Assembly (NCBI RefSeq): GCF_030812295.1
Contig: NZ_JAUSSK010000003.1
Coordinates: 186,001 to 250,000 of the forward strand
Source of the DNA: Luteibacter jiangsuensis
GTDB taxonomy: Bacteria; Pseudomonadota; Gammaproteobacteria; Xanthomonadales; Rhodanobacteraceae
DNA length: 64,000 bases
Direction of reading: 5' to 3'
A model generated the notes under the pieces. The model was not told the DNA's origin. It saw nothing but the letters and a program-made list of their open reading frames with translations, and did no database searches. Position 1 is the stretch's first letter; every line of letters starts with the position of its first letter. Of the stretch, positions 1 through 64,000 are shown piece after piece. A program made the translations under genes and the position numbers.

Positions 1-328
1 CGTGTCGGTCGCTTCGTTCAAGATCCGTGACGGTTGGCCGATCGGCTGCAAGGTCACGCTCCGTCGTGCCCAGATGTGGGAATTCCTGGACCGCCTGATC
101 AACATCTCGCTGCCGCGTACGCGCGACTTCCGTGGTGTCTCGGGCCGTGCCTTCGATGGCCGTGGTAACTACAACTTCGGTATCAAGGAACAGATCATTT
201 TCCCGGAAATCGACTTCGATCAGGTCGACGCGCTGCGTGGCATGGATATCTCCATCACCACCACCGCCAAGACCGACGAAGAAGCCAAGGCGCTGCTGGA
301 AGCCTTCAGCTTCCCGTTCCGCAACTGA
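1..328 (+). CDS. rplE: 50S ribosomal protein L5, 3' part
   Basis: L5 binds 5S rRNA and sits in the central protuberance of the large subunit. Only the C-terminal 109 residues are in the window; L5 is usually about 180 residues, so roughly 70 residues lie upstream. The visible part has the L5 signatures [12 protein letters not shown] and [13 protein letters not shown] and the conserved C-terminal stretch. The first base belongs to a codon cut by the window edge, so the GTG at position 2 is internal and not a start. rpsN follows 13 bases after the stop, the normal spc order. Confidence 0.97.
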
Positions 329-341
329 TCACAGGTAGAAC

Positions 342-647
342 ATGGCCAAGACCTCGATGGTCGAGCGCGACCTCAAGCGCACCAAGATCGTGAAGAAGTT
401 CGCCGCCAAGCGCGCCGAACTGAAGGCGATCGTCCTGAGCGCCACTGCGTCGTACGACGAAAAGATGGAAGCCCAGACCAAGCTGCAGAAGCTCCCGCGC
501 GATGCCAGCCCGGTGCGCCAGCGTAATCGCTGCGCCCTGACCGGCCGCCCGCGTGGCGTCTACAGCAAGTTCGGCCTGGGCCGCAACAAGCTCCGCGAAG
601 CCACGATGCGTGGCGACGTGCCGGGCTTGCGCAAGGCTAGCTGGTAA
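342..647 (+). CDS. rpsN: 30S ribosomal protein S14, zinc-independent form
   Basis: S14 assembles into the head of the small subunit. The 101-residue length and the lack of paired CxxC motifs identify the long zinc-independent form. The C-terminal signature [12 protein letters not shown] and the ending LRKASW are typical. The start follows an AGGT-containing leader 13 bases after rplE. The gene is followed by 127 bases before rpsH that hold two hairpins. Confidence 0.97.
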
Positions 648-651
648 AAAA

Positions 652-711
652 CTCGCCAACGGCGGGGCGAGCTGTTATAGTCGTCGGTCTGCGCAACGCA
701 GACCGACGATT
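652..711 (+). other. tandem RNA hairpins between rpsN and rpsH
   Basis: Two inverted repeats lie in this gap. The first pairs CTCGCC (652-657) with GGCGAG (666-671). The second pairs 682-693 with 697-708 perfectly around a CAA loop and extends outward by T681-A709. No T-run follows, so it does not look like an intrinsic terminator. It could mark an RNA processing or attenuation point in the spc transcript, or a ribosomal-protein regulatory site. In E. coli the S8 autoregulatory site lies at the start of rplE, not here. The structure is seen; the function is inferred. Confidence 0.6.
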
Positions 712-774
712 GTCGGCTTTACAATTTAAGATTTCCGGTAATTCGGATATCGGTGCACTCTCAAGGGTTTTCTT

Positions 775-1170
775 ATGAGCATGACTGATCCCATCGCCGA
801 TCTGTTTACGCGCATCCGTAATGGCCAGGCCTCTGGCAAGTCGGTTGTCCGTATGCCGTCGTCGAAGATGAAGCTGGCCCTGGCCAAGCTTCTGCAGAAC
901 GAAGGCTATATCCTCGACGCCCGTGCCGCTGACGAAGCTGGCAAGCCGGTCCTCGAGATCAAGCTGAAGTATTTTGAAGGCCGTCCGGCCATCGAAACCA
1001 TTTCCCGTGTCAGCCGTTCGGGTCTCCGCGTCTATCGCGGCAAGGACGAGCTGCCGAAGGTCCTCGGTGGCCTGGGTATCTCGATCATCTCGACTTCCGC
1101 CGGTCTCCTGACCGATGCGCAGGCCCGTGCCAAGGGTCTGGGCGGCGAAGTCATCGGCCAGGTGGCGTAA
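775..1170 (+). CDS. rpsH: 30S ribosomal protein S8
   Basis: S8 binds helix 21 of 16S rRNA and in E. coli represses the spc operon. The 131-residue product begins [17 protein letters not shown], which aligns with the usual S8 N-terminus; the first of two nearby ATGs is therefore chosen. The C-terminal motif is [11 protein letters not shown]. The gene is preceded by the longest gap but one inside this ribosomal cluster and is followed 11 bases later by rplF. Confidence 0.97.
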
Positions 1171-1181
1171 GGAGTCCCGAC

Positions 1182-1709
1182 ATGTCACGTGTAGCCAAGA
1201 AGCCCATCACCCTGCCGAAGGGCGTCGAACTCTCGATCGCCAATGGCACCGTCACCGTCAAGGGCCCGAAGGGCACCCTGACCACCCATGAACTGCCGGG
1301 CGTTTCGTTCCAGCAGGAGAACGGCGTGGCGAACATCGTTCTCGCCGAAGGTGCCGACGACAAGTTCGGCGGTACCGCCCGCGCGATCGTCGCCAACATG
1401 GTCCAGGGCGTCGCCAACGGTTTCGAGAAGAAGCTGGAGCTGGTCGGCGTGGGTTACCGCGCGCAGCTCACCGGCAAGGCCGTCAACCTGTCGCTGGGTT
1501 ATTCGCACCCGGTCGTCTTCGAGGCGCCGGAAGGCATCACCATCGAAGTTCCGTCGCAGACGGAAGTCCTGGTCAAGGGTGCCGACAAGCAGCTCGTGGG
1601 CCAGGTGGCCGCGAAGATCCGCGCGTTCCGTTCGCCTGAGCCCTACAAGGGCAAGGGTGTCCGCTACGCCGGCGAGACGATCATCCTGAAGGAAGCCAAG
1701 AAGGCCTAA
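1182..1709 (+). CDS. rplF: 50S ribosomal protein L6
   Basis: L6 lies near the factor-binding site of the large subunit. The 175-residue length and the two-fold repeated fold are typical, as are the N-terminus MSRVAKKPI and the C-terminal signature [19 protein letters not shown] Shine-Dalgarno sits just upstream of the ATG. It lies in the normal spc position between rpsH and rplR. Confidence 0.97.
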
Positions 1710-1739
1710 TCGGCCTATCCGCTTTCTGGAGACGAGACG

Positions 1740-2090
1740 ATGAACAAGAACGATTCCCGCCTGCGCCGCGCCAAGTCGACCCGTGCCCACATCCGTGAGC
1801 TCGCCGTCGCCCGCCTGAGCGTGCACCGCACCGGTCAGCACATCTACGCCCAGGTCTTCGCGCCGAACGGCACCGTCGTGGCAGCCGCCTCGACCGTGCA
1901 GAAGTCGGTCGCCGAAGGCCTCAAGAGCAAGAAGAACATCGAGGCCGCCAGTACGGTTGGCCGCGTCGTTGCCGAGCGCGCCAAGGCCGCCGGCATCGAA
2001 GCCGTTGCCTTCGATCGCTCGGGTTTCCGTTATCACGGTCGCATCAAGGCTCTTGCCGACGCGGCGCGTGAGGCCGGCCTCAAGTTCTAA
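1740..2090 (+). CDS. rplR: 50S ribosomal protein L18
   Basis: L18 binds 5S rRNA together with L5. The product is 116 residues and has the L18 motifs [15 protein letters not shown] and [17 protein letters not shown]. The start has a GGAGACGAG leader. A 121-base gap with a strong hairpin follows before rpsE, longer than usual for this operon. Confidence 0.97.
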
Positions 2091-2105
2091 GAGGCGTCAG
2101 GCCAC

Positions 2106-2131
2106 GGCATCGGTCCCTCGGGACCGGTGCC
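2106..2131 (+). other. GC-rich hairpin between rplR and rpsE
   Basis: The 26-base inverted repeat GGCATCGGTCC / GGACCGGTGCC closes on a short C/T/G loop and includes one G-U pair. There is no following T-run, so it is not a standard terminator. It sits in an unusually long leader before rpsE (2091-2211). Transcript processing or translational control is possible; neither is shown. Confidence 0.5.
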
Positions 2132-2211
2132 GCCCGCTGTAACTACAACTCCAAGCGGCGACCAAGCCGTAAACAGAAGTCCCGGTACGTCCGGGCAGAC
2201 AGGAAAGAGAG

Positions 2212-2721
2212 ATGTCCTCGACAGATCGCGAAAATTCGGACGGCATGCTTGAAAAGCTGATCGCCGTCAACCGCGTGGCCAAGACCGTCAAGGGTGGCCG
2301 CCAGATGAGCTTCACCGCGCTGACCGTGGTCGGCGATGGCGAGGGCCGCGTCGGCTTCGGTTATGGCAAGGCGCGTGAGGTGCCGGTCGCCATTTCCAAG
2401 GCCATGGAGCGCGCCCGCCGCAACATGGTGTCGATCGAACTGAACAACGGTACGCTCTGGTATGCCATCAAGGCGAACCACGGTGCGGCCCGCGTCTTCA
2501 TGCAGCCCGCCTCGCAGGGTACCGGCGTCATCGCCGGCGGTGCCATGCGCGCCGTCCTCGAAGTGGTCGGTGTGAAGGACGTGCTTGCGAAGGCCGTCGG
2601 CTCGCGCAACCCGATCAACCTCGTCCGCGCCACGATCAAGGGCCTCCAGGCCGTTGCATCGCCGAAGCGCATTGCCGCCAAGCGTGGCAAGACGATCGAA
2701 GAGGTCCTCGGCAATGGCTAA
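2212..2721 (+). CDS. rpsE: 30S ribosomal protein S5
   Basis: S5 contributes to decoding fidelity and mRNA unwinding at the entry channel. The product is 169 residues, with the double-stranded RNA-binding N-terminal domain ([17 protein letters not shown]) and the C-terminal S5 fold ([19 protein letters not shown]). A GGAAAGAG Shine-Dalgarno precedes the ATG. The last 8 bases overlap rpmD, suggesting translational coupling. Confidence 0.97.
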
Positions 2722-2911
2722 GAACAACGAAAACACCGGCACCGTCCGCGTCCGCCTCGTCAAGGGCCTTCGCGGTGTACAGGGTCGTCATCGTCTGAGC
2801 GTCAAGGCCCTCGGCCTGAACAAGCTCAACGATGTGCGCGAACTGAAGGACAGCCCCCAGGTCCGTGGCCTTATCAACAAGGTCTACTACCTGGTCCGGG
2901 TCGAGGAGTAA
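2714..2911 (+). CDS. rpmD: 50S ribosomal protein L30
   Basis: L30 is a small large-subunit protein. The 65-residue product runs from [16 protein letters not shown] to YYLVRVEE and includes the core [15 protein letters not shown]. The ATG at 2714 lies inside the end of rpsE (8-base overlap). An upstream in-frame extension to 2585 is only read-through of rpsE DNA and is rejected. rplO follows 5 bases after the stop. Confidence 0.95.
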
Positions 2912-2916
2912 ACGTC

Positions 2917-3348
2917 ATGCGTCTTAATGAACTCAGGCCCGGCAAGGGCGCCCGCAAGACCCGTACCCGCGTTGCCCGCGGTATCGGCTCCGGCCTCGGC
3001 AAGACCGCCGGCCGTGGTCACAAGGGTCAGCACGCCCGTGCCGGTAATACGCACCGCGTCGGTTTCGAAGGCGGCCAGATGCCGCTGCAGCGTCGTTTGC
3101 CGAAGGTCGGCTTCCGTTCGCTGAAGAAGGCCGATACGGAACAGGTCATGCTGTACCAGCTGGCGTCGGTCAAGTCCGACACCATCGATCTGATCGCCCT
3201 GCACGCTGCCGGTCTCGTGACCAGCCGCGCAAAGAAGGTCAAGATCGTCCTGAAGGGCGAAATCACCCGTGCGGTGAAGCTCTCCGGTGTGCTTGCGACG
3301 GCCGGCGCCAAGGCGGCCATCGAAGCCGCCGGCGGCAGCGTGGAGTAA
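2917..3348 (+). CDS. rplO: 50S ribosomal protein L15
   Basis: L15 is a late-assembling large-subunit protein. The product is 143 residues, beginning [14 protein letters not shown], with the Arg/Gly-rich N-terminal tail ([17 protein letters not shown]) and the C-terminal signature [18 protein letters not shown]. It is directly followed, 4 bases on, by secY, whose ribosome-binding site lies in the rplO stop region. Confidence 0.97.
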
Positions 3349-3352
3349 TCAG

Positions 3353-4675
3353 GTGGCTGCAGCGCAGGGCACAACGCTCGGCTCGCTGGGCAAACTGACG
3401 GAACTGCGTCAGCGCATCTTTTTCCTTATCGGTGCGCTGATCGTCTTCCGCCTCGGCTCGTTCATTCCCGTTCCGGGCGTGAACCCCGAGGCGATGACGA
3501 GCCTGGTCGAGGGCGGTGGCGGCCTGCTGAACATGGTCAACATGTTCTCGGGTGGCTCGCTGTCCCGCTTCTCGGTGTTCGCTCTCGGTGTGGTGCCGTA
3601 TATCTCGGCGTCGATCGTGGTGCAGATGATGGGCTCGGTCGTTCCGTCGCTCATGGCGCTGCGCAAGGAAGGCGAGGCGGGTCGTCGCAAGATGACCACC
3701 TACACGCGCTTCGGCACGGTGGGTCTCGCGGCCTTTCAGGCGTTCGGCATCGCGGTGGCCCTGCAGAAGCAGGTTGCCACGGGCGGCGCACCGGTGGTCT
3801 ACATGCCGGGTGCCGGCTTCGTCATGGCGTCGGTCGTCGGCCTCACCGCCGGCACGATGTTCCTGATGTGGCTGGGCGAGCAGATCACGGAGCGCGGTAT
3901 CGGCAACGGTATCTCGATGCTGATCTTCGCCGGTATCGTCGCAGGCCTGCCGGGTGCCATCGTGCACACGCTGTCCATGGCGAACAACGGCGAGCTGTCG
4001 GTCCTGAAGCTGCTGATGGTCACCGTGGTGATCCTGGCGGTCACGGCGTTCGTGGTGTTCATGGAACGCGCCCAGCGGCGTATCACCGTGAACTACGCGA
4101 AGCAGGGCAGCCAGCGTCAGTTCCAGCGCCAGACCTCGCACCTGCCGCTGAAGATCAACATGGCGGGCGTCATTCCGCCGATCTTCGCGACCAGCCTGCT
4201 GCTTTTCCCCGCGACCGCGGCGACCTGGTTCGGCTCCGCCCACCAGTCCCGTTGGCTGCAATGGCTGACCACGGCGCTGAGCCCGGGTGAGCCGGTCCAC
4301 GACATCGTGTTCGCGGTGCTGGTGATCGGTTTCGCCTTCTTCTATACGGCGATCGTGTTCAACTCGCAGGAAACGGCCGATAACCTCAAGCGTTCGGGCG
4401 CGTTGATTCCGGGCATCCGCCCGGGTCGTGCCACGGCGGACTACATCGATGGCGTCATGACCCGGCTTACCGGTGTTGGCGCGCTCTACATCGTATTGGT
4501 CTGCCTGGTGCCCACGTTCATGCAGAACGCCTGGCACGTCCCGTTCTATTTCGGCGGCACTTCGCTGCTGATCGTGGTGGTGGTGGTGATGGACTTCACG
4601 GCTCAGGTCCAGGCCCATCTCGTCAGCCACCAGTACGAGAGTCTGCTCAAGAAGTCGAATCTCCGTCGCAGCTGA
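3353..4675 (+). CDS. secY: protein translocase subunit SecY
   Basis: SecY forms the membrane channel of the Sec translocon with SecE and SecG. With a GTG start at 3353 the product is 440 residues, the family's normal size, with ten hydrophobic segments and the signatures [31 protein letters not shown] and [12 protein letters not shown]. The GTG is chosen because GGAG lies 7 bases upstream and the protein then starts like other SecYs. The in-frame extension to 3287 only re-reads rplO. rpmJ, which often follows secY in gammaproteobacteria, is absent here. Confidence 0.96.
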
Positions 4676-4751
4676 GACGCGACGGAAGCCCCAAGTAGGG
4701 GAGGCCTTGGCGCCCAGCGCCGCAGGACTTCCCGTTTAGGTTAATTACGGT

Positions 4752-4757
4752 TAGAAT
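4752..4757 (+). promoter_or_regulatory. possible -10 of an alpha-operon promoter
   Basis: A TAGAAT hexamer lies 42 bases upstream of the rpsM ATG in the 124-base secY-rpsM gap, within a locally A/T-rich patch. No convincing -35 is visible at standard spacing, so this is only a suggestion that the rpsM-rplQ block has its own promoter. Confidence 0.25.
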
Positions 4758-4799
4758 TGCGCGTTTACCGCGCACGAAACGCATCGGAGACAGTACATC

Positions 4800-5156
4800 A
4801 TGGCGCGCATCGCGGGTGTCAATTTGCCGGTCCAGAAGCATGTCTGGGTTGGTTTGCAGAGCATTTACGGAATCGGCCGTTCGCGGGCGAAGCAGGTTTG
4901 CGTCGACGCGGGCGTGGTTGCGACCACTCCCATCAAGTCGCTCAGCGAAGGCGAGGTCGAGAAGATCCGCGCCGAGATCGCCAAGTACACGGTCGAGGGC
5001 GACCTCCGTCGCGAAATCGGCATGGCGGTCAAGCGCCTCATGGATCTTGGTTGCTACCGTGGCCTGCGCCACCGTCGCGGCCTGCCGGTGCGCGGCCAGC
5101 GCACGCGTACCAACGCCCGTACCCGCAAGGGTCCGCGTCGTCCGATCAAGAAGTAA
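4800..5156 (+). CDS. rpsM: 30S ribosomal protein S13
   Basis: S13 sits in the small-subunit head and contacts the P-site tRNA and L5. The 118-residue product starts [19 protein letters not shown] and ends with the basic tail [18 protein letters not shown], both typical. It heads the alpha block (rpsM-rpsK-rpsD-rpoA-rplQ). Confidence 0.97.
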
Positions 5157-5168
5157 CGGATACCGATC

Positions 5169-5555
5169 ATGGCTAAGCCGGTTAAAACCAAGAAGAAGAT
5201 CAAGCGCGTCGTCACGGATGCCGTGGCCCACGTGCAGGCTTCTTTCAACAACACCATCGTCACGATCACCGATCGCCAGGGCAACGCCCTGTCGTGGGCG
5301 ACGGCGGGCGGCGCGGGTTTCCGCGGTTCCCGTAAGTCGACCCCGTTCGCAGCGCAGGTCGCCGCCGAAAAGGCTGGCCGCGCCGCTGGCGACTACGGTG
5401 TGAAGACCGTGGAAGTGCGCATCAAGGGCCCCGGCCCGGGCCGCGAGTCGGCCGTGCGCTCTCTGAACGCGTTGGGCTACAAGGTGCTCAACATTATCGA
5501 CGTCACGCCGATTCCGCATAACGGCTGCCGTCCCCCCAAGAAGCGTCGCGTCTAA
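5169..5555 (+). CDS. rpsK: 30S ribosomal protein S11
   Basis: S11 forms part of the small-subunit platform. The 128-residue product has the signatures [19 protein letters not shown] and the C-terminal [18 protein letters not shown]. It lies 12 bases after rpsM and 11 bases before rpsD. Confidence 0.97.
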
Positions 5556-5566
5556 GGAGCATACCC

Positions 5567-6193
<627 letters not shown>

Positions 6194-6209
6194 TCCACCG
6201 GAGCCTTGC

Positions 6210-7208
6210 ATGGCAGTTTCGTCAACTAGTGTGCTGCGGCCTCGTGGCCTCAGCGTCGAGCAGCTTGGAGCGAACCGCGCTAAGGTGGTGGTCGAGCCGC
6301 TCGAGCGTGGCTTTGGTCACACCCTGGGCAACGCGCTGCGCCGCGTGCTGCTCTCTTCGATTCCGGGCAGCGCGATCGTCGAGGTCGAAATCGACGGCGT
6401 GCTGCACGAGTACACCACCCTGGAAGGCCTGCAGGAGGACGTGATCGAAGTCCTGCTGAACCTCAAGGATGTCGCCATCCGTCAGCACAGCGGTGATGAA
6501 GTCACCCTGACGCTGTCGAAGAAGGGCAAGGGCGTGGTCACCGCAGGCGATATCGCGGTCGATCATTCCGTTGAAATCGTCAACCCGGAGCACGTGATCT
6601 GCCACCTCACCAAGGATGTGGCACTGAACATGCGCCTGAAGGTGCGTCGTGGCGTCGGCTACCAGCCGGCCAGTGCGCGCCAGCATCCGGATGACGAGAC
6701 GCGGCCGATTGGCCGTCTGCAGCTCGACGCATCGTTCGCGCCGGTCCTGCGCGTGGCTTACGAAGTGGATGCGGCTCGTGTCGAGCAGCGCACCAACCTC
6801 GACAAGCTCGTGCTCGATATCGAGACGAACGGCACGATCGGTGCTGAAGACGCGGTCCGCAAGGCTGCTGAGATCATCAACGATCAGCTGTCGGTTTTTG
6901 GCGATTTCTCGCGCCGCGAGAGCGATTCGACCAAGGCGGAGAAGGGCGGGTTCGATCCGCTGCTGCTGCGCCCGATCGACGATCTCGAACTGACGGTCCG
7001 TTCGGCGAACTGCCTCAAGGCCGAGAGCATCTACTACATCGGCGACCTGGTCCAGAAGACCGAGGTCGAGTTGCTGAAGACGCCGAACCTTGGCAAGAAG
7101 TCACTGACGGAAATCAAGGATGTGCTGGGCGGGCGTGGTCTCGCTCTTGGCATGAAGCTCGAAAACTGGCCGCCGCCGGGTCTTTCCCACGGTATGCAGC
7201 TGGGCTGA
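6210..7208 (+). CDS. rpoA: RNA polymerase alpha subunit
   Basis: Alpha dimerises to start RNA polymerase assembly and its C-terminal domain contacts UP elements and activators. The product is 332 residues. The N-terminal domain shows [20 protein letters not shown], and the C-terminal domain shows [13 protein letters not shown] and [16 protein letters not shown]. It lies 16 bases after rpsD. The 210 bases before rplQ contain no gene; a minor promoter or leader for rplQ is possible but no clear element was recognised. Confidence 0.97.
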
Positions 7209-7418
7209 TGTTTCAAGGGGCGATCGGTCTTCGATCGCCCCGATCCTTTGCTCCACCCGGCGGATGCCTAGCGCACTTCCACCGGGATTCCAAAGCGGTC
7301 CAAAGAGGCCGTGCTCTTATAGCGAGGCGTTCTTATTGCCTTGCATTAGCGGGTAACCGCGGGAAGTCGGCTCATCCTGACCGGCTTTTCATAACAATAG
7401 ACTCAGAGAGTAAACGCC

Positions 7419-7805
7419 ATGCGCCACCAGAAATCCGGTCGCAAGCTCAACCGCACGAGCAGCCACCGCGAAGCGATGTTCAAGAACATGGCTTCGTCGC
7501 TGATCAAGCACGAGCTTATCCGCACCACCCTTCCCAAGGCGAAGGAACTCCGTCGCGTCGCCGAGCCGCTCATCACGCTCGCCAAGACCGATGGTGTCGC
7601 CAACCGCCGTCTCGCTTTCTCGCGCCTGCGCGACAAGCAGGCTGTCGGCAAGCTCTTCGTCGAGCTGGGTCCTCGCTACCGCGAGCGTCCCGGCGGCTAC
7701 CTGCGTATCCTCAAGTGCGGCTTCCGCCCGGGTGACAATGCCCCGATGGCGTATGTCGAGCTGGTGGACCGCCCGACCGCGGGCGAAGCAGTCGACGCCG
7801 ACTAA
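7419..7805 (+). CDS. rplQ: 50S ribosomal protein L17
   Basis: L17 lies near the peptide exit tunnel. The 128-residue product begins [20 protein letters not shown], the family signature, and ends with a short acidic tail. It is the last gene of the alpha operon and a terminator follows about 20 bases after the stop. Confidence 0.97.
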
Positions 7806-7823
7806 GCCCTTCCAGGCTTGATC

Positions 7824-7862
7824 GAAAAAAGCCCCGGCCGGGAAACCTGCCGGGTTTTTTTT
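7824..7862 (+). terminator. intrinsic terminator after rplQ
   Basis: The stem CCCGGC (7833-7838) pairs with GCCGGG (7849-7854). It is flanked by six As on the left and eight Ts on the right, so it could work in both directions. It closes the ribosomal superoperon. Confidence 0.85.
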
Positions 7863-7876
7863 GCTTTGTGTCGTGG

Positions 7877-7963
7877 AATGGGCGGGGCTTCCAGCTCGGC
7901 TTCGCCCTCGCGTTGGCCGTGTGCTGCGAGGGGAGCTGCCGGGCGCCACCCTCGGCGCGACGG
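7877..7963 (-). repeat. dispersed structured repeat, partial copy (outer part)
   Basis: Read on the minus strand, this segment matches the outer half of the repeat at 44717-44893. Shared blocks include CTCGGCTTCGCCCTCGCGTT, GGGAGCTGCCGGG and CCACCCTCGGCGCGACG in plus-strand orientation. A second partial copy lies 90 bases downstream in the opposite orientation, so 7877-8171 forms a large imperfect inverted structure. No open frame is conserved. Confidence 0.75.
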
Positions 7964-8052
7964 TAGTCGCCGTCCCTTGGGGAAGGAAAGCCGCTGACGC
8001 GGCCGTGTCCGATGGCTGCGCCCCTTCGGGCTCGGACGGTCGGGGGGGGGGC

Positions 8053-8171
8053 GATTCGCCCTCCTGGCTCAGCGGAAACGATCGGCCGTCCTGGCCGATC
8101 CCCTGCGGGCCTTTTCCGCCCGCCCGTCCTCGGCTCCACATGTCGCGCCGAGGGTGGCGCCCGGCAGCTCT
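8053..8171 (+). repeat. dispersed structured repeat, partial copy (hairpin part)
   Basis: These 119 bases align with 44717-44836 at roughly 85 percent identity by eye. Three hairpins are kept: GATCGGCC/GGCCGATC at 8080-8100, GCGGGC/GCCCGC at about 8105-8122, and CCTCGG/CCGAGG at about 8128-8152. The first stem differs from the 44745-44765 stem by two paired compensatory changes. It is a non-coding candidate for a structured RNA or a small non-autonomous mobile element. Confidence 0.75.
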
Positions 8172-8241
8172 CTGGACACGGGGGTGGGCTGGAAGGAAAG
8201 AGCACCGCTCGCCGTGCCGTTCGCTCTTTGCCGGAATCCGG

Positions 8242-8398
8242 GTGGGAGCGGACCGTGTCCGCGAACCCTCGACCTCGCCGCTGGCGAAGGAGGCTTTGCA
8301 GTTATCGGGCCAGGCTTGTCACCGCTCGCTCGGTTGAAGCGCATCACCTCATTCGCTTGAAACAGGTTGAGGGTTCGCGGACACGGTCCGCTCCCACC
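8242..8398. repeat. REP/BIME-like inverted pair, 30-bp perfect arms
   Basis: The arms 8242-8271 and 8369-8398 are perfect reverse complements and extend inward to about 35 bp with one mismatch. The arm core GTGGGAGCGGACCGTGTCC resembles the other REP arms in this window (GTGGGAGCCGAC...) but has a different inner sequence. The 97-base spacer has no gene. The following 205 bases before dsbB (8399-8603) hold only a possible weak promoter (TTGACA at 8515). Confidence 0.8.
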
Positions 8399-8603
8399 AC
8401 GGTGAGGGGATCTCGCACAAGACGGATTTCCTCCGGGGACGGCATCACCCAGGTAGGCGGCGTTACTTGTGCCACACAACACCTTCGTGCTCTCTGCGCA
8501 CCTCACAAGTGATTGACATGGTTACCAATGAAACTGCGTGCGCCTGCTGACAAGTGCCTACACAAAGAGTTAACGTGGGTGTCCCGCATCGCACCATCCC
8601 CAC

Positions 8604-9104
8604 ATGAACCCTCGTAACTGGTCCTTCCGCACACGTTATCTCGCTGCTTTCGTTGTCTGCGCGGCCCTCATGGGCTTTGCGTTGTACTCGCAGTACGTGA
8701 TGCACCTGGACCCGTGTCCGCTGTGCATCTTCCAGCGTATCGCCGTGTGCTTCATGGGCCTGTTCTTCCTCATCGGCGGGTTGCATGCGCCGGTGAAGCG
8801 CGGCGGTCGTGCCACCTACGCGGTCCTCGTCACGCTAGGTGGACTGTGGGGCATCGCCACGGCAGGGCGTCACCTGTGGCTGCAGTCCCTTCCTGCCAGT
8901 GAGGTTCCCGCTTGCGGCCCTGGACTGGGCTACCTGTTCGACGCGTTCCCGTTCATGAAGATGCTGAAACTGGCATTCACTGGCTCGGGCGAGTGCGCGA
9001 AGATCGAGCCGATCCTCGGCGTGCCGATGCCGGGATGGACCCTGATCTGGTTCGTCGTTCTCGTCGTGTGGGCTCTCCTGTCCTTGCGCCGCGGCATTCG
9101 TTGA
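8604..9104 (+). CDS. dsbB: disulfide bond formation protein B
   Basis: DsbB is an inner-membrane quinone reductase that reoxidises the periplasmic thiol oxidase DsbA. The 166-residue protein has four predicted membrane helices. The first periplasmic loop carries CPLC (C38, C41) and the second loop carries the pair C104 and C131, as in E. coli DsbB. It is monocistronic: DAHP synthase follows 42 bases on, and repeat-rich DNA lies upstream. Confidence 0.93.
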   Translation: MNPRNWSFRTRYLAAFVVCAALMGFALYSQYVMHLDPCPLCIFQRIAVCFMGLFFLIGGLHAPVKRGGRATYAVLVTLGGLWGIATAGRHLWLQSLPASEVPACGPGLGYLFDAFPFMKMLKLAFTGSGECAKIEPILGVPMPGWTLIWFVVLVVWALLSLRRGIR

Positions 9105-9146
9105 CTTTCCGCGCCTCTCTGGGCGCTTCCACGTAGGCATTACCCC

Positions 9147-10520
9147 ATGCAGCACTCCCTCAAAGCCGTAGTTCCCCCGTCCATCGATTGGACGCCGGGC
9201 TCGTGGCGGTCGAGGACCGCCCTTCAGCAGCCGACGTACGAAGACGCCGACGAGCTCAACCGCGCGCTGGCCCAGCTCGGTGAATTGCCGCCGCTGGTCA
9301 CCTCGTGGGAGATCCTGGCGCTGAAGGAGCGTATCGCCGAAGCGCAGGACGGTGAGCGCTTCCTGCTCCAGGGCGGCGATTGCGCGGAGAGCTTCGCGGA
9401 CTGCAACAGCCCGATCATTTCCAATCGACTCAAGGTGCTGCTGCAGATGAGCCTCGTGCTCGTGCACGGCTTGAAGAAGCCGGTGTTGCGCGTCGGCCGT
9501 TTCGCAGGTCAGTACGCCAAGCCGCGTTCGGCCGACACGGAGACCCGTGACGGCCTGACATTACCGGCCTTCCGGGGCGACCTGGTCAACAGCCCCGAGT
9601 TCACGCCCGAGGCACGCCGTGCCGATCCGCAGCGTTTCATCAAGGCGCACGCACGCTCGGCGATGACGATGAACTTCGTCCGCGCATTGATCGACGGTGG
9701 CTTCGCCGACCTGCATCATCCCGAATACTGGGATCTCGCCTGGGTTGAGCATTCGCCGCTCGCGGCGGAATACAAGCGCATGGTTGCCAGCATCGGCGAT
9801 TCGCTGCGTTTCATGGAGACCCTCGCGGGGCAGTCGATCTCCAGCTACTCGCGCGTGGATTTTTACACCTCGCACGAAGCGCTCCTGCTGCACTACGAGG
9901 AAGCGCTCACGCGCCGGGTGCCGCGTCAGGACGGCTGGTTCAACCTGTCCACGCATTTCCCCTGGATTGGCATGCGTACCGCCGCGCTCGATGGCGCGCA
10001 TACGGAATACTTCCGCGGTATTCGCAATCCCATCGCGGTGAAGGTCGGCCCGACGGTCCAGGCGGACGATCTGCTGCGCCTGATCGATGTCCTCAACCCG
10101 AACGAGGAGCCGGGCCGCCTGACCCTGATCCATCGCATGGGCAACGACAAGATCGGCACGCATCTGCAGCCGCTGCTCGAGGCGGTCAAGCGCGAGGGGC
10201 GTCGCGTGCTTTGGGTGGCCGATCCGATGCACGGCAACACCGAAAGCACCAGCAACGGCTACAAGACCCGGCGCTTCGCCAACATCGCCGGCGAACTCGA
10301 CCAGGCCTTCGACATCCACGCCGCGGCCGGTACGCGTCTGGGTGGCGTGCATCTCGAACTCACGGGCGAAGACGTCACGGAATGCCTTGGCGGTGCCCGT
10401 GACCTCGTCGAAGGCGACCTCGATCGGGCCTACCGCTCCATGGTCGATCCACGGCTCAACTACGAGCAGTCGCTGGAAATGGCCATGCTGATCGTGCGCA
10501 AGTCCGGCGGCATGGTCTGA
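9147..10520 (+). CDS. class II DAHP synthase (3-deoxy-7-phosphoheptulonate synthase)
   Basis: This enzyme joins phosphoenolpyruvate and erythrose 4-phosphate, the first step of the shikimate pathway. The 457-residue size and motifs such as RFLLQGGDCAESF, RVGRFAGQYAKPRS and WVADPMHGNTE identify the plant-like class II (AroA-II) family, unrelated in sequence to E. coli AroF/G/H. The conserved substrate and metal residues (Cys of GGDCAE, His of DPMHGN) are present. It is followed by a double hairpin terminator and convergent queG. Confidence 0.93.
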   Translation: MQHSLKAVVPPSIDWTPGSWRSRTALQQPTYEDADELNRALAQLGELPPLVTSWEILALKERIAEAQDGERFLLQGGDCAESFADCNSPIISNRLKVLLQMSLVLVHGLKKPVLRVGRFAGQYAKPRSADTETRDGLTLPAFRGDLVNSPEFTPEARRADPQRFIKAHARSAMTMNFVRALIDGGFADLHHPEYWDLAWVEHSPLAAEYKRMVASIGDSLRFMETLAGQSISSYSRVDFYTSHEALLLHYEEALTRRVPRQDGWFNLSTHFPWIGMRTAALDGAHTEYFRGIRNPIAVKVGPTVQADDLLRLIDVLNPNEEPGRLTLIHRMGNDKIGTHLQPLLEAVKREGRRVLWVADPMHGNTESTSNGYKTRRFANIAGELDQAFDIHAAAGTRLGGVHLELTGEDVTECLGGARDLVEGDLDRAYRSMVDPRLNYEQSLEMAMLIVRKSGGMV

Positions 10521-10527
10521 TCGAACG

Positions 10528-10600
10528 AGCCCCGGCGAACTCGCCGGGCTTCGAGATACACAATCAAGGGCCTGCCGGAGCTCCCGCAGAAGCCCTTTTT
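10528..10600 (+). terminator. tandem terminator hairpins between aroA-II gene and queG
   Basis: The first hairpin (10528-10550) pairs AGCCC..GGCG with CGCCGGGCT. The second pairs AAGGGCCTGC with GCAG..GCCCTT and is followed by five Ts ending at 10600. Together they end the DAHP synthase transcript; queG converges from the other side 9 bases away. Confidence 0.7.
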
Positions 10601-10609
10601 CCGGCCGCC

Positions 10610-11674
10610 TCAGCGGCCATGCCGTTCCCGCGCCCATGCCACATGCTCGCGCACGACCGGCGACGGATCGTCGGCGCGCGCTTCGATCGCGGCAATGACT
10701 TCGTCGCTCGTGGGGGCATTGCCGAGCCCCACGGCGATATTGCGCAGCCAGCCTTCGTAACCGGCGCGGCGTATCGCCATGCCTTCCGTGCGCGAGAGGA
10801 ACTCCTGCTCGCTCCAGGCGAACAGATCGACCAGCTTGGGGCCGTCTAGGCTATGGCGTGGCGCGAAGTCGGGCTCGGTCGCTTCTTGCGCGAACTTGTT
10901 CCAGGGGCAGACCAGCTGGCAGTCGTCGCAACCGAACACGCGATTGCCCATGGGCTCGCGCAACTCGACAGGAATGCTGCCCTTGAGTTCGATGGTCAGG
11001 TAGGAAATGCACTTGCGTGCGTCCAGGCGATACGGGCCCACGATCGCCTGTGTCGGGCAGACGTCGATGCAGCGCCGGCAACTGCCGCAGTGGGCGCTGG
11101 CCGGCTCGTCCACCGGTAGCGGCAGGTCGGTGTAGAGCTCGCCGAGGAAGAAGTAGGAGCCCGCGCGTTTGTTGATCAGTACCGTGTGCTTGCCGATCCA
11201 GCCAAGCCCGGCATTGCGCGCGATCGCCTTTTCCAGCACCGGTGCGGAATCGACGTACGCGCGATAGCGAAAGTCGCCGACACGCTCCTCGATCTTCGCG
11301 GCGAGCTTCTGTAGGCGGTTGCGCATCACCTTGTGGTAATCGCGGCCGAGGGCGTAGCGCGCGATATAGGCCTGCTCGCGGTCGTGGATGACATCCCAGG
11401 CATTCGGCGTGCCCGGCGGTACATAGTCCATGCGCACGGAGATCACGCGAAGCGTGCCCGGCTCCAGTTCAGCGGGGCGGCTGCGCCGCCTGCCGTGGCG
11501 TGCCATGTAGTCCATTTCACCGTGGTGACCCTCGGCAAGCCAGCGTTCCAGATAGGCTTCGTCGTCGGCCAGGTCGATACCCGCGACGCCGACGTCCGCG
11601 AAGCCAAGCTCGCGCGCCCATTGCTTGATCTGGGTGGCGAGGCTGGCGTAGTCGATGGACGAGGAAACGGACAT
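10610..11674 (-). CDS. queG: tRNA epoxyqueuosine reductase QueG
   Basis: QueG performs the last step of queuosine synthesis in tRNA, reducing epoxyqueuosine with a cobalamin cofactor. The 354-residue protein has two ferredoxin-type 4Fe-4S motifs: C196, C199, C202, C206 and C222, C249, C252, C256. The catalytic Asp is D142 in YVDSAPVLEK. It diverges from nnr across only 35 bases. A TAGAAT hexamer ends 7 bases upstream of the ATG, so the transcript may start at the initiation codon. Confidence 0.95.
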   Translation of the reverse strand: MSVSSSIDYASLATQIKQWARELGFADVGVAGIDLADDEAYLERWLAEGHHGEMDYMARHGRRRSRPAELEPGTLRVISVRMDYVPPGTPNAWDVIHDREQAYIARYALGRDYHKVMRNRLQKLAAKIEERVGDFRYRAYVDSAPVLEKAIARNAGLGWIGKHTVLINKRAGSYFFLGELYTDLPLPVDEPASAHCGSCRRCIDVCPTQAIVGPYRLDARKCISYLTIELKGSIPVELREPMGNRVFGCDDCQLVCPWNKFAQEATEPDFAPRHSLDGPKLVDLFAWSEQEFLSRTEGMAIRRAGYEGWLRNIAVGLGNAPTSDEVIAAIEARADDPSPVVREHVAWARERHGR

Positions 11675-11709
11675 GCGTCCATTCTACCGGGGGCTCCTAT
11701 AATCAGCCG
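11675..11709. promoter_or_regulatory. divergent, possibly leaderless promoters of queG and nnr
   Basis: This 35-base gap is the whole intergenic region of two divergent genes. On the plus strand a perfect TATAAT occupies 11698-11703, exactly 6 bases before the nnr ATG. On the minus strand TAGAAT occupies 11686-11681, exactly 6 bases before the queG ATG. At standard geometry both transcripts would begin at the A of ATG. Recognisable -35 boxes are missing on both sides, so this remains inference. Confidence 0.5.
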
Positions 11710-13182
11710 ATGACCGCACCCCATCTCGGCATCGCCCTCTTCACGTCCGGGCAGTCCCGCGCGATCGACCGACGCGCGATCGGCGAGCTCGGTATCCCTG
11801 GCTTTGAGCTGATGACGCGCGCGGGGGCTGCCGCTTTCGCCATGCTCCGGCGACGCTGGCCGGGCGCACGGCGTCTGCGTGTGGTGTGTGGCGCGGGAAA
11901 CAATGGTGGCGACGGCTACCTGGTCGCCCGGGACGCGCTGGCCTCCGGCCTGTCCGTGGATCTCGTGGCGCTCGATTCGCCCAAGGCAGGGGACGCCGCC
12001 CGCGCCCGCGAGGCCTTCGAGGCGCTGGGTGGCGCCGCCCATCCATTCACCGACTGGAACGCACTCCCTCCCGCCGACGTGATCGTGGATGCCATCTACG
12101 GCACGGGCCTGAACCGTGCTCCCGCCGCCGAGGCGGCCAGCGCCATCGAAGCGATCAATGCCTCGGGCCTGCCGGTGCTGGCACTGGACGTGCCCTCCGG
12201 TCTCTCGGCGGATACCGGCGCATGCCCGGGCGTGGCCATCCATGCCGCCGCCACCGCGAGCTTCATCGTGCACAAGCGCGGCCTGCATACCTGTCGCGCG
12301 GAGGTGGCCGGCGAGGTGGAACTGTTCGACCTCGGCTTGCCGCGGAACATCCTCGAGGCGCCGGATGCGCGCCTGCTCGAACCGGCCGGGTTGCCTCGGC
12401 GTCCACGCGACTCGCACAAGGGTGGGAACGGCCACATCCTCGCCATCGGTGGCGACCATGGTACGGGCGGCGCCGTGCGGATGGCCGCGGAGGCGGCCTT
12501 ACGCACCGGCGCTGGCCTCGTCAGCGTGGCGACCCGCGAGGAAAACGTGGTGGCCATGAACGCGGCACGCCCGGAGCTGATGGCGCGCGGCGTCAATGGA
12601 CCGCAGGCCTTGCAGCCGATGCTGCAAAAGGCTTCCGTGGTCGCGCTCGGTCCAGGCCTCGGCCAGTCCGCCTGGGGCCATGCCTTGTGGACGACGGCGC
12701 TCGACGCGGGCTTGCCGACCGTCCTCGACGCCGATGGCCTCAACCTGCTGCATGCCGCGCCGCGCCCGCTCCCGGCGCGCATCGTGCTGACTCCCCATCC
12801 GGGCGAGGCGGGCCGTTTGCTCGGTGTTTCGACGGCGGACGTGCAAGCGGATCGCTTCGCCGCCGGGCGTGAGATAGCGAAGCGTTATCGCGCGGTGGTC
12901 GTTCTCAAGGGCAACGGCAGCCTGATCGTTTCATCCGAAGGGGCGGTGGCGGTGTGCCCCTGGGGCAATCCGGGCATGGCCAGCGGCGGCATGGGCGACA
13001 CCCTCACCGGCATCATCGCCGGCCTCATGGGTCAAGGCTGCGAGCCTTACGAGGCGGCCTGCCTTGGCGTCGGCCTGCACGCGCGCGCGGCCGACGTCGC
13101 GGCACGGGCAGGCGAGCGAGGGCTGCTGGCAGGCGACCTGCTCGACCCGCTCCGCCGACTCGTCAACGGACTCGACGCATGA
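11710..13182 (+). CDS. nnr: bifunctional NAD(P)H-hydrate epimerase / dehydratase
   Basis: Nnr repairs hydrated NAD(P)H. The N-terminal YjeF_N domain (about 1-215) epimerises R-NAD(P)HX and shows CGAGNNGGDGYLVARDAL. The C-terminal carbohydrate-kinase-like domain (about 225-490) dehydrates S-NAD(P)HX and shows KGGNGHILAIGGDHGTGGA and SGGMGDTLTGIIAGLMGQ. The 490-residue length fits the fused form. Its stop overlaps the tsaE start by 4 bases (ATGA), a common nnr-tsaE-amidase-mutL neighbourhood. Confidence 0.95.
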   Translation: MTAPHLGIALFTSGQSRAIDRRAIGELGIPGFELMTRAGAAAFAMLRRRWPGARRLRVVCGAGNNGGDGYLVARDALASGLSVDLVALDSPKAGDAARAREAFEALGGAAHPFTDWNALPPADVIVDAIYGTGLNRAPAAEAASAIEAINASGLPVLALDVPSGLSADTGACPGVAIHAAATASFIVHKRGLHTCRAEVAGEVELFDLGLPRNILEAPDARLLEPAGLPRRPRDSHKGGNGHILAIGGDHGTGGAVRMAAEAALRTGAGLVSVATREENVVAMNAARPELMARGVNGPQALQPMLQKASVVALGPGLGQSAWGHALWTTALDAGLPTVLDADGLNLLHAAPRPLPARIVLTPHPGEAGRLLGVSTADVQADRFAAGREIAKRYRAVVVLKGNGSLIVSSEGAVAVCPWGNPGMASGGMGDTLTGIIAGLMGQGCEPYEAACLGVGLHARAADVAARAGERGLLAGDLLDPLRRLVNGLDA

Positions 13183-13640
13183 GCGCCCGGGAATGGAACC
13201 TCGCCGACGAGGAGGCCACCATGGCGCTGGGGCGCCGCCTCGCGCAGGAGGTGCCCGCCGGCATGGTCGCTTATCTTCACGGTGACCTCGGTGCCGGGAA
13301 AACCACCTTCGCTCGGGCTTTCCTCCGTGCCCTGGGCGTCGGCGAACGTGTGAAGAGCCCAACGTACAGCCTGGTGGAGGGCTATGACATCGGCGAGCGC
13401 CGGGCCTTCCACCTCGACCTCTATCGCATCGCCGATCCCGGTGAACTGGAGTGGCTGGGGCTGGACAGCCTGGCCGAACCGGGGGCCATCGTGCTCGTGG
13501 AGTGGCCCGAGCGCGGTATCGGTGCGCTGCCATCCGCCGACCTCGAGCTGAGCTTCCGCCATGAAGGTCAGGGGCGCGCCGTCCTCATCGAGGCGCGATC
13601 CCCCGCGGGACAGCGAATCCTGCGATCCCTGGGCGCCTGA
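13179..13640 (+). CDS. tsaE: tRNA threonylcarbamoyladenosine ATPase TsaE
   Basis: TsaE is the ATPase that works with TsaB and TsaD to make t6A at position 37 of tRNAs. The 153-residue product has the Walker A motif GDLGAGKT at residues 35-42 and the family signature VKSPTYSLVEGY, plus EWPERG. The ATG overlapping the nnr stop is chosen; longer in-frame readings extend into nnr. Translational coupling with nnr is likely. Confidence 0.94.
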   Translation: MSAREWNLADEEATMALGRRLAQEVPAGMVAYLHGDLGAGKTTFARAFLRALGVGERVKSPTYSLVEGYDIGERRAFHLDLYRIADPGELEWLGLDSLAEPGAIVLVEWPERGIGALPSADLELSFRHEGQGRAVLIEARSPAGQRILRSLGA

Positions 13641-13825
13641 TTCGGGCACAAAGCTTTTTGTTTCAACAGCTTATGCATCGACATGCAAGACTGTTCCCGC
13701 CACCCTATCCGGTCGTCGGTTGCGGGGCATTCCTGTACGCTCGTTGACGAAGATTCCGCAGGTCATGGATTAACAAGGGAAAACGTCTTGCATTCAGCGG
13801 GCGCTTGCAGTTCAATCCTGGCCGT

Positions 13826-15451
13826 ATGAGGGGAATCATTATCAAACTTGGCCTTCTTGCGTGCGTGACCGCCGTCGCGACGCTGGCCCCTGCCGTCTCG
13901 ACGGCGGCCGACATCAAGGCCGCTCGGGTCTGGGCTGGCCCGGAATACACCCGGGTGGTATTCGATTTGTCCGGCCCGGCAACCTACAAGATGTCCCAGG
14001 GCGATACCCCGGGCAGTGTCGTCCTCGATATCGCCGGGAGTGCCGTGGCGGGCGACTTCGCCGCACCGGGTGGGCAGGGCCTGTTCAAGTCGATGACGGC
14101 CGGCAAGCAGGGGCGCACCGCACGGATGGTCGCCACGGTCGATCCCAAGGCCAAGCCGAAAAGCTTCCTGCTCAAGCCCGCCGGTGACTACGGTTACCGG
14201 CTCGTGCTGGATCTCTATCCCGGTGGGCAGAGCGATCCTGGTGACAATCCGGTCACCGACGACACCCCTTCAGTAGCGGACGCGCCGGCCGAGGCGGCTG
14301 TCGCGATCACACCGCGCGGCTCACGCGGCAAGACGGTTCCCGCAGGCAAGCCACCGATGCTGGCCAGCGAACGCAAGGTGGTGATCGCCATCGATGCCGG
14401 CCATGGTGGTGAAGACCCCGGCGCGCGTGGCGCGACCGGCCTGCGCGAGAAGGATGTCACCTTGCAAGTGGCGCGCGAACTCGCCGACCAGATCAATCGC
14501 CAGCCCGGGATGCAGGCGGTCCTCACGCGCAACGGCGATTACTTCATTCCTCTGAAGCGGCGCTACCAGATCGCGCGCGAGCACAACGCGGACATGTTCG
14601 TCTCGATCCACGCGGACGCGTTCAAGAACAGCGACGCCAAGGGCTCGTCGGTCTGGGTGCTGTCGCCTCGCGGCAAGACGTCCGAAGCCGCGCGCTGGCT
14701 GGCCGACCGCGAAAACCGCGCCGACCTGGTGGGCGGCGTGTCGCTCGACGACAAGGACGACACACTCGCCGCCGTGTTGCTCGACCTGCAGCAGGGCTAT
14801 GCGATGCAGGCCAGCGAGTCGATCGCCGGCAACGTCCTGAAAGCGCTGGGCCGGCTCGGTCCCACCCATCGCGGCTACGTGGAACGGGCCAACTTCGTGG
14901 TGCTGCGATCGCCGGACGTACCCTCGATCCTGGTCGAGACCGCCTTCATCACCAATCCCTCCGAGGAACGGCGCCTGCGCGATGACGGACATCGCCGAGA
15001 ACTCGCCACCGCCGTCCTGGGTGGCGTGCGCAACTACTTCGAGTCGATGCCCCCGCCGGGCACCTGGTTCGCCGCCCAGGCGGCACGCCGGAATGGCACG
15101 TCGGTCGCCTCGACGGCGGCTTCCGCCCCGGCCACGCCGGCGGTCGGCTCCGACGCCGATGCCATCGCTTCCAGCGCGGTGAAGTCGACGGCACGTACGC
15201 CGCCGTCGAAGAAGCTGGCCGCGAAGACGGACGACCAGCAGCTCGCGTCCGCCGATACGCCCGCGTCGGCGAAGAAATCCACCGCCCGCGCCGATGAAAA
15301 CGTCCGCGACGTCCACCGCGTCAACCGCGGCGAGACGCTGACCGGCATCGCCCAGCAATACGGGGTATCGGTGGGCGCGCTGAAGCTCGCCAACAAGATG
15401 ACGGACAACAACGTGCGCATCGGCACGGTGATGGTGATTCCTTCGGGCTGA
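13826..15451 (+). CDS. N-acetylmuramoyl-L-alanine amidase, AmiC type, with LysM
   Basis: This periplasmic amidase cleaves the amide bond between MurNAc and the stem peptide during septum splitting. The ATG at 13826 gives 541 residues starting with a signal peptide (about 1-29); a TTG at 13805 is a less likely start. An AMIN domain spans about 30-130. The zinc-dependent Amidase_3 domain spans about 188-410, with the metal-binding His at 193 in DAGHGGEDPGARG and a second at SIHADAF. A LysM domain lies at the C-terminus (about 495-540). The spacer is Ala/Ser/Lys-rich. The 185 bases upstream show no clear promoter. Confidence 0.92.
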   Translation: MRGIIIKLGLLACVTAVATLAPAVSTAADIKAARVWAGPEYTRVVFDLSGPATYKMSQGDTPGSVVLDIAGSAVAGDFAAPGGQGLFKSMTAGKQGRTARMVATVDPKAKPKSFLLKPAGDYGYRLVLDLYPGGQSDPGDNPVTDDTPSVADAPAEAAVAITPRGSRGKTVPAGKPPMLASERKVVIAIDAGHGGEDPGARGATGLREKDVTLQVARELADQINRQPGMQAVLTRNGDYFIPLKRRYQIAREHNADMFVSIHADAFKNSDAKGSSVWVLSPRGKTSEAARWLADRENRADLVGGVSLDDKDDTLAAVLLDLQQGYAMQASESIAGNVLKALGRLGPTHRGYVERANFVVLRSPDVPSILVETAFITNPSEERRLRDDGHRRELATAVLGGVRNYFESMPPPGTWFAAQAARRNGTSVASTAASAPATPAVGSDADAIASSAVKSTARTPPSKKLAAKTDDQQLASADTPASAKKSTARADENVRDVHRVNRGETLTGIAQQYGVSVGALKLANKMTDNNVRIGTVMVIPSG

Positions 15452-15511
15452 AGCGGCCGCGCACCCGCTTGGGCTATCCTTTCGACCTGAATGCCCGTCA
15501 GGTCGTGTCTC

Positions 15512-17353
15512 ATGCCCATTCGTCCCCTTCCGCCCGAACTGATCAACCAGATCGCGGCCGGTGAAGTGATCGAGCGTCCCGCCTCGGTGGTGAAGGAGCT
15601 CGTCGAAAACAGCATCGACGCCGGCGCGCGCCGCATCGAGGTCGACATCGAGCAGGGCGGGGTCCGGCTTATCCGCGTGCGCGACGACGGCGGCGGCATC
15701 CCGCGCGACGAACTGGCGTTGGCGGTGGCGTCGCATGCGACCAGCAAGATCGGCAGCTTCGACGATCTCGAGCGCGTGGCCAGCATGGGCTTCCGTGGCG
15801 AAGCGCTGGCGTCGGTGTCCTCGGTGGCGCGTTTCTCCCTGACCTCCCGCCAGCAGGGCGAAGACTCCGCCTGGCGCATCGACGTCGACGGCGGTCGCCT
15901 GCAGGAGGCGCGTCCCGCCCAGCATCCGCCCGGGACGACGATCGAGGTGCGCGACCTGTTCTACAACGTGCCCGCGCGGCGCAAGTTCCTCCGCGCCGAG
16001 CGCACCGAGTTCGCGCACATCGACGATCTCCTGAAATCGTTGGCTCTGGCGCGCGAAGGCGTGGATATCCGCCTCAGCCATAACGGCAAGCCGGTACGCT
16101 TGCTCAAGCCCGCCCGTGACGAGCATGCCGCGCTGGCCCGCGTGGCCGAGGTGCTCGGTCCGGAATTTCCGGGACAGGCGCTGCGTGTGGAACACGAAGC
16201 CGCGGGCATGCGCCTGTCTGGCTGGGTCGGCCTGCCTACCGCCTCGCGTTCGCAGGCCGACCAGCAGTATTTCTACGTGAACGGCCGCCTCGTGCGCGAT
16301 CGTGTCGTGGCCCATGCCGTGCGCCAGGCCTATGCGGACGTGCTGTTTCACGGGCGCCACCCCGTGTTCGTGTTGTTCCTGGAGCTCGACCCGGCGGGCG
16401 TCGACGTCAACGTGCATCCCGCGAAGAGCGAGGTCCGTTTCCGCGAACAGCGCCTGATCCACGATTTCCTCTTCCGCACGCTTCATGAAGCACTGGCGCA
16501 GACCCGCGCCGGCGCGTCCGCGTCGGCGGCGGAGCATGCCGAGCCGCTGATGGCGGCGGCTGGCGGTTCCGGCTACGAAAGCCGCCTGCCATCCTCGCCG
16601 TCGTCGACGCCCGCGTGGCCGCAGGCGTCGAGCCAGTCGCGATTGAGCCTCGGCGTGCGCGACGAGCCGCTGGCTGACTACGCCACGCTGTTCGGACCGA
16701 CCGCGCCGCCTCGCCCCGCGACATCGTGGACGCCGTCTTCCGGCACCGAGGCGGAGCAGGGTGGGGATGTCCCGCCGCTGGGTTACGCCATCGCGCAGTT
16801 GAAGAACATCTACGTGCTGGCTGAGAACGAGCACGGCCTCGTGTTGGTCGACATGCACGCCGCGCACGAACGCATCACCTATGAAAAACTCAAGAACGGT
16901 CGGGTCACCGCCAACCTGCGCTCGCAGATGTTGCTCGTGCCGCTATCGATCGCGGTCAGTACGAAGGAAGCGGCAGCGGCCGAGGAACACGCCGACGCAC
17001 TCGGCGAGTGGGGCCTGGAGTTGTCGCGCAGCGGCCCGGCCGGCGTGGTGGTGCGCCGCATTCCGTCGTTGCTGGAAGGGGCCGACGTCAGCCAGCTCAC
17101 CCGCGACGTGTTGGCCGAGCTTGCCCAGCACGGCAGTTCACGACGCCTCGAAGAGTTGGAGAACGAACTGCTTTCCACCATGGCCTGCCATGGTTCCGTG
17201 CGCGCGGGACGCCGTCTTGGCATTCCCGAAATGAACGCGCTGCTGCGTGAGATGGAAGCCACCGAGCGCTCCGGTCAATGCAACCACGGCCGTCCGACCT
17301 GGGTGCAGTTATCGCTGGGTGAGCTGGACCGCCTCTTCCTGCGCGGCCGATAG
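15512..17353 (+). CDS. mutL: DNA mismatch repair protein MutL
   Basis: MutL couples mismatch recognition by MutS to strand removal. The GHKL ATPase motifs are visible: [27 protein letters not shown] and [10 protein letters not shown]. The start at 15512 ([13 protein letters not shown]) fits the family; the upstream ATG at 15491 does not. The C-terminal domain carries [12 protein letters not shown], close to the endonuclease motif DQHA(x)2E(x)4E, and CNHGRP, close to CPHGRP. It may therefore be a nicking MutL of the kind found in bacteria without MutH. The product is 613 residues. Confidence 0.95.
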
Positions 17354-17366
17354 GTTTTCATGAATC

Positions 17367-17382
17367 GGACGGCTAGCCGTCC
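17367..17382. repeat. 16-bp perfect palindrome in the mutL-DUF1684 gap
   Basis: GGACGGCTAGCCGTCC is self-complementary and lies 14 bases after mutL and 19 bases before the next gene. It could be an operator or a weak RNA hairpin. No further copy was noticed in the window. Confidence 0.4.
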
Positions 17383-17400
17383 ATATGTCGAGGTTTCCCC

Positions 17401-18237
17401 ATGCTTTTCCCCTCCGAAGCCGCATCCGTCGAAAGAGCGCGCGCCGAACGCTTGTCCTTGCTCACGGCGCCGGGTGGGTGGCTCAGCCTTGTCGGGCTCG
17501 AATGGCTGCAGCCCGGGCCCAACCGCCTGGGCAGTTCGCCGGACAACGACATCGTGTTGAAGGTGGGCCCGGAGCGGCTGGGCGTCGCCACGCTCGACGA
17601 GCAGGGCACCGTCGTGTTCGAACCGGCCGAGGGCAGCGGTGTCCTCGTCGACGGCAGGGACGTGGAGCGCGCGGTCCTGGTGGATGATGCGTCGCCGGGC
17701 CAGGCCGCCACCGAGGTACGTTTCGGTTCGGCGCATTTTTTCGTGATCGCGCGTGACGGCCGGAAGGCCTTGCGCGTGAAGGACGAGAACGCGGAAACGC
17801 GCACGGGCTTCCAGGGGCTGGACTATTTCCCGATCGATCCGGCCTGGAGGGTCGTCGCCGACTGGGTGCCGTTCGATCCGCCGATGGAACTGGAGATGGG
17901 CACGGTGCTGGGCACGATCGAAAAGGAGAAGGTTCCGGGCAAGGCCGTGTTCGTGCGCGAGGGCAAGACGTTCGAGTTGTATCCGGTCCAGGAAACGCCG
18001 GACGCATTGTTCTTCGTCTTCGCCGACCTCACCAGCGGCAAGGAGACCTACGGCGCGGCGCGCTTCCTCGACACCCCGTTGGCGAAGGACGGCAAGCTGG
18101 TGATCGATTTCAACGAGGCGCGCAATCCCCCTTGCGTGTTCACGCCGTATGCCACCTGTCAGCTGGCTCCGCCGGAGAACCGTCTCGCCGTGCGCGTGAC
18201 GGCCGGGGAACTGAATTACCGCGGCGCATCGCACTGA
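17401..18237 (+). CDS. DUF1684 family protein
   Basis: The function is unknown. The 278-residue product has no signal peptide. It matches DUF1684 in its N-terminal LTAPGGWLSLVGLEWLQPG, in the central ETRTGFQGLDYFPIDPAW, and in the C-terminal signature DFNEARNPPCVFTPYATC followed by LPPENRL-like residues. A GAGG Shine-Dalgarno lies ahead of the ATG. It converges with the crotonase gene, leaving only 9 bases between stops. Confidence 0.85.
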   Translation: MLFPSEAASVERARAERLSLLTAPGGWLSLVGLEWLQPGPNRLGSSPDNDIVLKVGPERLGVATLDEQGTVVFEPAEGSGVLVDGRDVERAVLVDDASPGQAATEVRFGSAHFFVIARDGRKALRVKDENAETRTGFQGLDYFPIDPAWRVVADWVPFDPPMELEMGTVLGTIEKEKVPGKAVFVREGKTFELYPVQETPDALFFVFADLTSGKETYGAARFLDTPLAKDGKLVIDFNEARNPPCVFTPYATCQLAPPENRLAVRVTAGELNYRGASH

Positions 18238-18246
18238 GGCCGGTGG

Positions 18247-19029
18247 TTACACGCCCTTGAACGAAGCCTTGCGGCGTTCGAGGAAGGCCGAGGTGCCCTC
18301 GCGCATGTCCTCGGTGGAGAAGGCGATGGCAAAGCCCTGCGTTTCAAACGCCAGGCCCTGGTCGATGGCGCATTCACCGCCTTCGATCACGGCATCGAGG
18401 ATGCCTTTCAGTGCCAGCGGTGCCGCGACCGCCAACTGATCGGCCATCGCGTCCACCGTCGCGTCCAGTTCCTCGGCGGCGACGACACGGGTAACGATGC
18501 CCAGTCGTTCGGCGCGCGCCGCATCCACCTGCTGGCCGAGCAGGCAAAGTTCCAGCGCCGCACCGCGCCCTGCGAGGCGAGTCAGTCGCTGTGTGCCGCC
18601 GAAGCCGGGGATCAGGCCGAGCCCGATCTCGGGCTGGCCGAAACGGGCCTTCTCGCTGGCCACGCGCAGGTGGCAGGCCATCGCCAGCTCCATGCCACCG
18701 CCGAGCGCATAGCCCTGGATCCGGGCGATCACCGGTTTGCCGAGGCGTTCGATCGTGAGCATCAGTTCCTGCCCGGCACGGGACGCGGCTTGCGCCTTCA
18801 CCGGCGACCATGCGGTCATTTCCGAGATGTCCGCCCCGGCCACGAAGGCCTTCTCCCCGGCACCCGACAACACCACCACGCGCACGGCGTCGTCCTGGGC
18901 CGCCTGGCGGAAGGCCAGGGTCAGTTCGCCGATGGTCTCGCGGTTCAACGCGTTGAGCTTGTCGGGGCGGTTGACGGTGATCGTGCGGACGGCGCCGCGG
19001 TCGGCGGTGGTGAGCGTGCGGAAGGCCAT
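18247..19029 (-). CDS. enoyl-CoA hydratase / crotonase family
   Basis: It probably hydrates 2-trans-enoyl-CoA in fatty-acid or amino-acid breakdown. The ATG at 19029 gives 260 residues, the usual length; a longer frame to 19314 reads non-coding DNA. The oxyanion-hole region (AGADISEMT, GYALGGGMELAMA) is present. Both catalytic glutamates are kept, one in GGGMELAMA and one in FGQPEIGLGLIPGFGG. Substrate chain length cannot be told from sequence. Confidence 0.9.
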   Translation of the reverse strand: MAFRTLTTADRGAVRTITVNRPDKLNALNRETIGELTLAFRQAAQDDAVRVVVLSGAGEKAFVAGADISEMTAWSPVKAQAASRAGQELMLTIERLGKPVIARIQGYALGGGMELAMACHLRVASEKARFGQPEIGLGLIPGFGGTQRLTRLAGRGAALELCLLGQQVDAARAERLGIVTRVVAAEELDATVDAMADQLAVAAPLALKGILDAVIEGGECAIDQGLAFETQGFAIAFSTEDMREGTSAFLERRKASFKGV

Positions 19030-19180
19030 GTCGGGTTCCTGGCGGCGGGACAAGGAGGCGGATGGTAGCAGGCAGGGGAACCTTTGCCCCCGGCTTGGCG
19101 TCTCATGGCGAACGGGCGAGCCGGATGCCGATGGACTATCCTCCACGCACGCCCACGGTTCCGGGTTCACGGAGAACGGG

Positions 19181-19900
19181 ATGTCACCCTTGCGTTTCCT
19201 GGTCATGCTCGTCGCGCTGTCGCTGTCCGCCGGAGCGGCGTGCGCGCAGTCGGCGCCCACGGCACCGGCCTCGGGTGCCCCGGCGATCGACAAGACCAAG
19301 CTGTCGTACGCCATCGGTTACCAGATCGGCACCCAGTTCGCGAACAGCGCGCAGCCCGACGTCGATATCGCCGTCCTCGTGAAAGCCTTGCAGGACGGCT
19401 ACGCGAAACGCCCGCCCGGCCTGCCGATCGACGTGATGCAGCAGCAACTGGTGAATTTCGACGCCAAGGTGCAGCGCGATTCGGCGGTGGAGTTTCGCCG
19501 CGTGGCCCTGGCCAATGCGAAGCGCAGCGCCGATTTCCTCGCCCGCAACCGTACGCGCCCCGGCGTGGTCACCTTGCCATCCGGAATCCAGTACGCCGTG
19601 CTCGCCAAGGGGCGCGGTCCGCAGGCCCAGGTCACCAGTACGGTGGTGGTCAATTACCGCGGCGCCCTGATCGACGGTACGGAATTCGACAGCTCCTATG
19701 CGCACGGCAAGCCGGTGACCTTCACGGTGAACCGCGTCATCCCCGGCTGGCAGGACGTGATCCCGCGCATGCGGGTAGGTGATCGGTGGAAGGTCGTTAT
19801 CCCGCCGGCGCTGGCGTATGGCGAACGCGGCGAACTGCCGCGCATCGGCCCCAACGAAGCCCTGGTGTTCGAGATCGAACTGGTCGATATCCGCCAGTAG
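19181..19900 (+). CDS. FKBP-type peptidyl-prolyl isomerase, exported
   Basis: The enzyme catalyses cis-trans isomerisation at proline, here in the periplasm. The 239-residue product has a signal peptide (about 1-22), an N-terminal helical dimerisation domain (KLSYAIGYQIGTQF, about 35-120) and an FKBP domain (about 145-239) with VVVNYRGALIDGTEFDSSY and PPALAYGERG. It resembles the Mip/FkpA group. The ATG at 19181 is chosen because the signal peptide starts there. Confidence 0.92.
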   Translation: MSPLRFLVMLVALSLSAGAACAQSAPTAPASGAPAIDKTKLSYAIGYQIGTQFANSAQPDVDIAVLVKALQDGYAKRPPGLPIDVMQQQLVNFDAKVQRDSAVEFRRVALANAKRSADFLARNRTRPGVVTLPSGIQYAVLAKGRGPQAQVTSTVVVNYRGALIDGTEFDSSYAHGKPVTFTVNRVIPGWQDVIPRMRVGDRWKVVIPPALAYGERGELPRIGPNEALVFEIELVDIRQ

Positions 19901-19954
19901 GCCCGAGGCCGGCGCCGCCGCGCCGCCCCCGCTCGCGCTAGAATGGCCGACGGT

Positions 19955-20140
19955 ATGGCCATCGCTACCTCCTCCACGCTTCCCTTGACGCCCTGCACGG
20001 GCGTCTGCCGGCTCGACTCGCGCGGCCTGTGCATGGGTTGCCTGCGCACGGGCGACGAGATCGCACGTTGGTCGACCCTGAGCGATGCGCAGAAGCTGTG
20101 GATCATGGATGAGATCCTGCCTCGTCGGCAGGGGGGCTGA
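19955..20140 (+). CDS. DUF1289 family small Cys-rich protein
   Basis: The function is unknown. The core PCTGVCRLDSRGLCMGC carries four cysteines in a CxxxCx7CxxC arrangement, typical of DUF1289 and suggestive of metal binding. The start at 19955 gives 61 residues. An upstream ATG at 19943 is in frame but overlaps a TAGAAT hexamer (19939-19944) that looks like the gene's own -10 box, so the later ATG is preferred. The stop overlaps the nudL start by one base. Confidence 0.85.
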   Translation: MAIATSSTLPLTPCTGVCRLDSRGLCMGCLRTGDEIARWSTLSDAQKLWIMDEILPRRQGG

Positions 20141-20745
20141 TGGACGACATGCTGGAGAGGCTTCGCGGCGCGCTGCTTCCCCTGGAAGCACCCCCTGGCC
20201 CGCGCGGGTGGAACCACGATGACATGGCCGAATTGATCGGCGATGCGCCGAGACGCCCGGCCGCGGTGTTGATCGGCATCCGCGACGACCGCGAGCAGAA
20301 CGTGCTGCTCACCGTGCGCACCGATACCTTGCAACAGCATGCGGGCCAGGTGGCTTTTCCCGGCGGCCGTGTCGAGCCCGACGATGCCGGTGTGGTGGCT
20401 GCGGCGCTGCGTGAGAGCCGGGAGGAAATCGGCCTGGACGCGGCGATGGTGACGCCGTTGGGTTTCCTCGAATCGTTCGAGACCATCAGTGGCTACTCGG
20501 TCACGCCCGTGGTCGCGCGCGTCGCCGCCAACGCGGAGCTCAAGCCGGACCCGGGCGAGGTGGCCGAAGTGTTCGAAGTACCGTTCGCGTTCTTCCTCGA
20601 ACCGGCGAACCTGCGCCGCTACACGATGGAATTCCGTGGTCACCGCCGCGACATGGTCGAGTTCCTCCATGCGGGGTATCGCATCTGGGGCGTGACGGCG
20701 GCCATCCTGTTCAACCTGCTGAAACGGATGGGGCACCCATGCTGA
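20140..20745 (+). CDS. nudL: Nudix hydrolase, probable CoA pyrophosphatase
   Basis: NudL-type enzymes hydrolyse coenzyme A and its derivatives to 3',5'-ADP and phosphopantetheine. The 201-residue product has the family motif QQHAGQVAFPGGRVEPDD followed by the Nudix catalytic helix LRESREEIGLD. It lies in an operon with the DUF1289 gene (1-base overlap) and the sulfurtransferase gene (7-base overlap). Confidence 0.88.
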   Translation: MDDMLERLRGALLPLEAPPGPRGWNHDDMAELIGDAPRRPAAVLIGIRDDREQNVLLTVRTDTLQQHAGQVAFPGGRVEPDDAGVVAAALRESREEIGLDAAMVTPLGFLESFETISGYSVTPVVARVAANAELKPDPGEVAEVFEVPFAFFLEPANLRRYTMEFRGHRRDMVEFLHAGYRIWGVTAAILFNLLKRMGHPC

Positions 20746-21614
20746 TCTCGCGCACGCTGATCGACGCGGCCACGGCCGCCCACCTGCCAGCGCACGACGT
20801 ACTCTTCGTCGACGCGCGCTTCGACCTCAACCAGCCGGGTGGACGCGATCCGGGCAAGGGCGACCAGGACTATGCGTTGTCGCACGTACCGGGAGCGGTG
20901 CGTGCCGACCTCGATCGCGACCTCGCCGACATGGCGACGCCTTCGCAGGGCCGCGGGCGCCATCCGCTGCCATCGGCCGCATCCTTCTCGGCGTGGCTTT
21001 CCCGCGCCGGGTGGCGGCCCGATGTGCAGGTGGTCGTCTACGACGCCGCCGGCGGATCGTTGGCGGCCGCGCGCTTCTGGTGGTTGGCGCGGTTGGCCGG
21101 CATCGACAACGTGGCGGTGCTGGATGGCGGCTGGCCGGCGTGGCTGGCGGAAAGGCTGCCCACGGACAATGTGCTGCCGCTGAGGGAGCCGACGACGGTG
21201 CACGCCGTCTTCGACGAGGCCGGCACCGTGAACGCGGAAGAGTTGGCCGAAGGTGTCGCCAGCGGTCGCCTGCTGCTGCTCGATGCGCGTGCGGCGCCGC
21301 GTTACCGGGGCGAAGTGGAACCGCTGGACCCGGTAGCGGGTCACGTGCCCGGTGCGCGCAACCGTCCCTTCTCCGAAAACCTGGACGCGGACGGCCGGTT
21401 CCGTTCGCCGGAGGAACTGGCGCGGGCATTCAAGGCAACCATCGCCGCACACCCCGCGGAGGACGTCGTGCACATGTGCGGGTCCGGCGTCACGGCTTGC
21501 CATAACCTGCTGGCGATGGAATACGCGGGTCTGTGCGGCTCGCGCCTGTATGCGCCGTCGTGGAGCGGTTGGGTGAGCGATCCCTCGCGCGCGGTGGCGA
21601 CGGGCGAGGGCTGA
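20739..21614 (+). CDS. sulfurtransferase, 3-mercaptopyruvate type (two rhodanese domains)
   Basis: The enzyme moves sulfur from 3-mercaptopyruvate or thiosulfate to an acceptor. The 291-residue product has two rhodanese domains. The first (about 1-140) is inactive and the second carries the active Cys247 in CGSGVTAC, the loop typical of mercaptopyruvate sulfurtransferases. It begins inside the end of nudL and converges with the oxidoreductase gene. Confidence 0.88.
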   Translation: MLISRTLIDAATAAHLPAHDVLFVDARFDLNQPGGRDPGKGDQDYALSHVPGAVRADLDRDLADMATPSQGRGRHPLPSAASFSAWLSRAGWRPDVQVVVYDAAGGSLAAARFWWLARLAGIDNVAVLDGGWPAWLAERLPTDNVLPLREPTTVHAVFDEAGTVNAEELAEGVASGRLLLLDARAAPRYRGEVEPLDPVAGHVPGARNRPFSENLDADGRFRSPEELARAFKATIAAHPAEDVVHMCGSGVTACHNLLAMEYAGLCGSRLYAPSWSGWVSDPSRAVATGEG

Positions 21615-21621
21615 AATCCCC

Positions 21622-22674
21622 TCAGAGCGGAACCGTGCGCCGCTCCCGCGCGCTCACCTGCGCCGCCTCGATCACGCGGATCACGTCGCGCGCCTCGCGT
21701 GCCTCCACCGGTAGCGCCGTGCCATCGCGGATCGCCGCGGCCACGCCGTCGTAGAAGGCGGTGTAGCGGCCGGGCAGGGTCTCGATCGTGGTCGCGCTGC
21801 CGTCGGCATCGGTGAACCGGCCGAACAGGGCCGCGTCGTCGTCGCCCCAGCCTTCGCCGCCGGGACGTCGTCCCTCACGCAGCGCCGCCTCCTGTCCGTC
21901 GATGCCGTACTTGACGAAGCTGCCGCCGTCGCCGTGCACGAGATAGCGCGGGCCAGGATCGCGCACGAGCACCGAGGCGTGCAGCACCGCGCGGCGACGG
22001 CCGTAATCGAGCACGAGGTGGAAGTAGTCATCGGCCCGCGCGGCGGCACGTTGCCGGGTCACGTCGGCCGTGACCGCCAGCGGCCAGCCGAACAGCACCA
22101 GGGCCTGGTCGATAAGGTGCGCGCCCAGGTCGTAGAGCAGGCCGGAACCCGGCGCCTCCGTTTCGCGCCACCCTTGCTTGATCTCCGGCCGGAACCGGTC
22201 GAAATGCGCTTCATAGTACGCGACCTCGCCCAGCCGGCCGTCCTCGACAAGACGGCGCACGGTGAGGAAATCGTTGTCCCAGCGCCGGTTCTGAAATACC
22301 GAAAGCCTGCGATCGCGTTCCGACGCCAGGGCGATCAACGCCTCGGCCTCGGCGGCGTTCAAGGTGAACGGCTTATCGACGACCACGTGCTTGCCCGCCT
22401 CCAGCGCGGCGCGGGCGAGCGACGCATGGCTCTCGTTGGGCGTGGCGATCACCACCAGTTCGATGGCCGGGTCGGCGATCAGGTCTTGAGGTTTTTCGTA
22501 CGCCTTCGCCTCGGGAAAGTCACGGAGGATGTCGTCGGAACGCCGGCTGCCGATGGCTGCCAGGCGCAGGCCTGCGGCGGCTGCGATCAAGGGGGCGTGG
22601 AAGAAGGCGCCTGCCGTGCCATAGCCGATGAGGCCGGTCGGGATCGGTTGGGTGAGGTTTCGGGTAGAGGTCAT
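21622..22674 (-). CDS. Gfo/Idh/MocA family oxidoreductase
   Basis: This is an NAD(P)-dependent oxidoreductase of the glucose-fructose/myo-inositol dehydrogenase family; the substrate is unknown. The 350-residue product has a Rossmann motif GLIGYGTAGAFFHAP near the N-terminus, the nucleotide-binding VVDKPFTLNAAEAEAL (the family's EKP motif as DKP) and the C-terminal substrate domain with LLYDLGAHLIDQAL. The ATG at 22674 is chosen. It is divergent from the POT transporter over 76 bases. Confidence 0.88.
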   Translation of the reverse strand: MTSTRNLTQPIPTGLIGYGTAGAFFHAPLIAAAAGLRLAAIGSRRSDDILRDFPEAKAYEKPQDLIADPAIELVVIATPNESHASLARAALEAGKHVVVDKPFTLNAAEAEALIALASERDRRLSVFQNRRWDNDFLTVRRLVEDGRLGEVAYYEAHFDRFRPEIKQGWRETEAPGSGLLYDLGAHLIDQALVLFGWPLAVTADVTRQRAAARADDYFHLVLDYGRRRAVLHASVLVRDPGPRYLVHGDGGSFVKYGIDGQEAALREGRRPGGEGWGDDDAALFGRFTDADGSATTIETLPGRYTAFYDGVAAAIRDGTALPVEAREARDVIRVIEAAQVSARERRTVPL

Positions 22675-22750
22675 GGTGGCAAGGTTAGCGCGGGTGGCCT
22701 GATCGTTTCGTTTAGGATGCCACCGTTTTACACCGCTTCCGGGCCAGGCC

Positions 22751-24310
22751 ATGACCGCTATCGACATCGACGCCGCCCAGCGCGCGCGCCTGCCCCGGCA
22801 GATTCCGTACATCGTCGGCAACGAAGGCTGCGAGCGTTTCAGCTTCTACGGGATGCGCAACATCCTCACCCCGTTCCTCGTTACCTCGCTGCTGATGTAC
22901 CTGCCGGAGGCGGAGCGACCGGGTGCGGCGAAGGACGTGTTCCATACCTTCGTGATCGGCGTGTACTTCTTTCCGCTGCTCGGCGGCTGGCTGGCCGATC
23001 GCTGGTTCGGCAAGTACCGCACCGTGTTGTGGCTCAGCCTCGTGTACTGCGTGGGCCACCTGTGCCTGGCGTTGTTCGAGCACAGTGTCGCCGGCTTCTA
23101 TACGGGTCTGGCCCTGATCGCCCTGGGGGCGGGGGGAATCAAGCCTTGCGTGGCGGCCTTCGTCGGCGACCAGTTCGACGAGAGCAACCGGCACCTGGCC
23201 AAGGTGGTGTTCGACGCCTTCTACTGGATGATCAACGTCGGCTCCTTCCTGGCCTCGTTGCTGATGCCCTTTTTCCTGCACCGGTACGGAGCCGCGGTGG
23301 CGTTCGGCATTCCCGGTGCCTTGATGTTCGTCGCGACGCTGGTGTTCTGGCACGGCCGCCGGCACTACGTGATGCTGCCGCCGACCGGCAACGATCCCCA
23401 TGGCTTCACCAAGGTCGTTCTTACCGCCTTGCTGGCGCGTGCGTCGGGGCAGGGAAGGCCGGGGTTGACGGTGGCGGTCGTCGCCACCTGTCTCGCACTC
23501 GCGTCGCTGGCGCTCGCACCGACACTGGGCATCGTCGCCGCCCTGTGCCTCGCCTTTGTCTGCCTGCTCGGTGGCGTCGGCATCGGCACGCGCATGCAAC
23601 TGGAGCGCGCGCGAGGCGCGCATCCGGACGAAGCGGTCGACGGTGTCGGCGCGGTGTTGCGCGTGCTCCTGGTGTTCGCGCTGGTCACGCCGTTCTGGTC
23701 GTTGTTCGACCAGAAGGCCTCCACCTGGGTGCTCCAGGCGAACGCGATGACCATGCCGGAATGGTTGCATCCCGCGCAGATGCAGGCGATCAATCCCGCC
23801 CTGGTCTTGCTGCTGATTCCGTTCAACAACCTCGTCCTGTTCCCCTTGTTGCGGCGCGCTGGCATCGAACCGACCGCCTTGCGTCGCATGACGACCGGCA
23901 TCGCGCTTTCGGCCGTCGCATGGGTGATCGTCGGCGCGATCCAGCTCGCGATAGACGGTGGCGATCCGGTCTTCGTCGCCTGGCAGATACTCCCCTATGT
24001 GTTCCTCACGATGGGCGAGGTGCTCGTGTCCGCGACTGGGCTGGAATTCGCGTATAGCCAGGCGCCGCCGTCGATGAAGGGCACACTGATGAGTTTCTGG
24101 ACGCTCAGCGTCACGGTGGGCAACCTCTGGGTACTGCTGGCCAACGCGGGTGTGCGCAACGAGATGGTGCTCGCCGGCATCGCGGGCACCGGCATCGGCA
24201 CCACCGCGTTCCAGATGTTCTTCTTCGCCGCGTTCGCCGCCGTGGCCGCGTTGGCGTTCGGCCTGTATGCGCGGCGCTACCGAGAGATGGATTACTATCG
24301 CTCCGCATGA
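22751..24310 (+). CDS. POT/PTR family proton-coupled peptide transporter
   Basis: This inner-membrane symporter imports di- and tripeptides with protons. The 519-residue product has about 12-14 hydrophobic segments and the POT signature E25xxE28R29F in GNEGCERFSFYG. A second family motif is FDAFYWMINVGSF. Its stop overlaps the ATG of a decayed SDR fragment by 4 bases, so it once headed a longer operon or was joined to this remnant by deletion. Confidence 0.9.
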   Translation: MTAIDIDAAQRARLPRQIPYIVGNEGCERFSFYGMRNILTPFLVTSLLMYLPEAERPGAAKDVFHTFVIGVYFFPLLGGWLADRWFGKYRTVLWLSLVYCVGHLCLALFEHSVAGFYTGLALIALGAGGIKPCVAAFVGDQFDESNRHLAKVVFDAFYWMINVGSFLASLLMPFFLHRYGAAVAFGIPGALMFVATLVFWHGRRHYVMLPPTGNDPHGFTKVVLTALLARASGQGRPGLTVAVVATCLALASLALAPTLGIVAALCLAFVCLLGGVGIGTRMQLERARGAHPDEAVDGVGAVLRVLLVFALVTPFWSLFDQKASTWVLQANAMTMPEWLHPAQMQAINPALVLLLIPFNNLVLFPLLRRAGIEPTALRRMTTGIALSAVAWVIVGAIQLAIDGGDPVFVAWQILPYVFLTMGEVLVSATGLEFAYSQAPPSMKGTLMSFWTLSVTVGNLWVLLANAGVRNEMVLAGIAGTGIGTTAFQMFFFAAFAAVAALAFGLYARRYREMDYYRSA

Positions 24311-24429
24311 CATCGCCTGCACGGGGGAGCGCGGACGATCTGCGCATGCCGCCGTCGCAGGCGGGGTTCATCAGCGGTGAGAACTTCACCGTCGACGGGG
24401 GCGTCTCCCGCAAGATGCAGTATGTGTAG
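24307..24429 (+). pseudogene. C-terminal remnant of a short-chain dehydrogenase (SDR)
   Basis: An open frame of 40 codons starts on the ATGA overlapping the transporter stop. Its last 20 residues, FISGENFTVDGGVSRKMQYV, match the classic SDR C-terminus (F-I-T/S-G-x-x-F-x-V-D-G-G-x-x-R-K-M). The Rossmann and active-site (YxxxK) parts are absent in this and nearby frames. It looks like the end of a ~250-residue SDR left after a deletion. A REP pair begins 5 bases downstream. Confidence 0.75.
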
Positions 24430-24433
24430 GAGC

Positions 24434-24565
24434 ATCGCCGACAAGTCGGCTCCCACCGGGTAGAGGGAACCGGATGCGGTAGAGGGAACCGGATGCATTG
24501 GCGATTGGGTGGTGAATCCCCGTCGATCGGTCGAAGGTCAGGTGGGAGCCGACCCTGTCGGTGAT
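24434..24565. repeat. REP/BIME inverted pair with internal 19-bp tandem repeat
   Basis: The left arm (24434-24457) and right arm (24541-24565) are near-perfect inverted copies of the REP core (GTGGGAGCCGAC...GTCGGCGAT). Between them, GGTAGAGGGAACCGGATGC occurs twice head to tail (24459-24477 and 24478-24496). The right arm forms the 3' end of the phosphoesterase coding region. Confidence 0.85.
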
Positions 24566-25383
24566 GGCTGCTGGCCAAATCGCCCCAGCCGAATCTGCGT
24601 CGTCACCCCAGCGACGAAGCGCCGCTCACCTTCGCCATAATCCCACTGCTCCACCACGCAGGCACCGCGATCCCGCGGCGCCTCGTGGCGTATCACATGG
24701 AACGAGTTACCGATCCCTTCACGGATGCGCCGGGACACCGCCGTACCCGCCTGCACCGCCCACAGTGGATTGGCCAGGCGGTGCTTCTCGGTATCGAGCG
24801 GACGCACGTACGGCAGGTGGATATGGCCCCCCAGGACGAGGTCGGCACCTGCGGCGGCCCAGGCGGCGATCGCGCGTTCGTGGTTGACGAGCAGGTTGGC
24901 GATGTCCTTTTCACGGATCACGTGCACGGGCTGGTGCGTAACCACGATGCGGAGCTGCTCCTCGCGGGCGCGAGCGAGACGGCGGCATACACGCTCGATC
25001 TGTTCGTCGGACACCGCCCCGTCCTTGTGTCGTGAGGGGCGCACCGTATTCACACCGATGGCAAGGACGTGACCGTTGTCGAATTCCGGCTCCAGGTCGT
25101 CGCCGAAAGCGCGGCGATAGGCCCCGAACGGGTCGAGCACGCGCGCGAAGAGATTGAACAAGGGAACGTCATGGTTGCCAGGAATCACCAGCGTCGGTCG
25201 TTCATAGCCGTCGACGAAACGTCTCGCCGCCGTGAACTGCCTGTGCCTCGCGCGCTGGGTCACGTCGCCCGACAGGATCACCAGGTCCGGTCGCAACCCG
25301 ACGATCGCGTCCTGGAGTGCCGCCACCACATCGGGCCGTTCCGTGCCGAAATGCGGGTCGGATATCTGGACGATCAAACTCAT
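24538..25383 (-). CDS. calcineurin-like metallophosphoesterase
   Basis: This is a dinuclear-metal phosphoesterase of unknown substrate, cytoplasmic by lack of a signal. The motif set is complete: ISDPHFG, SGDVTQRARH, PGNHD, THQP and GGHIHLP. The product is 281 residues. The last eight residues (SPTGSAPT) are encoded by a REP arm and the stop lies just beyond it, so the native C-terminus may have been replaced. It is the last gene of a PAP2 - lipid kinase - phosphoesterase operon (4-base overlap with the kinase), which suggests a role in lipid or phosphate-ester metabolism. Confidence 0.85.
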   Translation of the reverse strand: MSLIVQISDPHFGTERPDVVAALQDAIVGLRPDLVILSGDVTQRARHRQFTAARRFVDGYERPTLVIPGNHDVPLFNLFARVLDPFGAYRRAFGDDLEPEFDNGHVLAIGVNTVRPSRHKDGAVSDEQIERVCRRLARAREEQLRIVVTHQPVHVIREKDIANLLVNHERAIAAWAAAGADLVLGGHIHLPYVRPLDTEKHRLANPLWAVQAGTAVSRRIREGIGNSFHVIRHEAPRDRGACVVEQWDYGEGERRFVAGVTTQIRLGRFGQQPSPTGSAPT

Positions 25384-26327
25384 CCGGGGTCCTCGCCGGG
25401 CTTGCGCACGCCGTCGGTAAGCAGGGACAAGGGGCGCGGCGCGGCGCGAAAGACCAGTGGCGGCATGAGCCGGACGATTTCCCCGTCGAGGGCCACCTTG
25501 ATCGCGTGACGATGGTGCTTCGGCGTGACGCTGATTTCACGGAAGCTGAAGCTCACCGCGTTCTCCGCCTCCCCGAGCTTGCCCAGCGCGCCGTGGAGGA
25601 TCAGGCCGAGCATGGTCAGCCTGCCGATCGGTTTCAGCACGAGGCCGGCAAGCGTGCCGTCGTTGCGCAGCACGTCCGCCGCTTCGGGCAGACCTATCTT
25701 CTCGAGTTGCAGCGCATTGTTACCCACGAACAAGGTGGGCGTGCGCAGGTGGCGCGTGCGTTCGCCATCGCTTACCTCGATGCGCAAGGGGCGGTAGCCG
25801 CGCATCATCGTCGCCAGGCCCGACCACAACGCCACGATGCGGTGCCTGCCCAGGCGTCGCTTCCAGGTTTCGCGGTCCTCCAGCACCTGGGGGTAGAGGC
25901 CGAGGCTGGCATTCACCAGGAATATGCGGTCGTTGACCATGCCGATCTGGGCGTCGGCCGGCGTGGCGCGCAGCAGGGCTTCGGTGGCCGCCCGGGTGTC
26001 CGTGGGAATGCCGTGCGTACGGCCGACGAAGTTGAACGTGCCCTGGGGCAGGATGCCCATGGGGAGCGACTCGGCCCATGCCGTTCCCGCCACGCAATTT
26101 ATCGTCCCATCGCCGCCCGCGGCCACGATGGCACCACCATCCCGCTTCGCGTGCGCGGCGGCTTCACGCACGACGTCCTTGATGTCGCGTGTTCCGTCGA
26201 TAAGGAAGAAGCGGTGCGGGCGTCCGGCGGCGTGCAGGATAGAGGCAATCCCGGTGCGCGCGGCCTCGGCGTCCTGCTTGCCCGATCCGGCGTTCATGAC
26301 GATGGCGAAGGAAGGAGGCTGGGTCAT
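25380..26327 (-). CDS. diacylglycerol/lipid kinase family protein
   Basis: The DAGK catalytic fold is shown by the N-terminal NAGSGKQDAEAAR, the nucleotide-binding GGDGTINCVAG and GTFNFVGRTHG. It probably phosphorylates a lipid such as diacylglycerol, though the family also holds sphingoid kinases. The ATG at 26327 (MTQPPSF) gives 315 residues. It lies 40 bases downstream of a PAP2 phosphatase gene, an enzyme that would run the reverse reaction on similar lipids. Confidence 0.86.
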   Translation of the reverse strand: MTQPPSFAIVMNAGSGKQDAEAARTGIASILHAAGRPHRFFLIDGTRDIKDVVREAAAHAKRDGGAIVAAGGDGTINCVAGTAWAESLPMGILPQGTFNFVGRTHGIPTDTRAATEALLRATPADAQIGMVNDRIFLVNASLGLYPQVLEDRETWKRRLGRHRIVALWSGLATMMRGYRPLRIEVSDGERTRHLRTPTLFVGNNALQLEKIGLPEAADVLRNDGTLAGLVLKPIGRLTMLGLILHGALGKLGEAENAVSFSFREISVTPKHHRHAIKVALDGEIVRLMPPLVFRAAPRPLSLLTDGVRKPGEDPG

Positions 26328-26367
26328 GGACCAACACAACCATTCGCGCCGTCACGAACGCATGAAA

Positions 26368-27147
26368 TCACGCCAGGCTCGTGCGCCCCGCGCGAAGGCG
26401 GAAGTACTCCGCGCTCCCGGCGCATAGCGTCACCCAGGCCAATCCCGTCGCGTAACCCGCCATCACGTCGCTGAAGTAATGCACCTGCAAGAGGATTCGG
26501 CTGATACCGACGAGGGTGATCATGCTCACCGCGGCCACGACGATCGTCCGGTGCCAGCGTGGCGGGAAGAGCACGAGCGCCACATACGCGAGCATGCCGT
26601 AGAACACCATCGATCCCGAAGCGTGGCCACTCGGGAAGCTGTAGCTGTGTTCGACGATGAAACCGTGGTCGTGCAGCGGCCGTTCGCGCTGGAACCAGGC
26701 CTTCAGCGCGCTGTTGATCAGTGCCGTGCCGACCAGCGTGGTGATCCAGACGGCCGCCAGTCGAAAATGGCGGCGCCACGACAGCGCGAGGAAGACCGCC
26801 AGCGTCGCCATGCCGATGACCATGGGGTCTCCCGCATGGGTGACCAGGGCCACCGTGCGTAGCACGGGGAGCGGCATGTTGTTGCGCAGATCGGTGGCGA
26901 GGTCGGCATCGAATACGGTCAGACCAGCCGCGTCGCGGACCTCGACCGCGATCGTGGTGGCGATCACCAGCATGGCCACCACCACGGCGACCACGGTGGT
27001 GGGTCGCAGGAAAGCACGAGCGGCCGCATCGAGTCCCTCGCGACGTCGCACCGCACGCCGCCACGCCACGTCCGCGCCGCCCAGGGCAAGAACCAGCAGG
27101 GCGGCCCAAAGCGACAGGGCGTGCTGACTGATCCACTCGGTATCCAT
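26368..27147 (-). CDS. membrane PAP2-family phosphatase
   Basis: This type-2 phosphatidic acid phosphatase (or undecaprenyl-diphosphate phosphatase-like protein) has about six membrane helices in 259 residues. All three catalytic motifs are visible: KAWFQRERP (K-x6-RP), PSGH in SFPSGHASGS, and SRILLQVHYFSD (SR-x5-H-x3-D). It is the first gene of a three-gene operon with a lipid kinase and a phosphoesterase. It diverges from the secreted esterase gene over 78 bases. Confidence 0.9.
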   Translation of the reverse strand: MDTEWISQHALSLWAALLVLALGGADVAWRRAVRRREGLDAAARAFLRPTTVVAVVVAMLVIATTIAVEVRDAAGLTVFDADLATDLRNNMPLPVLRTVALVTHAGDPMVIGMATLAVFLALSWRRHFRLAAVWITTLVGTALINSALKAWFQRERPLHDHGFIVEHSYSFPSGHASGSMVFYGMLAYVALVLFPPRWHRTIVVAAVSMITLVGISRILLQVHYFSDVMAGYATGLAWVTLCAGSAEYFRLRAGRTSLA

Positions 27148-27225
27148 TCCGTTCGCTCCTCGTCTCGTGTCAGGATCGGCGATGTTGCCACGCCGCGCGT
27201 CCGCGGCTCGAGAAGGGGTTGTCCG

Positions 27226-28821
27226 ATGAAAGCTCTATCCGCCCGCGCCGTCCTCGTCCTGGCGCTTGCCACGGCTGGCTTTGCCGCCCATGCCGACGAT
27301 GCGCCATTGGCGCACCGCATTGTCCGCGTCACGCTCGATGGAGCAAGCGACAAGGGCACTTCGGGACGTCTGATCCTGTTCGCCGCGCCTGCCTCGGCAG
27401 CCAAGGATGGCAAGCTCGAGGCCGTCGATACCAATCCGTTCCAACCCAAGGCCGTGTCCGTGGCAGCCCGCGACGTGACATGGATCGCGCCGGGCCAGTC
27501 GGTCGACCTGGATACCGACGGCGAAGCGTTCCCCGCTGGGTTTTCGACGCTGCCGCCGGGGGACTATTTCTTCCAGGCCGTGCTCGACGTGGATAACGAC
27601 TACAACTACGGTGGCCGCCATGCCGGCGACCTCATCAGCGAGGTCACGCCGGTGAAGCTCATGCCGGGAGGCAGCCTGCCGGTCCTGAAATTGAGCAAGA
27701 CCGTGCCGCCACGCGATCCCTGGGTCCTGCCGCCGATGGCACCGCAGGCGGTTCGCGATGCCCTGCCGGAAGCGCGCAAGCATGCCTACGCGGAGATACT
27801 GCAAAGCCCGCTGCTGACGGCCTTCGCGGGCCACTCCGTGTCGGTCCGCGCCTGGGTGGTCACTCCGCCCGGCTACGATCCCAAGGGTACGAAGCGTTAT
27901 CCCACCGTTTTCCTCACCCATGGCTTCACGGGCGGCTTCGACCGTTACGCTGGGACGATCGCCTACCTGTGGTTGGCGATGTCCAAGAAGGAAATGCCGC
28001 CGATGATCTGGGTACTGCTCGACGAATCGGGCCCCACCGGCACGCATGAGTTCGCCGACTCGGTGAATAACGGACCGTGGGGCCAGGCGCTCACCACCGA
28101 ATACATTCCATGGCTCGAAGGTCGTTACCGCATGGACGGCAAGCCCAGCGGCCGCTTCCTCACGGGGCACTCATCGGGCGGCTGGGCGACGTTGTGGTTG
28201 CAAACGCGCTACCCCAAGGAGTTCGGCGGCACATGGTCGACCTCGCCCGACGCCAGCGACTTCCGCGATTTCACTGGCGTCGACATCTATGCCGTGAATG
28301 GCAATGCCTACAAGAAGCCGGACGGGACACCCATTCCGCTGGTGCGCGACAAGGGCCAGGTGATCGCCACCCTCGAGACCTTCGTCAAGCTGGAAGACGT
28401 GCTGGGTGCCTACGGCGGCCAGTTCGCCTCGTTCGAATGGGTATTCTCGCCACGTGGCAAGGACGGCCGGCCCCAACAGCTGTTCAACCGCGTCACCGGT
28501 GCGGTGGACCCCGGCGTCGCCGCCTATTGGCGCGACCACTACGACATCGCCCAGCGTCTGCGTACCCAATGGCCGGAGCTCAAGCCGGACCTCGACGGCA
28601 AGATCCACGTGATCGTCGGAACGGCCGATACGTTCTACCTCGACGGGGCTGCGAAATTGCTCAAAGAGACCCTTGACGGCCTGCACGCGAAGAGCGATAT
28701 CCGCTTCCTTCCCGGCAAGACCCATTTCGACCTCTACACCGAGGGCGACGACCGGCAGGCGTTGTTGAAAAAGATCTCCTGGGAGATGTATGGCGTGGCC
28801 CGGCCGGGGGAGGGGAAGTAG
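27226..28821 (+). CDS. secreted esterase of the enterochelin-esterase-like alpha/beta hydrolase fold
   Basis: The 531-residue product has a signal peptide ending near HADDAP (residue 23). A beta-rich N-terminal domain (about 30-170) is followed by an alpha/beta hydrolase domain. The nucleophile elbow GHSSGG puts the probable catalytic Ser at 316; an acid and a C-terminal His (GKTHFDLYTEGD) complete a plausible triad. The substrate is unknown. The ATG at 27226 starts the signal peptide; a longer frame is rejected. Confidence 0.8.
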   Translation: MKALSARAVLVLALATAGFAAHADDAPLAHRIVRVTLDGASDKGTSGRLILFAAPASAAKDGKLEAVDTNPFQPKAVSVAARDVTWIAPGQSVDLDTDGEAFPAGFSTLPPGDYFFQAVLDVDNDYNYGGRHAGDLISEVTPVKLMPGGSLPVLKLSKTVPPRDPWVLPPMAPQAVRDALPEARKHAYAEILQSPLLTAFAGHSVSVRAWVVTPPGYDPKGTKRYPTVFLTHGFTGGFDRYAGTIAYLWLAMSKKEMPPMIWVLLDESGPTGTHEFADSVNNGPWGQALTTEYIPWLEGRYRMDGKPSGRFLTGHSSGGWATLWLQTRYPKEFGGTWSTSPDASDFRDFTGVDIYAVNGNAYKKPDGTPIPLVRDKGQVIATLETFVKLEDVLGAYGGQFASFEWVFSPRGKDGRPQQLFNRVTGAVDPGVAAYWRDHYDIAQRLRTQWPELKPDLDGKIHVIVGTADTFYLDGAAKLLKETLDGLHAKSDIRFLPGKTHFDLYTEGDDRQALLKKISWEMYGVARPGEGK

Positions 28822-28841
28822 GCGGCGCCTCGCGGGCTTGA

Positions 28842-28940
28842 ATCGCCGACAGGGTCGGCTCCCACCAGCAGGGTCGGCCCCCCGGGCTTCGATCGCCATG
28901 GCGGCTGGCGAAGCCGGTGGGAGCCGACCCTGTCGGCGAT
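28842..28940. repeat. REP/BIME inverted pair
   Basis: The arms 28842-28866 and 28916-28940 are perfect 25-base reverse complements of the common REP core. The 49-base spacer contains a partial third REP piece (AGGGTCGGCCCCC). It sits between the esterase stop and the prpE start, 80 bases upstream of the prpE ATG. Confidence 0.9.
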
Positions 28941-29020
28941 GCTCTTCGACCAAGGTCCAGAGGCACCTTCGTAACCACTGTCCTACCCTCAAGGACGACC
29001 CACTTCCCGGAGGCGCATCC

Positions 29021-30925
29021 ATGGGCTACGAGGCATCCTGGCGACGCTCGGTCGACGAACCGGAGGCGTTCTGGGGCGAGCAGGCGCGGTTGATCGATTG
29101 GCAAACGCCGCCGCGGCGCATCCTCGACCAGTCCAACCCGCCGTTCCGCCGCTGGTTCGTCGGTGGAACCACCAACCTGTGCCATAACGCGGTCGATCGT
29201 CACCTCGATGCGCGCGGCGACCAACTCGCCATCGTCGCGGTTTCCACCGAAACCGGCATCACCCGTGAGATCAGCTATCGCGAACTGCACCGTGAAGTGA
29301 ATGCCTTCGCGGCCATCCTCGTCGACCTTGGCGTGGGTAAGGGCGACCGCGTCGTGATCTACATGCCCAACATCGCCGAAGCGGTGTTCGCGATGCTCGC
29401 CTGTGCGCGGATCGGCGCGATCCATTCCGTGGTGTTCGGCGGGTTCGCCGCGCACAACCTCGCGCTGCGCATCGACGATGCGGAGCCGAAGCTGCTGGTC
29501 TGCGCCGATGCGGGCATGCGCGGCGGCAAGATCATTCCGTACAAACCCCTGGTGGATGCGGCGCTGCGCGAGACGAAGGCGCCGCCGGCGCATGTGCTCG
29601 TCGTCCGGCGCGGGCTCGATCCCGACATGGCATGGGTGGTGGAACGCGACCTCGACCACGCGCCGTTGCGTGAGAAGCACCTCGATGCGAACGTTCCCGT
29701 CGAGTGGCTGGAATCGAACGAACCCAGCTACCTGCTCTACACCTCGGGCACCACGGGCAGGCCGAAGGGCGTGCAGCGCGACGTGGGCGGCTACGCGGTG
29801 GCGCTCGCGGTCTCGATGACGGCGATCTTCGACCTTCAGCCGGGCCAGACCATCCTGTGTACATCGGATGTCGGATGGGCCGTGGGGCACTCGTACAACG
29901 TATACGGTCCGCTCATCGGTGGCTGCACGGCCATCCTGTACGAAGGGCTTCCCACCGGCCCCGATCCCGGTATCTGGTGGCGCCTTTGCGAGAAGTACAA
30001 GGCACGCACCATGTTTTCCTCGCCCACCGGCATCCGCGTGCTGAAGAAACAGGATGCGGCGTGGTTGCGGAAGTACGACCTCTCGTCGCTGAAATGGATC
30101 TTCCTCGCGGGTGAACCGCTCGACCAGCCGACCTACGACTGGCTCACCACCGGTACCGGGAAGACTGTCGTGGACAATTACTGGCAGACCGAAACGGGCT
30201 GGCCTGCCTTGTCCTTGATGCCGGGACTGGATCTCAAGCCCGTGAAGCCGGGTTCGCCCGGCTTTCCGACGTTCGGATATCGCATGCGCGTGATCGACGA
30301 GGCCACCGGCGAGGAGAAACCGGCAGGCGAAAAAGGCGTGCTGGTGATCGAACCACCCTTGCCACCGGGCTGCCTCACGACGATATGGCGCGACGACGAG
30401 CGCTATCGGCGCAGCTACTTCGGCCACTTCAAGGAACTGCTGTACAGCTCGCTGGACTGGGCGGTGCGCGATGCCGATGGTTATTTCTTCATCCTGGGCC
30501 GTACCGACGACGTGATCAACGTGGCCGGGCATCGCCTGGGCACGCGCGAGATCGAGGAATCGGTGGCGACGCTCGGCGCGGTGGCCGAGGTGGCGGTGGT
30601 AGGTATCGCCGACGAGCTGAAAGGGCAGGTACCGGCCGTTTTCGCCACGCTGAGGCAGGGCGTCAAGGACGATCCCCGCGACGTGGCGCAGGCCATGGAA
30701 CGGCGCGTGGTGGAGTTGTTGGGTGGCGTGGCGCGCCCTGCCTGCGTCTACGTGGTGGGTTCGCTGCCAAAGACCCGCTCGGGCAAGCTGCTGCGCCGTG
30801 CCCTGCAAGCGTTGATGCAGGACACCGACCCCGGTGACCTGTCCACCCTGGACGATCCGGGCGCCCTGGAGGAAATCCGCCTGGCCATTGCCCGCGGCCC
30901 GCACTGCGGGCAAAGGCGGGCTTGA
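29021..30925 (+). CDS. prpE: propionyl-CoA synthetase
   Basis: PrpE activates propionate to propionyl-CoA through an acyl-adenylate. The 634-residue length and start MGYEASWRRSVDEPEAFW fit the family. Adenylate-forming motifs are visible: YTSGTTGRPKGVQRDVGG (P-loop-like), YWQTETGWP and GRTDDVINVAGHRLGTREIE. The C-terminal SLPKTRSGKLLRR carries the catalytic lysine that is typically acetylation-controlled. It is followed by prpB and prpC, although a REP pair and 212 bases separate it from prpB. Confidence 0.93.
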   Translation: MGYEASWRRSVDEPEAFWGEQARLIDWQTPPRRILDQSNPPFRRWFVGGTTNLCHNAVDRHLDARGDQLAIVAVSTETGITREISYRELHREVNAFAAILVDLGVGKGDRVVIYMPNIAEAVFAMLACARIGAIHSVVFGGFAAHNLALRIDDAEPKLLVCADAGMRGGKIIPYKPLVDAALRETKAPPAHVLVVRRGLDPDMAWVVERDLDHAPLREKHLDANVPVEWLESNEPSYLLYTSGTTGRPKGVQRDVGGYAVALAVSMTAIFDLQPGQTILCTSDVGWAVGHSYNVYGPLIGGCTAILYEGLPTGPDPGIWWRLCEKYKARTMFSSPTGIRVLKKQDAAWLRKYDLSSLKWIFLAGEPLDQPTYDWLTTGTGKTVVDNYWQTETGWPALSLMPGLDLKPVKPGSPGFPTFGYRMRVIDEATGEEKPAGEKGVLVIEPPLPPGCLTTIWRDDERYRRSYFGHFKELLYSSLDWAVRDADGYFFILGRTDDVINVAGHRLGTREIEESVATLGAVAEVAVVGIADELKGQVPAVFATLRQGVKDDPRDVAQAMERRVVELLGGVARPACVYVVGSLPKTRSGKLLRRALQALMQDTDPGDLSTLDDPGALEEIRLAIARGPHCGQRRA

Positions 30926-30948
30926 GAGGGTCGTGTCCCGCCCCCGCC

Positions 30949-31026
30949 GTGGGAGCCGCTTCAGCGGCGATCCCGCGGCAGCCGGCAGGCCGAGGCAGGC
31001 CCCATCGCCGCTGAAGCGGCTCCCAC
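30949..31026. repeat. REP/BIME inverted pair, variant core
   Basis: The arms 30949-30971 and 31004-31026 are perfect reverse complements. The inner core is GCTTCAGCGGC instead of the ACCCTGTCGGC seen elsewhere, changed in both arms so that pairing is kept. The spacer starts CCCGCGGCAGCCGG, related to the spacers at 33223, 40735 and 44647. Confidence 0.9.
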
Positions 31027-31106
31027 AGTGACGCGGCTCCGTGAAGTGGTGCCGCATGAAGTGGCATTCTCCCGCGACGCAGCAAGGCCTCGCCGCGGCG
31101 GTGCGC

Positions 31107-31112
31107 TAAAAT
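31107..31112 (+). promoter_or_regulatory. probable -10 box of prpB
   Basis: TAAAAT lies 25 bases upstream of the prpB ATG, giving a short leader that contains a GGAGAG ribosome-binding site. No good -35 is visible. With the REP pair just upstream, it suggests that prpBC is transcribed separately from prpE. Confidence 0.35.
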
Positions 31113-31137
31113 GGCTCTCTTTGCTTCGGAGAGTTCC

Positions 31138-32025
31138 ATGGCACAGCAACCCTCGGCCGGCGCCCGTTTCCGCGCCGCGCTCGCGGCCGAACAGCCGCTG
31201 CAGGTGATCGGTGCGATCAACGCCAATCATGCGCTGCTGGCCAAGCGTGCCGGGTTCCGTGCCATCTACCTGTCCGGCGGCGGTGTCGCGGCGGGTTCTT
31301 TGGGCTTGCCTGACCTGGGCATCAACACGCTCGACGACGTGCTCACCGATGTCCGCCGCATCACCGACGTTTGCGACCTGCCGCTGATGGTCGACATCGA
31401 TACCGGCTTCGGTCCCAGCGCGTTCAACATCGCCCGCACGGTGAAAAGCCTGGTCAAGTTCGGTGCCGCCGCTTGCCATATCGAAGACCAGGTCGGCGCC
31501 AAGCGTTGCGGTCACCGGCCGGGCAAGGAAATCGTCACCACCGAGGAAATGGCCGATCGCGTCAAGGCCGCGGCCGACGCCAGGACCGATCCGGATTTCT
31601 TCCTGATCGCCCGCACCGACGCCATCGCCGTGCTCGGCGTGGATGCCGCCATCGAGCGTGCCATCGCCTGCGTCGAGGCCGGTGCCGACGCGATCTTCGC
31701 CGAGGCCGCCTACGACCTGCCGACGTACAAGCGTTTCGTCGAGGCGGTGAAGGTGCCGATCCTCGCCAACATCACCGAGTTCGGTCAGACGCCGCTGTTC
31801 AGCACCCAGGAGCTGGGCAGTGTCGGCGTGGGCATCGTGCTCTATCCGCTATCCGCGTTCCGTGCCATGAACAAGGCCGCCGAGAACGTCTACAACGCCA
31901 TTCGCCGCGACGGTCACCAGCGCAACGTCATCGACACGATGCAGACGCGCGAAGAACTCTACGACCGCATCGGCTACCACGCTTACGAACGTCACCTCGA
32001 CGAACTGTTCTCCAAGAAGGGTTAA
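31138..32025 (+). CDS. prpB: methylisocitrate lyase
   Basis: PrpB splits 2-methylisocitrate into pyruvate and succinate, the last step of the 2-methylcitrate cycle. The 295-residue product has the catalytic Cys124 in KRCGHRPGK, the Mg-binding VDIDTGFG, and [16 protein letters not shown] near the N-terminus. The ATG at 31138 follows GGAGAG; an upstream ATG at 31111 overlaps a probable -10 box and is rejected. prpC follows 11 bases on. Confidence 0.95.
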
Positions 32026-32036
32026 GGAGTTACGCA

Positions 32037-33185
32037 ATGAGCGACACCACCACCCAGCCCAAGGCGAAGAAATCGGTCGCCCTCTCCGGCGTGCCGGCCG
32101 GCAACACCGCGCTGTGCACGGTCGGCCGCAGTGGCAACGATCTGCATTACCGCGGCTACGACATCCACGATCTCGCGGCGAAGGGCTCGTTCGAGGAAGT
32201 GGCTTACCTGCTGGTGCACGGCGTGCTGCCGAACTGGATGGAGTTGAACGCCTACCGTGCCAAGCTCAAGCGGCTGCGGGGCTTGCCGGCACCGGTCAAG
32301 AGCGCGCTCGAACTCCTGCCTGCGTCGACACACCCGATGGACGTCATGCGCACCGGCGCCTCGGTGCTCGGCACGGTGTTGCCGGAGAAGGATGACCATA
32401 ATATCACGGGCGCTCGCGACATCGCCGATCGCCTGATGGCGAGCTTCGGTTCCATGCTGCTGTACTGGTACCACTTCAGCCATAACGGCAAGCGTATCGA
32501 GACCGAGACCGAGGATGAATCGATCGCGGCGCACTTCCTGCACCTGCTGCACGGGCGCAAGCCGAGCGACCTGCACTCGCATGCGCTCGACCGCTCGCTG
32601 GTGCTCTACGCCGAGCATGAATTCAACGCCAGCACATTCGCCGCGCGCGTCATCGCCGGCACCGGCTCGGACATCTACTCGGCGATCACCGGCGCGATCG
32701 GTGCGCTGCGCGGTCCGAAACATGGCGGCGCCAATGAAGTGGCGATGGAGATCATCGCGCGTTATCGCGACGCGGCCGAGGCGGAAGCGGATATCCGCGC
32801 TCGCGTCGAACGCAAGGAAATCATCATCGGCTTCGGGCACCCGGTGTATACCGTGTCCGATCCGCGCAACGAGATCATCAAGGAGGTGGCGCGCAAGCTC
32901 TGCACCGATGGCGGCAATCCGCGCCTGTTCGAGGTGTCGGAGAAGATCGAGAAGCTGATGTGGGAACTGAAGAAGATGTTCCCGAACCTCGATTGGTACT
33001 CGGCATCGGCGTACCACATGATGGGTGTGCCGACGGCGATGTTCACGCCGCTGTTCGTCATCGCGCGCACCTCCGGGTGGAGCGCGCATGTGATCGAGCA
33101 ACGACAGGACGGCAAGATCATCCGCCCAAGCGCGAACTACACGGGTCCGGAAGACCTGGCGTATACGCCGATCGAGAAGCGGTAG
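32037..33185 (+). CDS. prpC: 2-methylcitrate synthase
   Basis: PrpC condenses propionyl-CoA with oxaloacetate. The 382-residue length is that of the short PrpC-type citrate synthases. Active-site regions are visible: [12 protein letters not shown] (His), [16 protein letters not shown] (His) and [17 protein letters not shown] (Asp/Arg region). A GGAG Shine-Dalgarno precedes the ATG. Longer frames read back into prpB and are rejected. acnD and prpF, which often follow, are not here. Confidence 0.94.
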
Positions 33186-33197
33186 GCCCCAAGGCCT

Positions 33198-33281
33198 GGT
33201 GGGAGCCGACCCTGTCGGCGATGGGTGCTTGCCTCTGGCTGGCCCGCTGCCGCGGGATCGCCGACAGGGGCGGCTCCCGCC
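33198..33281. repeat. REP/BIME inverted pair
   Basis: The arms 33198-33222 and 33257-33281 are inverted copies of the REP core with two mismatches. The spacer GGGTGCTTGCC...GCCGCGGG is shared with the pair at 44622-44704 and, in reverse orientation, with that at 40711-40793. It lies between the convergent prpC and fadH stops and may end both transcripts. Confidence 0.9.
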
Positions 33282-33298
33282 TAGGTCGCTGTCGGCGG

Positions 33299-35473
<2,175 letters not shown>

Positions 35474-35616
35474 CTAAATCCGCATGGCAGCAGGTTCTTG
35501 CGAGCCTGACTGCCGAAGGCACGCAACTTGCTCCGTTCTTTCACCCGGTGCGTTGGCAGGACGTCCGGTCATCCCGAAAAAACAGGGGTTCCGCGTCGCT
35601 CACAGGAGACTCTCCC

Positions 35617-36543
35617 ATGCGTAAGACTCTTATTGCCACGGCGATCTGCCTCGCCATCGGATTTGCCATGCCGGCCATGGCCGACGACACCCAGACCGGA
35701 TCCTCGGGTGCCAGCGCGCAGCGCAGATCGATTGCCGTGCAGTACTCCGATAGCTCCACCTATACGGACAGCTCGACCCACAGCCGGACCGACACCACGT
35801 CCGGATCGTTCAACACCACCAACGCCATCTCGTACACCGTGCTCAACGGAAGCGTCAGCAACGTAGGCGTGAGCGGCATCGGCAACATCGCCCGTAACCT
35901 GGGTGACGCCAACGGCGGACGCGGCGGCAGCGGCGGCGACGGCTACGGTGCGGTCGGTTACGGCGGCACGGGCGGATCCGGCGGTGACGGCGGCAACGCG
36001 CGTGCACGCGGTGCGGTCGGTGGCGACGGTTCCGCTTCGAGCGGCGACGCGGGTGCGTTGACCGCCTCCGCGGGCGGCGACGGTTCCGGCGATGGCGGCA
36101 ACGCCAACGGCGACGGTGGCAGGGCGAATGCGCGCGGTGCGGGTGCCGACACGGCGACCGGCGGATCCACGGCCAGCACCGGTGGCGCAAGCGCCAGCAC
36201 GGGCGGCGCGGGAACCTCCGGCGACGCGACCGCAACGGCCGCGGGTGGAACCGGCACGGGCGGCGCAGGCGGCACGGCGATGGCGGCCGGTGGCGAAGGC
36301 GGTGCGGGCGGCGCGGGCGCGTCGGGTACGGGTGGTGCTGGCTCGGGTGCCGATGGCGGCGCCGGCGGCGCGGGTGGCACGGCCTATGCCGATGCGGGTG
36401 CGTTCGACATGTCCAACAGCATGGGCAGCGCGGGCGCGGCAGCCGCCGGCATCTCCAACTTCGCGCAGAACAGTGGCGCGGCGTCGTTGATCCAGCAGGG
36501 CGTGAATGTCCAGGCCAACCTGAGCGTGGGTTCGGCTCCGTAA
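35617..36543 (+). CDS. exported Gly/Ala-rich low-complexity protein, candidate amyloid/fibre subunit
   Basis: The family is not firmly recognised. The 308-residue product has a signal peptide ending at AMPAMA (residue 22). A Ser/Thr/Asn-rich part follows (about 30-97), including NAISYTVLNGSVSNVG. A Gly/Ala/Ser/Thr/Asp-rich stretch (about 98-265) is dense in GGxGG and has no Cys or aromatic core. A conserved-looking tail contains ISNFAQNSGAASLIQQGVNV. An AGGAGA Shine-Dalgarno fixes the ATG. It heads a five-gene cluster with a C39 peptidase and a coiled-coil/barrel protein, the layout of Fap functional-amyloid loci, where it would take the FapB/FapC place. That role is inferred. Confidence 0.75.
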   Translation: MRKTLIATAICLAIGFAMPAMADDTQTGSSGASAQRRSIAVQYSDSSTYTDSSTHSRTDTTSGSFNTTNAISYTVLNGSVSNVGVSGIGNIARNLGDANGGRGGSGGDGYGAVGYGGTGGSGGDGGNARARGAVGGDGSASSGDAGALTASAGGDGSGDGGNANGDGGRANARGAGADTATGGSTASTGGASASTGGAGTSGDATATAAGGTGTGGAGGTAMAAGGEGGAGGAGASGTGGAGSGADGGAGGAGGTAYADAGAFDMSNSMGSAGAAAAGISNFAQNSGAASLIQQGVNVQANLSVGSAP

Positions 36544-36566
36544 CGGCTGGACCGGTAGCAAAGGGA

Positions 36567-36594
36567 ACCACGGGGCGCTCCGGCGCTCCGTGGT
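36567..36594 (+). other. strong RNA hairpin after the low-complexity gene
   Basis: ACCACGG (36567-36573) pairs with CCGTGGT (36588-36594), and GCGC pairs inside with GCGC, giving about 12 stacked pairs on a four-base loop. There is no T-run. It lies between the first and second genes of the exported-protein cluster. It may protect the first gene's mRNA or let only part of the transcription through, so that the structural subunit is made in excess. Confidence 0.55.
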
Positions 36595-36633
36595 CATCCG
36601 AAGGGAAGCACCAGGACCTTCAGGAGAACACCC

Positions 36634-36999
36634 ATGCGGCAGCAATACGAACATCGGGCGCGCCGGGCACTGGCCCTGATTGCCCTGGCTTGCGTCGGCG
36701 GAACGGCGTACGCCACGCCTCCCGCTAGTGAACCGCCACCGGCCGCGTTCGGCCAGGCCACTTCCCTCGAACAGCTGCAGGCCATGACCGGAGGCAGCGG
36801 GACCACGAACAACATCAATCAGCAGACGCTCAACGGCACGATGAGCGACACCGAGGCGAAGAACACGATCAGCGGAGGCAATGTCGTCTCGGGCAGCGCT
36901 TTCGACAATTCGGCGGGCTTGCCGACGGTGATCCAGAACTCCGGTAACAACGTGCTGATCCAGAACTCCACCATCGTCAACGTGCGGATGAATCCATGA
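36634..36999 (+). CDS. small exported protein of the Fap-like cluster
   Basis: The 121-residue product has a signal peptide ending near AYATPP (residue 27), then EQLQAMTGGSGTTNNINQQ and a C-terminal block GLPTVIQNSGNNVLIQNSTI. The function is unknown. The C-terminal block resembles the tails of the first and fourth genes of the cluster (an IQNS/IQQ motif with Asn), suggesting related folds or a common export signal. A GGAGAA Shine-Dalgarno precedes the ATG, and the stop overlaps the C39 peptidase start by 4 bases. Confidence 0.8.
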   Translation: MRQQYEHRARRALALIALACVGGTAYATPPASEPPPAAFGQATSLEQLQAMTGGSGTTNNINQQTLNGTMSDTEAKNTISGGNVVSGSAFDNSAGLPTVIQNSGNNVLIQNSTIVNVRMNP

Positions 37000-37679
37000 A
37001 GGCCGCCTGTGCCCTCGCTCTCTTTCTCGTCGTCGCGGCGCCTGCCGTGCCGGCGATGAAGGCGGAGGTACAGACCAGCCCCGGTACTTCGTATCCGGTG
37101 CGGATGACGAGCCTGAAGGAGGCGCGCTTCCGCAACACGATCCGGCAGAAATACGACTTCAGTTGCGGCTCCGCCGCCGTCGCCACGCTGTTGACTTACC
37201 AGTATGGCTACCCGGTCGACGAGCAGTCCGCGTTCGATGTGATGTTCACCCATGGCGATCGCGCGAAGATCGGCAAGGAAGGGTTCTCGTTGCTGGACAT
37301 CAAACGATTCCTCGCCTCTCGTGGCTTCGAGGCCGATGGCTTCGAGGTGCCGCTGGAGAAGCTCGACAATGAGGGCGTCCCCGCGATCGTATTGATCAAC
37401 GAACGCGGCTATCACCACTTCGTCGTGGTGAAGGGTTACAAGAACGGCCGCGTACTGGTGGGCGATCCAGCCCGGGGCACACGCGCCATGTCCAGGCGGC
37501 GATTCGACGCGATGTGGAACAACCGCGTCGTTTTCGTCATCCACAACCAGCGTGACCGCGCCATCTTCAACAGTCCACGCGACTGGGCGGTCGCTCCCGC
37601 GGCACCCATCGGAGACGGCATCCAACGCAATGGGCTAGAGCCACTGGTGATGCCCAAGCGCGGTCCGGGGGACATATGA
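36996..37679 (+). CDS. exported C39-family cysteine peptidase (FapD-like)
   Basis: C39 peptidases usually cut after double-glycine leaders; in Fap loci FapD is a periplasmic member needed for amyloid export. The 227-residue product has a signal peptide (about 1-20). The catalytic set is visible: Q51 (oxyanion), C57 in KYDFSCGSAAVA, H141 in YHHFVVVKG and D157 in VLVGDPARGT. There is no ABC-transporter domain, unlike bacteriocin exporters. It is translationally coupled to both neighbours by ATGA overlaps. The activity is likely; the substrate is unknown. Confidence 0.85.
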   Translation: MKAACALALFLVVAAPAVPAMKAEVQTSPGTSYPVRMTSLKEARFRNTIRQKYDFSCGSAAVATLLTYQYGYPVDEQSAFDVMFTHGDRAKIGKEGFSLLDIKRFLASRGFEADGFEVPLEKLDNEGVPAIVLINERGYHHFVVVKGYKNGRVLVGDPARGTRAMSRRRFDAMWNNRVVFVIHNQRDRAIFNSPRDWAVAPAAPIGDGIQRNGLEPLVMPKRGPGDI

Positions 37680-38245
37680 AAACACGAATACTGATCATCG
37701 CGATCACCCTCGGCGGTGCCTGCGCCACTGGCGAAGCCGCCGATTTTCCCGCGAACCGGAGCGTGTCCGACGTGCGCCTGGACCGTATCCGTGGCGGGTT
37801 CGATCTCGGTGACAACTTGCGTGCGTCGTTCGCGCTACAGCGAACCGTGCTGATCAACGGCATGGAAACGATGCGCACGACCATCACCGTTCCCGACATC
37901 GCGAACATCACCCGGGAACAGGCGGCTGCCCTGCAGGATGCGTTGCGAACCACCGTCGTCACCAACGGGGCCGGGGGCATGGCGGGCACGGTGCCGGCAT
38001 CCTCGGTGCAGGGCACGAGCGCTTCCACGCCGGCGTCCGACGGTGCGACGACGACCCTGGCGACCGTCTCGGCCGCGCTGCCGAATTCAGCGCTGCCAGG
38101 CCTCATCGTGCAGAACTCGCTCGACAACCAGGCCATCACGGCCACCACCACCATCGACGCGTCGGTCAACAGTGCGCGGATGCTCGAAAACGTCCGCATG
38201 GCGGAGTCGGTCCAAGACGCGGTGATCCAGTTCCGGGGGAATTGA
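37676..38245 (+). CDS. exported protein of unknown function in the Fap-like cluster
   Basis: The 189-residue product has a signal peptide (about 1-21). It has a short LDRIRGGFDLGDNLRASFAL segment near the N-terminus, a central Thr/Ala-rich part, and the C-terminal block LIVQNSLDNQAITATTTIDA. The RGGF segment looks like a leader-type or docking motif, but this is a guess. The start overlaps the peptidase stop (ATGA), and the barrel gene follows 3 bases after the stop, so it belongs to the same transcript. Confidence 0.75.
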   Translation: MKTRILIIAITLGGACATGEAADFPANRSVSDVRLDRIRGGFDLGDNLRASFALQRTVLINGMETMRTTITVPDIANITREQAAALQDALRTTVVTNGAGGMAGTVPASSVQGTSASTPASDGATTTLATVSAALPNSALPGLIVQNSLDNQAITATTTIDASVNSARMLENVRMAESVQDAVIQFRGN

Positions 38246-38248
38246 CGC

Positions 38249-39640
38249 ATGTATCGCAATGGCAGGGTGATGCAGGCTAAGACGTGCGCGGGTGCCCTGG
38301 CATTCGCGGTGCTTCCGATGTGGATCGGCGCCTGTCTCGCGCAGGAGGCCACCATCGATCCGGTCTTGCGCGAGAAGATAGACGCGCAAGGCAGGCGCAT
38401 CGATGCGATGCGTAGCCGCATGGCGGAACAGCTCGCCGAACTCGAGCAGATGAAGCGCGAGCTGGCCGTGCAGGAAATGAACTACAACGACCTGCGCAAG
38501 GCGGTCGGCCTCAACGCGCTGGAAGAGGCGCGCGGCGGTTCCGCCGCGCTTGCCGACCCGCGCGCGCAGGCCACGCCGGGGCAGGAGGTCCCGGGCGCGC
38601 CACCGCCCGGCGCGCCTCCGGCGGGAAGTTCCGGGCAGGTGGTCGCCACGCAGCCCGTGGGACGCCGGCCGGAAACGGATGAACGTCCGCCCGAGGTCGC
38701 CCCGATCTTCGACCAGCCCGGCGTGCTCACGCCCAAGGGCAAGCTGATCGTCGAACCTTCCTATCAGTACGGTTATTCGTCGAGTGACCGCGTGGCCCTG
38801 GTCGGCTACACGGTGATTCCCGCGATCCTGATCGGCCTGGTCGACGTGCGCCAGGTGAAGACCACCACGCAGACAGGCGCGGTGGCGTTCCGCTACGGCC
38901 TCACCAATCGCATGGAGGTCGAAGTACGCATTCCATACGTCGACATACACACAGACACGATCAGCCGCGAGATCTTCACCGGTACGGCACAGGATCGCCT
39001 CTTCACCACGAGCGGCAAGGGCCTCGGCGACATCGAGGCCACGTTGCGTTACCAGATCAACGACGGTGGTGCGGACAAGCCGTATTACGTCGGCTGGTTC
39101 CGCGCCAAGTCGCGAACGGGCCGCGATCCCTTCGAAGTCACCAGCGACTGCGTGACGCGCTGCGTGGAGAACTTCACCGGCACGGGGCTGCCATTGCGCA
39201 ACCCGACGGGGTCGGGCTTCTACTCGGCACAGCTGGGCGTTACCTGGCTGTACCCATCCGATCCGGTGGTGTTCTTCGGCAACCTCAGTTACCTGCATAA
39301 TTTCGAGCGGAAGAACGTCAGCCGTAACGTACTTCTTGCCGGCAAGCAGTTCCTCGGCGACGTGAAGGCAGGCGACATCGCCGACATCAGCATCGGCATG
39401 GGCTTGTCCTTGAACGAGAAGGCGTCGATCAGCATCGGCTACGACCAGGCGTTCGTCGGCCGCACCACGCAGAACGACCATGCTTTGCCCGGCTCCGCGC
39501 GGGTGACCCTCGGCTCGCTGCTGGTCGGTGGCTCCTACCGCTTCAACGACAAGGAAACGTTGAACGTGACGCTCGGCGTGGGCGTGACCGGCGATACACC
39601 GGATACGACGATCACGGTGCGCGTCCCCATTACGTTGTAG
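38249..39640 (+). CDS. coiled-coil plus beta-barrel outer-membrane protein (FapF-like exporter)
   Basis: The 463-residue product has a signal peptide ending near ACLAQ (residue 32), a heptad-rich coiled coil (about 38-88, e.g. MAEQLAELEQMKRELAVQ) and a Pro/Gly-rich linker (about 105-150). The C-terminal domain (about 160-463) shows alternating beta-strand patterns and ends in a strand (TTITVRVPITL). This signal - coiled coil - linker - barrel order is that of FapF, the trimeric pore exporting Fap amyloid in Pseudomonas. A later ATG at 38270 is possible. The function by homology is likely; the substrate would be the Gly-rich protein. Confidence 0.75.
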   Translation: MYRNGRVMQAKTCAGALAFAVLPMWIGACLAQEATIDPVLREKIDAQGRRIDAMRSRMAEQLAELEQMKRELAVQEMNYNDLRKAVGLNALEEARGGSAALADPRAQATPGQEVPGAPPPGAPPAGSSGQVVATQPVGRRPETDERPPEVAPIFDQPGVLTPKGKLIVEPSYQYGYSSSDRVALVGYTVIPAILIGLVDVRQVKTTTQTGAVAFRYGLTNRMEVEVRIPYVDIHTDTISREIFTGTAQDRLFTTSGKGLGDIEATLRYQINDGGADKPYYVGWFRAKSRTGRDPFEVTSDCVTRCVENFTGTGLPLRNPTGSGFYSAQLGVTWLYPSDPVVFFGNLSYLHNFERKNVSRNVLLAGKQFLGDVKAGDIADISIGMGLSLNEKASISIGYDQAFVGRTTQNDHALPGSARVTLGSLLVGGSYRFNDKETLNVTLGVGVTGDTPDTTITVRVPITL

Positions 39641-39774
39641 GTTCACATCCGTTTCACCCACTCCACCTGAACGCGTTTCGAACACGCGCGGGTTCCCGTG
39701 CACGCGATGCACACATCATGGATCGTTAAGATTTCGCGGGGGTTAGAACACACAAACTTTGCAGGGAGTTCTAC

Positions 39775-40629
39775 ATGCACGCACGTCCACATCGTTACGC
39801 CAAGGCCACCGCGGGCCTCGCCATCGCTTCGCTAGCCGTCCTGGGAGCCGCAGCGCATGCGCAGGACAGCAACAAGAAATCCCAGTCGCCGGCGCTGGAC
39901 AACGTCAGCGTGTGGGTGGGCGGCTACTACACCAGCAACGACACGACGATCGGTGCGAACACGGGCATCTTCAACACCAGCGGTGACGTGAACCTCGAGG
40001 ACGACCTCGACTTCAAGAAGCACAAGACCGTGCCTCGTGTCCGCCTGGACTTCCTGATCGGCGAGCACCAGGGTTTCGCCTTCGACTACTACGAGGTCGA
40101 CCGCTCGCACTCCAAGACGCTGTCCGAGCAGATCAACTTCCTCGGTAATCCCATCGCCGCGAGCGCGCGCGTGAAGGGCGATCTCAAGTTCACCTTCGGC
40201 AGCGCAGCGTACAAATGGTGGTTCGGTACGGGCGACGATGTATTCGGCGTGGGCCTGGGCGCGGCGTACTACAAGGTCAAGGCGAGCATCTATGGCACGG
40301 CCACGGTGGCCGGCCAGACCTTCCAGGACGGATCGGCCACCGACACCAATGCATGGGCGCCCAACTTGCAGCTTGGCTGGCGGCATGCGTTCAACGACCA
40401 GTGGCGCATGTATTTCAACGCGTCCGGGGTGAAGAAGAACGGCGGCTCGCTCAATGGCCACATATGGGATGCGGCGCTCGGCGTGGAGTGGTTCCCGTGG
40501 CAGAACGTCGGCTTTGGCGCGGAGTACGCGTACACGAAGATCAAGCTGCACCAGGACAAGCGCAATTACGACCTCGATCTCGACATGAAGCTCAACGGGC
40601 CTGCCGCGTACGTCCGTTTCCGCTTCTGA
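39775..40629 (+). CDS. outer-membrane beta-barrel protein of unknown function
   Basis: The 284-residue product has a signal peptide ending at AAAHAQ (residue 30). The mature part has alternating hydrophobic strands (VSVWVGGYYTSNDT, FTFGSAAYKWWFGTG, VGFGAEYAYTKIKL) and a terminal Phe (YVRFRF), the usual outer-membrane barrel ending. It lies 134 bases after the FapF-like gene on the same strand with its own GGAG ribosome-binding site. It may or may not belong to that cluster. No specific family is recognised. Confidence 0.75.
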   Translation: MHARPHRYAKATAGLAIASLAVLGAAAHAQDSNKKSQSPALDNVSVWVGGYYTSNDTTIGANTGIFNTSGDVNLEDDLDFKKHKTVPRVRLDFLIGEHQGFAFDYYEVDRSHSKTLSEQINFLGNPIAASARVKGDLKFTFGSAAYKWWFGTGDDVFGVGLGAAYYKVKASIYGTATVAGQTFQDGSATDTNAWAPNLQLGWRHAFNDQWRMYFNASGVKKNGGSLNGHIWDAALGVEWFPWQNVGFGAEYAYTKIKLHQDKRNYDLDLDMKLNGPAAYVRFRF

Positions 40630-40710
40630 CCGTCCGGATGGCGAACCGGCTCCGTGCCGGCCGCCTCGCCGGGGGGAATCCCAAGGCCGCCGCGAGGCGG
40701 CCTGTCTTCT

Positions 40711-40793
40711 GGTGGGAGCCGACCTGTCGGCGATCCCGCGGCAGCGGGCCGGAGGGAGGCAAGCACCCATCGCCGACAGCGTCGGCTCCCACC
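40711..40793. repeat. REP/BIME inverted pair
   Basis: The arms 40711-40734 and 40769-40793 are inverted copies of the REP core, with the left arm one base shorter. The spacer (CCCGCGGCAGCGGGCC...GGCAAGCACCC) is the reverse complement of the spacers at 33223 and 44647, so the element is inserted in the opposite orientation. It lies between the barrel gene and convergent terC. Confidence 0.9.
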
Positions 40794-40832
40794 AGGGCGC
40801 TTCTTGCCCCGTGGCGATTTTTCAGTACTTGC

Positions 40833-41513
40833 TCAGGCGAGCGCCCTGCGCTGGGCGCGGCGCGCCCAAAGCCAACCGCCGCCGCAGATACCGGCTACCA
40901 GGATCACGTCGAGCAGCCACGGGGCCCAGGCGCGGGCGTCGAACCACGGTGCCACCAGGTGGTCGTGGGCGATCATGCGGGCGGCTGTCCAGGCGATGGC
41001 GCCCGCGCCGATGTAGACGACGATCGGAAAGCGCTCGATCAGCTTCAGGATCAGCGTGGAGCCCCAGACCACCAGCGGCACGCTGATGGCCAGGCCGAGC
41101 ACCACCAGGCCCATGTGGCCCTTGGCGGCGCCGGCGATCGCCAGCACGTTGTCCAGGCCCATCAGGGCATCGGCGACGACGATGGTGCGTATGGCCGCCC
41201 AGAAGCTGGAAGCGGCGGTGATGTTCGGATCGTGCTCCTCGTGCTTGAGCAGTTTCCAGGCGATGGGCAACAGCAGTATGCCGCCCGCCAGCATCAGGCC
41301 CGGGAGCTTCAGCAGCCAGATCACCGCGAAGGTAAGGACGATGCGCAAGGCGATGGCGCCGAACGTGCCCCAGAACACGGCTTTCTTTTGCAGGTGGCGG
41401 GGAAGGTTGCGAGCGGCCAGCGCGATCACGATCGCGTTGTCGCCGGCCAATACCAGGTCGAGCAGGATGATGGCGGCGAGGCCGGAAAAGAATTCAGGAG
41501 TAAGGAAATCCAT
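40833..41513 (-). CDS. TerC-family membrane protein, probable manganese exporter
   Basis: TerC/Alx proteins are multi-pass inner-membrane proteins, several of which export Mn2+. The 226-residue product has about seven membrane helices. It keeps the acidic membrane motifs LDLVLAGDNAIVIALA (helix 1) and VADALMGLDNVLAIAG. The ATG at 41513 follows AGGAGTAAGG on the minus-strand leader side; an upstream ATG at 41546 is less likely. A yybP-ykoY riboswitch in its leader supports a role in manganese balance. Confidence 0.9.
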   Translation of the reverse strand: MDFLTPEFFSGLAAIILLDLVLAGDNAIVIALAARNLPRHLQKKAVFWGTFGAIALRIVLTFAVIWLLKLPGLMLAGGILLLPIAWKLLKHEEHDPNITAASSFWAAIRTIVVADALMGLDNVLAIAGAAKGHMGLVVLGLAISVPLVVWGSTLILKLIERFPIVVYIGAGAIAWTAARMIAHDHLVAPWFDARAWAPWLLDVILVAGICGGGWLWARRAQRRALA

Positions 41514-41577
41514 GCGGTGAGACCCTTCGCGCGCTGTGTGGACCAATGCGGCAGCGACGGGTACGCGCGCCCGTCGT

Positions 41578-41700
41578 CACCGCAAAAGTCTCGTTCCCGG
41601 CGCGAAGCCGCCGCGATGACCGGGGCGCGTGGGGCGCCCGTACTGACGATCGTCGCGCACGGGAGCCATGATGCTCCCGCGGAACTACTCCCCTTTGGGT
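41578..41700 (-). promoter_or_regulatory. yybP-ykoY manganese riboswitch in the terC leader
   Basis: On the minus strand the leader contains AAAGGGGAGUAG (41696-41685), then a GC-rich stem-loop (CGGGAGC...GCUCCCG), then CGUCAGUACG, then GAACGAGACUUUUGC (ending at about 41580). These are the conserved blocks of the yybP-ykoY family in the right order. GAGACUUUU pairs with AAAGG to close P1. A further hairpin (CGACGGG/CCCGTCG at about 41554-41576) lies between the aptamer and the ribosome-binding site and may be the expression platform. The family binds Mn2+ and turns exporters on. Confidence 0.9.
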
Positions 41701-41765
41701 TGTAATAGGCCGCATTGTGGCTGTTGGGATGCAGCGCGGCAAGACATGCATGGGGGCTCACCGGT

Positions 41766-41771
41766 TAAAAT
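41766..41771 (+). promoter_or_regulatory. possible -10 of prpD
   Basis: TAAAAT lies 34 bases upstream of the prpD ATG, with AAGACA (41741-41746) as a partial -35 match at 19-base spacing. The region is shared with the divergent riboswitch leader of terC. Confidence 0.35.
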
Positions 41772-41805
41772 CGCCGGCTACCCCAACCTTTCGCGAGTGA
41801 AGTCC

Positions 41806-43257
41806 ATGAGCGCACACGATATCCGTTCCGCCACGCGTCCCGATCCGGACCAGCCGCTGGTGGACATCGCCAACTACGTGGCCGACTACAAGGTCGACTC
41901 GCAGGAGGCCTACGACACCGCGCGCTACATGCTTCTGGACTCGCTGGCCTGTTCGGCGCTGGCGATGAAGTTCCCGGACTGCGTCAAGCACCTGGGGCCG
42001 GTCGTTCCGGGCGCCGTCCTGCCCGGCGGCACGCGTGTGCCGTTCACCTCGCACGAACTGGACCCGGTCCAGGCGGCCTTCGCCATCGGTACCCAGATCC
42101 GCTACCTGGATTTCAACGACACCTGGCTGGCGGCGGAATGGGGCCATCCGTCGGACAACCTCGGCGCGATCCTGGCCGTCGCCGACTACCTTTCGCGCAA
42201 GGCGGTGAAGGAGGGTGGCAAGCCGCTCACCGTGCGCGACGTGCTCGGCTATGCGATCAAGGCCCATGAAATCCAGGGTTGCTATGCGCTCAAGAACAGC
42301 TTCAACCGCGTCGGCCAGGACCACGTGATCCTGGTCCGCCTTGCCTCCACGGCAGTCGCCACGGCGATGCTGGGTGGCGACAAGGAGCAGATCACCACGG
42401 CCGTCTCGCACAGCTGGATCGACAACGGCGCCTTGCGCACCTACCGCCACGCGCCCAACACCGGCCCGCGCAAGAGCTGGGCCGCCGGCGACGCCTGCCG
42501 CCGCGCCGTCACCCATGCCATCAACGCCGTCTACCGGAACGTGGTGGGCTATCCCTCGGCGCTCACGGCGAAGACCTGGGGCTTCTACGATGTGGCCTTC
42601 AAGGGTAATGCCTTCGAGTTCGAGCGCCCCTTCGGCAGCTACGTGATGGAGAACGTGCTGTTCAAGATCAGCTTTCCAGCCGAGTTCCATGCGCAGACCG
42701 CCGTGGAATGCGCCATGGCCCTGCACACCCAGGTGGCCGGCCGTCTCGACGAGGTCGAGAAGGTGGTCATCGAGACCCAGGAGGCTGGCTGCCGGATCAT
42801 CGACAAGACCGGGCCGCTGGCCAACTACGCCGACCGCGACCATTGCATCCAGTACATGGTGGCCGTACCGCTCATTTTCGGCCGTCTCACCGCCGACGAT
42901 TACAACGATTCCGTAGCCGCCGATCCGCGTATCGATGCCCTGCGCGACAAAATGACCGTGGTGGAAAATCCGCAATTCACCAGGGATTACTTCGACCCCG
43001 AAAAGCGTTACATCGGCAATTCGGTCCAGGTGTTCTTCAAGGATGGCTCGCATACCGAAAAAGTCTCCATCGATTTCCCGATCGGGCACCGCAAGCGGCG
43101 GGCCGAGGGCATCCCCGTTCTGCTGAAGAAGTTCGAGGCAGCCCTGCGGGCCGAGCTTCCCGCGGAGCGCGTCGAGAAGGTCCTGGCGGTCACCCATTCG
43201 GCCGAAACACTCGACTCCATGCCCATTCACGAGTTCATGACACTCTTCACGGCTTGA
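41806..43257 (+). CDS. prpD: 2-methylcitrate dehydratase (MmgE/PrpD family)
   Basis: PrpD dehydrates 2-methylcitrate to 2-methyl-cis-aconitate. The ATG at 41806 (MSAHDIRS) gives 483 residues, the same length as E. coli PrpD. Motifs include LDFNDTWLAAEWGHPSDNLG, AYAIKAHEIQG-like helices and YADRDHCIQYMVAVPL. With prpE, prpB and prpC at 29-33 kb it completes the methylcitrate cycle, apart from the aconitase step. It is cut off from prpC by about 8.6 kb holding fadH, the exported-protein cluster and terC. Confidence 0.94.
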   Translation: MSAHDIRSATRPDPDQPLVDIANYVADYKVDSQEAYDTARYMLLDSLACSALAMKFPDCVKHLGPVVPGAVLPGGTRVPFTSHELDPVQAAFAIGTQIRYLDFNDTWLAAEWGHPSDNLGAILAVADYLSRKAVKEGGKPLTVRDVLGYAIKAHEIQGCYALKNSFNRVGQDHVILVRLASTAVATAMLGGDKEQITTAVSHSWIDNGALRTYRHAPNTGPRKSWAAGDACRRAVTHAINAVYRNVVGYPSALTAKTWGFYDVAFKGNAFEFERPFGSYVMENVLFKISFPAEFHAQTAVECAMALHTQVAGRLDEVEKVVIETQEAGCRIIDKTGPLANYADRDHCIQYMVAVPLIFGRLTADDYNDSVAADPRIDALRDKMTVVENPQFTRDYFDPEKRYIGNSVQVFFKDGSHTEKVSIDFPIGHRKRRAEGIPVLLKKFEAALRAELPAERVEKVLAVTHSAETLDSMPIHEFMTLFTA

Positions 43258-43262
43258 TAATG

Positions 43263-43292
43263 GCCGTGACTCAAGTATGAACGGCGGTTTTT
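43263..43292 (+). terminator. possible weak terminator after prpD
   Basis: GCCGT (43263-43267) pairs with ACGGC (43281-43285) and five Ts follow at 43288-43292. The five-pair stem with a 13-base loop is weak. Confidence 0.35.
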
Positions 43293-43453
43293 GGCAGGTG
43301 CTCAATTGTTTGATTTTTGCTAAACTGCCGCCGCCCGTTGAAGGGGTATCAAAGCGAGGGACGGCCGAAGTCCCCGGATTCGACAAGAGTTCTACGCGCG
43401 ATTTCCGTCTGGGGTGGAGCGCGGACGCGAATACCAATAATGAGGAGACACCG

Positions 43454-44551
43454 ATGAAACGTAAGGGCTTGTTTTTGCTGATCGGCTTGGCCCTGGGCGG
43501 CGTGGGTGCCGTTCACGCGCAGGAATCCGCCGACACGGCGGGTAACGGCTATGACGGCCGCTGGTACATCGCCCCGACGGTTGGCGGTTACTACAACGAC
43601 ACCGATCGCAACACCAACAGCCGCCAGGTTTACTACGGCCTGGGCTTCGGCAAGTTCATCTCGAACAACGCGTCGATCGACATCTTCGCCGATCGCACCA
43701 AACGCGATAACGATGGCGTTGGCCATTGGTCGAACAACAGCTACGGCGTTGCCGCCCGCTTCTACGCTGGTGCGTGGGACAGCTGGCGTCCGTACCTGCT
43801 GGCCGGCGTGATGGGCTCGTACCACCACAACCCGTCGGACAACGGCTGGTCCCCGGCCGCCGAACTTGGTGTCGGCGTGTCCAAGACCATCACCGACAGC
43901 TCCGACTTCCGCGTGGAAGCCGGCTATCGCTACGACTGGGACGACAAGACCACCGACAGCGAGAACGGCTACGGTGACTGGTTCCTCGGCTTCTCGATCG
44001 TCTCGCGCTTCGGCGAGCCGCCGGCTGCCCCGGCTCCCGCCGCTGCTCCGGCTCCGGCCGCTCCGGATTGCTCGACCCTCGACAGCGATGGCGACGGTGT
44101 GAACGATTGCGACGACAAGTGCCCGGCCACTCCGGCTGGCACGATCGTCGGTCCGGATGGTTGCCCGCAGAAGGTCGTCATCGACCTGCGCGGCGTCAAC
44201 TTCAAGTTCGATCGTCCGAAGAAGGGCGAGACGAACATCGGGCCGACCCTGCAGGAGCCGACCAGCGAATCGCTGGGCGTCCTCGACCAGGCTGTCGACA
44301 CCCTGCAGCGTTACCCGCAGGTCAAGGTCACGGTTGCCGGTTACACGGATAGCGTCGGTAAGGATGCGTACAACCAGGGCCTGTCCGAGCGTCGCGCGAA
44401 GATCGTGTTCGACTACCTGACCTCGCACGGCATCGGTGCGGATCGTCTGGAAGGCCCGATCGGCCACGGCGAGAACAACCCGATCGACACGAACGACACG
44501 GCCGAAGGCCGCGCTCGCAACCGTCGCACGGAACTGCAGGTTCAGCAGTAA
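43454..44551 (+). CDS. OmpA-family outer-membrane protein
   Basis: The protein anchors the outer membrane to peptidoglycan. The 365-residue product has a signal peptide ending at VHAQ (residue 23) and an N-terminal OmpA-type barrel (about 25-195). An Ala/Pro hinge is followed by calcium-binding type-3 repeats (DSDGDGVNDCDDKCPATP). The C-terminal OmpA-like domain (about 255-365) shows TVAGYTDSVGKDAYNQGLS and AEGRARNRRTEL. The ATG at 43454 has a GAGGAGA Shine-Dalgarno. A strong terminator and a long leader fit an abundant protein. Confidence 0.93.
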   Translation: MKRKGLFLLIGLALGGVGAVHAQESADTAGNGYDGRWYIAPTVGGYYNDTDRNTNSRQVYYGLGFGKFISNNASIDIFADRTKRDNDGVGHWSNNSYGVAARFYAGAWDSWRPYLLAGVMGSYHHNPSDNGWSPAAELGVGVSKTITDSSDFRVEAGYRYDWDDKTTDSENGYGDWFLGFSIVSRFGEPPAAPAPAAAPAPAAPDCSTLDSDGDGVNDCDDKCPATPAGTIVGPDGCPQKVVIDLRGVNFKFDRPKKGETNIGPTLQEPTSESLGVLDQAVDTLQRYPQVKVTVAGYTDSVGKDAYNQGLSERRAKIVFDYLTSHGIGADRLEGPIGHGENNPIDTNDTAEGRARNRRTELQVQQ

Positions 44552-44576
44552 TCCTTGCAAGATCGGTAGTAGCTGT

Positions 44577-44614
44577 AAAAAAAGGAGCCCGGCGAAAGCC
44601 GGGCTCTTTTTTTG
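44577..44614 (+). terminator. intrinsic terminator after the OmpA gene
   Basis: GAGCCCGGC pairs with GCCGGGCTC around GAAA, flanked by seven As and seven Ts. The A-stem-T layout could work on both strands. Confidence 0.9.
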
Positions 44615-44621
44615 TGCGCCT

Positions 44622-44704
44622 GGTGGGAGCCGACCCTGTCGGCGATGGGTGCTTGCCACAACCTGGCCCGTTGCCGCGGGATCGCCGACAAGGTCGGCTC
44701 CCAC
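44622..44704. repeat. REP/BIME inverted pair
   Basis: The arms 44622-44646 and 44681-44704 are inverted copies of the REP core with one mismatch. The spacer GGGTGCTTGCC...GCCCGTTGCCGCGGG is nearly the same as at 33223-33256. It follows the OmpA terminator directly. Confidence 0.9.
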
Positions 44705-44716
44705 AACGGGGTTTTC

Positions 44717-44893
44717 GATTCGCCCTCCGTGGCTCAGCGAAAACGGCCGGCCGTCCAGGCCGGCCCCCTGACGGGCCTTGTCGCCCGGCGCTCCTCGGTT
44801 CCACACGTCGCGCCGAGGGTGGCACCCGGCAGCTCCCCCGCCACGCACACGACGAACGCGAGGGCGAAGCCGAGCCCGCGCCGCCCCATTTGT
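44717..44893 (+). repeat. dispersed structured repeat, longest copy (177 bp)
   Basis: This copy joins both halves that occur separately at 8053-8171 (same strand) and 7877-7963 (opposite strand). It holds three successive hairpins: GGCCGGCC/GGCCGGCC (44745-44765), CGGGC/GCCCG (about 44772-44786) and CCTCGG/CCGAGG (about 44793-44817). It has no conserved open frame. The 80 bases that follow lead to the DUF3574 lipoprotein gene and probably hold its promoter. It could be a small mobile element or a structured RNA. Confidence 0.75.
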
Positions 44894-44973
44894 TGCGTTG
44901 CGGTGTACGCTGTGCCGACAGCTGGACGCCTGGCCGTATGGACGTCCGTTCGATGTCATTCCTAGGGGTTCAC

Positions 44974-45426
44974 ATGAAGTTGCTTGCCGGTTTGTTCCTG
45001 GCCGCCTCGTTGCTCGCATCGGCGGGTTGCGCCACGTCCATGGGGCCGAATGCGGGCGGCGCCACGCTCAGTGGCGATGCGGCACATCCGGGAAGCGCGC
45101 AGGGATGGGTGCGTACCGAGCTATATTTCGGCCTCGGGCCGGCAGGCGGCCACGACGGCGTGGACGAAGCAGCCTGGCGCGCCTTTCTCGACAACGAGGT
45201 GACGCCGCGCTTTCCGAGTGGATTGACCGTCATCGACGCCTACGGACAGTGGCAGGGTGCGAACCAGTCGCGGCCGGAACGCCTGCGGTCGAAGCTCGTC
45301 GTCCTCCTCTACGCCGATGCCCCCGCGCAACGCGCCGCCGTGGATGCGATCCGCGCCGCCTGGAAAGCGAAGACCGGCGACCAATCGGTGCTGCGCGTGA
45401 CCCAGCCCGCGGACGTGTCGTTCTGA
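44974..45426 (+). CDS. DUF3574 lipoprotein
   Basis: The 150-residue product has a lipoprotein signal with lipobox LASAGC (Cys19). The DUF3574 domain is recognised from WVRTELYFGLGP, FLDNEVTPRFPSGLTVIDAY and the ending SVLRVTQPADVSF. The function is unknown; it is probably anchored to the outer membrane. The stop overlaps the permease start by one base, so the two are co-translated. Confidence 0.85.
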   Translation: MKLLAGLFLAASLLASAGCATSMGPNAGGATLSGDAAHPGSAQGWVRTELYFGLGPAGGHDGVDEAAWRAFLDNEVTPRFPSGLTVIDAYGQWQGANQSRPERLRSKLVVLLYADAPAQRAAVDAIRAAWKAKTGDQSVLRVTQPADVSF

Positions 45427-47015
45427 TGGCCGCGCCCATGGCTTCGCGGCGCCGCTTCGGCGCTGGCGACCTCAACGGTGTCCTCGGCCTGGTCGTCGAC
45501 AACCTCTCCTTGTTGGCATTCATGGCCACGGCGCTTATCGGCATCTTCGGCATGCCGGCGGACCTCGTCTTCCGCCGGATGTTTCCGGGCACGGCGCTGG
45601 GCGTGCTGCTCGGCAACCTGGCCTACACGTGGATGGCGCATCGTCTGGCCGCGCGCACGGGCCGGCAGGATGTCACCGCCATGCCGCTAGGTATCGACGC
45701 GCCCACCACGATCGGCATGGCCCTGCTCGTGCTGGGCCCGGCGTTCGTCGGCTATCGGCAGGCGGGCATGGATGCCATGGCGGCGGGTGAGGCCACCTGG
45801 CGCCTGGGCATGGCCTCGCTGGTCGTGATGGGCGTGCTCAAGTTCGTGCTCTCGTTCTTCGGTGCCTGGGTCCAGCGCACGGTGCCAAGGGCCGGCTTGC
45901 TCGGATCGATCGCCGGTATCGCCCTGGTGCTGATGGGCTTCCTGCCGTTGGTGGAGATCCTGCGCGTGCCGGTGGTGGGTTTCGCCGGCCTGGGCATCGT
46001 GCTCTATGCCCTGGTCGCGAAACGGCGGTTGCCGTTCGGCATGCCCGGTGTGCTGGGCGCATTCCTGGTTGGCGTGATCCTTTACTACGGGCTTGGCCCG
46101 GCAGGGTTGCTCGGAACCGGCTACCACGCGCCGGCCGGGTGGCAATGGCGCCTGGGCTTCCCGTGGCCGAGCCTGGGCTTCGTGCAGGGCCTGCCGGCGA
46201 CGCTTCCGTACCTGCCGTTGATCCTGCCGTTCGGTCTCTTGATGGTGGTCGGTGGCATCAATGTCACCGAAAGCGCCCGCGCGGCGGGGGAAGACTATCC
46301 GACGCGCGACATCCTGCTGGTCGAGGCGTTGGCCACGCTGGTGGCGGGTATCTGCGGCGGCGTGGCGCAAACCACGCCCTACATCGGCCAGCCGGCGTAC
46401 AAGGCGATGGGCGCACGCACGGGATACACCCTGGTCACAGGCTTGGTCATCGGGTTGGGCGGGGTATTCGGATACCTCTCCAATCTCGTCGAGTTGCTGC
46501 CGGTGGCCGTGCTGGCGCCGATCCTCGTCTTCGTCTCCATCGGCATCACCACGCAGGCTTTCGAAGCGACGCCGTTGCGTTATGCCGGCGCCGTGGTCTT
46601 CAGCTTCTTTCCGGCGATCGCACGGATGGTCGCGATCAAGCTCGGCGATCCTTCGATCGTCGATCCGGCGCATTTCGCTGCCTTGTATGCCGACGGCACC
46701 CACGGGGTGTCGGCCATGGCGGTGATCGTGATCCTCGGCAATGGCTTCATCATCACCTCGATGATCTGGGCCAGCTTCGTGGTGGCGATGATCGACGGCC
46801 ATGTGCGCAAGGCGGCGGGCATCGTGGCGCTGGGTGGCCTGTTTACCGCATGCGGATTGATCCATTCGGTGCAGCCGATCGGGTCGGTCTACCTGCCCTG
46901 GGCGCTGGATGTGGCCTCGCAATCCCTCGTATGGCAGTTCGTCGCGGCCTACGCGGCGCTCGCGGCGGTGCTGCTTTTGCTCTCGCTGGACCGCTGGAAC
47001 GTGCGGCGCGCCTGA
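45426..47015 (+). CDS. NCS2-like (xanthine/uracil permease family) membrane transporter
   Basis: The 529-residue product has about 12-14 membrane helices. The repeated elements PLGIDAPTTIGMALLVLGP and ATLVAGICGGVAQTTPYIGQ resemble the two half-helix substrate motifs of nucleobase transporters, but the usual QH and NxGxxxxT motifs are changed. The substrate is therefore open; purine, pyrimidine or another anion is possible. The ATG at 45426 is chosen; longer frames read into the lipoprotein gene. Confidence 0.75.
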   Translation: MAAPMASRRRFGAGDLNGVLGLVVDNLSLLAFMATALIGIFGMPADLVFRRMFPGTALGVLLGNLAYTWMAHRLAARTGRQDVTAMPLGIDAPTTIGMALLVLGPAFVGYRQAGMDAMAAGEATWRLGMASLVVMGVLKFVLSFFGAWVQRTVPRAGLLGSIAGIALVLMGFLPLVEILRVPVVGFAGLGIVLYALVAKRRLPFGMPGVLGAFLVGVILYYGLGPAGLLGTGYHAPAGWQWRLGFPWPSLGFVQGLPATLPYLPLILPFGLLMVVGGINVTESARAAGEDYPTRDILLVEALATLVAGICGGVAQTTPYIGQPAYKAMGARTGYTLVTGLVIGLGGVFGYLSNLVELLPVAVLAPILVFVSIGITTQAFEATPLRYAGAVVFSFFPAIARMVAIKLGDPSIVDPAHFAALYADGTHGVSAMAVIVILGNGFIITSMIWASFVVAMIDGHVRKAAGIVALGGLFTACGLIHSVQPIGSVYLPWALDVASQSLVWQFVAAYAALAAVLLLLSLDRWNVRRA

Positions 47016-47088
47016 CACCGTCCGCCCCGCCGCTTGAATTGCGGCGCCGGCGCAGCCACCCTTGGGTCTTGTCCCAAGGAATCGCCCC

Positions 47089-47619
47089 ATGCCGCTCTCC
47101 GACCTCACGTCGCTCCCCGGCGTCACCGCCACACCCGATGCGGCGACCCGTGGCTATGTCTTCAACCATACGATGATCCGTGTGCGCGACCTCGACGTGT
47201 CGCTGGATTTCTACACGCGCGTGCTGGGGTTCACGCCCGTGTACAAGAGCGTGTTCGCGGAGGCGGCCTTCACCATCGTCTATCTCGTGCTGGTCGGCGA
47301 CCAGGGGGTGATCCCCGATGACGACGATGCGCGAAAGGAGTGGGTGCTGCGGCAGCCGGGCGTGCTCGAGCTGACGCACAACCATGGCACGGAAAACGAC
47401 CCGTCCTTCGCGTACCACAATGGAAACAGCGAGCCGCGCGGATTCGGCCACCTCTGTGTGAGCGTGCCCGACGTCGAAGCCGCGTGCGCGCGCTTCGAGG
47501 CGCTCGGCGTCACCTTCCAGAAGCGGCTGAGCGACGGGCGCATGCGCCATATCGCCTTCATCCGCGATCCCGACCAGTACTGGATCGAGATTCTCCAACC
47601 CACGCCGTTCGCCGCCTGA
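47089..47619 (+). CDS. gloA: lactoylglutathione lyase (glyoxalase I)
   Basis: The enzyme converts the methylglyoxal-glutathione adduct to S-lactoylglutathione. The 176-residue product has metal ligands in FNHTMIRVRD (His), ELTHNHGTEND (Glu), GFGHLCVSVPD (His) and DQYWIEILQP (Glu). An AAGGA Shine-Dalgarno supports the ATG at 47089 over one 27 bases upstream. The rhomboid gene follows 10 bases on. Confidence 0.93.
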   Translation: MPLSDLTSLPGVTATPDAATRGYVFNHTMIRVRDLDVSLDFYTRVLGFTPVYKSVFAEAAFTIVYLVLVGDQGVIPDDDDARKEWVLRQPGVLELTHNHGTENDPSFAYHNGNSEPRGFGHLCVSVPDVEAACARFEALGVTFQKRLSDGRMRHIAFIRDPDQYWIEILQPTPFAA

Positions 47620-47629
47620 CGCCGCGCCG

Positions 47630-48286
47630 ATGCCGAGCAACCTGCCTCCGGTGACCCGGAACCTGCTGATCGCGAACGTGCTGGTGTTCGCCCTGCAGTA
47701 CCTCTTGCAAGACCAGGACACCCTGGCGCTGACGCGCTGGTTCGCCTTGTGGCCGTTCGGTCACGACATCGCCGTCGATCTCGGCGCGGGGGGCGTGGCG
47801 GGCATCGGTTTCCGTCCATGGCAGCTCATCACCTATGGCTTCATGCATGGCAATGTGATGCACATCGTGTTGAACATGTACGCCTTGTACATGTTCGGCG
47901 GCCTGATCGAGCGGGTGATGGGCACGCGGCGCTTCACGATCTATTACTTCGTATGCCTGGTTGCCGCCGCGGTGGCACAACTGGCGGTGGTGTACCTGTT
48001 CGAGCCCGACCGCATGTACCCGACGGTAGGTGCGTCCGGTGCCGTGTTCGGCTTGCTCGGCGCTTTCGCGATGCTGTTCCCGCGCGAGAAGCTGATGTTG
48101 ATCCCGATCCCGATCGGCATCCCGGCCTGGCTCTTCGTCACCCTTTATGGCGTCGCCGAACTGGTCTTCGGCGTCACCGGCACGTTGTCCGGTGTCGCCC
48201 ACTTCGCCCACCTGGGTGGCCTCGCCGCCGGGCTCGTGCTGCTCTGGGCGTGGGGCGTCAGGCCGCCGCCACGCCAGCGGTTCTAG
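47630..48286 (+). CDS. rhomboid family intramembrane serine protease
   Basis: Rhomboids cleave membrane proteins inside the bilayer. The 218-residue product has six membrane helices. The catalytic Ser136 lies in VGASGAVFGLLG and His194 in HFAHLGG; the oxyanion residues His78 and Asn82 are in MHIVLN. The substrate is unknown. It converges with rapA with only 2 bases between stops. Confidence 0.92.
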   Translation: MPSNLPPVTRNLLIANVLVFALQYLLQDQDTLALTRWFALWPFGHDIAVDLGAGGVAGIGFRPWQLITYGFMHGNVMHIVLNMYALYMFGGLIERVMGTRRFTIYYFVCLVAAAVAQLAVVYLFEPDRMYPTVGASGAVFGLLGAFAMLFPREKLMLIPIPIGIPAWLFVTLYGVAELVFGVTGTLSGVAHFAHLGGLAAGLVLLWAWGVRPPPRQRF

Positions 48287-48288
48287 GT

Positions 48289-51141
48289 TCAGCGCAAGGC
48301 GAGGAAATCCGGGCTGACGACGAAGCGTACCGCGTCCAGGCGCAACCTCGCTTCGGGTATGGCGGCGAGCAGGGCGTCGCGTTCGGCGGCGATGGCGTCG
48401 ACCTCTTCGTCCTTGATCGACGGGTTCACGGCATGCAGTGCGACCAGGCGGGCGTGTTCCGCATCCAGTTCGTGCCGTGAGGCCTCGAGCGCCTCGGCCT
48501 TGAGCACTTCCGCACGCGCCTCCGCCAGGTCCTGCGCGCGCTCGAGCATCGGCGGGACGAGTTTGGACAGGAACTTGCGATAGCGCGGCACTTCGATGTT
48601 CCGGTCCGAGGCGCGTCGCAGCGCGACGTCGCTCGGACGGAATGGCGCGCGTTCACTCAACTTGGTGTCCACGGTGAGCATGAGCGGTGTCGCCGGCAGG
48701 AAGCGCCCGGCGTCGAGCGTGCGCTCGGCGACGATCTCCAGCACGAACACCGTTTGCAGCAACGCGGTTCGCACGGGCAGCGCATCGTCGACAAGGAAGG
48801 CGGCGTTGCCGTCCTCGCCGGAAACGAGCAGGTCGACCGCCGCCAGCACCATCGGGTGATCGAGGCGCAGCAGGGGCAATTCCTCGCGTGCCAGCGCCAG
48901 TTCTCGTGAGAAGGTCACAGAGACCGGACCCTCGGCGAAGCCTGGAAGACCGTCGGTGGAAAGGTATTGCGGATCGAGCAGCACGATGTCGGGCGCCAGT
49001 TCCTCGGCGTGTACGCCGTAGGTTTCGAACAGGCGCTGGATGAACGCGTCGCGCGCCGGGTCCTTGTCTTCGGCGGCGAAGCTCGTCGAGAGATCATCGG
49101 CGTGCGGGTCGCGGCTGGCGGCGAGTTCGAGCAGGTGGTCGCGCCCGGCGTGGATCAAGGCGGACAGTTCTTCGTGCGCACCGCGCGTCTCGGCGATCAG
49201 CGCATCCAGTTCCTGATCGCGGTCGTCGTCTTCGCGGGCGTGTTCGTCGGCGAGCGTCGCCAGCAGGTGGCCGAAACGGCGGAGCAGTTCGCGACCGTCG
49301 GCGGGGCTGCTGCGGAACGCGTCGAGGCCTTCGTCGTACCAGCGCGCGAGCACATGCTGCGCGCTCTGTTCCACCAAGGGGACGTGGATGACGATGTCGT
49401 GCTTCTGGCCGATGCGGTCGAGGCGGCCGATGCGTTGCTCGAGCAGGTCCGGATCCAGCGGCAGGTCCCACATGACCAGGCGATGAGCGAACTGGAAATT
49501 GCGCCCTTCCGAACCGATCTCCGAGCAGAGCAGCAGGCGGGCGCCATCGGGCTGGGCGAAGAAGGCGGCATTGCGGTCGCGCTGGACGATACCCAGGCCC
49601 TCGTGGAACCGGGCCACGCCGACGCCACTCCGGGTGCGCAACGCGTCCTCGATCGCCATCACCTTGGCCTGACTGCGGCAGATGAGCAGGAACTTGTCGG
49701 CCGGATGCGACTCGAGCAAGCCGATCAGTGCCGCAAGGCGCGGGTCGTCGGCGTAGTCGAATTCCAGCGCCGCGGGCGGTTGCTGGATATCCGAGCGGAA
49801 TTCCGCCAGCAGGGCATCGCGACGCCCCGCGTCGAGCGTATCCGGATCGATGACCAGCAGCTCGGGCGTGCGTCGGGGGAAGCCGCCAATGCCGGCTCGC
49901 CGGTTGCGGAACATCGCACGACCGGTGCCATGGCGGTCGATCAGGGCGGCGAGAAGCTCGCCGGTTGCGTCGGCGCGGTCGAGCAGGGCAAGCAGTTCGC
50001 GGTCGCCCTTGAATCGGCCGGCGAGCAACGCGCGCTGTTCGTCGTTCAACGGGTTGCCTTCCGCGAGCGCACTGGCCGCATCGGACAAGGGACCATAACC
50101 CGCCGACTCGGCGAGGTAGGCCTCGAGGTTGGCGTAGCGCTGCGGATCGAGCAGGCGCAAACGGGCGAAATGACCGGCGCGGCCCAGCTGTTCCGGCGTG
50201 GCGGTGAGCAGGATCACTCCCGGCGTCGCCGAGGCCAGTTCTTCCACCAGGCGATAGCGCGGGCTGGCGCCTTCCGGCGTCCATTCGAGGTGGTGCGCCT
50301 CGTCGACCACGATGAGGTCCCATCCCGCTTCCACGAGTTGGGCGGCACGGCGCGGGGACGATTCCAGGAAGGCGAAATCGGAAATGACCAACTGTTCGTC
50401 TTCGAACGGATTGCGACCGTCGCTGGCCTGCTCGATGGCTTCGCAGCGTTCTTCGTCGAAGATGGAGAACGACAGGTTGAATCGGCGCAGCAGCTCCACG
50501 AACCACTGGTAGACCAGGGTTTCCGGCAACAGGACGAGCACGCGCCCGGCGCGTCCGGCGGCGAGTTGCCGGGCCAGGATCATGCCGGCCTCGATCGTCT
50601 TGCCCAGGCCTACCTCATCGGCTAGCAGGACGCGGGGCGGACGTCGCGCGGAGGCGATGCCGGCCACGCGCAACTGATGCGGAACCAGGCCGATACGGGC
50701 GGACTCCAGGCCCCATGCGGCGGAACGGCGCGCATCGGCGCGCCTGCGCAAGGCCTCCAGACGCAGGTCGAAGCGGTCGTTGGGATCGGTGCGGCCGCCG
50801 ATCAGGCGGTCATCGGCCTGGGACAATGCTTGTTCGTCGTCGAGCTGGCCTTCCTCCAGTTCGCGGCCTTCGCCACGATAGACGAACAGGCCCTCGCGTT
50901 CCTCGATGCGCTCCACGAGGAAGGCGATGCCCTTGCCGGATACGCGTTGACCGGCCCGGAACTCCGCGCGGATCAGGGGAGCGCTGTCCGCCGCATAAGG
51001 ACGCAGGACGCCCGACTTGGCGAAGAGCACCTGCACGCTGCGTCCTTCGACGCGGAGAATGGTGCCGAGTCCGAGCTCAGGCTCGGCGGTGGATATCCAG
51101 CGTTGACCGGGTTGGAACATGCGTTTGGGAAGCCGAGACAT
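48289..51141 (-). CDS. rapA: RNA polymerase-associated ATPase RapA
   Basis: RapA is a Swi2/Snf2 ATPase that recycles RNA polymerase stalled after termination. The 950-residue product has N-terminal Tudor-like domains (about 1-120) and helicase motifs DEVGLGKTIEAGM (Walker A), DEAHH, TATPEQLGR, and SEIGSEGRNFQFAHR with QRIGRLDRIGQ. The long C-terminal region ends in a helical bundle. It follows piuC on the same strand by 62 bases and probably has its own promoter. Confidence 0.95.
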   Translation of the reverse strand: MSRLPKRMFQPGQRWISTAEPELGLGTILRVEGRSVQVLFAKSGVLRPYAADSAPLIRAEFRAGQRVSGKGIAFLVERIEEREGLFVYRGEGRELEEGQLDDEQALSQADDRLIGGRTDPNDRFDLRLEALRRRADARRSAAWGLESARIGLVPHQLRVAGIASARRPPRVLLADEVGLGKTIEAGMILARQLAAGRAGRVLVLLPETLVYQWFVELLRRFNLSFSIFDEERCEAIEQASDGRNPFEDEQLVISDFAFLESSPRRAAQLVEAGWDLIVVDEAHHLEWTPEGASPRYRLVEELASATPGVILLTATPEQLGRAGHFARLRLLDPQRYANLEAYLAESAGYGPLSDAASALAEGNPLNDEQRALLAGRFKGDRELLALLDRADATGELLAALIDRHGTGRAMFRNRRAGIGGFPRRTPELLVIDPDTLDAGRRDALLAEFRSDIQQPPAALEFDYADDPRLAALIGLLESHPADKFLLICRSQAKVMAIEDALRTRSGVGVARFHEGLGIVQRDRNAAFFAQPDGARLLLCSEIGSEGRNFQFAHRLVMWDLPLDPDLLEQRIGRLDRIGQKHDIVIHVPLVEQSAQHVLARWYDEGLDAFRSSPADGRELLRRFGHLLATLADEHAREDDDRDQELDALIAETRGAHEELSALIHAGRDHLLELAASRDPHADDLSTSFAAEDKDPARDAFIQRLFETYGVHAEELAPDIVLLDPQYLSTDGLPGFAEGPVSVTFSRELALAREELPLLRLDHPMVLAAVDLLVSGEDGNAAFLVDDALPVRTALLQTVFVLEIVAERTLDAGRFLPATPLMLTVDTKLSERAPFRPSDVALRRASDRNIEVPRYRKFLSKLVPPMLERAQDLAEARAEVLKAEALEASRHELDAEHARLVALHAVNPSIKDEEVDAIAAERDALLAAIPEARLRLDAVRFVVSPDFLALR

Positions 51142-51154
51142 CGAGGGGGCGCCA

Positions 51155-51183
51155 ATTATCCGCCCGCGAGGCTCCCGTGCCTA
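51155..51183 (-). promoter_or_regulatory. probable rapA promoter
   Basis: On the minus strand TAGGCA (51183-51178) and GATAAT (51160-51155) are 17 bases apart and match sigma-70 boxes at four and five positions. Transcription would start about 7 bases before the rapA ATG. Confidence 0.45.
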
Positions 51184-51203
51184 CCGTGTCGTGAAACCGG
51201 GGC

Positions 51204-51884
51204 TCAGGTCTCCGCCCAGCGCCGCAACAGGTTGTGGTAAACGCCCGTCAATTGCAGGATCGCCGCCTGGTCGGCACCGCTGGCTGAAAGCGTGCGGATG
51301 GCCGTGTCCATCTCCAGCAGGAGGCGCCGTGCCCCATCGTCGCGCACCATGCTCTGCACCCAGAAGAACGAGGCGATGCGTGCGCCGCGGGTCACCGGGG
51401 TGACCCGATGCAGGCTGGAGGATGGGTAGACGATGGCATCGCCGGCCGGAAGCTTCACCTCGTGCTCGCCGTAGGTGTCGCTGACGATCAACTCACCGCC
51501 GTCGTATTCCTCCGGCTCGCTGAGGAAGAGCGTGCAGGAGATATCGCTGCGGACATGCGTGTCGCCGAGACCGGTCGACATGACGGCGCCATCGATATGG
51601 AAGCCGTATTCGCCGCCACCTTCGTAGCGGTTGAAACGCGGCGACAGCGTGCGCAGCGGCAGCGCGGCGGCATGGTAGAGCGGATGGCGATTCAGTGCGG
51701 CCACCACCCTGTCGCCCAGCTCGCGCCGTAACGGCGACGCGTCGGGCAGTTGCAGGTTGCGCTTGACCTTCGCACCTTGGGGACCGACGGTCTGCCGCCC
51801 GTCGGTCCACTCGGCGCTCCCCAGTGCCGCACGTATCCCGGCGACCTGTTCCTTGTCCAGGACGTCGGGGATGTGCATCAGCAT
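51204..51884 (-). CDS. piuC: Fe(II)/2-oxoglutarate dioxygenase, PiuC/YbiX type
   Basis: PiuC-type enzymes sit beside catecholate-siderophore receptors and are iron-starvation induced; the substrate is unclear. The 226-residue product has the iron-binding H96xD98 in [11 protein letters not shown], a distal H159 in [10 protein letters not shown] and the 2-oxoglutarate Arg169. A GGAGGAAAG Shine-Dalgarno precedes the ATG at 51884. It lies 20 bases downstream of the TonB receptor gene, in the same operon. Confidence 0.9.
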
Positions 51885-51904
51885 GGTGGCTTTCCTCCGG
51901 TCGA

Positions 51905-54223
51905 TCAGAAACGCACGTTGGCGGTCAGCATGGCCGATCGCGGCGTACCCGGAGTGTAGCGGTAGCCGCTCTTGTTGATGGCGGCGACGTATTCCTTGTC
52001 GAACAGGTTGTAGATGTTGAGCTGGATGTCCAGGTGCCGATTCACCGGGTAGCTCGCCATCGCGTCGAACACCCAATAGGCCTTGGTGTACGCCGGCGTG
52101 CCGATCGCGCCATCGGTGCCGCGCTGCAATTCGCCGGAATAACGCGCGCCGCCGCCGATGGTGAGGTCGAAGGGCAGGTGGTACGTGGTCCAGGCGGTGA
52201 ATGCCTTCTTCGGCGTATATGCCAGGTCGTCGGAACCGTTGGCCGTGACGCCCGTACCCTTTTCCACCGTGGCATCCATCGTGGTGAAGCCGGCGCTGAC
52301 CGCCCAGTTTTCGCTGAGCTTGCCCAGGGCCGAGATTTCGATGCCCTGTACGCGCTTCTTGCCGACCTGGTAGTAGAGGAGGTCGGTCGGGTCCTGGGTC
52401 AACTCGTTGGTGACCGTCGTGCGGTACAGCGCGGCGGTAAGGAGCAGCTTCTCGCCGAGCAGGTCCCATTTCGTGCCGATCTCGGCGGTACGTGCCTTCT
52501 GCGGATCGAAGTTCGGGTTGTCCGCGCTATTGGCGGAGGACGACAGGGTGAGCGTGTTGCCGCCCGGCGGCTCCTGCGACTGCGCGAAGTTGACGTAGAT
52601 GCTGCCGTTCGCCGCCGGCTTGTACAGCACGCCGATCTTGTAGTTGACCAGGTTGTCGCTGATGCTCGTATCGACGCCGGGAACGATGCTTCCGGCGGGA
52701 AGGCGTCCGCACGCGGGGCCGTTGCGGGCGCCGCAGACCACGAGGCTATTGAAGTCGGTCTTGTAATGGTCGAGGCGGATGCCGGCATTCACCTGCCAAT
52801 GCTCGCCGAACTTCAGCGTGTCGAAGAAATAGGCCGCGGCGGTGTTGGTCTTGCCTTCGCTCCTGGCGCCCGTCTCGCCATAACGCAGGCCGCCGACGTC
52901 GGAGTACGGACGATAAAGATTGGCGGCCGGCCAGGTGCTGCCACCGAGGGCGCCCAGGCCGATCGTACGCGCCTGCTCCTGCGTCAACTCGATGCCGGTG
53001 CTGATGTTCTGCGTGACCGCCCCGGACTCGATCGTCGCCGTGAGGTTGGTCTGGTTGGTGGCGATGCGGTTGGACTGGTGCTTGAACGTCGGCGTGCTGC
53101 GCGCGATGGTCCACGTCGAGGGATCGGCGGGATCGGGCGTGCGCAGGTTCGCGGCGGAGCCCATGAAGGACGTGAGCAGGTAATCCTGCGTGGTGCGGCC
53201 CCAGCGCGCGGTGTTGTGCAGCGCCAGGTTCTCGTTGAAGTCGTGCTCGACGATGACCGTGAACATGTCCTGGGTGACATGGTCGTGGTCCTGGCTGGTG
53301 CCGTAGAAGTTGTCGGGATCGACCTTGCCGGCGTCGTTGAGGAAGGAGCGGGCATCGGGGCTGCTATAGCCGGGAAGGCCGATGGTGGGCACGCCGCCAT
53401 CGGGCACGTTGTTCTGCTTGATGTGCAGGTAATTCAGGTACACCCGGGTCGGCGTGCCCAGGCCGAAGGCCAGCGAGGGCGCGACGCCCCAGCGGTTGGT
53501 CTCGACCTGGTCGCGGCCGTAGACGCCGCTGTCCTGGCCCATCACGTTGAGGCGGAACGCGGCGTCGTTGCCCATCGACTGGTTCCAGTCGGCGGTGGCG
53601 CGGCGGCGCTGACCGCTGCCGACCTGCACCGACCCGGAAACACCGTTGCCCAGCAGCGGCTGCTTGGTCACCAGGTTCACGGCGCCGGTGGGCGCGGTGC
53701 GGCCGTATTCGGTGCCGTCCGGACCCTTGGTCACTTCCACCTGCTCGATGTTGAACACGTCGCGTGAGACGGTGCCGATATCGCGCACGCCGTCGACGAA
53801 GATGCTGCCGGATGTATCGAAGCCGCGCATGTAGATCGAATCGCCGGTGTTGGTCGAGCCGTTCTCGCCGACGAAGAAGGTGCCCACGCCCGGACTGTTG
53901 CGCAGCGCTTCGGTAAGCGTGGTGGCGCCTTGCTGCTGGATGAGTTCCTTGCCGATGACCTGGATGGTCTGCGTGGTGTCGAGCAGGGATTGGGTGAATT
54001 TCGGCGAGGAGACCTTGTCGACGCGGTAGTCGCTTCCGCGGTCGGCATCCACCTGCATGCCGGGCAGGGCCTGCGCATCGTTGACCTTGGCCTGTTGGGG
54101 CGGCGCCGCGATATCGGCAGGTACGTCGCTTGCGGCGGCGCCGTGGGCGAGGCTGAGCAGGACGGCGGCACCGACGGTACGCACCGCGGGAGCGGCGTGC
54201 TTTCGGCTCTTGATGAAGGCCAT
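51905..54223 (-). CDS. TonB-dependent siderophore receptor (Fiu/PiuA-like)
   Basis: This outer-membrane receptor takes up ferric siderophore with energy from TonB. The 772-residue product has a signal peptide (about 1-31), a plug domain (about 60-200) with [18 protein letters not shown] and [20 protein letters not shown], and a 22-strand barrel ending in Phe (TANVRF). The pairing with piuC points to catecholate siderophores. The ATG at 54223 starts the signal peptide. A Fur-like site lies about 165 bases upstream. Confidence 0.92.
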
Positions 54224-54387
54224 GGAGATTCCCTTGCGTGTCTGAAGACGAATGAGGAACGGCCTTCGTTCGCGCACGCGCCAACGTCGCGCGGCCTTTC
54301 TTTCAGGACGCACCGGGCTGGGTTCTTGTCGTTCCCTGGAACGAGACGCACGCGGGTACGGGACCCGTCTGGATGCATATCGTAAGT

Positions 54388-54409
54388 TTAATGAGAACGA
54401 TTTGCAATT
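54388..54409 (-). promoter_or_regulatory. Fur-box-like site upstream of the siderophore receptor
   Basis: On the minus strand GCAAATCGTTCTCATTA resembles the Fur consensus (x-x-x-TGATAATCATTCTCATT type). It lies in a short A/T-rich patch between the receptor gene and the M13 peptidase terminator. Iron repression of the receptor-piuC operon fits both gene functions. Confidence 0.6.
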
Positions 54410-54426
54410 GTATTGATGACTCCCGC

Positions 54427-54460
54427 CAAAGAAAAGGCGCCGCACTTTCGTGCGGCGCCT
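54427..54460 (-). terminator. intrinsic terminator of the M13 peptidase gene
   Basis: AGGCGCCGCAC (54435-54445) pairs perfectly with GTGCGGCGCCT (54450-54460) around a four-base loop. On the minus strand the stem is followed by TTTTCTTT. It ends the peptidase transcript 28 bases after the stop. Confidence 0.85.
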
Positions 54461-54488
54461 CTGGACCATCAGCGATGGTGTGTCGCTG

Positions 54489-56633
54489 TTACCAGATCTT
54501 CACTTGCTTGTCGGCCGCACGGACCATCTTCGCGTCGGGCTTGCACTGGAACGCCGAGGCGAAGGCTTCCATGTTCGACGGTGCGCCGATGGCGCGCAGC
54601 GAAGCGGGAGCATGCGGGTCGACGTTCAGGTAGAGCATCGCCTGCTTCTCGCGGACGTTGCTGCGCCACACACGCGCCCAGTTGAGGAAGAAGCGCTGGT
54701 CCTGCGTGTAGCCGTCGATCTTCTCCTGGGCTTCCTGCGGATTCTTCTTCAGGGCTTCCTGGAGCGCGTCGTACGCCACGTTCAGGCCACCCAGGTCGGC
54801 GATGTTCTCGCCCAGGGTGAGCTTGCCGTTGACGTGCAGGTCCGGGTGGTCCTTGATCGGTGCGTACTCGTTGAACTGGGCCACCAGCTTGCCGGTCCGC
54901 TCGTCGAACTTCGCACGGTCTTCCTTGGTCCACCAGTTCTTGTTGTTGCCTTCACCGTCGAACTGGCTGCCCTCGTCGTCGAAGCCGTGGCTGGCCTCGT
55001 GGCCGATCACCGCGCCGATGCCGCCGTAGTTGATCGCGTCGTCGCCATGGGCGTCGAAGAACGGCGGCTGCAGGATGGCGGCCGGGAAGTTGATCGTGTT
55101 GTCGGTCGGGTTGTAGTACGCGTTGACCGTCTGCGGGGTCATGCCCCACTCGAGGCGGTCGGTCGGCTGGCCGATCTTGGCGATATCGTAGTGGTAGTTG
55201 AACTTGCTCGCGGCCTCCACGTTGCCGTAGTAGTTCTCACCGTTGACGTCGAGGCCCGACCAGTCGCGCCACTTGTCCGGATAGCCGATCTTGGGCAGGA
55301 AGGTGTTCCACTTCTGGATCGCCTTCTGCTTGGTCTCGTCGCTCATCCAGTCGAGCTTCTCGATGCGTGCCTTGAGCGCGTTGCGCACGTTGTCGACCAG
55401 CTCGTTCGCACGCTGCTTGGCTTCCGGCTGGAACACCTTGGCCACGTAGAGCTGGCCCAGTGCCTCGCCCATCGACGAGTTGACCGTGCCCAGCACGCGC
55501 TTCCAGCGCGGCTTCTGCTGCGGCTGGCCGGAGAGGGTCTTGCCGTAGAAATCGAACTTGTTGTCCTGGAACGCCTTGGACAGGTACGGCGATGCGCTGT
55601 CGATGGCGTGGAAGCGCAGGTAGGCCTGCCAGGTCGACACCGGCGTGGTGGCCAGCATCTTGTCGAACTCCTTGAAGAACTTCGGCTGCGACAGCGAGAA
55701 GCCCTTGTCGACATGGACACCCTGGGCGGCGAAGAACTTCTGCCAGTCGAAGTGCGGCGTGGCCTTGTCGGCTTCGGCGACCGTGACGAAGTGGTACTGG
55801 TTCTCCGGGGCGCGCAGTTCCACCGGCGCGAGCGACGCGGCGGCGAGCTGGGTCTCGAACTTCATGACCTCGTCGGCTTGCTTCTTCGCCTGGTCTTCCG
55901 GCACGCCGGCGAGGGTCAGGGTCTTGGCGATGTACGCGACGTAGGCCTTGCGGTTCTCTGCCTGCTTCGGGTCGGTGTAGTAGTCCTTGGTGGGCAGGCC
56001 GAGACCATCCTGCTGGGCATAGCCGATCTGGATCTTCGCGTTCTGGAAGTCGGCGCCCGAGCCGAAGCCGAACACGTAGCCATTGCCGTCGTTGAAGCTG
56101 GTGTCGAGGAAATCGACGATGTCCTGCGAGGTCTTGAGGGCGTCGATCTTGGCCAGTTCAGGCTTCAGCGGTTCGACGCCGGCTTTCTCGATGGCGTCTT
56201 CATTCATGCCCGAGCGGTAGAGCAGGCCGATCTTCTGTTCGATCGATCCGGCCTTGGCGCTGGTCGCACCCTTGTCCATGGCATCGACGATGTCGTGCTG
56301 CGTGTTGAGGCTGTTCTCGGCCAGCTGGTCGAAGGCGCCCCAGCGGGTGCGGTCTTCGGGAATCGGATTGGCCGCGACCCACTTGGCGTTGACGAAGCCG
56401 TTGAAGTCGCTGCACGCGTCGATGCCGGTGTCCAGGTCGGCGATATTGAACGTCGGACCGGCAGGCTTGGCCGCCGCGGCCGTGCCGGAGGCGGCAGGGG
56501 CCGCGCTGCTGGGCGAGGCGGGCTGGTTGCCACCGGGCACCGCCGTGTCGGCATCGTTGTGCTTGCTGCACGCCGTGCCGGCGAGCGCGACGGCCAGCGC
56601 CAACGCCAGTGGCTTCAGATACTGCTTGGTCAT
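54489..56633 (-). CDS. M13-family zinc metallopeptidase, lipoprotein (neprilysin/PepO-like)
   Basis: The enzyme cleaves short peptides outside the cytoplasm. The 714-residue product has a lipoprotein signal with lipobox LAGTAC (Cys22) and a low-complexity Ala/Pro/Ser linker. The M13 N-terminal domain (about 55-430) and the catalytic domain follow. The zinc motif HEASH places His545, Glu546 and His549, and the third ligand is the Glu of GENIADLGG. The C-terminus carries the conserved VW-type end (KQVKIW). It has its own terminator. Confidence 0.93.
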   Translation of the reverse strand: MTKQYLKPLALALAVALAGTACSKHNDADTAVPGGNQPASPSSAAPAASGTAAAAKPAGPTFNIADLDTGIDACSDFNGFVNAKWVAANPIPEDRTRWGAFDQLAENSLNTQHDIVDAMDKGATSAKAGSIEQKIGLLYRSGMNEDAIEKAGVEPLKPELAKIDALKTSQDIVDFLDTSFNDGNGYVFGFGSGADFQNAKIQIGYAQQDGLGLPTKDYYTDPKQAENRKAYVAYIAKTLTLAGVPEDQAKKQADEVMKFETQLAAASLAPVELRAPENQYHFVTVAEADKATPHFDWQKFFAAQGVHVDKGFSLSQPKFFKEFDKMLATTPVSTWQAYLRFHAIDSASPYLSKAFQDNKFDFYGKTLSGQPQQKPRWKRVLGTVNSSMGEALGQLYVAKVFQPEAKQRANELVDNVRNALKARIEKLDWMSDETKQKAIQKWNTFLPKIGYPDKWRDWSGLDVNGENYYGNVEAASKFNYHYDIAKIGQPTDRLEWGMTPQTVNAYYNPTDNTINFPAAILQPPFFDAHGDDAINYGGIGAVIGHEASHGFDDEGSQFDGEGNNKNWWTKEDRAKFDERTGKLVAQFNEYAPIKDHPDLHVNGKLTLGENIADLGGLNVAYDALQEALKKNPQEAQEKIDGYTQDQRFFLNWARVWRSNVREKQAMLYLNVDPHAPASLRAIGAPSNMEAFASAFQCKPDAKMVRAADKQVKIW

Positions 56634-56720
56634 GGATTTCCCTCTTTCATGGTGTCGATGACGGTGCCCCCGGCGCCGTTGCTCCCCAGCATATCCGCTG
56701 CGACCCCCATGCAGGGCCGA

Positions 56721-56738
56721 CTGTGACGAAAGTCATGG
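56721..56738. promoter_or_regulatory. possible Pho-box-like direct repeat
   Basis: CTGTGACGAAAGTCATGG holds CTGTGAC and a related GTCATGG, loosely like the PhoB consensus, 133 bases upstream of the AcpA-like gene. TGAC/GTCA also forms a small palindrome. It is suggestive only because the next gene is a probable phosphatase or phospholipase. Confidence 0.25.
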
Positions 56739-56870
56739 TTCCTCGTATTTCGCAATAACTCGCGGCGAATGTCCCCGGATTGTCATACCGGCTTCCTACG
56801 CTGCGGCGACCGCATGGCAGGGGATGCGGCCCACGGCAATCGGTCGATCCACCTCCGAGGAGCATCTGTC

Positions 56871-58577
56871 ATGCGCAAGTTACTGGCCGCGGGCATAGCC
56901 TGCGTGCTCACCCTTTCCGCTGCGTCGATCGTCGCGGCACGGCAGGCCGTCAACGCGCCCGCCGAGGCCGCGTCCAGCGCCCTTGGCTTCGGTCATGGCG
57001 GTCACGGCAACAAGGATCCGCGTACCGCCACGCCGATCAAGCACCTGGTGGTGATCTTCCAGGAGAACGTCTCCTTCGATCACTACTTCGGTACCTATCC
57101 CTTCGCAGCCAATCCCAGCGGCGAACCGGCCTTCTACGCGCGGCCCTTCACGCCGCCGGTGAACGGCCTCACGCATGCCCTGCTTACCGCCAACCCAAAT
57201 GCCGGAAACACCGGCAACGGCGACGCCGCGATCAACCCATTCCGCCTCGCCCGCACGCAAGCCGCCACCGCCGACCAGGATCACGGCTACACCTCCGAAC
57301 AACGCGCCTTCGACGGCGGCAAGATGGACCTCTTCCCGCTGTACACGGGTCGCGGCGAAGCCCTGCCGGGCGGCGATGCCACGCAGGAAGGCAAGGGCCA
57401 GGTGATGGGCTACTACGACGGCAACACCGTGACCGCGCTGTGGAACTACGCGCAGAACTTCGCCATGAGCGACAACAGCTATGGCACGGGCTTCGGTCCG
57501 TCCACGCCGGGAGCGCTCAACCTGATCGCCGGCCAGACCGCCGGCGTCGTCGCCACGCTCAACGGCACCGGTGCCGAGACCGACGACGGCAACGGCGGAC
57601 TCACGATGATCGGTGACCCTGATCCGCTCGGCGACGTCTGCTCCTCGCCGACGGCCAACCAGGCGACCATGGGCGGCCGTAACATCGGCGACCTGCTCAA
57701 CGAGCGCAACATCACCTGGGGCTGGTTCCAGGGCGGTTTCGACCTCACCCGCACCAATCCCGACGGCAGCACCGGCTGCACGCGCCGCACGTTGTCGATG
57801 GTGACCAAGTCCAGCTCCAACGATTACAGCCCGCACCATGCGCCGTTCCAGTACTACCCCTCGACGGCCAACCTGACGCACGAGCGTCCTTCCTCCATCG
57901 CGGCCATCGGCAAGACCGACCAGGCCAACCACCAGTACGACATCGAGGACTTCTACGACGCCCTCGACGCGGGCAACCTGCCGGCGGTGAGCTTCCTCAA
58001 GGCGCCCGCCTACCAGGATGGTCACGCGGGTTACTCCAATCCGATCGACGAGCAGGCCTTCCTCGTCCACGTGATGAATGCCCTTCAGCAAAGCGGCGAC
58101 TGGCGCGATACGGCGGTCGTCATTGCGTACGACGATTCGGACGGCTGGTACGACCACCAGCCGCCGCCGCGCATGAACGGCTCGAAGGGCAGCACCGACG
58201 CGCTCGATGGCGCGGGCGTGTGCAATGGCCGCGGCACCTTGCCCGGTCTCGATGGCAAGACGCCGGCGCAGGGCCGTTGCGGCTTCGGCCCGCGCCTGCC
58301 GCTGGTCGTGGTCTCCCCATGGGCACGCGAGAACATGGTCGACCATTCGGTGACCGACCAGAGCTCGATCACCCGTTTCATCGAGGACAACTGGCTCGAT
58401 AGCCAGCGCATCGGTGGCGGCTCGACCGACGCGCAGGCCGGCCGTCTCGACAGCATGTTCGACTTCTTCCTGCCGCACCTGTTCGAACGCAAGCTGATCC
58501 TCGACGAATCGACCGGTCAGCCGAAGCATCCGGGTGGCTGGCCTTTCTGGCCGTTCGGGAACGGTGGGCATGGTTGA
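56871..58577 (+). CDS. exported phosphoesterase of the phospholipase C / AcpA acid-phosphatase family
   Basis: The 568-residue product has a signal peptide (about 1-24) and a short His/Gly-rich stretch. The phosphoesterase domain then opens with IKHLVVIFQENVSFDHYFGT, the family's active-site start. NSYGTGFGPSTPGALN and VVIAYDDSDGWYDHQPPP provide further metal and catalytic residues. Substrates may be phosphate esters or phospholipids. The last 8 bases overlap the multicopper oxidase gene. Confidence 0.87.
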   Translation: MRKLLAAGIACVLTLSAASIVAARQAVNAPAEAASSALGFGHGGHGNKDPRTATPIKHLVVIFQENVSFDHYFGTYPFAANPSGEPAFYARPFTPPVNGLTHALLTANPNAGNTGNGDAAINPFRLARTQAATADQDHGYTSEQRAFDGGKMDLFPLYTGRGEALPGGDATQEGKGQVMGYYDGNTVTALWNYAQNFAMSDNSYGTGFGPSTPGALNLIAGQTAGVVATLNGTGAETDDGNGGLTMIGDPDPLGDVCSSPTANQATMGGRNIGDLLNERNITWGWFQGGFDLTRTNPDGSTGCTRRTLSMVTKSSSNDYSPHHAPFQYYPSTANLTHERPSSIAAIGKTDQANHQYDIEDFYDALDAGNLPAVSFLKAPAYQDGHAGYSNPIDEQAFLVHVMNALQQSGDWRDTAVVIAYDDSDGWYDHQPPPRMNGSKGSTDALDGAGVCNGRGTLPGLDGKTPAQGRCGFGPRLPLVVVSPWARENMVDHSVTDQSSITRFIEDNWLDSQRIGGGSTDAQAGRLDSMFDFFLPHLFERKLILDESTGQPKHPGGWPFWPFGNGGHG

Positions 58578-60189
58578 TCGCCGTCGTTTCCTGACGACGG
58601 CGGGATGGATGGCCGCGGCGGGGTGGATCCCGTCGCGGCTGTTCGCGCACGACATGCACGCGATGCAGGCCGCGGCGGGGCAGGTGGGCAACAGCCTGTG
58701 CATGCACGCCATGGGCGATGCCACCCGCATGCCGGGCCTGGTCGATCCCTCCCGGCTCGCACCCTTTGTCGACGTATTGCCGATCCCTCCCGTGTTGCGT
58801 CCGACCCCCGGCAAGCCGCTGCGGGTGCGCATGGCCGAGACCACGCAGGCGCTGCATCGCGACCTGCCGCCGACGACGTTGTGGACCTATGGAGGGCACT
58901 ATCCCGGGCCCACCATCGAAGCACGCGGTGGGCAGGCTTTCGACGTGGTGTGGGAGAACGCGCTACCCGCGCGTCACTTCCTCCCGGTGGATCATGCCAT
59001 CTGCGGCGCGGAGGCGGACAAGCCCGAAGTACGCGCCATCGTGCATCTTCATGGCGCGAAGGTACCGCGCAAGGACGATGGCTATCCGGAAGACTGGTAC
59101 GTGCCCGGGAAGTCGCGCCGGCACCATTACCCCAACGCGCAGGACGCGGCCACGCTCTGGTATCACGACCATGCGATGGGCATCAACCGGCTCAACATGT
59201 ATGCCGGATTGATGGGCTTGTACCTGTTGCGCGACGAGCACGAGCTCTCGCTGGGATTGCCATCGGGTGAACAGGAGTTGCCGCTGGTGATCGCGGATCG
59301 CCTGCTGCGCACCGACGGCCGTCTCTACTACCCCGATTCCGGCGATGCGAAGGCCCCGTGGGTGCCTGAAGTATTCGGCAACCTTACGCTGGTCAACGGC
59401 GCCATCCTGCCTCGCGCGGATGTGCAACCGCGCCGTTATCGCCTGCGCGTGCTGAATGCGGCGAACGGGCGCTTCTATCACCTCCGCTTCCGCGATGGAC
59501 GTCCGTTCCAGGTCATCGGTTCCGACCAGGGCCTGCTCGCCGCGCCGGCGACCATGACATCGGTCTTCATGGCACCCGGGGAGCGCCTGGATGTGGTCGT
59601 GGATTTCTCGGCGCTGCGCGGTGGCGCGGTGGAACTGATGAACGATGCCCTGCCGCTGATGCGCTTCACCGTGGGACAAGGGCAGGTGCGTGACGACAGC
59701 CGCGTTCCCGACGTACTCCGCGATTTGCCACGCGTGACCGGAGCGTCCGCGTCGAAATCCCGCGAACTCACGCTGGACGAATACAGCGATTGCGTGGCCA
59801 CCCCGATGCTGATGTTGCTCAACGGCAAGCGGTGGCACGACCCGGTGACGGAGTCGGTGAAGCTGGGTGCGACGGAGTCGTGGAACCTGGTGAACCTCAC
59901 CGAGGACACCCATCCGATCCACCTGCACATGGTGCGCTTCCAGATCCTCGATCGCCGGCCCTTCGACGTGGACGAATATGTGGCGAAGAAGACCATACGC
60001 TACGTGGGCCCGGCGCAGGAGCCACCCCTGCACGAGCGCGGGTGGAAGGACGTGGCGCAGGTCTATCCGGGCATGATCACCCGCATCGTCGCTACCTTCG
60101 ATGGATACGCCGGCCGTTACGCGTGGCATTGCCATCTCGCCGAGCACGAGGCCAACGAGATGATGCGGCCCTTCGAGGTGGTCGCCTGA
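58570..60189 (+). CDS. multicopper oxidase, Tat-exported (CotA/bilirubin-oxidase-like)
   Basis: The enzyme oxidises phenols or metal ions and reduces oxygen to water. The 539-residue product starts MVDRRRFLTTAGWM, a twin-arginine signal. All four copper-ligand motifs are present: HLHGAKVP, WYHDHAMG, HPIHLHMVRFQ, and HCHLAEHEANEMM with the axial Met. The ATG at 58570 lies inside the end of the phosphoesterase gene, so the two are probably translationally coupled. It converges with the M14 peptidase gene. Confidence 0.92.
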   Translation: MVDRRRFLTTAGWMAAAGWIPSRLFAHDMHAMQAAAGQVGNSLCMHAMGDATRMPGLVDPSRLAPFVDVLPIPPVLRPTPGKPLRVRMAETTQALHRDLPPTTLWTYGGHYPGPTIEARGGQAFDVVWENALPARHFLPVDHAICGAEADKPEVRAIVHLHGAKVPRKDDGYPEDWYVPGKSRRHHYPNAQDAATLWYHDHAMGINRLNMYAGLMGLYLLRDEHELSLGLPSGEQELPLVIADRLLRTDGRLYYPDSGDAKAPWVPEVFGNLTLVNGAILPRADVQPRRYRLRVLNAANGRFYHLRFRDGRPFQVIGSDQGLLAAPATMTSVFMAPGERLDVVVDFSALRGGAVELMNDALPLMRFTVGQGQVRDDSRVPDVLRDLPRVTGASASKSRELTLDEYSDCVATPMLMLLNGKRWHDPVTESVKLGATESWNLVNLTEDTHPIHLHMVRFQILDRRPFDVDEYVAKKTIRYVGPAQEPPLHERGWKDVAQVYPGMITRIVATFDGYAGRYAWHCHLAEHEANEMMRPFEVVA

Positions 60190-60210
60190 CCGAGGCTGTT
60201 CGCGGAGGTG

Positions 60211-62028
60211 CTAGGTTCCCGCCTTCGCCGGAGCGGTGGCATCCAGCGTCTTCAACGTCGTGTCATCGAGGCGCAGCACGGGATACGCCCCAACCTTCTG
60301 CGCGGTGTACCAGGGGCTGCGCTCGAAGAAGAAGGCGAGGCGCGCGCGCGGGCTCGCCGCGAAGGCCGGGTCGCTCTCGAGCCTGGCTTCGAAGGCCGTC
60401 TTCAGTGACGGGTCTTCCGCGATCATCTTTCGCGCCAGCGCTTCCACGACACGTGGCTCGCCGTATTCCTTCGGTTCGAAGATCGCATTGAGGTAACCCC
60501 AGCGCAGCATGGAATCGGGTGCGCGGGCGTCGAGCAGGTTGAGCGAGAGCACCGCGTCGGCATTGTCGGAGCGGACGATGACGGTGCCTGCGGGCAGTTC
60601 GATCTCTTCCTTCACGGTGGAGATAGCGGCATCGCGGAGCATGTGATGGCCCTCGAACGGCTTGTCCGCCCACGTCGGCTGCGAGAGTTGGTCGGCGTCG
60701 ACGCTCACGCGGATGGCCGTTGCGGTGCGGGTGTAGGGGATGCCATGGGCGTCCAGGCGTTCGATCACGTTGGTCCACTGGGCGGGAATCGCCCATGCGG
60801 CGGGTAGCGGCGCGGCCACGTCGGGCAGGAGGTCGTTCCAGCTCTGGATGGCGTAGTTCTTCGTCGTCGCCGGGTCGTATCGCACCCAGAGATCGCCGGA
60901 GATATCGCTCCTGGTCTGCGTGAAGGCATAGCCCTTCAGCGTGAACGGCTTCGGGGTCGGATCTTCCTTGAAGGTCACCGGCAGCGTCGCGCCGGGTTTC
61001 GCCGAAAGCGATGCCGCCCAGCTGTCGGCTTCCCTCGAAGCCTTGAGTAAGGCGGCGGGATCCTTGTTTACCTGATCGAGCACGCTGCGCACGACATCGT
61101 AAACGGCGCGGACACGCACCTCGTAGGACTTCAACATGTGCGTCTCGATCAACAACCCGGCGCGATTGCGGATCGCGGCATAGCCGGTGGAGAAGCGCGG
61201 ACCGGAGCCGAAATTCCCGATGCCCTTGGTGATGTCGCGGCCATCGCGGAATTCGAGGTATGGCGCGGCGAGGTGGCCGAGCCGTTCGTAGGCGGGGATG
61301 GCGCCTTCTTGGTAGGCGGCCTTCTGCCACGCGGCGACCGACGGCGGGAGCTTGTGCGGGTCCTCGGCGTACCAGGTGAGGTCGTACTGGTAGTCGGCAC
61401 CGTCGGTGGTGTGGATATCGATCAGCAGGTCGGGCCGCCAGGTATTCCACAAGGCAAGCCAGGCGCGCGTTTCGGGGGCGTCGGCCTTGACGTAGTCGCG
61501 GTTGAGGTTGAGGTATTGCGACTGGCCGCGGAAGCCCATCTCGGCGGGGCCGTTCTGGTTGATGCGGAAGTAAGGCCCGGAATTCTCGTGGCCGTCCACG
61601 CTGTACACGGGGATGTAGACCAGCACCGAGTGGTCGAGCAGGTGAGGCAGGCGGTTCATCCTGGCGAAGTCGCGCAGCAGCATCAGGCCGGCGTCCTTGC
61701 CCTCGATCTCACCGGGGTGGATGCCCGCCTGGAGCAGCACGATGGGCTTGCCCGCCGCGCGCGCCCGCTCCGGCGTGAGGTCGCCATCCCTGGCCGCGAT
61801 CACCACCGTCATCGGCCGGCCTTCAGGCGTCGTGCCGAAGGTCTCGATCCGGATGGTGTCCGGGGCGGCCCGGGCTAGCCGGCGCAGGAAGGCCTGGGTC
61901 TCCGCGTAGGACGGCGTGGTGCGGAACGCTGAGGCTTCGGCGGGCGTGGTCCAGGTGTCTTTCGCGTGGATCGTCATCGGGGTCACCGCGATCAGGGCGA
62001 GGAGGAGGCGTGCGGGCATCGCGAGCAT
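60211..62028 (-). CDS. M14-family zinc carboxypeptidase, exported
   Basis: The 605-residue product has a signal peptide ending near IHAK (residue 23). The M14 zinc ligands are visible: His and Glu in QAGIHPGEIEGKDAG, and the third His in LLIDIHTTDGADYQYD. The catalytic Glu probably lies in RAGLLIETHML. The C-terminal half (about 320-605) is an additional domain of unknown role. A second ATG at 62019 is possible; neither has a clear Shine-Dalgarno. Confidence 0.87.
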   Translation of the reverse strand: MLAMPARLLLALIAVTPMTIHAKDTWTTPAEASAFRTTPSYAETQAFLRRLARAAPDTIRIETFGTTPEGRPMTVVIAARDGDLTPERARAAGKPIVLLQAGIHPGEIEGKDAGLMLLRDFARMNRLPHLLDHSVLVYIPVYSVDGHENSGPYFRINQNGPAEMGFRGQSQYLNLNRDYVKADAPETRAWLALWNTWRPDLLIDIHTTDGADYQYDLTWYAEDPHKLPPSVAAWQKAAYQEGAIPAYERLGHLAAPYLEFRDGRDITKGIGNFGSGPRFSTGYAAIRNRAGLLIETHMLKSYEVRVRAVYDVVRSVLDQVNKDPAALLKASREADSWAASLSAKPGATLPVTFKEDPTPKPFTLKGYAFTQTRSDISGDLWVRYDPATTKNYAIQSWNDLLPDVAAPLPAAWAIPAQWTNVIERLDAHGIPYTRTATAIRVSVDADQLSQPTWADKPFEGHHMLRDAAISTVKEEIELPAGTVIVRSDNADAVLSLNLLDARAPDSMLRWGYLNAIFEPKEYGEPRVVEALARKMIAEDPSLKTAFEARLESDPAFAASPRARLAFFFERSPWYTAQKVGAYPVLRLDDTTLKTLDATAPAKAGT

Positions 62029-62089
62029 GGAACCGTCCGGCGGGGGAATTCCCCATTGTGTGGTCTTTTCGCTTCCTCACGGAAGGTCT

Positions 62090-62129
62090 GCCCTGGGGGC
62101 GGCTCCCACCACGGGTCTCGGCTCCCGCC
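62090..62129. repeat. degenerate REP fragments
   Basis: CGGCTCCCACC and CTCGGCTCCCGCC occur in direct orientation 17 bases apart, resembling halves of REP arms without their partners. They sit in the divergent promoter region between the M14 peptidase and the response regulator. Confidence 0.5.
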
Positions 62130-62223
62130 AAGGGTCTTGTCGACGTTTCCAGCGGCGATGCCTAAGGAGCCGCTAAGCTCGGCGAAAGGATAATCGGCAC
62201 CTATCGGACACTGGGGCTTCGCC

Positions 62224-62889
62224 TTGCACATCATCCTTGTCGAAGACGACGTCCAGCTTGGCGAAGCGATCCGCCGGGCCCTGGAGCGGCTGGCTTACTC
62301 GGTCAGCTGGTTCCGTGACGGCAACGAGGCGCTGCGGGCCTTGCAGGACCATGACGCCGACCTGGTCCTGCTCGACCTGGGCCTGCCCGGCAAGGACGGC
62401 ATGGACGTGCTGACCGAGGCGCGCCGCCTGCGGGTGAAGACGCCGGTCATCGTGATGTCCGCCCGGGACGCGCTGGATTCTCGCATCCGCGTGCTCGACG
62501 CCGGGGCCGACGACTACCTGATCAAGCCGTTCCACCTGGACGAGCTGGCCGCGCGCATCCGCTCGTTGGCGCGCCGCGTGCGTGGCGAGGCGGTTAACCG
62601 CCTCGAGGCCGGCGCGCTCAGTCTCGACCTGGGCACCTTCGACGTGACCTGGCATGGCGAGCGCGTGGATCTCACCCGGCGTGAGTTCGCCCTGCTGCAA
62701 GCCTTGATGGAGCGAGCTGGGCGGATCGTCCGCCGCGAATCGCTGGAGAACTCGCTCTACGGACCGGACAACGTGATGAGCACCAGCGCACTCGAAGTGC
62801 TGGTGCATTCGTTGCGCCGCAAATTGAGCCATGGCGCGATCCAGACGGTGCGCGGTTTCGGCTACATGGTGCCGCGGGAGCCGCAATGA
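62224..62889 (+). CDS. OmpR-family response regulator
   Basis: The 221-residue product has a receiver domain (about 1-115) with acidic residues in LVEDD, the phospho-acceptor Asp51 in VLLDLGLPG and the Lys in YLIKPF. A winged-helix DNA-binding domain follows (about 125-221) with VDLTRREFALLQALM and TVRGFGYMVP. The start is a TTG at 62224; no ATG gives a complete receiver domain. It overlaps the histidine kinase start by 4 bases. PhoP- and QseB-like regulators look similar; the target is unknown. Confidence 0.92.
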   Translation: MHIILVEDDVQLGEAIRRALERLAYSVSWFRDGNEALRALQDHDADLVLLDLGLPGKDGMDVLTEARRLRVKTPVIVMSARDALDSRIRVLDAGADDYLIKPFHLDELAARIRSLARRVRGEAVNRLEAGALSLDLGTFDVTWHGERVDLTRREFALLQALMERAGRIVRRESLENSLYGPDNVMSTSALEVLVHSLRRKLSHGAIQTVRGFGYMVPREPQ

Positions 62890-64000
62890 CCCTGGCCAGC
62901 CTGCGTTCGCGCCTGCTGGTGTTGATCGTGCTCGTGCTGGCGGCGGTCTTGTTGCCGTTGGGTATCCTCAGCGCGAAGCGCACGCTCGAAGAAGTGAACG
63001 AATTGTCGGACGGCCGGCTTGCCCAGGCCGCGCGCACGCTGGAAGTCCTGGTCGGCCGCATCGGCGTCGAGCAGTTGCGTGAATACCGTTCGGCCCGCCT
63101 GCTCGTGCCCAGCGTGTCCAACCACCCGCAGGAACTGACCGTGCAGGGGCGCACCTTCGAGTCGGAGGTGGGTTTCCAGGTGTTCGACCGGGACGGCACA
63201 TTGCTGCTCGCCACGGAAAACCTGGCGGTCGTGCCGAACACCCATGCATCCGATGGCGCATTCGAGGACGTGCACAAGGGCAAATACAAATGGCGCATGT
63301 TCACCCTGATCATGGAACAGGACGGGGTGATCATCCGGGCGGGTGAGCGCTACGACAGCCGGAATGAGATAACGCGTGCGCTGTGGCTCGAACATGGCCT
63401 GCCGACCCTTCTCGGCCTGCCCTTGCTGGCACTCCTGGTCGGCTGGGCGATCCGCCGCGGCCTGGGGCCGCTGGAGTCACTGGCCGGAGCGCTGACCCGT
63501 CGCGAGCCGGGCAGCCGCGAACCGATCCACCTGCCGGACGCGCCCCTCGAACTGAGGCCCGTGCTGACGGCGTTGAACGATCAGATCGAACGGCTGGAAG
63601 GGGCGTTGGAGCGCGAACGGCAGTTCAGCGCGGACGTGGCCCATGAGCTGCGCACCCCCTTGGCCTCGACCATGATCAACCTCGAAGACGCGATGGCCTC
63701 GGCGCAACCGGACGAGGCACAGGCTGCGCTGGAAGCGGCTCGCGAATGCCTGGTCTCCCTGGCACGGCGCACCGAGCAATTGCTGGCGCTGGCCCGGCTC
63801 GAAGCCGGTGCGGCCTCGGGGCCGCGAAGCCGCGTGGATCTCAGGGAAATCGCGCTGGAAGTGGTCGAGGAAATGTCGCCCGTGATCGGCACCGGTGGCG
63901 TGGAGTTGAGCATCGAGTTGCCCGTTCACCTCTTCGTGAACGGATATGGCGTCGCCCTCGGCGCGATGATCCGTAACCTGCTGGAAAACGCCTTTCGCCA
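62886..64000 (+). CDS. sensor histidine kinase, 5' part
   Basis: The gene runs off the window end; 371 complete codons are visible. The protein has an N-terminal membrane helix (about 10-30), a periplasmic sensor region (about 31-165), a second helix (about 168-190), a linker and a HisKA domain. Phospho-acceptor His253 lies in FSADVAHELRTPLAS. The N-box of the ATPase domain begins at the very end (MIRNLLENAF). It pairs with the upstream response regulator through an ATGA overlap. Confidence 0.92.
   Translation, partial: MTLASLRSRLLVLIVLVLAAVLLPLGILSAKRTLEEVNELSDGRLAQAARTLEVLVGRIGVEQLREYRSARLLVPSVSNHPQELTVQGRTFESEVGFQVFDRDGTLLLATENLAVVPNTHASDGAFEDVHKGKYKWRMFTLIMEQDGVIIRAGERYDSRNEITRALWLEHGLPTLLGLPLLALLVGWAIRRGLGPLESLAGALTRREPGSREPIHLPDAPLELRPVLTALNDQIERLEGALERERQFSADVAHELRTPLASTMINLEDAMASAQPDEAQAALEAARECLVSLARRTEQLLALARLEAGAASGPRSRVDLREIALEVVEEMSPVIGTGGVELSIELPVHLFVNGYGVALGAMIRNLLENAFR

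Follow-up and report, generated by a model that had tools for sequence, protein, structure and literature searches.

A probable sister branch of the Fap fibre exporters with a Gly/Ala-rich cargo and proposed FapD cut sites in double-glycine leaders

The five genes p1-p5 form a cluster that we read, with a probability of roughly 0.68, as a branch of fibre exporters that is sister to Fap, in which the peptidase p3 would cut the leaders of p2 and p4 and p1 would make up the bulk of a fibre or coat. The double-glycine leaders behind the signal-like N-termini of p2 and p4 appear to be new, and we propose them as FapD cut sites. No description of the branch or of the leader was found in the open-licence literature, bioRxiv excluded.

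Gene layout and conservation

The window, the whole stretch of 64,000 nucleotides of Luteibacter jiangsuensis DNA that was analysed, holds the following genes:

35617-36543, + strand: p1, 308 aa, exported Gly/Ala-rich protein, putative major subunit
36634-36999, + strand: p2, 121 aa, small exported single-repeat protein with a predicted double-glycine leader
36996-37679, + strand: p3, 227 aa, exported C39 cysteine peptidase, FapD homologue
37676-38245, + strand: p4, 189 aa, exported FapE counterpart with a predicted double-glycine leader
38249-39640, + strand: p5, 463 aa, FapF-type outer-membrane pore with coiled coil, Pro/Gly linker and barrel

The coordinates bear out the gene order that the sequence-only reading had given, with tight coupling of the last four genes: p2/p3 and p3/p4 share ATGA overlaps and p4/p5 are 3 bases apart, while the p1/p2 gap is 90 bases. 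Each of the five N-termini has a hydrophobic stretch that by eye resembles a Sec signal. The order is kept in 13/13 named kin loci (11 Luteibacter, 1 Dyella, 1 Rhodanobacter), and 33 of 39 further loci of the branch have profile matches to all five proteins; the 39 include L116, which has a FapF match only, and in L056 p1 was not identified. The branch list excludes the FapF-like loci L118-L124, whose fetched side shows no cluster, and L104 was excluded as too short. Because several rows are near-copies (e.g. L017/L091, L106/L107), the branch counts are not independent. The cluster is thus real and not a set of chance neighbours. Searching its own genome gave a single match each for FapF, p4 and p2, and no further copies.

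The p1-p2 gap holds one further element:

36567..36594, + strand: conserved intergenic RNA hairpin, predicted in 14/14 loci

This hairpin is predicted to be strong in 14/14 loci. Among the 11 Luteibacter sequences, 4 of its 12 pairs show compensatory change, one of these four being broken in 4/11 sequences, and in the window it has no T run. No sigma-70-like promoter was found in a search of 35200-39900, and a terminator scan found 3 candidates, against a shuffle mean of 3.0.

The peptidase and the pore

The C39 peptidase noted before, p3, is assigned to the FapD family on its profile matches: it matches PF03412 at E 1.4e-20 and the NCBIfam FapD model NF058616 at E 1.4e-40, with 139 bits, below the cut-off of 330. 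Canonical FapD proteins fall on either side of this cut-off (L052 at 261, L139 at 420). The Cys motif is present in 51/52 branch FapD proteins, the sole miss (L060) being an ORF truncated where its fetched stretch ends, and the His motif and the Asp of the DP motif are present in 52/52. The putative active-site residue and a site in p5 that is taken up below are located as follows:

37164..37166, + strand: codon of the putative catalytic Cys57 of p3, in the conserved Cys motif DFSCG
38504..38539, + strand: VGLNALEEARGG, leader-like site where the p5 coiled coil ends, with conserved L and R

The likeness of p5 to FapF likewise held. Homology and a model-based fold comparison point to a FapF-type pore with coiled coil and barrel: p5 matches NF058560 (FapF) at E 1e-38 with 133 bits, below a cut-off of 700 that is reached in 0/274 class genomes, and the solved FapF structure (PDB 5o67) at E 3.9e-24 over residues 145-460. 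With a low-confidence model as query (pLDDT 47), Foldseek ranks 1-18 are all FapF. Ranks 19 and 20 are COG4313 outer-membrane channels (4rl8), which share the barrel fold, but these are uptake channels with 13-14% identity, and no peptidase partner is reported for them (PMC6173800).

Where the coiled coil ends, 34/52 branch FapF proteins have by eye a leader-like site with L(-7) and R(-3), ending in GG in 19/52 and in GA, AG, GM, GT or AR in 15/52; it is absent in 18/52. The L and R of the p5 site are invariant in our 14-sequence set. About 3/27 canonical FapF proteins look leader-like, by eye, at the corresponding site.

Relation to canonical Fap and other systems

The resemblance to a divergent Fap, first suspected from the sequence, is strengthened by these matches and by a FapD tree in which the branch (43 rows, support 100/99) separates from canonical Fap (25 rows, 100/98) on a stem of 1.03 changes per column; this tree includes 5 of the 13 named kin loci, omits L051, L060, L067 and L146 (cut, broken or doubtful copies) and is without named Fil proteins. 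A failure of the C39 and barrel proteins to match FapD and FapF profiles or folds had been named as what would refute the idea; both do match. Of 299 genomes sampled from the order, 53 have the branch, and branch and canonical Fap occur together in 5/299.

As in the fapABCDEF cluster of Pseudomonas, a FapD peptidase, a FapE counterpart and a FapF pore stand in the order D-E-F, with repeat-bearing exported proteins upstream. Pfam profiles, put forward earlier as the check for Fap components, have no match to FapA, B, C or E even for the canonical L052 proteins, and we therefore used NCBIfam profiles. At E 1 the NCBIfam FapA/B/C/E models do not match p1, p2 or p4 (p4 not even at E 10), and the FapA profile NF058617 has no match at E 1 among six scanned proteins of the window, in agreement with the earlier remark that no clear FapA was present. 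FapA is often missing in Fap as well (PMC3792158, PMC12822426). Fap has been called evolutionarily fixed, with three imperfect repeats almost invariable in FapB and FapC (PMC12822426); in the branch, by contrast, neither FapA nor a three-repeat FapB or FapC was found, p1 and p2 having one repeat-like core each, its cargo is Gly/Ala-rich, p2 carries its own leader, and p4 has GG where FapE has GR or GK. The cluster does fall within the wider FapD-FapF export superfamily, with a FapD-like C39 peptidase adjoining a FapF-like pore. Co-located FapD and FapF homologues are described in further phyla (PMC6173800).

The C39 ABC exporters of bacteriocins and microcins also combine a C39 peptidase with leaders of the -12, -7, -4 plus GG type (PMC10885120), but here the peptidase is free and exported, the leader lies behind a Sec-like signal, and an ABC transporter is absent among p1-p5. 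Profile scans of p1-p5 named no curli gene. Curli (csg) exports unfolded fibre subunits across the outer membrane through a different pore and without a C39 peptidase.

Double-glycine leaders in p2 and p4

The second and fourth genes had been described simply as encoding exported proteins. Their signal-like N-termini agree with this; the description can be amended, in that p4 corresponds to FapE and p2 is a single-repeat leader protein. The leaders lie as follows:

36760..36795, + strand: p2 leader TSLEQLQAMTGG, proposed FapD site directly 3' of the leader
37763..37798, + strand: p4 leader VSDVRLDRIRGG, proposed FapD site directly 3' of the leader

The assignment of p4 draws on its slot between the FapD and FapF genes, as for FapE, and on an hhalign match to canonical FapE at E 5.8e-7 over 37 columns comprising the leader and what follows (reversed decoy 0.3; controls 0.13-0.42). 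The p4 and p2 profiles match at E 1.1e-11, a pair without a reversed control, and p2 comes closest among the Fap profiles to FapB (0.0012, 20% probability), then FapE (0.0065) and FapC (0.041). Taken with the p1 match given below, these comparisons make p2 a single-repeat protein with a leader, akin both to p4 and to the core of p1.

In C39 leaders, positions -12, -7 and -4 are hydrophobic and the end is GG, GA or GS (PMC10885120). Judged by sequence, p2 and p4 follow this double-glycine rule. RGG and L/M at -7 are each found in 52/52 p4 proteins, both being part of the search pattern, and L, R, G and G are invariant in the 14-sequence set, as are Leu (-7) and GG of p2. The wider p2 set has L and xGG in 43/48, xGG missing in 5/48, after reduction from 51 by dropping two p1-type rows picked up by the profile and one ORF crossing a masked stretch. 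All of -12, -7 and -4 are hydrophobic (Ala and Tyr included) in 45/52 p4, 31/43 p2 and 23/27 FapE proteins; position -12 of the window p2 is Thr. Canonical FapE reads RG[R/K] at this site in 26/27 and TGK in 1/27, an R/K at -1 that is unusual for C39. A matrix trained on p4 only nevertheless has its best window at the leader site in 27/27 canonical FapE proteins and puts FapE first among the ORFs of the locus (median 39) in 22/27; the L139 FapE, at 345 bits above the curated cut-off of 250, carries the site. A crude hydrophobicity rule, applied to ORFs whose starts often lie too far upstream, finds a signal in 40/52 p4, 43/51 p2 and 19/27 FapE proteins, and among these signal-positive proteins the strict motif is present in 36 p4, 23 p2 and 0 FapE.

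None of the NCBIfam leader families matches p4, and a single RiPP model gives a marginal hit to the window p2 (E 0.027), in 1/14 members. FapA was considered as a further leader protein on a by-eye motif and rejected, the p4 matrix ranking it first in 0/19 loci. Among six other FapF/C39 loci the matrix gave a clear leader-like window for L064, weaker windows for L061 and L065 and none convincing for L066, L067 and L068, and given these mixed results we do not claim the leader as general.

The targets of FapD have been called undetermined (PMC6173800) or taken to be FapE and FapF (PMC12822426). Its Cys is needed for secretion, mass spectra are without peptides of the first ~70 FapE residues, and GG/GA motifs lie ahead of the FapF barrel (PMC5557850).

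The Gly/Ala-rich protein p1

Orthologues of p1 are present in 13/13 kin loci (302-315 aa over 14 sequences), and third codon positions vary most in 7/7 comparisons with orthologues (for instance 57/44/148 against L010), so the frame is read as protein. It is open upstream to 35347; we placed the start at the Met at 35617, since this is where its closest orthologues begin in the alignment. Two parts can be told apart:

35887..36411, + strand: Gly/Ala-rich low-complexity domain, residues 91-265
36412..36540, + strand: C-terminal repeat-like core GISNFAQNSGAASLIQQGVNVQANL, with a profile match to p2

The low-complexity Gly/Ala-rich chain noticed in the first gene is plain to see, with 71 G and 43 A among residues 91-275. 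The core matches p2 at E 2.8e-8 (reversed p2 control 0.42) and others weakly or not at all (FapB 0.025, p4 0.17, FapE 0.4); FapC, at 0.61, was rejected as a match. With a Gly/Ala-rich domain and one repeat-like core, p1 is not a three-repeat FapC. A polyglycine-II bundle was also considered for the Gly-rich domain and rejected: the lag-3 Gly excess is modest (z 2.1-4.6 in 14/14 sequences, which are related and not independent), and the AF2 model has a pLDDT of 32 and no secondary structure, for which reason we claim no fold.

The bulk of p1 varies by lineage, with at least 20% Gly in 42/49 proteins and N/D/S- or repeat-rich composition in 7/49, while the C-terminal core stays recognisable. L057 and L060, outside or near the Gly-rich clade, have several Q/N-rich copies of this core.

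Alternative explanations

The same exporter might serve a product that is not amyloid, p1 being a coat, brush or adhesive, disordered and Gly/Ala-rich, that p2 and p4 keep at the surface. We consider this unlikely: p1 has a single repeat-like core in place of three repeats, 7.5% N+Q over its whole length and 27% G, and a bulk whose composition changes by lineage around a recognisable C-terminal core, but that core is related to p2, and the Q/N-rich core copies of L057 and L060 are of the usual make of amyloid subunits. It is improbable that p3 cuts p5 alone, after the coiled coil and as a gate, with the GG motifs in p2 and p4 serving for binding and not for cleavage. The leader-like site in branch FapF would fit such a role, and FapF cleavage has been proposed (PMC5557850), yet the p4 site is kept far better (52/52) and the mass spectra point to FapE (PMC5557850).

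A Fil-type putative pilus system, no relative of Fap, seems very improbable. Fil, here represented by the NCBIfam FilB and FilC profiles alone, also pairs a C39 peptidase with a FapF-like protein, and the FilB match of p3 (E 9.8e-40) is nearly as good as its FapD match; the match of p5 to FilC (E 7.4e-11) is much weaker than that to FapF, however, the fold matches FapF, and p4 matches FapE. That the genes are relics or unrelated exported genes brought together by chance can be given next to no credence: nothing speaks for it except that p1 and p2 match known families weakly, against a conserved order, all-five matches in 33 of 39 further loci and intact catalytic motifs in p3.

Proposed mechanism and implications

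In the sister-branch reading, all five proteins would cross the inner membrane by Sec, as their N-termini suggest, and p5 would form a FapF-like outer-membrane pore, presumably trimeric, with a periplasmic coiled coil. Periplasmic p3 would then cut p4 and p2 after the double-glycine leader, at sites indicated by sequence and conservation, and possibly also p5, where its coiled coil ends. Removal of the leader may free p2 and p4 for export and assembly as minor, nucleating or anchoring subunits. The bulk protein p1 would leave unfolded through the same pore and join at the surface via its C-terminal core, its Gly/Ala-rich domain providing the bulk of the fibre or coat, and the hairpin after p1 may allow an excess of p1 over p2-p5.

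We put forward a broader idea more tentatively, with somewhat less than even confidence: that FapD across the superfamily reads a double-glycine leader trailing the Sec signal (in FapE, in p2 and p4, and after the FapF coiled coil), so that one protease would mature the nucleating subunits and trip the pore gate, and that in this branch a Gly/Ala-rich polymer with one amyloid-like core replaces the Q/N amyloid. The cryptic leader of canonical FapE is exposed because the GG is intact in its branch counterpart.

With these leader sites, the question of FapD targets can be put to a simple test on named residues. A sister branch that is common in the order and has a different cargo contrasts with the "fixed" three-repeat Fap (PMC12822426), and a Gly/Ala-rich secreted polymer with what would be a dedicated exporter may be of interest as a biomaterial.

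Gene cluster and its neighbours

The gene boundaries and couplings that the sequence-only reading gave for an exported, Fap-like cluster were borne out: five genes on the + strand encode a Gly/Ala-rich exported protein (p1), a small exported protein (p2), a C39 peptidase (p3), a FapE counterpart (p4) and a FapF-type pore (p5).

35617-39640, + strand: p1-p5 cluster, five genes
36567-36594: conserved RNA hairpin in the p1-p2 gap (single-sequence folds and compensatory changes)
39775-40629: p6, an outer-membrane barrel-like protein (OMP_b-brl match just under cut-off)

The cluster is a sister branch of Fap with the same exporter logic. That logic is common to both, whereas the three-repeat FapB/FapC is a feature of Fap that the p1-p5 cluster lacks, and for this reason we do not call p1-p5 canonical Fap. 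The pore gene occurs in 13 named records (11 Luteibacter, 1 Dyella, 1 Rhodanobacter), by which the source genome is of the Luteibacter type, and the p1-p5 order is identical in all 13 loci. In the order sample 14 genomes of the same genus are listed, the source genome included, and 13 of them have the pore gene; all five proteins were matched by profile in 33/39 fetched loci listed for the branch.

The p6 gene follows the cluster in 11/11 Luteibacter loci; the cluster loci of Dyella and Rhodanobacter gave no match to it. Gene order varies elsewhere: rather than being last in the row, the pore gene lies on the opposite strand in L055 and L057, where it is convergent with p4, and in L060, and in L117 it stands head to head with p1, again on the opposite strand. 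Elsewhere in the source genome (L001, L002, L004), two C39 matches lie close together in open frames of ~700 residues, the size of ABC-type exporters, and another lies within a 4182-residue open frame.

Single-sequence folds gave a strong hairpin in the p1-p2 gap in 14/14 loci. Across 11 Luteibacter sequences, 4 of its 12 predicted pairs have compensatory changes, one of these 4 being broken in 4/11, and by eye the Dyella and Rhodanobacter gaps have a long stem that leads, within a few bases, into a T run. The hairpin is possibly an attenuator or an mRNA-stabilising element, and it may raise the abundance of p1 above that of p2-p5.

Peptidase and pore

The p3 peptidase has a hydrophobic N-terminus, and its best NCBIfam match is FapD (E 1.4e-40), followed by FilB (9.8e-40). 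For p5 the best match is FapF (E 1e-38, versus 7.4e-11 for FilC), and the solved FapF aligns to residues 145-460 (E 3.9e-24). The AF2 model of p5, built from 14 near sequences with a low pLDDT of 47, has helices at 38-86 and 88-95, an unstructured linker and a barrel, and its top 18 matches among PDB folds are all FapF (best E 2.8e-12). Both p3 and p5 score under the NCBIfam FapD/FapF cut-offs. These cut-offs are not decisive, because the canonical FapD of locus L052 also falls under its own and 0/274 class genomes reach that of FapF.

Two systems in the order

A profile of the branch pore, run on 299 genomes of the order sample, matched 86: 53 genomes at 577-733 bits and 37 at 178-229 bits, with none between 229 and 577 bits among the matches listed. 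G550 is the sole genome of the 86 with weak matches only. Twelve loci were fetched from the 37 genomes at 178-229 bits, and each yielded a FapE; one of these, L052, has FapA-FapF matches in canonical order, every one under its cut-off. Since five genomes (G012, G495, G517, G524, G554) hold both score classes, we argue that the branch and canonical Fap are two distinct systems rather than one that is drifting. The FapD tree of 73 rows has 43 branch rows (100/99), 25 canonical Fap rows (100/98) and 5 more distant rows. The FapF family was matched in 49/274 genomes of the class sample, and the branch profile in 47/398 of the phylum sample, weak matches counted. Loci L118-L124 have FapF-like barrels (226-265 bits) and no FapD gene on the fetched side; in L120-L122 a p4-like ORF lies on the opposite strand near the edge of the fetched stretch.

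Predicted cargo proteins

The p4 protein occupies the slot of FapE and matches the profile of 27 canonical FapE sequences over 37 columns (E 5.8e-7), covering the leader and the part after it; controls (reversed FapE, FapA, FapB, FapC and an unrelated barrel) gave 0.13-0.42. Profiles of p4 and p2 match at E 1.1e-11, a pair without a reversed control, and the C-terminal, repeat-like core of p1 matches p2 at E 2.8e-8 (reversed p2, 0.42). Both p2 (0.0012) and the p1 core (0.025) match the FapB repeat weakly, and the p1 core gives 0.17 against p4 and 0.61 against FapC.

In the branch, 42/49 p1 proteins have at least 20% Gly, and in the other seven (L055, L057-L060, L062, L063) the protein is rich in N/D/S or carries multiple copies of the repeat. 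A single origin of the Gly/Ala-rich form is probable, because in the FapD tree the Gly-rich loci included fall inside a 36-row clade (99/84) and six of the others (all but L060, absent from the tree) fall outside it. The multi-repeat p1 of L057 touches the FapB model (E 0.081), and the p1 proteins of L058, L062 and L063 have long N/S/D- or N/S/T-rich stretches (e.g. NSDNSDNSVDTADSNND) with a C-terminal core of the same kind. AF2 yields no structure for p1, which would fit an unfolded chain and is no proof of one. It is likely that p1 is exported as a surface fibre or coat; the product is possibly amyloid.

A double-glycine leader and the proposed targets of FapD

A second motif lies after the signal-like N-terminus of p2 (TSLEQLQAMTGG) and of p4 (VSDVRLDRIRGG). 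A passage of PMC10885120 reports that C39 peptidases require a hydrophobic residue at each of -12, -7 and -4, and that cleavage follows GG, GA or GS. Counting back from the proposed cut, with Ala and Tyr scored as hydrophobic and the -7 residue and GG or G[RK] built into the search pattern, branch p4 has RGG and L/M at -7 in 52/52, with a hydrophobic residue at -12 in 51 and at -4 in 46; branch p2 has L-7 and xGG in 43/48; and canonical FapE has RG[RK] at the same site in 26/27 and TGK in 1/27, with hydrophobic -12 and -7 in 27 and -4 in 23. The FapE of L139 (345 bits, above the curated cut-off) reads KDSEMAELRGR-YV there. A matrix trained on 49 different p4 leaders, with no FapE among them, placed its top window exactly at the leader site in 27/27 FapE and, scored against the other ORFs of the locus (median 39), gave FapE the top rank in 22/27. 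FapA, considered as a leader protein, was rejected, the matrix placing it first in 0/19 loci.

The strict motif occurs in p2 and p4 only among the 269 ORFs of at least 80 aa in the window; in the fetched loci, 3 of 395 further ORFs that have a signal-like stretch contain it. Because one of these three is the branch FapF of L056, we looked for the site in other branch FapF. By eye, 34/52 have a leader-like site (19 GG; 15 GA, AG, GM, GT or AR) at ORF residues 78-147, or 296 in one overlong ORF. The p5 site, residues 86-97, is at a modelled helix end in a low-confidence region, and its L and R are invariant across the 14 nearest sequences. Canonical FapF is mostly without such a site (~3/27 leader-like). 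At the more distant FapF/C39 locus L064:1274-3540, two adjacent proteins have leader-like windows (LSDNQLDQMTAG and LNEQQLDSIYAG; matrix scores 17.4 and 3.3), so the leader may extend beyond Fap.

Passages of PMC5557850 show that FapD works in the periplasm and requires its Cys, say that Fap proteins are without canonical C39 sequences, call the FapD target unclear, report that the first ~70 residues of FapE yielded no peptides, and point out GG/GA motifs upstream of the FapF barrel. Elsewhere the substrate is described as yet to be determined (a passage of PMC6173800), or FapE and FapF are thought to be substrates (a passage of PMC12822426). We predict from the motif that FapD cleaves at the leaders, and the conserved leader gives exact predicted sites for these published ideas on FapD targets.
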